Below, one piece after another: positions 1-27,573 of a stretch of DNA of 27,573 nt. The notes beneath the pieces were generated by a model, which saw only the letters and a list, made by a program, of their open reading frames with translations, was not told the DNA's origin and did not search any database. The DNA comes from a virus, in the IMG/VR virus record IMGVR_UViG_3300017727_000117, positions 1 through 27,573 of that record; one strand, given 5' to 3'. The position numbers and the translations under genes were made by a program. Each line of letters begins with the position of its first letter. Position 1 is the first letter of the stretch.

Positions 1-1497
1 AGAGACATCTACAACAAGAACCGCGAGATCGATGGCGGCTTGGCACTCAAGAGCCAAGACCTACGGACAGCGAGGGCATTGGCTAAGTTGCCAACAAAGG
101 CGTTTTGGGTCGGTGCAAGCTGGGACTTCAGAGGCCGTGTGTATCCTATCGCTAACTTTAATCACCAGCGCAGTGACCACATCAAGGCGATGTTCCTGCT
201 ACACAACAAGAAGCCTATCGGCGAGGATGGCTTTAAATGGCTGATGCTCAAGTGTGCTGACCTTGGTGACTTCGACAAGATCAGCAAGGCAAGCTGGAAC
301 GACAGGTTACAATGGGCTGACGACAACATAGAACGTATCCTAGAAGTCGCTAGGGACTTCCGTGAGAGCTTCGACGGTGACGACAGTACCAAACTATATT
401 GGAGCCACGCAGACAAGCCCTTCGGCTTCCTAGCGGCGTGTATGGAGATCCGCAACGTACTGACCTATGGATACGAGTACGAGAGTGGTTTTCCGATAGG
501 ACTTGATGGGTCAAATTCGGGCCTACAGCATTTTGCAGCGTTATCGCTCGCAAAAGACGAAGCTGATTTAGTGAACCTGACACCAGCCGATAAGCCTCAA
601 GATCTGTACGAGGCTGTGGCGTCTGTGGCACGACAGAAGATCGACAGGGACAAGAGCACCGACAATCGCTTTGTGCGCGAGGCGTGGCAGAAGTTTAAGG
701 TTGGTCGTAAGACGCTCAAGCGTAACGTAATGACGAAGAATTACGGCTCAAACTTATATGGCTTCACGACACAGATCCGTGATGACTTCATGAAACCAAT
801 TAACGATGCCATCATGACTTCGGGCCACTGGAAAGGCCACAAGAAGAACCCATTTGAGATCGATGGCGACAAGGGTAAAGCAGCAGCCGCCTACTTAGCT
901 CGGAAGTCTTGGGACTCTGTGAACCAAGTTGTGAAGTGTGCCGATGAAGGTATGTCGTTTATCCAACAACTGTGCGACGCCTGTTCTGCTGAAAACAAGA
1001 TGATGGAGTGGACGACACCAATGGGCTTCCCTGTCGTCAACCGCTACACAAAGAAGCGAAGCAAAGCCATTAAGGTTTACTTGCATGACGTTGAGTACGG
1101 CAGTCTGAAGCGTAGCCAAGTGACAGTGCGTGAGGACTTACACAATGTCGTGGACTCTCGTAAAGCTGGTGCGGCTTGTGCCGCCAACCATACTCACAGC
1201 CTCGACAGCGCACACTTACATGCGACGGTACTCAAATGTGCCGATGAATACGACGTGACTGATCTGTTCTTGATCCACGACAGCTTCGCAACGACACCAG
1301 CCGACACCACAGCATTGTTTAATGCAGTGCGCGAGGCGTTTGTCGAGCAATACCACAACAAAGACATTTACCAGACATTAAAGGATCAGGTGGTCAGCCA
1401 ACTGGACAATCCAGAGAAAGCTGATCTACCCGAAGTGCCAAAGCAAGGCACCCTCGATTTGAAGCAGGTTTTAGAAAGTTACTACTGCTTCATTTAG
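1..1497 (+). CDS. T7-type single-subunit RNA polymerase, C-terminal part (5' end outside window)
   Basis: Phage DNA-directed RNA polymerase that would transcribe the phage's own middle and late genes. The frame is open from base 1, so the gene continues to the left; about 498 C-terminal residues are present against 883 in T7. The first internal start (TTG at 40) is not a credible gene start. Catalytic motifs follow the T7 order: motif A WDFRGRVYP (Asp codon at 124-126, equivalent to T7 D537), DGSNSGLQHFA, motif B RKTLKRNVMTKNYGSNLYGF (T7 K631/Y639 region) and motif C LIHDSF (Asp codon at 1279-1281, equivalent to T7 D812). The end, LESYYCFI, parallels the T7 ending LESDFAFA, so the C terminus that reaches the active site is intact. 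It sits directly upstream of the ssDNA-binding gene. Identity is very sure; promoter specificity cannot be read from this part. Confidence 0.97.
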   Translation, partial: RDIYNKNREIDGGLALKSQDLRTARALAKLPTKAFWVGASWDFRGRVYPIANFNHQRSDHIKAMFLLHNKKPIGEDGFKWLMLKCADLGDFDKISKASWNDRLQWADDNIERILEVARDFRESFDGDDSTKLYWSHADKPFGFLAACMEIRNVLTYGYEYESGFPIGLDGSNSGLQHFAALSLAKDEADLVNLTPADKPQDLYEAVASVARQKIDRDKSTDNRFVREAWQKFKVGRKTLKRNVMTKNYGSNLYGFTTQIRDDFMKPINDAIMTSGHWKGHKKNPFEIDGDKGKAAAAYLARKSWDSVNQVVKCADEGMSFIQQLCDACSAENKMMEWTTPMGFPVVNRYTKKRSKAIKVYLHDVEYGSLKRSQVTVREDLHNVVDSRKAGAACAANHTHSLDSAHLHATVLKCADEYDVTDLFLIHDSFATTPADTTALFNAVREAFVEQYHNKDIYQTLKDQVVSQLDNPEKADLPEVPKQGTLDLKQVLESYYCFI

Positions 1498-1533
1498 CTC
1501 CACCAAGAACAATAAAAAGAATCGGAGAACACC

Positions 1534-1728
1534 ATGCACCAACGAGAGAAGGTGCTTGAACAGGCGCGACTATGTGAAATGCGTGGTCGGCCTATTCCAG
1601 TAGACCTATTAGCCGAAGCCGACGCCCTTGGGTTGGAGCTAAGAGCTGTGGGTCAACCAACCAATCTAACATTAGTAGACCAAAGCAAAGCCGCGAAGGA
1701 GAAACCAAAATGGCTCAAGCAAGAATGA
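1534..1728 (+). CDS. Small hypothetical protein (64 aa)
   Basis: An unrecognised 64-residue protein between the RNA polymerase and the ssDNA-binding protein. The ATG is preceded by a GGAG ribosome site about 6 bases upstream. The protein starts with a charged helix-like segment (HQREKVLEQARLCEMRGRP) and ends lysine-rich (KEKPKWLKQE). There is no membrane segment, signal peptide or cysteine pair. Its last 19 bases overlap the start of the next gene, whose ribosome site (AAGGAG) lies inside it, so the two are probably translationally coupled. No function is proposed. Confidence 0.7.
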   Translation: MHQREKVLEQARLCEMRGRPIPVDLLAEADALGLELRAVGQPTNLTLVDQSKAAKEKPKWLKQE

Positions 1729-2237
1729 ACTTTAGCACCCCACTCGGAACCGCACAGTATCCGTGGTTAAACAAGGCAGACACCAAGTTCGATGAGGACG
1801 GTGTATTCAAAACCAACCTCATTGTTCCACACGAAGATGCCAAAGACCTCGTGGGTCGCATCAACGAGTTCGCGAAAGAGCAACTAGGCAACAAGCTATC
1901 AAAGGCCATGATGCCCTACGAGAGCGACCCAGACACAGGCGATGTGATCTTCAAGACAAAGAGCAAGTTCGCGCCGAAGTTTAAGGACTCGGCTGGACAA
2001 CTCATTGTCGGAGATAGCGTTCCGCAGTTATGGGGCGGCTCTGTAATCAGGGTGGCTGGGACACTTACTGCCTACGACAAAGGCGTCAATGTTGGCGTTA
2101 AGCTAAACCTTGGTGCAGTCCAAGTCATACAACCAGCCGAAACTACAAACGGCGGGGATGACTTCGGTGCTGTCGAGGGTGGCTTTGTCGCTACCAAAGA
2201 AAGCAAAGAAACCGATGAGTTTTCTGACGACTTCTAA
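1710..2237 (+). CDS. Single-stranded DNA-binding protein, T7 gp2.5-like
   Basis: Binds and protects ssDNA and coordinates the polymerase and helicase at the fork. The 175-aa protein aligns by eye with T7 gp2.5 (232 aa) from its start: MAQARMNFSTPLGTAQYPWL against the T7 pattern of a 'SALGTAEPYAYI' segment, then a 'GVFKTNLIVPHEDAKDLV' strand-helix and a 'VGVKLNLGAVQVI' strand near residues 130-142. As in gp2.5 it ends in an acidic tail closed by an aromatic residue (ETDEFSDDF), the element that contacts polymerase and helicase. An AAGGAG site precedes the ATG. It lies between the RNA polymerase and endonuclease I, as expected for a T7-like replication block, and its 3' end overlaps the endonuclease gene. 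Confidence 0.9.
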   Translation: MAQARMNFSTPLGTAQYPWLNKADTKFDEDGVFKTNLIVPHEDAKDLVGRINEFAKEQLGNKLSKAMMPYESDPDTGDVIFKTKSKFAPKFKDSAGQLIVGDSVPQLWGGSVIRVAGTLTAYDKGVNVGVKLNLGAVQVIQPAETTNGGDDFGAVEGGFVATKESKETDEFSDDF

Positions 2238-2622
2238 AAGTGCGTACCAACGAGGTTATAGGAGTGGGCTGGAGATCAAAGTTGCAGAGCAACTAAAGAA
2301 GGCAAACAGGGACGTAATATACGAGCAAGATCGCTTGGCGTTCTGTTGGCCTTCAAGACGGACAACCTACACCCCAGACTTCAAGATCACCACCGCTTCA
2401 GGCGGTGTTTTTTATGTCGAGACTAAGGGACGCTTCCTGCCTAGCGATAGGCAGAAGCATCTCCTAGTCAAAGACCAATGTCCTGAGATCGAAATCAGGT
2501 TCGTCTTTAGCAGCAATCAGAAACTCTACAAAGGCTCAAAGACCACATACGCGATGTGGTGTGAAAAGCATGGGTTCAAGTATGCGTTCAAGACGATCCC
2601 TGATGACTGGTTGAAGGAGTAG
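2215..2622 (+). CDS. Endonuclease I (Holliday-junction resolvase), T7 gp3-like
   Basis: Cleaves branched DNA and helps degrade host DNA for nucleotide supply. With the ATG at 2215 the protein is 135 aa (T7 gp3 is 149). All T7 catalytic positions are visible: E20 in SGLE, E37, D55 in YTPDF, and E69 and K71 in VETKG. The motif RFVFSSNQKLYKGSKTTY closely matches the T7 gp3 C-terminal half, and the end IPDDWLKE matches T7 IPAEWIKE. The frame stays open upstream to 2110, but the family alignment starts near this Met, and an earlier start would bury it further in the preceding gene. It overlaps the ssDNA-binding gene by 23 bases and has only a weak ribosome site, so translation is probably coupled. 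Confidence 0.94.
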   Translation: MSFLTTSKSAYQRGYRSGLEIKVAEQLKKANRDVIYEQDRLAFCWPSRRTTYTPDFKITTASGGVFYVETKGRFLPSDRQKHLLVKDQCPEIEIRFVFSSNQKLYKGSKTTYAMWCEKHGFKYAFKTIPDDWLKE

Positions 2623-2642
2623 TCAACCAAGGGAGCAACAGT

Positions 2643-4265
2643 ATGACTACAGAAATACAAGAAGAGAGCACGTTTGTATCACATATACCCTGTGACCTAT
2701 GTGGAAGCAGTGACGCAAACGGTTTGTACGATGATGGTCATACACATTGCTTTTCTTGCGAGACGACAGTTCAACCAGACAGTACCAGTGAGAGCGTTCC
2801 TGTGGTTGCCGCCTCTCCCTCGGAAACCCAATCACGGGGGCTTCTCACTGGTCAGTTTAAGACACTAGAGAAGCGCAAGTTGTCAGCCGATGTCTGTCGC
2901 AAGTTTGGTTACTTCGTAACGAAGCACAAAGGCGAGACAGTACAAGTTGCAAACTACACAAACAAAGAGAACGACATTGTTGCTCAGAAGGTAAGAACGA
3001 AAGACAAGCAGTTCAGCATCCTTGGTGACGCCAAGAAGATGACACTGTTTGGCAGCCACCTCTGGAGCAAAGGCAAACTGTTGGTGATCTGTGAGGGAGA
3101 AATTGACACCATCAGCGCACACGTTTGCATGGGCAAGTACCATGCCGCCACTGTCGGTGTCCCTAACGGATCAAGCAGTGCAGTCAGAGCGATCAAAGAC
3201 AACTACGATTACGTCAGTAGCTTTGATAAGTGCGTCATATGTTTCGACAGCGATGACGCTGGCAGAAAAGCCTCGTCAGAAGCTGCACAGATCCTGCCAG
3301 TGGGCAAGGCTTTCATTGCAATCCTCCCGATGAAAGATGTTAACGAGTGTCTACAAGCAGGTAAAACAGCGGCAGTCGTGAGTGCTATCTTTGAGGCCCG
3401 TGAATATCGGCCTGATAGCATCAAGACCTCTGCCGATTTCAGAAGCGTGATAGGTCAGGAAGATGCCGCCTCTTCCATCACTTATCCTTACGCCGGTCTG
3501 AACGCCATCACTGGTGGCATCAGGCTCAAGAGTGAGGCTGAGTTAGTGACGATCACTGCGGGTTCTGGACTCGGTAAAACCACATTTGTACGAGAGATCA
3601 CATACCACCTACACAAGCAGGGTGAGACATGCGGATTGATATGCCTTGAAGAGTCTAACAAGCGTAGCTTGCTGGGTTTGGTGGGCATCCACCTAAACAA
3701 GAACATCACAGTCAACAAAGACCAAGCCACACAAGAAGAGATCGAAGCGGCGTTTGACGAGCTGTTTCCACCTGATCACCAAGTCTACTTATATGACCAC
3801 TGGGGATCATGTGACATCGACACAATCATCCAGCGCATCAGCTTCATGGTCAAAGCCTTGGGCGTCACTGTGATCATCCTAGATCACATAAGCATCCTTG
3901 TGTCTGGGCTTGCTACAAATGATGAACGAAAGCTCATTGACATAGCCATGACACGCTTGAGGACAGAAGTTGTCCAAGAGCTAGGCGTCACTGTGATTGC
4001 TGTCAGTCACCTAAGACGACCCAGCGGTGACAAGGGCTTTGAGGGTGGCGAGAAACCAACCCTGCAATCCCTACGAGGGTCAGCATCAATCGCTCAACTC
4101 AGCGATATGTGCATCAGCCTTGCTGTCGATAAAGAAGACCCAGACAGCGACCTACGCATCGTCTCAGCCTTAAAGAACCGTTGGTCAGGGCAGACGGGAT
4201 GGTGCTGCAATTTGAAGTTTAACAGAACCAGCGGCCGACTAACCGAAGAAGGGAGCGACTTCTGA
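2643..4265 (+). CDS. Bifunctional DNA primase-helicase, T7 gp4-like
   Basis: Hexameric 5'-3' helicase fused to a primase that makes RNA primers for the lagging strand. The 540-aa protein (T7 gp4 is 566) has, in order: a zinc-binding domain with C17, C20, C36 and C39, the same positions as in T7; a Toprim core with E151 (CEGEIDT) and D202/D204 (FDSDD); and a RecA-like helicase with Walker A GSGLGKT at 307-313, glutamates at 336-337 (CLEES), Walker B IILDH at 411-415, H456 (SHLRRP) and R513 in KNRWSGQTG, near the T7 arginine-finger position. The acidic ending GSDF resembles the tail of T7 gp4 that docks on the polymerase. GGGAG lies upstream of the ATG. The 3' end overlaps the next start as ATGA. 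Confidence 0.97.
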   Translation: MTTEIQEESTFVSHIPCDLCGSSDANGLYDDGHTHCFSCETTVQPDSTSESVPVVAASPSETQSRGLLTGQFKTLEKRKLSADVCRKFGYFVTKHKGETVQVANYTNKENDIVAQKVRTKDKQFSILGDAKKMTLFGSHLWSKGKLLVICEGEIDTISAHVCMGKYHAATVGVPNGSSSAVRAIKDNYDYVSSFDKCVICFDSDDAGRKASSEAAQILPVGKAFIAILPMKDVNECLQAGKTAAVVSAIFEAREYRPDSIKTSADFRSVIGQEDAASSITYPYAGLNAITGGIRLKSEAELVTITAGSGLGKTTFVREITYHLHKQGETCGLICLEESNKRSLLGLVGIHLNKNITVNKDQATQEEIEAAFDELFPPDHQVYLYDHWGSCDIDTIIQRISFMVKALGVTVIILDHISILVSGLATNDERKLIDIAMTRLRTEVVQELGVTVIAVSHLRRPSGDKGFEGGEKPTLQSLRGSASIAQLSDMCISLAVDKEDPDSDLRIVSALKNRWSGQTGWCCNLKFNRTSGRLTEEGSDF

Positions 4266-4438
4266 TGAAAGCATTTCTTAATGAAGGATACGTCAGGTAC
4301 GTAAACGGAACAGGAAACATCGCTAGAAAACCATTATCGAAAAGAAGGCTAATAAGAGCTGCATTGTCTATTGGTAGCAAACAGCAAAAAGCAGCCGCGA
4401 GAGCAAATTCATTAAAAAACAAAGGAGAAACTCAGTGA
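4265..4438 (+). CDS. Small basic hypothetical protein (57 aa)
   Basis: A 57-residue, lysine- and arginine-rich protein (MKAFLNEGYVRYVNGTGNIA at the N terminus; later RKPLSKRRLIRAA and KQQKAAARA). Its ATG overlaps the helicase stop (ATGA), with a GAAGGGA ribosome site in the helicase 3' end. Its stop TGA overlaps the start of mazG. Both junctions are typical of coupled phage genes, which is the main reason to believe it is real. The charge suggests nucleic acid contact, but no family is recognised. Confidence 0.65.
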   Translation: MKAFLNEGYVRYVNGTGNIARKPLSKRRLIRAALSIGSKQQKAAARANSLKNKGETQ

Positions 4439-4782
4439 TGACACATCCAATGACACTTGATGGATACCAGCTACAAGCTGAGACGACCTTTATTGTCGAG
4501 AAGAACAAGATTGAGTATTTGGCACTTGGTCTAGCGAATGAGACAGGAGAGCTTCTTGGCGTTTTGAAGAAACACATCAGAGATGATGAGCAATCATTAG
4601 CCGATATGGACTATGAAAAACGCCTGACTGTCATGAAAGAGCTAGGTGATGTGCTCTGGTATGCGGCTGTGCTTGCGGCCCACATGCAGTTCGATCTGTC
4701 ATCTGTAGCTGAGATGAACTTACGAAAGCTAGATCGCAGGATGCAACTAGACCTAATCAAAGGGTCTGGAGATGACAGATGA
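4438..4782 (+). CDS. mazG: MazG-like nucleotide pyrophosphohydrolase
   Basis: All-alpha NTP pyrophosphohydrolase family that hydrolyses nucleoside triphosphates or the alarmone (p)ppGpp; marine phage versions are thought to adjust the host nucleotide or starvation state. The 114-aa protein shows the metal-binding helices: E35 and E38 in ANETGELL, and E68 and D71 in KELGDVLWY. The preceding YQLQAE helix is also typical. The start is ambiguous by one codon: GTG at 4435 or ATG at 4438, both behind AGGAG at 4423-4427 (spacing 7 or 10). The ATG is chosen here. The stop overlaps the DNA polymerase ATG, which places it in the nucleotide and replication operon. Confidence 0.88.
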   Translation: MTHPMTLDGYQLQAETTFIVEKNKIEYLALGLANETGELLGVLKKHIRDDEQSLADMDYEKRLTVMKELGDVLWYAAVLAAHMQFDLSSVAEMNLRKLDRRMQLDLIKGSGDDR

Positions 4783-6551
4783 GGCGTGTGTTCTTTGACT
4801 TAGAAACAGACGGTCTTGATCCTGATGTCATCCATTGCATCTCTGTCGGTGAGCTAGGTAAGCCAGTACATAGCTTCGGCCCCGACGAAATCAGAGAGGG
4901 CCTATGGTCACTGCTGGACGTTGATGAGCTAGTTGCACACAACGGGCGTGGTTATGACTTTCGGGTGATTGAAAAGCTGTACCCAGACTGGCAGTTCAAA
5001 GGTAAACGGACAGACACTCTTGTGCTGTCTCGCTTGATCAGAGCCGACCTAAAGAACGAGGACTGGAACTACAACTGGAACAACGACATTCTTCCAAAGA
5101 AGCTATATGGATCTCATAGCCTCAAAGCGTGGGGCATGAGACTACAAAGTCGTCTTGGCGGCAACATGCTTAAAGGCGACTATGATGGCGGCTGGGAGCA
5201 CTGGTCACAGGCTATGCAAGATTACTGTGATCAGGATGTCAGAGTCACCATGGCTCTCTATGAGTTCTTGAATGTCGAAGATCATTCAGAAGAGTCACGA
5301 CAGCTTGCTCACGAGATCGCTGAGATCGCAGAAGACATTGGCAAAGCTGGGTGGACATTCGATAACAACAAAGCTGGCAAGTTGTATGCTGAGTTGTGTA
5401 GGCGGCGTGAGGAGATCGAACACGATCTACAGAACCTCTTTGAGCCGTGGGTTGTTGAAGAGACCTTCATCCCGAAGCGAAACAACAAGACGCTGGGTTA
5501 CATCGAAGGTGAACCGTTTGTTAAAAAGACAACGGTTGAGTTTAACCCCAGCAGTCGTAGGCATATCGAGTTTTGTCTGACCAAGAAGTACGGATGGAAG
5601 CCATCTAAAACAACTCCACAAGGTCATGCGATTATCGATGAAGTTGTGCTTGGTTCACTAGACTATCCAGAGGCACAGAAGCTATCTGAGATGTTTCTAA
5701 TTTCCAAACGCTTAGGCCAACTAGGCGAAGGCTCTCAGGCGTGGATGAAGAAGGTCGATAGTGACGGTAAGATCCGTCATAGGCTTCTATGTCCATCTAC
5801 GAGGACACTTAGGTGTACCCATATTCAACCCAACTTGTCGCAAGTACCAGCAGTGAGACTGCCGTATGGCAAAGAGTGCCGTGAGTTGTTCACAGTACCT
5901 AGCGGCTACTCACTTGTTGGTTGTGACCTTAGCGGCATTGAGATCCGCTTATTTGCTTCTTTCTTGGCTAAGTACGATGGGGGTGCATATGCAACGGAAG
6001 TCCTTAACGGCGACATTCATACGGCAAACGCAAAGGCGTTCGGCGGCATCGAAAGATCCACGGCGAAGGGAGCATTGTACGCCCTCTTGTACGGAAGTGG
6101 CGACCTCAGACTTGGACAGCTCGTCGGCAAAGGAGCCAAAGAAGGAAAGCGTCTCAAAGAAAACTTCATGACTGCTGTCCCTGCTTACAAGACCTTGAAA
6201 CACAAGGTCGAGGAAGCGTCACAGAAAGGCTACATACGAAGCCTTGGTAAGACCAAGATAAAGGTCAATGCCCCTCACACGGCTCTCAACAGCCTACTTC
6301 AGTCAGCATCAGCGGTGCTTAGTTCCAAATGGCTGATCTTAATTAATCAACAACTAAAACAGCAAAAGCTGGACGCCACAGTGCTTGGATGGATTCACGA
6401 TGAAGTCCAAGTCGCGGTGCGGAAAGGGCAGGAAGAACATGTCGGTAATCTCCTTAGACGATGCGCGAAAGAAGCTGGAGAAAGCTATGAACTCAACATC
6501 CCAATCGACGCAGAGTTCTCAGTCGGACAAAGCTGGGCAGAAACACATTGA
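4779..6551 (+). CDS. Family A DNA polymerase with 3'-5' exonuclease, T7 gp5-like
   Basis: Replicative polymerase of 590 aa (T7 gp5 is 704). The N-terminal proofreading domain keeps its metal ligands: D7 and E9 (FFDLET), D60 (HNGRGYD) and D153 (YCDQD). The polymerase domain shows D383 in GCDLSGIEIR, the O helix from R426 through K430 to Y434 (equivalent to T7 Y526, E. coli Pol I position 762), and H540/D541 in GWIHDEV. The segment matching the T7 thioredoxin-binding loop is reduced to about residues 221-262, some 43 residues against roughly 78 in the same T7 interval. There is no 5'-nuclease domain; that activity is a separate gene downstream. The ATG overlaps the mazG stop, with GGAG 7 bases upstream. 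Confidence 0.97.
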   Translation: MRRVFFDLETDGLDPDVIHCISVGELGKPVHSFGPDEIREGLWSLLDVDELVAHNGRGYDFRVIEKLYPDWQFKGKRTDTLVLSRLIRADLKNEDWNYNWNNDILPKKLYGSHSLKAWGMRLQSRLGGNMLKGDYDGGWEHWSQAMQDYCDQDVRVTMALYEFLNVEDHSEESRQLAHEIAEIAEDIGKAGWTFDNNKAGKLYAELCRRREEIEHDLQNLFEPWVVEETFIPKRNNKTLGYIEGEPFVKKTTVEFNPSSRRHIEFCLTKKYGWKPSKTTPQGHAIIDEVVLGSLDYPEAQKLSEMFLISKRLGQLGEGSQAWMKKVDSDGKIRHRLLCPSTRTLRCTHIQPNLSQVPAVRLPYGKECRELFTVPSGYSLVGCDLSGIEIRLFASFLAKYDGGAYATEVLNGDIHTANAKAFGGIERSTAKGALYALLYGSGDLRLGQLVGKGAKEGKRLKENFMTAVPAYKTLKHKVEEASQKGYIRSLGKTKIKVNAPHTALNSLLQSASAVLSSKWLILINQQLKQQKLDATVLGWIHDEVQVAVRKGQEEHVGNLLRRCAKEAGESYELNIPIDAEFSVGQSWAETH

Positions 6552-6786
6552 CGATGAGACGATGCTTGGCCTCGCCGCGATGTATGAGTGCCTTGCTAGA
6601 GCTAGGTTCGGTGGTTTTACAACCAAGTCAGCCTACGCAAGACAGGCCGCAACTATCATAGCTGTCGCGGCAACAGAAGACCTAATCACAACCAAAGTCT
6701 CCGAGGACATGTGGGGAAACCGATGGATCATCACGGAGTTTGGCAATGCTTACATGAAGGAGATCGAAGACGATGTTATTAGTTGA
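6439..6786 (+). CDS. Hypothetical protein between DNA polymerase and exonuclease (115 aa)
   Basis: An unrecognised protein that begins inside the polymerase gene and overlaps its last 113 bases. The frame is open further upstream, but the ATG at 6439 has a good AGGAAG site 3-8 bases before it, and the resulting start (MSVISLDDARKKLEKAM) is a typical N-terminal helix. A serine/glutamine/threonine-rich stretch follows (residues 19-30). The body then holds helices with GLAAMYECLARARFGGFTT, an alanine-rich segment AATIIAVAATEDL and a WGNRWIITEFGNAYM motif. It looks soluble. Its 3' end overlaps the exonuclease gene by 14 bases and carries that gene's AAGGAG site. Function unknown; the context suggests an accessory replication role. 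Confidence 0.75.
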   Translation: MSVISLDDARKKLEKAMNSTSQSTQSSQSDKAGQKHIDDETMLGLAAMYECLARARFGGFTTKSAYARQAATIIAVAATEDLITTKVSEDMWGNRWIITEFGNAYMKEIEDDVIS

Positions 6787-7558
6787 TGCCGACTTATACC
6801 TATACCGTTGCACCACATTCACCGAGCAAGAGGTTTGCTGGGACTCAGACGGGGCTTGCAACATATGGAGCCTAGACACTGATCTAAAGACCGCCAAAGA
6901 GATGTTCTTCGATCAGCTAGATACCTTCAAAGAAACTCTTAATGATGACCGAGTGATCTTATGCCTGTCGTCTGCCTATAACTTCAGAAAAGATGTGATG
7001 CCCACATACAAAGGTGGTCGTAAGAAGATCAGGAAACCACTTGGTTATGTTGCCATGTTGGACTGGGCAAAACACACTTTCTCTACCGTCCAGATTAGCG
7101 GTCTGGAAGCCGATGATGTCATGGGCATCTTAGCAACAAAGCCTGAGAACATTGGCAAGGCAGTGATCGTGTCTGATGACAAAGACATGAAAACAATTCC
7201 TGCCAAGATCTATCGACCAATGTCTGATGAACGCTTGGATATCAGCCAAGCTGAAGCTGATCGCAACTTCTACATCCAATGTCTGACAGGTGATGTCACC
7301 GATGGGTACTCCGGCCTCAAGGGTTACGGGGTGAAGACTGCTGAGAAACTACTTGGCTCACGCCCTGACTGGTCACTCGTTGAAAAAGCATACCTCAAAG
7401 CTGGCCTCACAAGAGAGGACGCACTTACCCAAGCTCGACTTGCGCGGATTCTGCGCTGGGAAGACTGGGACTACGACAACAAGAAACCAATCCTCTACGG
7501 GAGCAAAGAGCATGGGAAACCACGAACACTACATGAGGGAGTTAGCGCGGCAAGCTGA
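6773..7558 (+). CDS. 5'-3' exonuclease (FEN/PIN-like), T7 gp6-like
   Basis: Removes RNA primers and degrades DNA from 5' ends, supplying nucleotides and processing replication intermediates. The 261-aa protein shows the FEN-type acidic sites: D5 and D7 in LLVDADLYLY, R72 and K80 in FRKDVMPTYK (helical clamp region), E112/D114/D115 in LEADD, D135/D136/D138 in VSDDKD, and D174/D177 in TGDVTDGYSGLKGYGVKTA, which runs into the helix-hairpin-helix DNA-binding motif. AAGGAG precedes the ATG by about 10 bases. It acts as the separate 5'-nuclease missing from the polymerase. The 3' end overlaps the next gene by 47 bases. Confidence 0.94.
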   Translation: MLLVDADLYLYRCTTFTEQEVCWDSDGACNIWSLDTDLKTAKEMFFDQLDTFKETLNDDRVILCLSSAYNFRKDVMPTYKGGRKKIRKPLGYVAMLDWAKHTFSTVQISGLEADDVMGILATKPENIGKAVIVSDDKDMKTIPAKIYRPMSDERLDISQAEADRNFYIQCLTGDVTDGYSGLKGYGVKTAEKLLGSRPDWSLVEKAYLKAGLTREDALTQARLARILRWEDWDYDNKKPILYGSKEHGKPRTLHEGVSAAS

Positions 7559-7811
7559 TGCCCAAAGTGACATCATAAACCAACCAAGGCATTACGCCGA
7601 TCACACCATCCAGCCCGTAGACTTCATAATGTCTAACGGGCTTTCTTTTTGGGTTGGCAACGTCATCAAGTACGTCTGCCGCGCTGGGACAAAACCCTAC
7701 CCAAACATGGACGCAACAGAGTCCGAAATCACCGACATCAGAAAAGCCATTCGCTATTGCGAGATGCGCCTCAATCAGCTTGAAGGGAGAAACCCAAGCG
7801 ATGAAAAGTAA
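7512..7811 (+). CDS. DUF3310 protein, related to T7 gp1.7 nucleotide kinase region
   Basis: A 99-aa protein with the DUF3310 signature: INQPRHYADHTIQPVDFI at residues 22-39, then FWVGNVIKYVCRAGTK and a closing helix with IRKAIRYCEMRLNQL. The family is widespread in phages and includes the C-terminal part of T7 gp1.7, a dGMP/dTMP kinase; the small stand-alone form has no assigned activity. The start at 7512 has GGGAG about 8 bases upstream; the next in-frame Met is at 7533. Its neighbours (exonuclease and ribonucleotide reductase) fit a nucleotide-metabolism role, which is inferred. It overlaps both neighbours. Confidence 0.87.
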   Translation: MGNHEHYMRELARQADAQSDIINQPRHYADHTIQPVDFIMSNGLSFWVGNVIKYVCRAGTKPYPNMDATESEITDIRKAIRYCEMRLNQLEGRNPSDEK

Positions 7812-9708
7812 TCTATTACCTACTGACTACCAGACCTTCATAGCAATCAGTCGTTATGCCCGATGGCTAGAGGATGAGAACCGCAGAGAAACATGGCTAG
7901 AGACAGTGCAAAGATACATGGACTACATGCACTCTAAGGTAAACTTTAGCGGTCAGGATGCACAAGACTTAGAAGATGCCATCCTTGATCTCAATGTGAT
8001 GCCATCGATGAGAGCCTTGATGACTGCTGGTGTAGCCGCAGACCGTGACAACACATGTATCTATAACTGCTCTTACCTGCCTGTCGATCATCCACGGGCT
8101 TTCGATGAAGCCATGTTCATTCTCTTATGTGGCACAGGAGTTGGCTTCTCAGTCGAGCGTCAGTCGATCAGTAAGTTGCCAACGATCCCAGAAGACCTAA
8201 CAGACACTGACGATGTTATGGTCGTACAAGACAGCAAGGAAGGCTGGGCCAAGGCTCTGCGTAAACTTATTAGCTTGCTGTATATAGGCGGTGTGCCTCG
8301 CTGGGATCTAAGCGGCATACGCCCAGCAGGTGCGCGGCTGAAGACCTTTGGTGGTCGTGCGTCGGGGCCGGAGCCGCTAGACGATCTGTTTAAGTTTGTC
8401 GTTGCTAAGTTCAAAGGCGCGGCAGGACGCAAGCTCAACAGCATCGAAACCCATGACATCATGTGTAAGATCGGTGAAGTCGTTGTTGTCGGTGGTGTAC
8501 GCCGTTCAGCTATGATTAGCCTGTCTAACCTGAGTGACCAGCGTATGCGTCATGCAAAGTCAGGATCATGGTGGGAGAACGAAGGTCAACGTGCTCTAGC
8601 TAACAACTCTGTGTGCTACACCGAGAAGCCAGACATGGAGACATTCTTGCGCGAATGGCTTGCACTTGTTGAGTCTAAGTCAGGTGAGCGTGGTATCTTT
8701 AGCCGTGTAGCGGCTGAGTCCCATGTAGCAAAGAACGGTAGAAGAGTTCTTGGACATGAGTGGGGAACCAACCCGTGCTCAGAGATCATCTTGAGGCCGT
8801 ACCAGTTTTGCAATCTGACAGAGGTTGTCGTGCGTGAGCATGATGATCTTGAGTCACTGAAGAAGAAAGTTCGATTAGCTACAATCTTAGGTACAGCGCA
8901 GTCTACCTTCACACATCTGCCGTACCTCAGACCTGTGTGGACTAAGAATACATCAGAGGAACGGCTGCTTGGTGTGTCTCTGACAGGCATCATGGATCAT
9001 CCTGTGTTGTCCAAGAACATCGATAGCCCACGCTGGTTAGCTGAGATGAAGCAGGTAGCCATTGATATTAATGCTGAATATGCCGACAAGTTTGGCATCG
9101 AAGTCTCAGCAGCGATTACCTGCGTCAAACCATCTGGCACGGTGTCCCAGCTAGTCGATAGTGCCAGCGGCATCCACGCACGTCACTCTGACTATTACAT
9201 CAGAACTGTTAGAGGCGATAACAAAGACCCTTTGACGCAGTTTATGAAGGACTCAGGCATTCCAGCGGAGCCAGATGTAATGAAGCCAGACAGTACGACT
9301 GTGTTTAGCTTCCCTACTAAGTCGCCATTAAACGCTGTCACTCGTAACGCTATGACTGCGATACAGCAACTAGAGCTATGGAAGACTTACGCAACTGAGT
9401 GGTGTGAGCATAAGCCATCTGTGACCATCACAGTGAGGGATCAGGAGTGGCTAGAGGTCGGTAGCTGGGTCTACAACAACTTTGATCTTTGCTCTGGCAT
9501 TAGCTTCTTACCCCACTCAGATCACACATATGCACAGGCTCCATATCAGGAGATCTCAGAGGTCGAGTACATAAACGCCAAAGACAGGATGCCAGCCAGC
9601 ATCGATTGGTCAGCTCTGTCACTCTATGAGCTGGAAGATACAACCTCTGGCTCACAGACATTGGCTTGCACAAGCGGTGCATGTGAAATCGTGGACATTG
9701 CGTCATGA
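7801..9708 (+). CDS. nrdJ: Adenosylcobalamin-dependent (class II) ribonucleotide reductase, monomeric type
   Basis: Reduces ribonucleotides (probably NTPs) to deoxyribonucleotides using a B12-generated thiyl radical. The 635-aa protein has the class II monomer signature: C90 (IYNCSYLP) and C337 as the likely active-site disulphide pair; N324, radical C326 and E328 in NPCSEIIL; VKPSGTVSQ; and a C-terminal CTSGAC pair (C623, C628) that re-reduces the active site. The 11-residue spacing between radical and second cysteine and the final CX4C match Lactobacillus leichmannii RTPR (739 aa). The start at 7801 (MKSNLLPTDY) has AGGGAG about 13 bases upstream; the frame is open to 7654, but that stretch overlaps the DUF3310 gene. 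It makes dNTP supply depend on host or environmental cobalamin. Confidence 0.95.
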   Translation: MKSNLLPTDYQTFIAISRYARWLEDENRRETWLETVQRYMDYMHSKVNFSGQDAQDLEDAILDLNVMPSMRALMTAGVAADRDNTCIYNCSYLPVDHPRAFDEAMFILLCGTGVGFSVERQSISKLPTIPEDLTDTDDVMVVQDSKEGWAKALRKLISLLYIGGVPRWDLSGIRPAGARLKTFGGRASGPEPLDDLFKFVVAKFKGAAGRKLNSIETHDIMCKIGEVVVVGGVRRSAMISLSNLSDQRMRHAKSGSWWENEGQRALANNSVCYTEKPDMETFLREWLALVESKSGERGIFSRVAAESHVAKNGRRVLGHEWGTNPCSEIILRPYQFCNLTEVVVREHDDLESLKKKVRLATILGTAQSTFTHLPYLRPVWTKNTSEERLLGVSLTGIMDHPVLSKNIDSPRWLAEMKQVAIDINAEYADKFGIEVSAAITCVKPSGTVSQLVDSASGIHARHSDYYIRTVRGDNKDPLTQFMKDSGIPAEPDVMKPDSTTVFSFPTKSPLNAVTRNAMTAIQQLELWKTYATEWCEHKPSVTITVRDQEWLEVGSWVYNNFDLCSGISFLPHSDHTYAQAPYQEISEVEYINAKDRMPASIDWSALSLYELEDTTSGSQTLACTSGACEIVDIAS

Positions 9709-9869
9709 GCGTACCAACGATGGAAGAGCTGAGAGACGCTTTACGGATACCAGAGCTAGACAAGCCAGTGTACAAACGAGAGGACAACTTACCTCGCGTG
9801 GTCAAGATCACTAACCATGTGAGATACCGCAAAGGCTGTAGCAGAGGTAAGTGGGATAGACACGGATGA
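9705..9869 (+). CDS. Small basic hypothetical protein (54 aa)
   Basis: A 54-residue protein (MSVPTMEELRDALRIPELDK, then a very basic end with RVVKITNHVRYRKGCSRGKW). The ATG overlaps the reductase stop codon (ATGA), and its own stop overlaps the next start in the same way. No clear ribosome site is seen, so expression probably depends on reinitiation after nrdJ; a second Met lies at 9720. No family is recognised. Confidence 0.55.
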   Translation: MSVPTMEELRDALRIPELDKPVYKREDNLPRVVKITNHVRYRKGCSRGKWDRHG

Positions 9870-10024
9870 CTGAGCTTTGTGACAAGTGCGGTATCAACGT
9901 GGCTTTTTATAAGACAGGTGGCGTCAAGACTTGTGCCGTGTGCGCCAAAGAAGAACTCAAAGATGATCCTGTCTTTATAAAGCATCAAAAGCGCATATAC
10001 CAACGTAGACCCAAGCAACCTTAG
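9866..10024 (+). CDS. Zinc-ribbon-like microprotein (52 aa)
   Basis: The last gene of the + arm. Its 52 residues carry two CXXC pairs: C5/C8 (LCDKCG) and C23/C26 (TCAVCA), 14 residues apart, the layout of a single zinc ribbon. A basic tail follows (IKHQKRIYQRRPKQP). Such proteins usually bind nucleic acid or a protein partner. ATGA overlap with the preceding gene and the terminator beginning 7 bases after the stop support it as a real gene. Specific function unknown. Confidence 0.6.
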   Translation: MTELCDKCGINVAFYKTGGVKTCAVCAKEELKDDPVFIKHQKRIYQRRPKQP

Positions 10025-10030
10025 ATTACT

Positions 10031-10072
10031 AAAAAACACAGATAGCAAACTAAAGCAGTATCTGTGTTTTTT
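10031..10072. terminator. Bidirectional rho-independent terminator between convergent arms
   Basis: A perfect 14-bp inverted repeat (10031-10044 AAAAAACACAGATA and 10059-10072 TATCTGTGTTTTTT) around a 14-base loop. Because the outer ends are A/T runs, transcripts in either direction end with a hairpin followed by U residues. It lies 7 bases after the last + gene and 5 bases before the last - gene stop, the right place to stop both arms from reading into each other. Confidence 0.9.
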
Positions 10073-10076
10073 GCTG

Positions 10077-10616
10077 TTACCCTCTTGGCATCTTATCTCG
10101 CCACCTTTTTATCATGACGTGTGCATGGTTGGCGGCTTCTTCGTTTCGGCGTATCCATCCTTTACCAAAAGCATCGAAGTTCTTTAAGGCTCTGTAGAAG
10201 GCATCACGCTCTCTATACATGTCTTCTAAGATATCTATAGGCAGTCGTTTATCTACAGCCATCAATGTTATAGGCCCAACAGAACCATCTGGTTCAGCAT
10301 GTACAGCTCTTTGTAGAGCCTTTGCGCTTCGCCCTGTGCCAGAGTTTACACCCCAGTCAAAACAAAAGTAATCAACGCCTGTCGGAAGATCCATGCAGCG
10401 CAGCCTGTCCCAGTAGAGCTTACGGTACAAAGGAGCTACGTCAGATGGCTGAAGGTTACGCATGACCTCTTCTGTCACCGCCTCGCCTGTGTACTCCTCG
10501 TAGACACGGGCTGTGACACCGAGATTTGTCATCCCACCGTCGTCGCGGGGGTCGTTCACAAAACCACCTTCGTGTTGCAAAAGAAGCTCAAGTGATTCAT
10601 CAAAGTTCTGGTTCAT
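10077..10616 (-). CDS. Endolysin, GH108 family N-acetylmuramidase
   Basis: Lysozyme that cuts the peptidoglycan glycan strand at lysis. With the ATG at 10616 (AAGGAAG just upstream) the protein is 179 aa, a usual GH108 length. The family signature is clear: E16 in HEGGFVNDPRDDGGMTNLGV is the expected catalytic glutamate, followed by YWDRLRCMDLPTG and FDWGVNSGTGRSAKALQRA. A C-terminal peptidoglycan-binding-like part follows (DGSVGPITLMAV). There is no signal peptide or SAR anchor, so release would need the holin encoded just upstream. It is the last gene of the late operon, and its type differs from the T7 amidase lysozyme. Confidence 0.92.
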   Translation of the reverse strand: MNQNFDESLELLLQHEGGFVNDPRDDGGMTNLGVTARVYEEYTGEAVTEEVMRNLQPSDVAPLYRKLYWDRLRCMDLPTGVDYFCFDWGVNSGTGRSAKALQRAVHAEPDGSVGPITLMAVDKRLPIDILEDMYRERDAFYRALKNFDAFGKGWIRRNEEAANHAHVMIKRWRDKMPRG

Positions 10617-10618
10617 GC

Positions 10619-10810
10619 TTACACTTCCTTTGCACCGACCACAGTGCATTTGTAATCGACTGACTTCCAATTGCCATCGACAGGGAGATCTTCGTGGATG
10701 AGTTTCATCTCTATGCAGTCAGGCTCTTGCTTAAACCACTGGACGTGCTGAGATGCACAGGCGGTGTCTGAACACACCGTCAGAAGTAAAGTCCATACTA
10801 TTTCAATCAT
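10619..10810 (-). CDS. Small four-cysteine protein with hydrophobic N terminus (63 aa)
   Basis: Sits between the holin-like gene and the endolysin. It begins with a short hydrophobic stretch (MIEIVWTLLLTVC) and has four cysteines (C13, C18, C32, C55). This suggests export and disulphide bonding in the periplasm, although the N-terminal segment is short for a signal peptide. The overall plan resembles the 67-aa protein at 11187-11390, and the two may be related. The position suggests a lysis accessory; no family can be named with certainty. Confidence 0.6.
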   Translation of the reverse strand: MIEIVWTLLLTVCSDTACASQHVQWFKQEPDCIEMKLIHEDLPVDGNWKSVDYKCTVVGAKEV

Positions 10811-10812
10811 GG

Positions 10813-11190
10813 TTATTTCTTCTTGAGCATCTTGGCTGCTTGGCCTACGCCCTTGATGCCAAAGCTACTGCTGATCGCTATGAAAAGCAGGTAGGTGTAC
10901 CACTCAGGTAAACTGGCAAGCACATTGAAACCTGCCTGTACTTTCTCTGGCACCCAATAGACCGCTATGGCGGGGGCAAGAAGAACGCACAACGCAAACT
11001 CATCTTTCCATGAGCTATCTGTAGCCTTGATAGCCTCATGTTCCCACTCGCCATCTTGCAGAGCTTTGGTTGTCTGCGCTTCGATCTTGGCTACCTCTAG
11101 CTTCTGCTTGGCTACAGCTTTTTCTTTCTTTGAGTTCATGTAGTTGCCAGCTAGGTCTACAGCAGCTCCTATTAGTGATCCCCAGATCAT
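10813..11190 (-). CDS. Holin-like membrane protein (3-TM type)
   Basis: A 125-aa protein with an N-terminal hydrophobic helix (residues 2-16), a charged coiled linker (KKEKAVAKQKLEVAKIEAQT), then two membrane segments (about 65-80 and 97-112) and a basic tail (MLKKK). The motif SWKDEFALCVLLAPAIAVYW and the later LPEWYTYLLFIAISSSFGI match what I know of the 3TM holin family described for gene transfer agents and alphaproteobacterial phages. An AAAGGA site precedes the ATG at 11190; the frame is open to 11217 but without a better start. Its place next to the endolysin supports a holin role. Confidence 0.75.
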   Translation of the reverse strand: MIWGSLIGAAVDLAGNYMNSKKEKAVAKQKLEVAKIEAQTTKALQDGEWEHEAIKATDSSWKDEFALCVLLAPAIAVYWVPEKVQAGFNVLASLPEWYTYLLFIAISSSFGIKGVGQAAKMLKKK

Positions 11191-11390
11191 GTTTGTTGTC
11201 CTTTCACTGGCACACAACGAAATGCCTTTGGCATAAGTCTACCTTCGTTGATTTCCATGATGTCCTTACGCATGACAATGGCTCTTTGTTGGCATTGCTC
11301 ATATGTCTCGTAGATATCCGTTGTGTCGTGGTATTCGTAACATTCGGTTACGTTAAAAACTGAGCAAGCCAATACGATGACTTTGAACAT
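11187..11390 (-). CDS. Small four-cysteine protein with hydrophobic N terminus (67 aa)
   Basis: A 67-residue protein with a short hydrophobic start (MFKVIVLAC) and cysteines at 9, 17, 33 and 59, ending KAFRCVPVKGQQT. It recalls small enterobacterial and phage proteins of the DUF1482 type in layout, but the match is weak. It overlaps the upstream 162-aa gene by 38 bases and the holin-like gene by 4. The lysis-region position and possible disulphides suggest an exported protein; the function is not known. Confidence 0.6.
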   Translation of the reverse strand: MFKVIVLACSVFNVTECYEYHDTTDIYETYEQCQQRAIVMRKDIMEINEGRLMPKAFRCVPVKGQQT

Positions 11391-11841
11391 CGGCGTTGGC
11401 CTCCATTAGTACAAAAGTAAATATTGCAAGTGCAGCCGCACCTACACCAATCACAGCTATGATTGAGATAGCATTGACGATGGTTTCCCAGCGGCGAATA
11501 GATTTTAGCTTTGCTTCTTTAGCTGCTTCAGCCCTTGCCTTACGGGCTTCTGCACAGAACTTAACGTAGTCTTGATACATATTAGCTCTGCCATAGAGCT
11601 GCATCATCGACCGTAGTTCACTCTCTTTGCGTTTTATCTCGTCAAGAGCTAAGAACTCTTGAAGGTCTGACTTAGATCCATCTAAGTTCGATCCTTTACT
11701 GCTCGCTTGTCGTTGTATTTCATCTTTGTGGTTAGTGAAGTCTGCGATTGCTTTGCCAGCTTTGGCTATCTCTGAACCATTCTCGACACACTTCTTAATG
11801 ATCGCAAAAGCTGCGTTGGCTGCTGCGAGTTCTGCAAGCAT
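11353..11841 (-). CDS. Conserved-looking helical protein with C-terminal membrane segment (162 aa)
   Basis: Predominantly helical protein. The N terminus (MLAELAAANAAFAIIKKCVE) is a hydrophobic/amphipathic helix, residues 60-115 are charged and coiled-coil-like (LDEIKRKESELRSMM, AEARKARAEAAKEAKLKS), and residues 121-145 form a strong membrane segment. From memory this start is common in hypothetical proteins of marine podoviruses, but no function is established. A GGGAGA site lies 8-13 bases before the ATG and is partly buried in a hairpin. Topology and location next to holin and endolysin allow a lysis role; it lacks the N-terminal anchor of a classical inner-membrane spanin. Confidence 0.72.
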   Translation of the reverse strand: MLAELAAANAAFAIIKKCVENGSEIAKAGKAIADFTNHKDEIQRQASSKGSNLDGSKSDLQEFLALDEIKRKESELRSMMQLYGRANMYQDYVKFCAEARKARAEAAKEAKLKSIRRWETIVNAISIIAVIGVGAAALAIFTFVLMEANADVQSHRIGLLSF

Positions 11842-11850
11842 CTAGTATCT

Positions 11851-11871
11851 CCCAAGGTAGCTCTCCTTGGG
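11851..11871 (-). promoter_or_regulatory. Intergenic hairpin partly covering a ribosome-binding site
   Basis: A perfect 7-bp stem (CCCAAGG and CCTTGGG) with a 7-base loop fills the gap between the 67-aa gene stop and the 162-aa gene start. On the - strand RNA the 3' arm ends in GGG, the first bases of the GGGAGA ribosome site for the 162-aa gene. No U run follows, so it is not a terminator. It could limit initiation until upstream ribosomes open it; this is inference. Confidence 0.5.
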
Positions 11872-12075
11872 TTACATCTTCATTAATAGACTTCCAGCAA
11901 GACCAACAACCACTATCGTTGACCCCATGATCATCGCCTCAAGCCGCCACAGACGCTTGTCTAAGCCAGACAGTTTGTCTTCCACGGCCTGATAGCGAAC
12001 AGCGCACTCCTTCTCGTGTGCCTCTAAGTCTAGCTGTACACGCAGTTCCGGTGATACGGTCATTTGCTGTTTCAT
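11872..12075 (-). CDS. Coiled-coil protein with C-terminal membrane anchor, XhlA-like layout (67 aa)
   Basis: A short protein with a charged helix (residues 10-47, including HEKECAVRYQAVEDKLSGLD and RLWRLEAMI) and a C-terminal membrane segment (about 48-65) ending LLMKM. This layout is that of XhlA/hemolysin-type holin partners and of several small phage lysis proteins. Two starts are possible: GTG at 12084, overlapping the preceding stop, or ATG at 12075. AGGGTGA fits the ATG better. It is the first gene of the lysis block after the fibre genes. Confidence 0.65.
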   Translation of the reverse strand: MKQQMTVSPELRVQLDLEAHEKECAVRYQAVEDKLSGLDKRLWRLEAMIMGSTIVVVGLAGSLLMKM

Positions 12076-12080
12076 GGCAC

Positions 12081-12530
12081 TCACCCTGCGATTTCCATTG
12101 CGATTAACGAAATAGACGACTTAGCGTGACTAAACTTTACGTTGCCGCCATCTTGACTTCTGTAATATGGTTCAAAAGTTAGTGCATTAAGAGATGTCGG
12201 ATTATATTTCCCTGCAAATGCCCAAGAGCCGTATCTAGATGTAGTGCTTTGATACCCTAAATGATAATCATCCGCATCTGCCATTGGTGAGCCATTGACG
12301 TACATCGTACCCCAAATCGCAAGTGCAGATTGATGGTCAACCATTGGATTGCACATCTGAATTGAAATAAAATTGTTAGTGCTTGTTGGTGTGATAGAAA
12401 CACTTAAACCGCTGGCAACAAAACTAGTGCTTGTAGTTTCAACATTACCAGTGTTTGCAGTATAACTCTGAACAACCTGCAACACAGAACCGCTAGGAAG
12501 ACTGTTTGATTGTAGACGTATTAATCCCAT
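12081..12530 (-). CDS. Putative tail fibre tip / receptor-binding protein (149 aa)
   Basis: A serine/threonine-rich beta protein. The segment SVLQVVQSYTANTGNVETTS followed by FVASGLSVSITPTSTNNFISI is a recurring phage fibre-tip pattern, and the C-terminal half has aromatic-rich strands (YHLGYQSTTSRYGSWAFAG) ending IAMEIAG. The 182-aa gene at 13592-14140 shares the same plan (ITP-ar/t-S...I, final EIAG), so the two are probably paralogues. It is the last of the fibre-tip cassette; its final Gly codon and stop form part of the next gene's ribosome site. Receptor binding is inferred from location and layout. Confidence 0.7.
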   Translation of the reverse strand: MGLIRLQSNSLPSGSVLQVVQSYTANTGNVETTSTSFVASGLSVSITPTSTNNFISIQMCNPMVDHQSALAIWGTMYVNGSPMADADDYHLGYQSTTSRYGSWAFAGKYNPTSLNALTFEPYYRSQDGGNVKFSHAKSSISLIAMEIAG

Positions 12531-12541
12531 GTCAGTCCCCT

Positions 12542-13069
12542 CTATCCTACTAAGAAGCCGCTGAAGTATGTTCCGGCGTATTGTATTCTCGTTGTTGTGT
12601 CCCCATTCACTATCAATCGCACATCTATTTCATCATTCGCGGATATTTGTACGGTTGCAGACGTGCCGTTTGACTGATAGGTGCCGCCTTGAGGGTCTTC
12701 TATACCGCCGTATAAATACAAATCATTTCCCCAATGTGCGTCGCCGTTTAAGCGAATTTGGGTGTATACATAAGAGGCAGTCGTAGTGCTTGAGACCCTT
12801 ACTTGCCAGTTAAATTGGTAAACACCACCGACAGGTGCAGTGAACTTATAAGTCGATGTGTCGTAGCAATTACCAATGTTGTGCTGTGTGGCATCAAAGT
12901 CTACTTGAGTAAGACTTGAATAGTTTTGATCAGATTGGTCACTGACACTTCTATAAGCGAAGAACGATGGTCTTGCTGGTGTAGTGACAATACCACTCGT
13001 ATCAATCTGTAACGCTGTGTTGCTGTTGGTGGGATCTTGAATTGATGAAACTTTAAGTATGCTGCTCAT
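12542..13069 (-). CDS. Putative fibre tip with C1q-like jelly-roll domain (175 aa)
   Basis: The first 30 residues (MSSILKVSSIQDPTNSNTAL, then QIDTSGIV) form the short 'SSGTTALQIDSSG' linker seen in many fibre proteins. Residues 33-175 read as a C1q/TNF-like jelly roll: PSFFAYRSVSDQS, a YDTSTYKFTAPVGGVYQFNW strand pair, then TQIRLNG and a final YFSGFLVG strand. Such domains trimerise and bind surface ligands. It shares plan and linker with the neighbours at 13076-13585 and 15873-16739. Receptor recognition is inferred. Confidence 0.75.
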   Translation of the reverse strand: MSSILKVSSIQDPTNSNTALQIDTSGIVTTPARPSFFAYRSVSDQSDQNYSSLTQVDFDATQHNIGNCYDTSTYKFTAPVGGVYQFNWQVRVSSTTTASYVYTQIRLNGDAHWGNDLYLYGGIEDPQGGTYQSNGTSATVQISANDEIDVRLIVNGDTTTRIQYAGTYFSGFLVG

Positions 13070-13075
13070 ATCTAA

Positions 13076-13585
13076 TTACCCCAGAAACTTTATAGTCAGA
13101 TTGTTATGCGCGTTAGTGCTTCCATAAATATTCCCAGCAGCAATATAGGTAAGGTGAACATCCAGCAAATCGTTTGCAGTACACTCAACAATCGTTGATG
13201 CAGATAGATTTAACTCAGTACCACTGGCAAATGTTGACCAAACTAAAGAAGCATTAGCGTTGCTTGAATCGATCCCCTGATTGACACCATTTTTCCTTAC
13301 ATTTGTTCTATGTCCGCCAGCTATACTTCTGGCAAGATAATTGAACGAAACCTCATAGTATCCCGCTTTCGGACAAGTAAATTGACCAGTAGAATGATCG
13401 TAGGCATTGGCAGTGTCGATGACTTCGTTGTTCCATATGAATATGCCAGCAGATGTCATATTGGTTGTCATATATGCTTGAACGAGAATTGGATTGGCAA
13501 ATCCCACACGACCATCACTGTCTATCTCAAGTGCCGTGGTGCCTGATGTGCTGTGACCGATCTGGTCTACGTTTAAAGTTGACAT
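13076..13585 (-). CDS. Putative fibre tip with C1q-like jelly-roll domain (169 aa)
   Basis: Starts with MSTLNVDQIGHSTSGTTALE and IDSDGRV, the same linker as its neighbours. The remainder resembles a C1q-like fold: VQAYMTTNMTSAG, AYDHSTGQFTCPKAGYYEVS (the typical 'F..P..G.Y.vs' strand), VRKNGVNQG and a closing LTIKFLG. It would assemble as a trimeric tip. A GGGG run in the preceding gene's last Gly codon may act as its ribosome site. It is a separate gene, not fused to a shaft, so it presumably docks on another fibre or tail protein. Confidence 0.75.
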   Translation of the reverse strand: MSTLNVDQIGHSTSGTTALEIDSDGRVGFANPILVQAYMTTNMTSAGIFIWNNEVIDTANAYDHSTGQFTCPKAGYYEVSFNYLARSIAGGHRTNVRKNGVNQGIDSSNANASLVWSTFASGTELNLSASTIVECTANDLLDVHLTYIAAGNIYGSTNAHNNLTIKFLG

Positions 13586-13591
13586 AACCAG

Positions 13592-14140
13592 TTACCCCGC
13601 GATTTCTGTTGCTGAGATGAATGAGGTGCCTCTTTCAATATAATTCGCATCCTGATCGCCAAGTGTTCTATTGATGTAGAGTGTGTCGCCAATCGTAACT
13701 TGTATGCCAACCTTGTATGTGATTGTTGAGGTTGTTGCTGGCGTGTCGAAATAATCATATCGAGCAATGTTTGGTGTAGAGTTGCTATCCTGAAGTCGAT
13801 AAGTTCTCGTTGCCATGCTTATTCCGGTTTTTCTAGTTCCTGCCGCTGGTTGTCCCAGTTTAGTAGTGTCTCTGTAGAAAAAGAAAACGTGTTCCCAATC
13901 ATTTCCTTCATTTCCAAACTCTAGGAAGATATGCGCCTGTAGATGGATAACACTTGAGGTACGCGCTGGTGTGATGTTGACCGTCAAATCTGTTAATGGA
14001 GTATTAGTCATTGCCGCCAAAGGTGGCGTACTCATCCCAGTGAACTGTGTGTATTGAACCTGAATAATACCGCCCTGCGGCATGATGATCTTGTTGCCAG
14101 CAGTCTTCGGGGCGATTTCGTTAACCATTAACTTAGACAA
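13592..14140 (-). CDS. Putative fibre tip / receptor-binding protein (182 aa, TTG start)
   Basis: A beta-rich protein beginning MSKLMVNEIAPKTAGNKIIM, a start pattern common in phage fibre proteins. The middle has LTDLTVNITPARTSSVIHLQ, and the end ERGTSFISATEIAG matches the ending of the 149-aa neighbour. The TTG at 14140 overlaps the preceding stop region and has GGGGAG 7 bases upstream; ATG at 14128 is the alternative but would remove the family-like first residues. It belongs to the tandem fibre-tip cassette. Receptor binding is inferred. Confidence 0.72.
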   Translation of the reverse strand: MSKLMVNEIAPKTAGNKIIMPQGGIIQVQYTQFTGMSTPPLAAMTNTPLTDLTVNITPARTSSVIHLQAHIFLEFGNEGNDWEHVFFFYRDTTKLGQPAAGTRKTGISMATRTYRLQDSNSTPNIARYDYFDTPATTSTITYKVGIQVTIGDTLYINRTLGDQDANYIERGTSFISATEIAG

Positions 14141-14600
14141 TGCTCATCTCCCCATTAATTGTGAGTACGGTTCCAGATGCTACCGTGAAGTCACCTGCCA
14201 CCATCGCCCTTTCTGTGGATGCGATAGTCGTGTTTGTGGACAGCGTAGACCCATTGACCCTAATGCCATTCCGCATGACCGAAGACGCAATCTTGTCTGC
14301 TGTTACCGAAGCATCCAGCGGTTCCATCGTGCCTGTACTTGGTTCACGGTCGAGGATGTAGTCGATCACGTCACCAGTCACGAGTGGGTCAGCAAACGTG
14401 ATCGTACTGCCGCTGATTGTGAATGAGTTGGAAGGTGCTTGGACAAGTCCGTTGAGACTTACGTTGAGCGTCAGTTCAGAGGATGGTGAGTAGTTCACGC
14501 TGTTCTTTTGTAGTGTGTATGCCGCTTGTCCATTAACCACGGATATGCTGTCCAGCAGAACGGGTGCGGCAGTCCCCTGTTGGGAGCCGATATAGGCCAT
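14133..14600 (-). CDS. Putative tail fibre base protein (155 aa)
   Basis: The N terminus (MAYIGSQQGTAAP) and the following domain (QAAYTLQKNSVNYSPSSELT, LNGLVQAPSNSFTISGSTITF) match the tail-attachment domain common to podovirus fibre proteins, in which a 'GN/GS' start is followed by a 'VNGVVQ' strand set. The segment DASVTADKIASSVMRNGIRV is a helical linker, and the end (STERAMVAGDFTVASGTVLT, INGEMSIV) is a common fibre terminus. GGAG precedes the ATG. It may connect the shorter tip proteins downstream to the tail. It shares the base-domain plan with the 288-aa protein at 15873-16739. Confidence 0.72.
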   Translation of the reverse strand: MAYIGSQQGTAAPVLLDSISVVNGQAAYTLQKNSVNYSPSSELTLNVSLNGLVQAPSNSFTISGSTITFADPLVTGDVIDYILDREPSTGTMEPLDASVTADKIASSVMRNGIRVNGSTLSTNTTIASTERAMVAGDFTVASGTVLTINGEMSIV

Positions 14601-14623
14601 TAGTTATCTCCGTATTATTGTGG

Positions 14624-14818
14624 TTAGCTGGGGTCAGCTATGGTCAGTTCGCCAGCTTCTACCATATCCATTATTTCGTTGTATGAATCACGGCTGGTAT
14701 CAATAGGAATGTGTTTGTACCTAGTGCCGCCAGCACCATCTGTGCCTAGATTTAACTCAATGTGAGTTTTAGTTTCACCATCTTCAGCGTACAAATACTT
14801 TGCGCTAACTATATTCAT
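14624..14818 (-). CDS. Small conserved-looking protein of the fibre region (64 aa)
   Basis: A 64-residue acidic protein (MNIVSAKYLYAEDGETKTHI, RYKHIPIDTSRDSYNEIMDM, VEAGELTIADPS). The pattern 'I.SAkY....G....i.v......vp.D...r.Y.ei...v..G.ltIad' is familiar from small proteins next to phage fibre genes and recalls XkdW-like proteins. They may be fibre chaperones or small tail parts, but no role is proven. Its ATG overlaps the stop of the 352-aa fibre gene (ATGA), so the two are translated together. Confidence 0.65.
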   Translation of the reverse strand: MNIVSAKYLYAEDGETKTHIELNLGTDGAGGTRYKHIPIDTSRDSYNEIMDMVEAGELTIADPS

Positions 14819-15873
14819 AGTTCAGCCTCCGCAATTAAATCGTAGATATACCAAGCATTATCGTCACTATCATAAAGCTGAACATGTCCTGCGTTGCTAT
14901 AATTCGCAGAAGTTGCCCCGCTATTTGCTGAATATGTCAAATCTGGATTTTCCCGCATCATCACAGGATATTGATATCTAACAAATGCAGCATTGCTGCC
15001 ATATCTACTGGAATAGATGCGTGTAGAACCAGCGGCGTCCTCGCCTATATTACCATCGCCATATCTAGCTTGAGTAAAGGTGTACCTCTGACACCTAGCC
15101 AACTCATCATTATAGCTACGGTGTTCAAACGGCGTGGCTTCGCCTATTTCAAACTGTACGCCTGTGATGTATAGAGTTGCACTAGCATTTTCAGGTAAAT
15201 AAACACTGTTTGGGGCTAATCGGTATGTGCTAGAGGTAGTCCACTCATTTAATGTACCTGTTTCAGCATCACTACCAACACCTATTAGCCATTCGATTCT
15301 AGTTCCAAGACTGTTACTATCCCTTTCATTGCCGCCAACGGTCGGGCCAGTCACAGTTATTGTTTTTTTCTCCCAAGTGTCTGCCGAATCAATCGTGTAA
15401 TTTGTATAGTAATAGTAACTTACAATGCTGCCACCAGAACCGCCATAATGTGCGAACGAAAAACCATAAGTACCTGTGATACTACCTTTTACCCAAAACG
15501 ACAAAGTACAGGTTTTAGCTGCGGAGGTACCCCAGTCTAAATGAAATGTGTTTTGTTTTTCTAATAAAGTATAAAACTGATGCCTGTTACTTTCACTCGT
15601 TGGCTGTGATGCTTGAGTGACTGTTGTTATCTTAGAAGCATATCTAAAACCTTGTCCTAACGGAGCATCTTCAACTTGAGCGTGAGAAAAATCTCCGCCG
15701 CCACTTCCGTCTATATCTGATTTGAATCGATCTACAGAAAGATATGAAGCAGTGGTAGTTGCAGTACCCCCCGCCGCACCACGCTGTGCCACGTTTTGTG
15801 CGCCATTGATAATCATATTTCTTGCGCCAGTATATTGTTCTTGCGAGGCTGGTAGTATCTTTGAAAGTGCCAT
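14815..15873 (-). CDS. Putative tail fibre / carbohydrate-binding receptor protein (352 aa)
   Basis: Starts MALSKILPASQEQYTGARNM and IINGAQNVAQRG, a known opening of phage fibre proteins that carry a carbohydrate-binding jelly roll. The middle shows SVDRFKSDIDGSG, then TCTLSFWVKGSITGTYGFSF and later LYITGVQFEIGEATPFEHRS, the classic 'vqlE.G..aTpFe.R' motif of this family. ELARCQRYTFTQARYGDGNI follows and a C-terminal beta domain ends IYDLIAEAEL. It probably binds cell-surface glycans. The start overlaps the preceding stop as TAATG, and the stop overlaps the next start. Confidence 0.82.
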   Translation of the reverse strand: MALSKILPASQEQYTGARNMIINGAQNVAQRGAAGGTATTTASYLSVDRFKSDIDGSGGGDFSHAQVEDAPLGQGFRYASKITTVTQASQPTSESNRHQFYTLLEKQNTFHLDWGTSAAKTCTLSFWVKGSITGTYGFSFAHYGGSGGSIVSYYYYTNYTIDSADTWEKKTITVTGPTVGGNERDSNSLGTRIEWLIGVGSDAETGTLNEWTTSSTYRLAPNSVYLPENASATLYITGVQFEIGEATPFEHRSYNDELARCQRYTFTQARYGDGNIGEDAAGSTRIYSSRYGSNAAFVRYQYPVMMRENPDLTYSANSGATSANYSNAGHVQLYDSDDNAWYIYDLIAEAEL

Positions 15874-16739
15874 TACACGTTCCCCAATCTGACAAAGACG
15901 ATGTTTGTTAAACTTACTGTTGAACTGCCTTTGATTGTGGTTCCAGTAAAAATGTTATTTGTAATACTCTCCATGTAGCGTAATCGAAATGTAGATGTGT
16001 CAGACACCTTGAACATAAATGTGTTGCCAATGGTTGCCCCATAATCTGAAGTGCCAACGTATTCCCAACACTGTGCGCGAGTATTATAGTTACTACCGCT
16101 GTCAGTGGAGATTTGTATTGCAGGGTCAAAAGCATCATTGCCACTCGCACCCTTAACAACTAAAGTCCAAGACGCCGTATAAATGCCAGTCTGACTACAA
16201 CTGAACACTCCTGAACTTTCAGACCAGTATGAGTTTATTGCTTGGTAGTCTGTGTCGTTTTCTTCCCACCCTGTAAGCACAGTAGGTGAAGTACCAGAAC
16301 CTATTTTATCTGCTGTAAGTCTAAATTCTTGCGCTGATGTAGTTACAGGCATATTTACCAGACCACTTGCATCAATCGTCATTGCAGTGGTGGTGCCTGA
16401 ACTATCTTTGATTGTGCCAACAGAAACCGCACCACTGAAGGTGCCTGTGGTCGATTCCAGAGGTTGGTCAGATGGATGTGTGACCGTCTGTACTGCTTTA
16501 CCTTGGAACACTACATAGAAGTCATCAGTGCTGGCTACATTGCCAGTCATAGTCAAGGTGTTGCCAGACACGTTGTAAGCGACTGATGGTTCCTGACGGA
16601 CGTTGTTCACAAAGACTTCGATCTCACGTTCATTAGCAACACTATGCGTCAGCGTGTATGTGGTGCCGCCAGTACCAGTGATCGTCTGCTTATCGAATGA
16701 CGTAAAGGCAGTCTGGACTGTGTTTCCTATGTGTCCCAT
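15873..16739 (-). CDS. Tail fibre protein with base domain and C1q-like tip (288 aa)
   Basis: The N-terminal ~90 residues are a tail-attachment-like domain (MGHIGNTVQTAFTSFDKQTI, then REIEVFVNNVRQEPSVAYNV and DDFYVVFQGKAVQTV), typical of marine podovirus fibres. A linker follows at about 108-132 (VGTIKDSSGTTTAMTIDASG), the same motif that begins the stand-alone tip genes downstream. The C-terminal half is C1q-like (AQEFRLTADKIG, SGVFSCSQTGIYTASWTLVV, ending NIVFVRLGNV). So this is a one-chain version of what the neighbouring genes carry in separate pieces. It lies in the fibre operon with TAATG coupling to the next gene. Confidence 0.8.
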   Translation of the reverse strand: MGHIGNTVQTAFTSFDKQTITGTGGTTYTLTHSVANEREIEVFVNNVRQEPSVAYNVSGNTLTMTGNVASTDDFYVVFQGKAVQTVTHPSDQPLESTTGTFSGAVSVGTIKDSSGTTTAMTIDASGLVNMPVTTSAQEFRLTADKIGSGTSPTVLTGWEENDTDYQAINSYWSESSGVFSCSQTGIYTASWTLVVKGASGNDAFDPAIQISTDSGSNYNTRAQCWEYVGTSDYGATIGNTFMFKVSDTSTFRLRYMESITNNIFTGTTIKGSSTVSLTNIVFVRLGNV

Positions 16740-16747
16740 GACTGCAC

Positions 16748-17086
16748 CTATTCGCTAATTTCTTGTACGACCGAAACAGTCACATCTATCGATGCTGCGG
16801 TGTCGCTCTGGACATACAATCGGTCTGCGTCTGTCACCACGATCTTTGAGCCACCATCGATTAACTCAAGTGACGATCCAGCCGGAATGGGGGCATTTAG
16901 AACAAGCGATACGTCATCTGTGCCATTGTTGATGTAGGCTGATGCCATGACCATATTGCTGGTCACATTAGCCATGCGGATACTAATAATCGTGTGATAT
17001 CCGGTCGGAAAGTTCGCTGCATCAGGGATGTCAGCCGCGGTCACTCCCACTGCGTTTAAATGGTATCTTCTAAAGTTTTGTGCCAT
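16748..17086 (-). CDS. Small beta-rich structural protein of the fibre region (112 aa)
   Basis: A compact beta protein without cysteines or membrane segments: MAQNFRRYHLNAVGVTAADI, then HTIISIRMANVTSNMVMASA, PIPAGSSLELIDGGSKIVVT and a final strand rich in Val (SIDVTVSVVQEISE). This layout (trimming of anion-like 'ip.G.slel....k.vl..gD.l.v.s' strands) is common in small phage proteins encoded beside fibres, sometimes annotated as minor tail or structural proteins. The exact role is unknown. AGGA lies upstream of its ATG, 10 bases after the large fibre gene. Confidence 0.68.
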   Translation of the reverse strand: MAQNFRRYHLNAVGVTAADIPDAANFPTGYHTIISIRMANVTSNMVMASAYINNGTDDVSLVLNAPIPAGSSLELIDGGSKIVVTDADRLYVQSDTAASIDVTVSVVQEISE

Positions 17087-17095
17087 CTCTATGTC

Positions 17096-18250
17096 CTATA
17101 GTGCGATTGCCATTGCTGTGCTGAAGCCTTTAGTCGCAAAGTTTGTTGTATCTTCTGCGACATTATTCCAGCCGGAGAATGAACGAACACGCATTACGTT
17201 GTTTGTGCTATCGAAGTACAAGTCGCCAACATTGACTGAGCCACCATTGTCGTTGAGCTGGTAGTTCTCAGCAGTGGTGTCGTTAGTGAATGACCCGTAG
17301 TAGACATCGACGAAGTCTTTAGCTGAGTTAGCTGCTTGGTTCGCCCAATACTTTGCTGAGTATTCAGCGGTTACACCAGAGCCTGTTACGGCTGTGTCTC
17401 TATCAAAGCTGCCGCCGCCACCCAATGCCCACTGCTTCGCGCTACCATTGAGGGCAGACAACGTGCCAGCCGCGTAAGACTTAGCTGAGTGTTCTGTTCC
17501 ATCAACTGTAGTAGCTTTTGTAGCCCAGTCTTTAGCTGGCCCTGCGCCAGCAGTAGTTGTTACACCAGTCCCACCGATAGCCCACGCTTTTGCAGCGTAC
17601 TCAGTGCTATCAACGATGCCTGTCGTTTGTGACGCCCACTGCTGCGCTAGTGTGTTGCTTGAGGCGGCATTGGTCGCGCTGGTTGCGGCATTAGAGGCGG
17701 CTGTGGAGGCTGTAGCCGCATCAGCGGCGGTAGACACAGAGTCAGCGGCAGTGGCTGCGGCATCCAGTCCGGTCTGCACACGATCATTAGCCGTGGCTAC
17801 ACGATCTGCGGCTGTTGCAGTGGAATCTGATGAGGTGCTTGAAGAATTAGATGCAGCCGAAGCGGCACTGGCGGCAGCGTTCGTCTCGCTTGTTGCGGCA
17901 TTTGTCGCGCTTGTGGATGCGGCAGACGCGCTAGTCGAGGCATTAGCTTCGCTTGTCGAGCTATTAGTCTCGCTTGTAGAAGAATTAGCCTCGCTGGTTG
18001 CGGCTGCTGCCGCGCTGGCCGCACTGCTGGTCTCTGCTGTTGATGTAGATGCGGCTGATTGCTGGGCATTACTGGCGTGGCTGTTTGCTGTATCTCTGGC
18101 GTTTTCAGCGGCTGTCTGGGCGGCTTCTGCTGCTGTCTGGGCGGCTTCTGCTGCTGTTTGGGCTGCTTGGGCTGCTTCTACAGATTCAGCAAATGTGGTC
18201 TGGAGAGTCGCAGAAGTGCCAGTGTTTTTAAAGAAGCTAGTTGATGCCAT
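17096..18250 (-). CDS. Long Ala/Ser/Thr-rich tail fibre shaft protein (384 aa)
   Basis: The first gene of the fibre block. After a short head (MASTSFFKNTGTSATLQTTF) residues 26-205 are low-complexity Ala/Ser/Thr/Glu with repeats of AAQTAAE and ATSETNAAAS type, the pattern of phage fibre shafts that form trimeric coiled or helical rods. Repeated 'AKxWA' units follow at 210-310 (STEYAAKAWAIGGTG, AKDWATKATTVDGTEHSAKS, AEYSAKYWANQAANS). The C-terminal domain from about 312 (DVYYGSFTNDTTAENYQLND, VGDLYFDSTNNVMRVRSFSG, WNN) is a known fibre end module. GGAG lies before the ATG. It probably forms the main shaft to which other fibre parts attach. Confidence 0.88.
   Translation of the reverse strand: MASTSFFKNTGTSATLQTTFAESVEAAQAAQTAAEAAQTAAEAAQTAAENARDTANSHASNAQQSAASTSTAETSSAASAAAAATSEANSSTSETNSSTSEANASTSASAASTSATNAATSETNAAASAASAASNSSSTSSDSTATAADRVATANDRVQTGLDAAATAADSVSTAADAATASTAASNAATSATNAASSNTLAQQWASQTTGIVDSTEYAAKAWAIGGTGVTTTAGAGPAKDWATKATTVDGTEHSAKSYAAGTLSALNGSAKQWALGGGGSFDRDTAVTGSGVTAEYSAKYWANQAANSAKDFVDVYYGSFTNDTTAENYQLNDNGGSVNVGDLYFDSTNNVMRVRSFSGWNNVAEDTTNFATKGFSTAMAIAL
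18111..18173 (-). repeat. 21-bp tandem repeat inside the fibre shaft gene
   Basis: Two perfect adjacent copies of a 21-base unit (18111-18131 and 18132-18152, + strand GCTGTCTGGGCGGCTTCTGC plus T) and one degenerate third copy (18153-18173). They encode the repeated AAQTAAE heptad near the N terminus of the 384-aa shaft protein. Whole-heptad units keep the reading frame if the number changes. Confidence 0.85.
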
Positions 18251-18261
18251 GTAACACTCCG

Positions 18262-18894
18262 CTAGTTAGTATTGTAAGAAGACTGATAATCTGTGTAAGT
18301 GTAGGCTGGCTGTATTTGCTGGGTGCCGCCATTCATTTCCTGATCATTTGCTTGCTCTTGCATTTCTGTAAGAAACTGCATGAACTTTTGCTCAAACAAG
18401 CCACCACGCTCATCCAAGTAGTAGTCGGCTGCAAAGGTCAAAGCGGAGTAGATGATTAGGTCAGAACCGACCTGTGCTAAGTTGTTTTCATCTGTATTTG
18501 CTGTCATGGCTGGAAACTCAGCATAATAATACAGAACTAGATTGCCTGACGTTGGCTGTGGATGAACGAGCAAGTTACTTTGTTGCCGAGTGAACGTGGT
18601 TGGATTGCCAGCTATCGGACTTGTTGCTACCGCACGGTGCTTAGACATCGGTATCCGTGTTAGCTCGTTGTCGTCATAGTAAAGGCTGATGATCTCTAAG
18701 AAATCATTTGGCAAAGTAAATGAGCCAGTTTGTCCAGACACAGCGTAGGTGGTGATGCTCTCGTTCAAAGGTGTTCGCAGGTTGCGTTGTATCCGAGCTA
18801 TGCCTTGGTCAATGAAAGTTGTAGTTAGGGCCGCTGTGATATCGTTGCGGTTCAGCAGATCATTGAAATGGCTTTTGATGTCACCGTAGTTCAT
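18262..18894 (-). CDS. Head-tail adaptor protein, SU10-like
   Basis: A 210-aa protein whose N-terminal helical half (MNYGDIKSHFNDLLNRNDIT, DQGIARIQRNLRTPLNES) and following strand set (GSFTLPNDFLEIISLYYDDN, ELTRIPMSKHRAVATSP) match the SU10 adaptor family that closes the portal and joins the tail. LVLYYYAEFPAMTANTDENN, then ALTFAADYYLDERGGLFEQK form the later strand and helix, and a disordered Gln/Tyr/Asn-rich end completes it. It fits the position between head and fibre genes and the SU10-like capsid and portal seen upstream. The family call is from memory of the motif pattern. Confidence 0.8.
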   Translation of the reverse strand: MNYGDIKSHFNDLLNRNDITAALTTTFIDQGIARIQRNLRTPLNESITTYAVSGQTGSFTLPNDFLEIISLYYDDNELTRIPMSKHRAVATSPIAGNPTTFTRQQSNLLVHPQPTSGNLVLYYYAEFPAMTANTDENNLAQVGSDLIIYSALTFAADYYLDERGGLFEQKFMQFLTEMQEQANDQEMNGGTQQIQPAYTYTDYQSSYNTN

Positions 18895-18897
18895 TGG

Positions 18898-19059
18898 CTA
18901 TGCCTTTCTAGGCTTCTTTGCTGTCTTTGCAGCTTTCCGAAAGTTCGCTGCTGTTGGTGCGCCACGACTTCCTGTCTTACGCATCTTCTCTCCGCTGCCA
19001 GCGGCTATCCGAGCACGTTTCGCATGGATGTTGGCGTATAATCCTCGTTTACCAGCCAT
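18898..19059 (-). CDS. Tiny very basic protein (53 aa)
   Basis: A 53-residue Lys/Arg/Ala protein beginning MAGKRGLYANIHAKRARIAA and continuing with GSGEKMRKTGSRGAPTAANF and a basic tail. This sequence type recurs in the head-tail region of marine phage genomes as I remember them, with no proven role. Its start overlaps the stop of the 44-aa gene (TAATG), and it ends 3 bases before the adaptor start. The strong positive charge suggests binding to DNA or to acidic protein surfaces. Confidence 0.72.
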   Translation of the reverse strand: MAGKRGLYANIHAKRARIAAGSGEKMRKTGSRGAPTAANFRKAAKTAKKPRKA

Positions 19060-19193
19060 TATGATTTCCTCGGTATTTTGTTTCTCTTTTTGTCTAACCT
19101 GCTTGCTGCCGGACTTACTTTCTTGGCGGCAACCTTGGCGGCAGCCATGCCTGCTTTGGTGTAAGGGTATTTTTTTCCTGCTACGTTAGGCAT
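19059..19193 (-). CDS. Tiny very basic protein (44 aa)
   Basis: A 44-residue protein (MPNVAGKKYPYTKAGMAAAK, then a Lys/Arg/Ala tail with KKVSPAASRLDKKRNK). It is linked by TAATG overlaps to the genes on both sides. 'MPNVAGKKYPYTKAGMAAA' is a recurrent small-protein motif near phage head-completion genes in my recollection. Its chemistry matches its two neighbours; the role is unknown. Confidence 0.68.
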   Translation of the reverse strand: MPNVAGKKYPYTKAGMAAAKVAAKKVSPAASRLDKKRNKIPRKS

Positions 19194-19423
19194 TATGTTC
19201 TCCGTGATTTTGTGCCACTGCATTTCCATTTCTTACGAGAAAGACGCAGAGGCGAGTTGGGATCTTTGGCAGCTTTTGGATGTTTCTTCATTTGTCCGGC
19301 TGATCGATTGCAGTAGTTGTCGCCAGCCTTCGTTCCTGCTTTGACTGTGTAGCCTTTAGCACCGTAACGAACAGTTTTGTTGCCAACCTTTTTGCTAAAC
19401 TTCTTTGAGCCTGTGTATGCCAT
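19193..19423 (-). CDS. Small basic two-cysteine protein (76 aa)
   Basis: A basic 76-residue protein. It starts MAYTGSKKFSKKVGNKTVRY and then shows GDNYCNRSAGQMKKHP and LRLSRKKWKCSGTKSRRT. The 'C.RSaG......nsp..lSR.kW.C.G..S' pattern occurs in small proteins of marine phages, with the two cysteines possibly forming a metal site with His or a disulphide. Its ATG follows the stop of the 102-aa gene directly (TAGATG). It is the largest of three consecutive basic proteins between capsid and adaptor. Function unknown. Confidence 0.7.
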   Translation of the reverse strand: MAYTGSKKFSKKVGNKTVRYGAKGYTVKAGTKAGDNYCNRSAGQMKKHPKAAKDPNSPLRLSRKKWKCSGTKSRRT

Positions 19424-19732
19424 CTAAATGCTCTTATCTGTTGCCATGAAGCCTTCTAGGTTTTCTTCTTTTAGCTTCTTAATGATGTCTTTGAACGGCA
19501 CCTTGCCAGCCATGATGTCGAAGCCTTCCTTCTGCCATTTCTCAATGATGATGGTCGGTATAGTTGCGACATGCATAAACTCGCCTTCTCTTTGAGATGC
19601 GCTTTCGTGTCGTTTGTCTTTCAGCTCATCAAGCAGTGAAGGTGCTATGTACTGACTGTCTCTTCTAACTAGACTGCCAGCTTGTTCTTCAAAGTCATTG
19701 TTGATGCCAATGAGGTCGATCTTCTTGGTCAC
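19424..19732 (-). CDS. Hypothetical protein downstream of the capsid gene (102 aa, GTG start)
   Basis: The GTG at 19732 is preceded by AAGGAG (spacing about 6) and lies just after the capsid terminator; the frame is open to 19819 but that part covers the hairpin, so the longer start is rejected. The protein (GTG)TKKIDLIGINNDFEEQAG has HESASQREGEFMHVATIPTI, then IIEKWQKEGFDIM and VPFKDIIKKLKEENLEGFMA. The 'EGEFM.VA.IP....E.W..qGFDi' pattern is common to hypothetical proteins found next to phage head genes in marine genomes. Likely a small virion or head-completion protein; this is inference from position. Confidence 0.75.
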   Translation of the reverse strand: MTKKIDLIGINNDFEEQAGSLVRRDSQYIAPSLLDELKDKRHESASQREGEFMHVATIPTIIIEKWQKEGFDIMAGKVPFKDIIKKLKEENLEGFMATDKSI

Positions 19733-19751
19733 TTGTTTCTCCTTGGAATAG

Positions 19752-19782
19752 AAAAAGCCCCCAGAGATGTCTCTGAGGGCTT
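19752..19782 (-). terminator. Rho-independent terminator after the major capsid gene
   Basis: A 13-bp stem with one mismatch (19755-19767 against 19770-19782; core GCCCTCAGAGA against TCTCTGGGGGC on the - strand) is followed by a T run on the - strand (complement of 19752-19756). It lies about 76 bases beyond the capsid stop and just before the GTG of the 102-aa gene. It should stop part of the transcripts, so capsid and scaffold mRNA would exceed mRNA for the downstream tail genes. Confidence 0.88.
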
Positions 19783-19791
19783 GTGTTAGGC

Positions 19792-19842
19792 GTGAGGGGC
19801 AACGTGGAAAGGAGAGCAAAAGCCACGCCGTGCTCCCCTCAC
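19792..19842 (-). other. Extended stem in the capsid 3' untranslated region
   Basis: Inverted repeat arms GTGAGGGG (19792-19799) and CCCCTCAC (19835-19842), with an inner pair CGTGG (19803-19807) and CCACG (19823-19827). It lies between the capsid stop (19859) and the terminator and codes for nothing on the - strand. It may stabilise the 3' end of capsid mRNA. Confidence 0.6.
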
Positions 19843-19858
19843 TCCTATTTGCTGCTAC

Positions 19859-20752
19859 TTAGCTAAGACCAGTAATCTGACCAGAGCCTTTCGGGTTCTT
19901 GTGCATGAGGCCGAGTTCCCCGACAACCATATGGGTGTCAGAGTCGCCTGTCTTTGCCAACAGTGTACGCTTGAACGGACGTAGTACCGCTGTGCGCCAC
20001 ATTGATGGATCTAACAAGAACATGTGTGTAGACATTTGGTGGCGGTTAAGAGTCACACGGTATTCGCCGAAGGGCGAAATGTACAGATTCACGGAATTTG
20101 TGAGTGTTGTAGTTCCGTCGTTGAACTCGCGTGACCGTCCCGCACTGCCCGTGAAGCCTGAAATGATCAGGGAATCTGCGGGCTTACACATGATGACTGA
20201 AGGCTCACCGCCTGCCTCATAGACAGCTTGCATGTTTACAAGCATCTGGGCTTCTGTGAGGGCATCTGTGGCGTTTGCTCCTTGATCTGTCGAAACTGAT
20301 GCGTCGATCAGTTGATCAGCAGATGCCATTTCACGAGCCGTTGTGGCGTCACCAGCCGCTGTTGCATTGGAAGCACCAACAAACGCAAATTCTACGTCTT
20401 TTTTGATTTCTTTCAATGCCTTAGACAGTTGGTATGCAGTCTCTTTAGCCCTACCGTAAGCCTTTACAGCATCAGCGGTGGCTGAAACTGCGAAGGTCTT
20501 TTGTAGGATTTGTGTGTTCCCAGTGATCATCACTGTTGGGATGGCTGTGCCAGCAGATGCTGTGAAGCCCTCAAGCTGCGCGTTTGAGGCTGCGCTGGCA
20601 AGAGTATCCGTCATGTATTGATACTGACGAGCATGAACTTTCTCTGCTTTGATCATGCTGTACATAGGTGTATCGGTTGGAGTGATGTCGCTAATGATGT
20701 TTGATACATCTTCAGCTAAGCCAATTTGTTCGTAGGTCTTATATATGGCCAC
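19859..20752 (-). CDS. Major capsid protein, SU10-type (DUF5309-like)
   Basis: Forms the icosahedral shell. The 297-aa sequence shows the SU10 major head protein pattern, not that of T7 gp10: an N-terminal arm (EDVSNIISDITPTDTPMYSM, IKAEKVHARQYQYMTDTLAS, A..NA..EGF), an E-loop-like ITGNTQILQKTFAVSATADA, the spine helix around ELAYQLSKALKEIKKDVEFA-type residues (100-125), then VIMCKPADSLIISGF and FGEYRVTLNRHQMSTHMFLL with LDPSMWRTAVLRPFKRTLLA and a final GELGLMHKNPKG. The start is GTG at 20752 with AAAAGGAA upstream (spacing about 8), unusual for such a highly made protein. It follows the scaffold gene and precedes a strong terminator. Confidence 0.9.
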   Translation of the reverse strand: MAIYKTYEQIGLAEDVSNIISDITPTDTPMYSMIKAEKVHARQYQYMTDTLASAASNAQLEGFTASAGTAIPTVMITGNTQILQKTFAVSATADAVKAYGRAKETAYQLSKALKEIKKDVEFAFVGASNATAAGDATTAREMASADQLIDASVSTDQGANATDALTEAQMLVNMQAVYEAGGEPSVIMCKPADSLIISGFTGSAGRSREFNDGTTTLTNSVNLYISPFGEYRVTLNRHQMSTHMFLLDPSMWRTAVLRPFKRTLLAKTGDSDTHMVVGELGLMHKNPKGSGQITGLS

Positions 20753-20774
20753 TTTATTGTTCCTTTTCAGTTAC

Positions 20775-21812
20775 TTATGGGTTTTCTACTTCCCAGTTTC
20801 CAAGAATTGCAGCAGCTATATCATCTAAGTCTCGCCCACCATTAGCGACCATCTTTTGCCTAGCTTTCTCAGCCGTAGCCTTGGATGATGCGTTCTTGTC
20901 GGGTGATTTCTTAGTTCTAAGAACCTTTGCTTTGGCAGCAGTCTTTTTCTTCTTAGTCAAAGCTACCTGTTTGCCGCCATCATATAGTCGAGCCTTGTTA
21001 ATTAACTTGATAACATTTGGATCGACGTACTGATCGACAGCCTCTTTTGGTAAGCCTTGAGAGACTGCATAGCTTCTTATGTCGTCATAGAGCTTGTTGC
21101 TCCAATCAGGTAAGTCTTCTTGTAAGATCTTTACACACTCTTGAGCTGCTTTCTGCTGCTGCTGTGTGTTCTGTTCTTTCAAGTCTTTATAAAAAGCATC
21201 TGCTTCTTGTTCCAGAAACTTCACCTCGTCTTGCGCGGCTGCTGCTTCTTTCCTAAGTTGTGCAAAGTCTTCCGTTTCCATAGTTTTGCTGGCAACGAGC
21301 ATATCCACTTCAGCGTAAGGCTTGAGCTTCTCATGAGCACGTTGCAACATCTTCTGGATGACGATGTGGTTCTTTTCAATAGCTGTTTCAGCTTCTTTTC
21401 GCTGTTCAGCAACTTGCTGAGACTTTTGAGTGAGACTAGCTTCTTGACCAGCCAATCGTTTAAGTGACGCAACAGATACCATCTTTGATTCACCATTGAC
21501 GAAAACTTCCACTTCAGTTTCGTCAGACACCGTAGCGGCTTCTTCGCCATCTTCGTCATCTTCTGAATCATCAGCTTCATCTTCGTCGGTTTCCTCTTCT
21601 TCGTCTGGGTCTGTTTCTTCATCTTCACTTTCGGTGGCGTCTTCTATCTCTTCTTCCTCAAGAACATCCTCTGTCTCTTCATTTGGATCATCTTGAGTTG
21701 CCTCTGCCTCATCTTCTGATAGCTCTTCAGCGTCGTCCCATTTAGCAAGGATGGCATCTTCGATATCGAGGGGCTTGCCCTCATTTAAGTTGGTTTCTTG
21801 CACGTCTGACAT
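20775..21812 (-). CDS. Capsid scaffolding protein
   Basis: Directs capsid assembly and is then lost. With ATG at 21812 (GAGGGTG upstream; the frame is open to 21848 without a ribosome site) it is 345 aa. Residues about 28-101 are extremely acidic (runs of Glu/Asp such as EEEETDEDEADDSEDDEDGE). A coiled-coil region spans about 125-240 (LTQKSQQVAEQRKEAETAIE, FLEQEADAFYKDLKEQ). The C terminus is Lys-rich (TKKKKTAAKAKVLRTKKSPD) and ends with a short hydrophobic helix (DLDDIAAAILGNWEVENP). Acidic head, coiled middle and basic C-terminal helix directly upstream of the capsid gene are the standard signs of a scaffold. Confidence 0.88.
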   Translation of the reverse strand: MSDVQETNLNEGKPLDIEDAILAKWDDAEELSEDEAEATQDDPNEETEDVLEEEEIEDATESEDEETDPDEEEETDEDEADDSEDDEDGEEAATVSDETEVEVFVNGESKMVSVASLKRLAGQEASLTQKSQQVAEQRKEAETAIEKNHIVIQKMLQRAHEKLKPYAEVDMLVASKTMETEDFAQLRKEAAAAQDEVKFLEQEADAFYKDLKEQNTQQQQKAAQECVKILQEDLPDWSNKLYDDIRSYAVSQGLPKEAVDQYVDPNVIKLINKARLYDGGKQVALTKKKKTAAKAKVLRTKKSPDKNASSKATAEKARQKMVANGGRDLDDIAAAILGNWEVENP

Positions 21813-21816
21813 GGTG

Positions 21817-22092
21817 CTATTCACCCTCTTTGTTGTTGTCACGTTCATACTTGGCTAAGATCTCGTTCTTTACTGATACTTGCTGTTGCAAGGTCTGTAC
21901 GATGTCTACCAAGGCTCGGTAATGGGCATATGTACGCTCCCTGACCTCTGTTTCCTCTGACTTAGAGTTCACAAAGTTCTGGAATGTTTGATGCACCATC
22001 TTGTCAATCGTTTCAGAGAACGCTTCGATGCCTAATAGGTTCTCGGCGTTTTCTCCTTGACGGATTAACTGCTCTTCTTCGTTGGTCTGCAC
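21817..22092 (-). CDS. Conserved-looking helical protein between portal and scaffold (91 aa, GTG start)
   Basis: Starts at GTG 22092 with AGGAG about 8 bases upstream. The sequence (QTNEEEQLIRQGENAENLLG, AFSETIDKMVHQTFQNFVNS, EVRERTYAHYRALVDIVQTL) is mostly helical, with a coiled-coil end (QQQVSVKNEILAKYERDNN). The 'QGe.Ae.LL....F...i......q....fv.S...e...Re..Y...ral.di...L' pattern is frequent between portal and scaffold genes of podoviruses as I recall. It has no membrane part or cysteine. Location suggests a role in head assembly or packaging; the exact function is not established. Confidence 0.75.
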   Translation of the reverse strand: MQTNEEEQLIRQGENAENLLGIEAFSETIDKMVHQTFQNFVNSKSEETEVRERTYAHYRALVDIVQTLQQQVSVKNEILAKYERDNNKEGE

Positions 22093-22104
22093 TTCACTCT
22101 CCTA

Positions 22105-24141
22105 TTACCCTGTCGGGCTGGCTATACCTCTCAGATCTTCGGCAGTGCGTAGGATCTCCAGCTCATTTGAGTCGATGAACTGCTTGAACTTAAACTGCTG
22201 TTCTTTGAGGTCTTGATTGTCGCTCTGTAGAGCGTGTTGAGCTTCAGCCTTCATCTTCTCAAGCTGTAGCTTCATCTGTTGAACTTGTGCATCGACCTGT
22301 GCCTTTGCTTCTGCAACGGCAGTCTGACGCTCTTGTAGTTCAATCTGTTTCGCAGCCATCTGCATCTGCATCTCTTGTGCAGGATCAGGCGGTGGCGGCG
22401 GTATTTGATCAGGTGGCGTCAAGTAGTCGGCAACATTCATGATGCCTGATCTTTCTAATGTATCTTTGGTCAGAGCATAGGCGTTCTGAGGTAAGTACAT
22501 TGATGACAGGATTGGATCTTGTGAGAACATAGTATGTATTGCCATACGCTTCTGGCTCTCTGCTTCTTGTTCTCCGTATCCAAGGTGCAGTTGCACTGTC
22601 ACATCACGTTTGTCTTCCCAACGTGAAGGATCTACTTGTACATATTCACCAGCAATATCGATGATCTTTTGCTGATCTTCGTTCTCGACACAGATCTGGT
22701 ACGCCATGTGGAACAGAGGCTTTACAAACTGGTTGGCAAAGTTACGAGCAATGATCTTTTGTCTTTGCTGTGACATGGTAGCCAGTTGCTCAACCATTGC
22801 GGCACTGTTTTGGTGGCTTATGGCATCCTTGTTCAACCCTTGTGACAAGCGAGATACGCCCGTGTTGTCTTCTTTGTCTTCATCTAAGAGCTGAAGCGTC
22901 TGGAATACAAACGGGTTCAATGATGCCTGTGGCATTGGTGAGATAGCATCGGGTCTACTCACATTTACTAGGCCGCCCACTCTGTTGTCTATAAGCTCAC
23001 GCGGATTAGTCAGACCACCTTTGACAACCATGTAACGTGGGTTGTTGGTGATCATAGCGTGATCAAGGATAGACCGTGTGAGGATCGTTCTAGCGTTCTG
23101 TGTGGCAATCAGCTTTTCAGCAAAGTTGCTGCCGTAGAACGCATGTGGAATAGGAAGAGGCGAGAATGTAACAAACGGTATGCGCTTCACTTCGTCTACT
23201 TCAAGCAGTACGTTTCCTGCTTTTAGTATGCGGTGCAGCTTTGCAATGCCTGTGCCTTCGATGTCGATGTTAATGTAGGCTTCGTAGACCATGATATTGC
23301 GGATCTGATCTTGGTAGCCGTGAGCATTGTGTCCTCTGTCAGCCCCGATGTCGTTATGTCGTGCAAGGATCTCAGCGTCTGTCTCTAGCTCTACATCTTC
23401 ATGTGCGTCACCGATCTTCGACAGCTTCTTCTCACTAAAACCCATCTCACGCAGCTCACTGAGTGTCTTACGGCTTCTGTGGGCCACAAAGTTTACGGTG
23501 TCTAGGCTTACAGCTTGGCTTTCAATCAAGAACTCTTCTGGCGGTACAGGCTCAATACAGACTTTGCTGACATCTCTTGGTGTAGAGATAAGACCAGACA
23601 AAAGACCGTTTTCGTCTTCGTTGCTCTCGACAAGCTCTACTTCATCTTCAGCTAGAACCATGTCTAGCTCATCTTGTGTTAGCTGGTTGAACTCTTTGAT
23701 GTCGTCTTCAAACATCTCCTGCCAGAACACTTTGGCTATGCCGCAACGTGCAACAAGGCCATCGTGAATAACTGACCGAAACACGCCAAAACCATCGTTT
23801 TGCCTAAACAAGACATAATCAGTGTAGGCACTACATACGTCAGCAAGAACCACATCGTCTGGCCCTTGCGGAGCAAACTTAACGATCTTGTTGCCACTAG
23901 AGAAAGTCTCTAGCAGTGCAGCCTTCATTGACTCAACGCTGTCATATACATCTTGGCTGACATAACGGCTGTTGCCATCATGCGCTGGCTTTGGAAGCGT
24001 GGCGTTGTAGTAATCAGTGACTTTCTTGCGTTCTCTTGCAAGGTCGCTGTCGTAATAGCCGATTGATTGCCGAATGTTGGTATCTAGGATAGCAACGATT
24101 TCATCATCTTCTAGCTTTTCGTAATCTTCTACTTTTGCCAT
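22105..24141 (-). CDS. Portal protein, SU10-like
   Basis: Dodecameric ring at the capsid vertex through which DNA is packaged and the tail attaches. The 678-aa protein has an N-terminal clip/stem half with TDYYNATLPKPAHDGNSRYV, SQDVYDSVESMKAALLETFS, then YVLFRQNDGFGVFRSVIHDG and a GIAKVFWQE strand. A central part follows (PVPPEEFLIESQAVSLDTVN, FVAHRSRKTLSELREMGFSE), then PFVTFSPLPIPHAFYGSNFA and the region GVSRLSQGLNKDAISHQNSA. The C-terminal tail is Pro-rich, then a long coiled coil (about 560-650, KQIELQERQTAVAEAKAQVD). This fits SU10/HK97-like podovirus portals of similar length. It lies between large terminase and scaffold. Confidence 0.92.
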   Translation of the reverse strand: MAKVEDYEKLEDDEIVAILDTNIRQSIGYYDSDLARERKKVTDYYNATLPKPAHDGNSRYVSQDVYDSVESMKAALLETFSSGNKIVKFAPQGPDDVVLADVCSAYTDYVLFRQNDGFGVFRSVIHDGLVARCGIAKVFWQEMFEDDIKEFNQLTQDELDMVLAEDEVELVESNEDENGLLSGLISTPRDVSKVCIEPVPPEEFLIESQAVSLDTVNFVAHRSRKTLSELREMGFSEKKLSKIGDAHEDVELETDAEILARHNDIGADRGHNAHGYQDQIRNIMVYEAYINIDIEGTGIAKLHRILKAGNVLLEVDEVKRIPFVTFSPLPIPHAFYGSNFAEKLIATQNARTILTRSILDHAMITNNPRYMVVKGGLTNPRELIDNRVGGLVNVSRPDAISPMPQASLNPFVFQTLQLLDEDKEDNTGVSRLSQGLNKDAISHQNSAAMVEQLATMSQQRQKIIARNFANQFVKPLFHMAYQICVENEDQQKIIDIAGEYVQVDPSRWEDKRDVTVQLHLGYGEQEAESQKRMAIHTMFSQDPILSSMYLPQNAYALTKDTLERSGIMNVADYLTPPDQIPPPPPDPAQEMQMQMAAKQIELQERQTAVAEAKAQVDAQVQQMKLQLEKMKAEAQHALQSDNQDLKEQQFKFKQFIDSNELEILRTAEDLRGIASPTG

Positions 24142-24144
24142 GTT

Positions 24145-25716
24145 TTAGACCATTTCAACGTATAATTCATTAGGTGTCTCCACAGGTTCCCATGCGCCCT
24201 CGTGGACATGGTTCGCCAATGCAAGGCTCATTACACAGTCATCAAAACAAGAGGGTTCAGCTTCCATCGCGCCGCTTTCGGTAACGATGTAAGTCATCAT
24301 TTCTCGGATTGTTGTCTTATCATTTAGTTCGACCTCTTCTTCGCGCATCGATGCTCGGAGTTGGTCAATAATGAGAGGTTTAGTTTTCGATGTGGTTGTG
24401 AAGCCTAGCTTGATGGTTTCACGGTCAGTGAGCTTATCAACGTGAACTTCTGTGTAAAAGTTCGGGTAAGCAAAGTCTTTACCTAGCCTTGTACAAGTCA
24501 GTATGCCGTGGCTGTTGTTCTCGACGATAATAAATGCTTCGTTGTAGAACTCACCTAGCGCATACAAAACTTCCGCAAAGTAATCAGGGTGGACATGACC
24601 ACGCCATGTTGCGACTTGCCTCTTCTTGCTGTCGAGCACTTGTGCAACTGAGTAGTCTCCATTTCTGATACCCATAGAGCTATCTGCCCCAATGACATAT
24701 TGCATACCCTCATCATGTTCGTAGTAAGTAGTTAGCTCTCCGCGTATATTCGGTAAGAACTCATCGCCTTCTAAGGCCAATCGTTCTTTGACATCCTGTG
24801 TCTTACCCAGTCTCTTTTGTAGTTGTTCTGGGTTAAACACAGGGCGTCCAGTGGTAAGGAAGGCTTCAGAAGGCTCGGCAGGATATTCTTGCTTGAATAA
24901 TTCTATGCCGTTCTGAGCGATCTTACGGCGGCGAAACATCAGTTGAGCATCGGACAGGTCGTATAACTCGACCAGCTCTTTCTCTTCTGGTGTTTGCTCA
25001 AAGTTCTCTGGTACGTCCTCTACATATGTCGGATCGACATACCAAGGGATAAAGACAGGTATAAAACCGTTAGTGCCTTCTACCGCGCCTTTCCAGAGTT
25101 CATGGTAAATGCCTGTTACACCGTTTGCCGTACTTTCGATAAAGATAGCAGTGCCAGCAGTATTCGGGACAGCCTGTGCCAAACCATTCCATATGTCTTG
25201 AGCCGTTGATTTAGGCCAGAAAGCCAGTTCGGACGCATGGACATGAGTAAGGGTTTCACCCCTACCAACTGAGTCACCACCTGCTGTGGCAACGACATAG
25301 CTTGAGTCAAGGACATCAAATGATAATTCCCTTCTGCTGCTGTACTTCGTATGAGGTTTCAAGATCGGTGGACAGTGTTCGTGCAGTCGCTTCGTCATAT
25401 CAAACAAAGCTCTGGTACTATCCGCATGGTGTGTAATCACCATAGCTTTACGGGCTTTTTGTTGTGACACAGCGTAATATAAGTAACCGCCCGTGTAGGT
25501 ACTTAGTCCTTGCTGCCGAGCTTTTAGGATAATGACCCTAATCTTGCCTTCGGTATCAAGTTGCTGTTGTACTGCTTTGTCGAGGATTTGTTGTGCAGGG
25601 TTCAACTTCAGTGGAGCAATGTCACCTGCTTTTGTTCTGATCTTTAGTGCGGATTTTGCATAAAAAGGAAAGTCGGTGAGTAGACGCTTACGAACTGCTT
25701 TTAGCTTCGGGTGCAT
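24145..25716 (-). CDS. Terminase large subunit (packaging ATPase/nuclease)
   Basis: Motor that pumps DNA into the prohead and cuts concatemers. The 523-aa protein has a variant Walker A (KARQQGLST, residues 65-73), Walker B (HVHASELAF, E163), motif III IESTANG at 193-199, and an RNase H-like nuclease with D345 (IGADSS), E399 (IIVENNSHG) and a C-terminal aspartate pair (FDDCVMSLALA). GELTTYYEHDEGMQYVIGAD introduces the nuclease domain. It overlaps the preceding small-terminase candidate by 29 bases and ends 4 bases before the portal start, the standard packaging order. Confidence 0.95.
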   Translation of the reverse strand: MHPKLKAVRKRLLTDFPFYAKSALKIRTKAGDIAPLKLNPAQQILDKAVQQQLDTEGKIRVIILKARQQGLSTYTGGYLYYAVSQQKARKAMVITHHADSTRALFDMTKRLHEHCPPILKPHTKYSSRRELSFDVLDSSYVVATAGGDSVGRGETLTHVHASELAFWPKSTAQDIWNGLAQAVPNTAGTAIFIESTANGVTGIYHELWKGAVEGTNGFIPVFIPWYVDPTYVEDVPENFEQTPEEKELVELYDLSDAQLMFRRRKIAQNGIELFKQEYPAEPSEAFLTTGRPVFNPEQLQKRLGKTQDVKERLALEGDEFLPNIRGELTTYYEHDEGMQYVIGADSSMGIRNGDYSVAQVLDSKKRQVATWRGHVHPDYFAEVLYALGEFYNEAFIIVENNSHGILTCTRLGKDFAYPNFYTEVHVDKLTDRETIKLGFTTTSKTKPLIIDQLRASMREEEVELNDKTTIREMMTYIVTESGAMEAEPSCFDDCVMSLALANHVHEGAWEPVETPNELYVEMV

Positions 25717-26185
25717 CTTCTTCTTCAGCTAACAACGATGCCAAGAAGTCCTCGGCTTTCGCCACAGCTACTTCCGACTTAGCCACAGGCTTCTGCTTGG
25801 TAAAGTCTAAGATCAACCTTGCGGCTGACAGACGTTCACGGGTTTCGCCTTGCATACGCATGACCTCTACGGCAGTGCCTAGAGCTTCCTTTGCATATTC
25901 GTCTTCTATTCCAGCTTTTTCAGCCATGATTTCTACCACCTTTACTGCTTCCTTTTTAATCTTAGCCCTCATAGCATCGGCTTGCTCTTTCCGAAGACCA
26001 TCGGGCGTACCTTTAGGACGACCAGCGTTCTTTCGCTTCTTCAGCGACCACTGTCGTCTTAGCTCTCGACCCTCTGGGGTCTGCATGAGTGTCGAGAAAT
26101 AGTTGTTCTTGGGTGCCTTCTGGGGATGGATACCACGGCCTGTTTTAGAAGGCGATTTGAGGCGTGGGTTCTTAGGTGCTCCCAT
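25688..26185 (-). CDS. Probable terminase small subunit (165 aa)
   Basis: Lies directly upstream of, and overlaps, the large subunit gene, the standard place for the DNA-recognition subunit. The N-terminal third is basic and probably disordered (KNPRLKSPSKTGRGIHPQKA), then RELRRQWSLKKRKNAGRPKG, two or three long helices (QADAMRAKIKKEAVKVVEIM, YAKEALGTAVEVMRMQGETR) and a helix with ERLSAARLILDFTKQKPVAK. The acidic tail (LAEEEDAPEAKSSS) ends the chain. 'R.RL.AARLILDFTK' recurs in small terminases that I remember. No catalytic motif is present. The call rests mostly on position and charge plan. Confidence 0.65.
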   Translation of the reverse strand: MGAPKNPRLKSPSKTGRGIHPQKAPKNNYFSTLMQTPEGRELRRQWSLKKRKNAGRPKGTPDGLRKEQADAMRAKIKKEAVKVVEIMAEKAGIEDEYAKEALGTAVEVMRMQGETRERLSAARLILDFTKQKPVAKSEVAVAKAEDFLASLLAEEEDAPEAKSSS

Positions 26186-26381
26186 CTGCTGGTAACAGCT
26201 TTGTGCGAGGATGTTCTCTAAGCTGTTCGATTGTGCCGTAGATCATAACTATGTCGTTTTCTTTTTCTTCTTCAGTAAAATCTTCAACAAGCGCATCAAT
26301 CTTTCGGACATCCTCTTCTGTAAGGTCTAAACCTTTTTCTTCTAGTATGTCTTCTGCCTGTTTCATAGCTTCGCTACGCAT
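26172..26381 (-). CDS. Small acidic hypothetical protein (69 aa)
   Basis: A Glu/Asp-rich helical protein (MRSEAMKQAEDILEEKGLDL, then EDVRKIDALVEDFTEEEKEN, DIVMIYGTIEQLREHPRTKL). AGGAG lies about 9 bases before the ATG at 26381. It overlaps the metallopeptidase-like gene by 8 bases and the small-terminase candidate by 14, so all three are translated as a unit. No family is recognised. It could be a DNA-packaging accessory because of where it lies. Confidence 0.65.
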   Translation of the reverse strand: MRSEAMKQAEDILEEKGLDLTEEDVRKIDALVEDFTEEEKENDIVMIYGTIEQLREHPRTKLLPADGST

Positions 26382-27573
26382 CGCTTAGATCTCCTTTTAA
26401 CAACAAAGATTCTATCAAAGATACCGCTTCTGATACAACCCTGTCTTTGCTGCCCATAAAGTATTCAGAAACATGTTCACAAAACCATTCATACTGGTTT
26501 TTAGCAGCATATCTGGACACTAAACCGTCTTTCTTTTCTATACTTAAAAAAGACTTTTGATTCTCCGATAACCATTTCTCAACGTCGGTGTCTTTTACAA
26601 AAGCCATCGAATCCCCATTTACATCCACAACTGGTCTGCCGAAGGCGTCAGTTGCATTAGGCAGCATCATTTGATGAATATGGTGTCCTATCTCATGGTA
26701 CATAACTGCCCTAGCTCTATCTATGCCGGTCTTATAGTACCTAAAGTTGTTATGCGGTCTATCAGCAAACGTAACGTCTGGATCATACTCTACTGTTGTG
26801 CCGCCTTTTGTACCGCCAGATGCCCAATCGTTGAAATAAGCAGGGTTGAAGTACATGATACCGCCGCCCATTGAAGCGATGGTGCGAGAATTAGATCTTA
26901 TAGACCCCATACCTCGTATGTGAGGTATACCCAAACGATCACAGATCTCGTCAATTTCGGGTTTGATGGCTGCAATCAAAGCAACGGCTTCTGGTGTAAA
27001 AGCACTGCCTAACTTTGCTTCTCCTCTTTGGTCAGGTCTTGTAGACCCCCAATGCTTATTTCTTGGGTCGTTCTGTGCGTCTTTTAGCTGCTGTGTCAGT
27101 CCTTTTATAGACACAGCTTTACTAGGAACAGCAAAACTAGGTGTTACAGTGCTTACGATTGGGTCAGTTGGCTGCGCTGGTTTTGGCTGTGGCGGCTGTG
27201 GTGGTTGAGGTGGCTGCGGTGGCTCAGGTGGCTGCTGTTGTTTCTGCCTAGCTCTTTGCTGCGTCTCAATCCTCTTGATATACTGACCTAAATACTGCTG
27301 TGCGGCTTCGATGTTACCGTTGTTGGCTTGGATCGCTGTAACAGCTTCTTGCAGCTCTTGCTGTGCTCGACCAAGCGGATCAACACCTAAATCATCGTCT
27401 CTGAAGATCTTTAACTTTGTTTTGATAATAGACTTAGTGACGGGATCTATTGTCTGGTCGGCATCAACGGCATCTATAAGTGCTTGGGCTGCTGCTTTGT
27501 TGGCTTCGATGCCGCGTTGTATGTTTGCGTTCTCAGCTTGTCCGTTTTTGTAGCGTTCAAACGCTCCGGCATC
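26374..27573 (-). CDS. Large protein with proline-rich linker and HExxH metallopeptidase-like domain (5' end outside window)
   Basis: The frame is open to the window edge (first codon at 27573-27571), so 399 C-terminal residues of a longer protein are visible; the GTG at 27114 is only an internal codon. Order: a charged helical region (1-110, including RAQQELQEAVTAIQANNGNI), a Pro/Gln linker (about 112-136), then a globular domain (from about 190) with GIMYFNPAYFNDW and MYHEIGHHIHQMM. H293, E294 and H297 form a HExxH zinc-site motif, with EWFCEHVSEYF at 362-372 offering a third ligand, as in gluzincin-like families. It precedes the packaging genes. It may be a virion protein that degrades peptidoglycan-linked or host protein, or a processing protease; activity is inferred only. 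Confidence 0.82.
   Translation of the reverse strand, partial: DAGAFERYKNGQAENANIQRGIEANKAAAQALIDAVDADQTIDPVTKSIIKTKLKIFRDDDLGVDPLGRAQQELQEAVTAIQANNGNIEAAQQYLGQYIKRIETQQRARQKQQQPPEPPQPPQPPQPPQPKPAQPTDPIVSTVTPSFAVPSKAVSIKGLTQQLKDAQNDPRNKHWGSTRPDQRGEAKLGSAFTPEAVALIAAIKPEIDEICDRLGIPHIRGMGSIRSNSRTIASMGGGIMYFNPAYFNDWASGGTKGGTTVEYDPDVTFADRPHNNFRYYKTGIDRARAVMYHEIGHHIHQMMLPNATDAFGRPVVDVNGDSMAFVKDTDVEKWLSENQKSFLSIEKKDGLVSRYAAKNQYEWFCEHVSEYFMGSKDRVVSEAVSLIESLLLKGDLSDA

What the first reader, a model, noticed from the sequence alone, without database searches (positions are those of the whole stretch)
26374..27573. Metallopeptidase-like domain on a proline-linked, probably virion-associated protein
The sequence shows HExxH (MYHEIGHHIH, codons near 26683-26697), a downstream EHVSEY candidate third ligand, and a Pro/Gln linker (about 27166-27240) that joins it to a helical N-terminal part running off the window. 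T7-like and SU10-like phages are not known to me to carry this arrangement just before the terminase genes. It could be an injected internal protein with a protease head, a head-maturation protease, or an entry enzyme acting on envelope proteins.
Basis: partly seen in the sequence, partly recalled or inferred. Interest (0 to 1): 0.75.

Follow-up and report, generated by a model that had tools for sequence, protein, structure and literature searches.

The report
Swappable injected zinc protease of phages
A marine bacterial virus carries a zinc-protease 'warhead' on the end of a protein it probably injects into its host, and near-identical viruses have swapped or lack that warhead together with a small neighbouring gene that looks like its off-switch, which links two kinds of viral delivery protein to one family of exchangeable weapons.

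Summary
The window cuts a 1093-aa gene, complete in a contig identical over 3,285 nt. The gene ends in an LF/M34-like zincin: AlphaFold pLDDT 91, structural Z about 11 to anthrax lethal factor's catalytic domain, HExxH and a downstream Tyr/Glu/Glu set invariant in all aligned relatives. The likely third ligand is the Glu of EWF, not of EHVSEY. The N-terminal 800 aa belong to an internal-protein family, beside an SLT protein and a DNA-ejection protein. The same zincin also ends MuF head proteins of pelagiphages. It is one half of a cassette. In contigs 97-98% identical on both flanks, the zincin and the following 69-aa ORF are replaced together (synonymous differences 0.7 versus 0.03-0.07). In cultured pelagiphages, HTVC026P has both; HTVC111P, 112P and 202P, with orthologous MuF, scaffold and capsid, lack both. 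The carrier elsewhere ends bare, in another zincin family, or in ART-PolyVal. Best reading: an exchangeable injected protease effector with a cognate inhibitor/immunity-like partner, resembling MuF polymorphic toxins but on a podoviral ejection-type protein. Head-maturation protease is argued against. Packaging, injection, target and inhibition are inferred, not shown.

The parts
26374..27573 (-). C-terminal 399 aa (of 1093) of an ejection-type carrier protein with a metallopeptidase tip; 5' end lies outside the window
   Evidence: complete gene L002:5460-8738, contig identical to the window over 3,285 nt
27235..27573 (-). end of the carrier part (P0005 residues 695-807), about 97% identical in L087 over the whole carrier
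27136..27234 (-). Pro/Gln linker; left boundary of the exchanged cassette lies at its start (about 27232)
   Evidence: replaced by a Gln/Asn-rich linker in L087
26377..27135 (-). lethal-factor-like (M34-like) zincin domain, 253 aa as modelled
   Evidence: pLDDT 90.8, pTM 0.89; Z 10.5-11.2
26683..26697 (-). HExxH (HEIGH): two zinc ligands and catalytic Glu (by homology)
26488..26490 (-). Glu of EWF: probable third zinc ligand (P0005 E1056)
   Evidence: invariant; aligned with the Glu of AEFF in lethal factor
26509..26511 (-). invariant Tyr (P0005 Y1049), 7 residues before the ligand Glu as in lethal factor
26172..26381 (-). 69-aa acidic ORF overlapping the peptidase stop and the TerS start; predicted three-helix bundle; candidate inhibitor/immunity partner
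26186..27232 (-). exchanged cassette: linker, zincin and small ORF
   Evidence: no DNA similarity to L087/L088 (apart from 39 nt) between flanks of 95-97% and 98.2% identity
25688..26185 (-). terminase small subunit; homology to L087 resumes at its ATG
24145..25716 (-). terminase large subunit

Best explanation
This is an exchangeable effector cassette of a T7-like marine podovirus. A large internal (ejection-type) protein is loaded in the virion and ejected with the DNA; its C-terminal lethal-factor-like zinc protease then cuts a host protein, most likely one involved in defence or regulation. The small acidic three-helix protein translated right after it binds the protease and keeps it inactive in the producing cell, as an immunity or inhibitor partner. 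Shown computationally: the zincin fold and conserved site; the carrier family and its gene neighbourhood; co-exchange and co-loss of tip and small ORF; the same tip family on MuF proteins. Inferred: packaging, injection, proteolysis, target, inhibition.
For: Zincin: profile hits to lethal factor 1.3e-5 and to a HExxH lipoprotein 1.9e-6; model pLDDT 90.8; Z 10.5-11.2 over about 180 residues to lethal factor, next best PPEP-1 at 8.0. Virion carrier: upstream genes hit phrog_4287 DNA ejection protein (4e-12) and SLT plus phrog_2534 'released from the phage upon host infection' (9e-8); carriers L089 and L009 hit phrog_6958 virion structural protein (2e-13, 1e-10). Same tip on MuF head proteins (PF04233 4e-15 in Aegir gp15; 12 of 38 carriers). 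Cassette: L086 versus L087 proportion of synonymous differences is 0.047 carrier, 0.026 TerS, 0.07 TerL, against 0.69 zincin and 0.71 small ORF. In L007, TerS/TerL/portal are 99% identical but zincin 67% and small ORF 58%. Co-loss: HTVC111P, 112P and 202P lack both although MuF is 64-71%, scaffold 59-63% and capsid 73% identical; L092/L113 also lacks both. A small ORF starting at or overlapping the peptidase stop follows in every locus with DNA left. Mirror-tree r 0.65, 0 of 2000 permutations. Carrier tips are polymorphic. Precedent: MuF toxins with cognate immunity proteins (PMC5576092, PMC11699363).
Against: No experiment shows virion presence, injection, protease activity, toxicity or inhibition. 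In other lineages of the same carrier a different, non-homologous small ORF sits before TerS even when the carrier is bare (L127, L136, L138), so position alone does not prove immunity. Small-ORF homology between the MuF and ejection groups is weak (hhalign 90%, E 1.6e-6 for one pair), and about five of the 34 are not clearly in the family. The mirror-tree partly reflects shared phage ancestry. No integrase is seen in the window, although three relatives have one, so the need for immunity is unclear.
Confidence: 0.6

Rival explanations
1. Self-processing peptidase: the zincin cuts its own large carrier (for example at the linker) before packaging or after ejection, as proposed for MPTase domains of polyvalent proteins.
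For: PMC5512222 proposes such processing; most carriers with a complete C-terminus bear some zincin-like HExxH tip (10 LF-like, 23 of other types), so proteolysis rather than one family is kept; the M34 relatives include Pro-Pro endopeptidases and the window's linker is Pro-rich.
Against: Nine carriers are bare. The linker is not conserved: Gln/Asn-rich in L087, poly-Pro in L009. The MuF carriers use other linkers. It does not explain a co-exchanged partner protein.
Confidence: 0.2
2. Entry enzyme: the ejected protease degrades periplasmic or envelope proteins so that the DNA conduit can form.
For: The neighbouring internal protein has an SLT domain; the carrier has a hydrophobic stretch near residues 132-168.
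Against: Dispensable in close relatives; the same tip sits on MuF proteins of a different virion type; fast exchange suggests a variable target.
Confidence: 0.13
3. Head-maturation protease that trims scaffold or capsid.
For: On MuF proteins it lies between portal and scaffold genes.
Against: HTVC111P, 112P and 202P have orthologous scaffold and capsid without it; L092 has orthologous portal, scaffold and major capsid without it; the window and L087 differ in the tip but share TerS, portal and scaffold at 99-100%.
Confidence: 0.04
4. Effector as above, but the small ORF is a loading chaperone or assembly factor for the tip, not an inhibitor.
For: It is always late, coupled and co-inherited with the tip; no lysogeny genes are seen in the window.
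Against: MuF-toxin small ORFs tested elsewhere act as immunity proteins (PMC11699363); small size and acidity fit an inhibitor, but this is weak.
Confidence: 0.25

Closest known systems
MuF polymorphic toxins of temperate phages (PMC5576092; Bxa/Bsi, PMC11699363)
   Same: N-terminal virion protein plus exchangeable C-terminal enzyme plus small downstream ORF; 20% of that set had a metallopeptidase and 89.4% were followed by a small ORF. HTVC026P, Aegir and Kolga are direct MuF-type cases of this zincin family.
   Different: The window's carrier is not MuF but an ejection-type internal protein of a T7-like podovirus; that survey found toxin-bearing MuF only in temperate phages; toxicity and immunity are not shown here.
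Polyvalent proteins with MPTase domains (PMC5512222)
   Same: Large injected phage proteins with zincins and ART domains; carrier relatives L114 and L117 carry ART-PolyVal.
   Different: The window's zincin is lethal-factor-like and matches no PolyVal Pfam model; single tip plus coupled partner.
MEROPS M34: anthrax lethal factor, PPEP-1; 'Tox-ALFMetallopeptidase' of polymorphic toxins (PMC3482391)
   Same: Fold and the Tyr-x6-Glu-x3-Glu second helix.
   Different: About 12% identity; only the catalytic fold is shared; found on phage virion proteins, whereas PMC3482391 lists this toxin domain for PVC and type II secretion.
P22/T7 ejection (internal virion) proteins
   Same: Position with two other internal proteins between tail and terminase genes; PHROG labels.
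   Different: Carries a polymorphic enzymatic C-terminus.

Membership tests
M34-like (lethal factor/PPEP) zincin | HExxH helix with third Glu ligand on a following helix | tested here: met
M34-like (lethal factor/PPEP) zincin | fold similarity over the whole catalytic domain above background | tested here: met
   Z 10.5-11.2, about 180 aa, rmsd about 3.7, against about 7-8 for other zincins; Foldseek alone gave no E below 0.001
M34-like (lethal factor/PPEP) zincin | curated family score (Pfam ATLF gathering score 27.4) | tested here: not met
   13.5 bits for the window; 44 of 46 members match at E<=0.1, best 5e-6; so 'works like', not a curated member
MuF polymorphic toxin | N-terminal MuF domain | tested here: not met
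   none in the 1093-aa protein; met in Aegir gp15 (4e-15)
MuF polymorphic toxin | variable C-terminal enzyme exchanged with a small downstream ORF | tested here: met
MuF polymorphic toxin | small ORF neutralises the enzyme | not testable with these tools
   needs experiment
Podoviral ejection (internal virion) proteins | gene placed with other ejection-protein genes | tested here: met
   382-aa phrog_4287 and 578-aa SLT/phrog_2534 proteins directly upstream
Podoviral ejection (internal virion) proteins | own sequence match to a virion protein family | tested here: inconclusive
   window protein itself has no significant PHROG hit; carriers 50-58% identical to it hit phrog_6958
Podoviral ejection (internal virion) proteins | present in virions and ejected | not testable with these tools
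   needs mass spectrometry
Polyvalent proteins | two or more domains of known polyvalent families in one injected polypeptide | tested here: inconclusive
   window: one zincin tip without PolyVal Pfam match; relatives L114 and L117 carry ART-PolyVal plus a HExxxH stretch
Head maturation protease | required with its scaffold/capsid module | tested here: not met
   orthologous modules without it

The most novel reading that the evidence does not exclude
Tailed phages have a polymorphic effector-immunity system that is not tied to MuF: lethal-factor-like protease tips with cognate small inhibitors move between MuF head proteins and podoviral ejection proteins, and are exchanged between near-identical phages in nature, probably under selection from host defences or competing phages.
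Probability: 0.5. Interest if true: 0.8.

Novelty: new variant of a known kind. Interest (0 to 1): 0.66.

Why it matters
It extends the idea of phage-borne polymorphic toxins, known on MuF proteins of temperate phages, to the ejection-type proteins of a T7-like podovirus family. It gives natural paired comparisons, both in contigs and in cultured Pelagibacter phages, that differ by presence or type of the cassette. The open question of what injected phage proteases do, and whether their small neighbours are immunity proteins, becomes directly testable (HTVC026P against HTVC111P, 112P and 202P).

Tried and rejected
Pfam, NCBIfam and PHROGs on the window fragment gave only sub-threshold zincin hits or none. 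Foldseek against PDB gave no E below 0.001; VIA-align was needed. L009 first looked like an unrelated carrier because only its C-terminus showed in one comparison; it is 50% identical along the carrier. The small ORF's fold match (Efb-C, Z 6.3) is in the range of common helical arrangements and was not used. The idea that any small ORF before TerS means immunity was dropped, since bare carriers in other lineages have a different one, not homologous to the partner family. The other zincin tips were tested as relatives of this one: no support beyond HExxH. The carrier gave no match in annotated phage genomes. A plasmid search with the Aegir MuF protein returned MuF parts only in the rows listed. 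Only one genome contigs relative was found, in Sphingobium, by a pattern-limited search. Literature searches for ejection proteins with effector tips found no such report.

Full report
Observation. The minus-strand frame at 26374-27573 is open to the window edge. It holds HEIGH at 26683-26697, a Pro/Gln linker at about 27136-27234, and a downstream EWFCEHVSEY. A public contig (L002/L086) that is 100% identical to the window over 3,285 nt gives the complete gene, 1093 aa.

What the domain is. Aegir gp15, Kolga gp59 and HTVC026P gp30 share only the C-terminal domain, at 26-30% identity (pairwise comparison). A three-sequence profile found 169 relatives in IMG/VR (80 kept) and one in Sphingobium. 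In 43 non-redundant C-termini the HExxH, a further His, and a downstream Y-x6-E-x3-E are invariant (also the 46-row alignment). HExxH was in the search pattern; the Tyr/Glu/Glu was not in the viral pattern. The profile matches anthrax lethal factor and a HExxH lipoprotein in PDB (1.3e-5 and 1.9e-6). That alignment makes the Glu of EWF the probable third ligand. AlphaFold gives pLDDT 90.8, pTM 0.89; VIA-align Z is 10.5-11.2 to lethal factor and 8.0 to PPEP-1. The best viral-structure matches are three proteins of 576-692 aa. Curated Pfam cut-offs are not reached.

What it sits on. In L002 the gene follows a 382-aa protein (phrog_4287, DNA ejection protein, 4e-12) and a 578-aa protein with an SLT domain and a phrog_2534 match ('released from the phage upon host infection'), and it precedes the small ORF, TerS, TerL and portal. 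Carriers 50-58% identical to it hit phrog_6958, virion structural protein. Most other relatives carry the domain on 530-700-aa proteins, many of which match head-morphogenesis families; Pfam MuF is found in 12 of 38 carriers and in Aegir gp15. So one zincin family ends two kinds of virion protein, which is the main reason to infer delivery with the DNA.

The exchange. L087 and L088 have carriers about 95-97% identical in DNA to the window's, and everything from the TerS start codon on is 98% identical. Between codon ~808 (start of the linker) and the TerS ATG there is no DNA similarity apart from 39 nt. The proportion of synonymous differences is 0.047 in the carrier, 0.026 in TerS and 0.07 in TerL, but 0.69 in the zincin and 0.71 in the small ORF. 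L007 shows the same pattern at lower divergence. This is replacement by recombination of the zincin together with the small ORF. The repeats of the linker and the overlap with TerS mark the two ends.

The loss. HTVC111P, HTVC112P and HTVC202P, cultured relatives of HTVC026P, have the same MuF-type part (64-71% identical), scaffold (59-63%) and capsid (73%), but that protein ends at about 330-340 aa and is followed directly by the scaffold gene. Both zincin and small ORF are missing. In the ejection family, L092/L113 has a bare carrier, no small ORF and no zincin of this family in its 41.9-kb record, with orthologous portal (69%), scaffold (50%) and major capsid (66%).

The partner. In every locus with DNA beyond the peptidase stop, a short ORF, typically 58-73 aa, follows, starting close to or overlapping the stop (the first listed start in L009 is longer, with an inner ATG). 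Most are acidic. The MuF and ejection sets align (hhalign probability 90%, E 1.6e-6), with about five outliers. The distances of zincin and partner correlate (r 0.65, 0 of 2000 permutations), though common ancestry contributes. The model is a three-helix bundle.

Polymorphism of the carrier. A carrier profile found 59 loci. Ten have this zincin, each with a match to the partner family next to it; nine are bare; 23 have a different tip with HExxH or HExxxH (L114 and L117 among them also have ART-PolyVal); three have another or no recognisable tip (L125, L126, L129); one (L155) was not examined; 13 are cut by contig ends. The second zincin family is not detectably related to the first beyond the HExxH stretch. 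Caveat: in those other lineages a different small ORF precedes TerS even with bare carriers; it is not homologous to the partner family.

Mechanism. Best supported: an internal protein, loaded in the virion and ejected, brings a lethal-factor-like protease into the host, and the coupled small protein silences it in the producing cell. MuF toxins set the precedent (PMC5576092; Bxa is neutralised by binding of Bsi, PMC11699363), and lethal-factor-type toxin domains are known in polymorphic toxins (PMC3482391). The target is unknown; a host defence or regulatory protein is my inference from the fast exchange. Self-processing (PMC5512222) is the main rival. A head-maturation role is argued against by the losses above. 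Packaging, injection, activity and inhibition are all inferred.

Lifestyle. The window has a T7-like early module (RNA polymerase, SSB, helicase-primase, DNA polymerase, exonuclease). Three relatives of the ejection family have an integrase, in one of them beyond the RNA polymerase end of the genome, a part that the window does not cover. The Kolga and HTVC026P records have none. So the literature statement that toxin-bearing MuF is restricted to temperate phages may not hold here, but lifestyle is untested.

Verdict. A real feature and a new variant of the known polymorphic-effector theme: a new carrier, clear natural exchanges and losses together with a partner gene, and a cultured system in which to test it.

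Noticed in passing
window 12542-13069 (-): Protein with a C1q-like domain (PF00386, 2.6e-13) among the late/tail-side genes.
   Followed up: no
window 7654-9708 (+): B12-dependent (class II) ribonucleotide reductase (PF02867, PF21995, PF17975), 87% identical to that of relative G004.
   Followed up: no
L101:1533-2672 (-), and records of L092 and L089: Tyrosine integrase genes in three relatives with T7-like layout; in G004 it lies beyond the RNA polymerase, where the window ends.
   Followed up: partly
L114, L117, L135 C-termini: ART-PolyVal-type or YHGT-containing tips and a HExxxH or HExxH stretch on the same carrier family.
   Followed up: partly
between carrier and TerS in L127, L128, L136, L138, L141 and others: A second small-ORF family (about 91-128 aa, MxxKAxDLVxYLxAI...) present whether or not the carrier has a tip; function unknown.
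   Followed up: partly
L081, L076, L085, L089, L091, L093 zincin domains: An extra insertion of very roughly 80 residues before HExxH in some members, on carriers of both sizes.
   Followed up: no
L094, L096, L097: 1971-2013-aa proteins that share only the first ~300 aa with the carrier and have no PHROG match of note.
   Followed up: no
MT375519.1 (Aegir) and MT375529.1 (Kolga): The 18.3-kb Aegir record has gene order and a zincin gene matching part of the 48.7-kb Kolga record; it may be a fragment of a similar genome.
   Followed up: no
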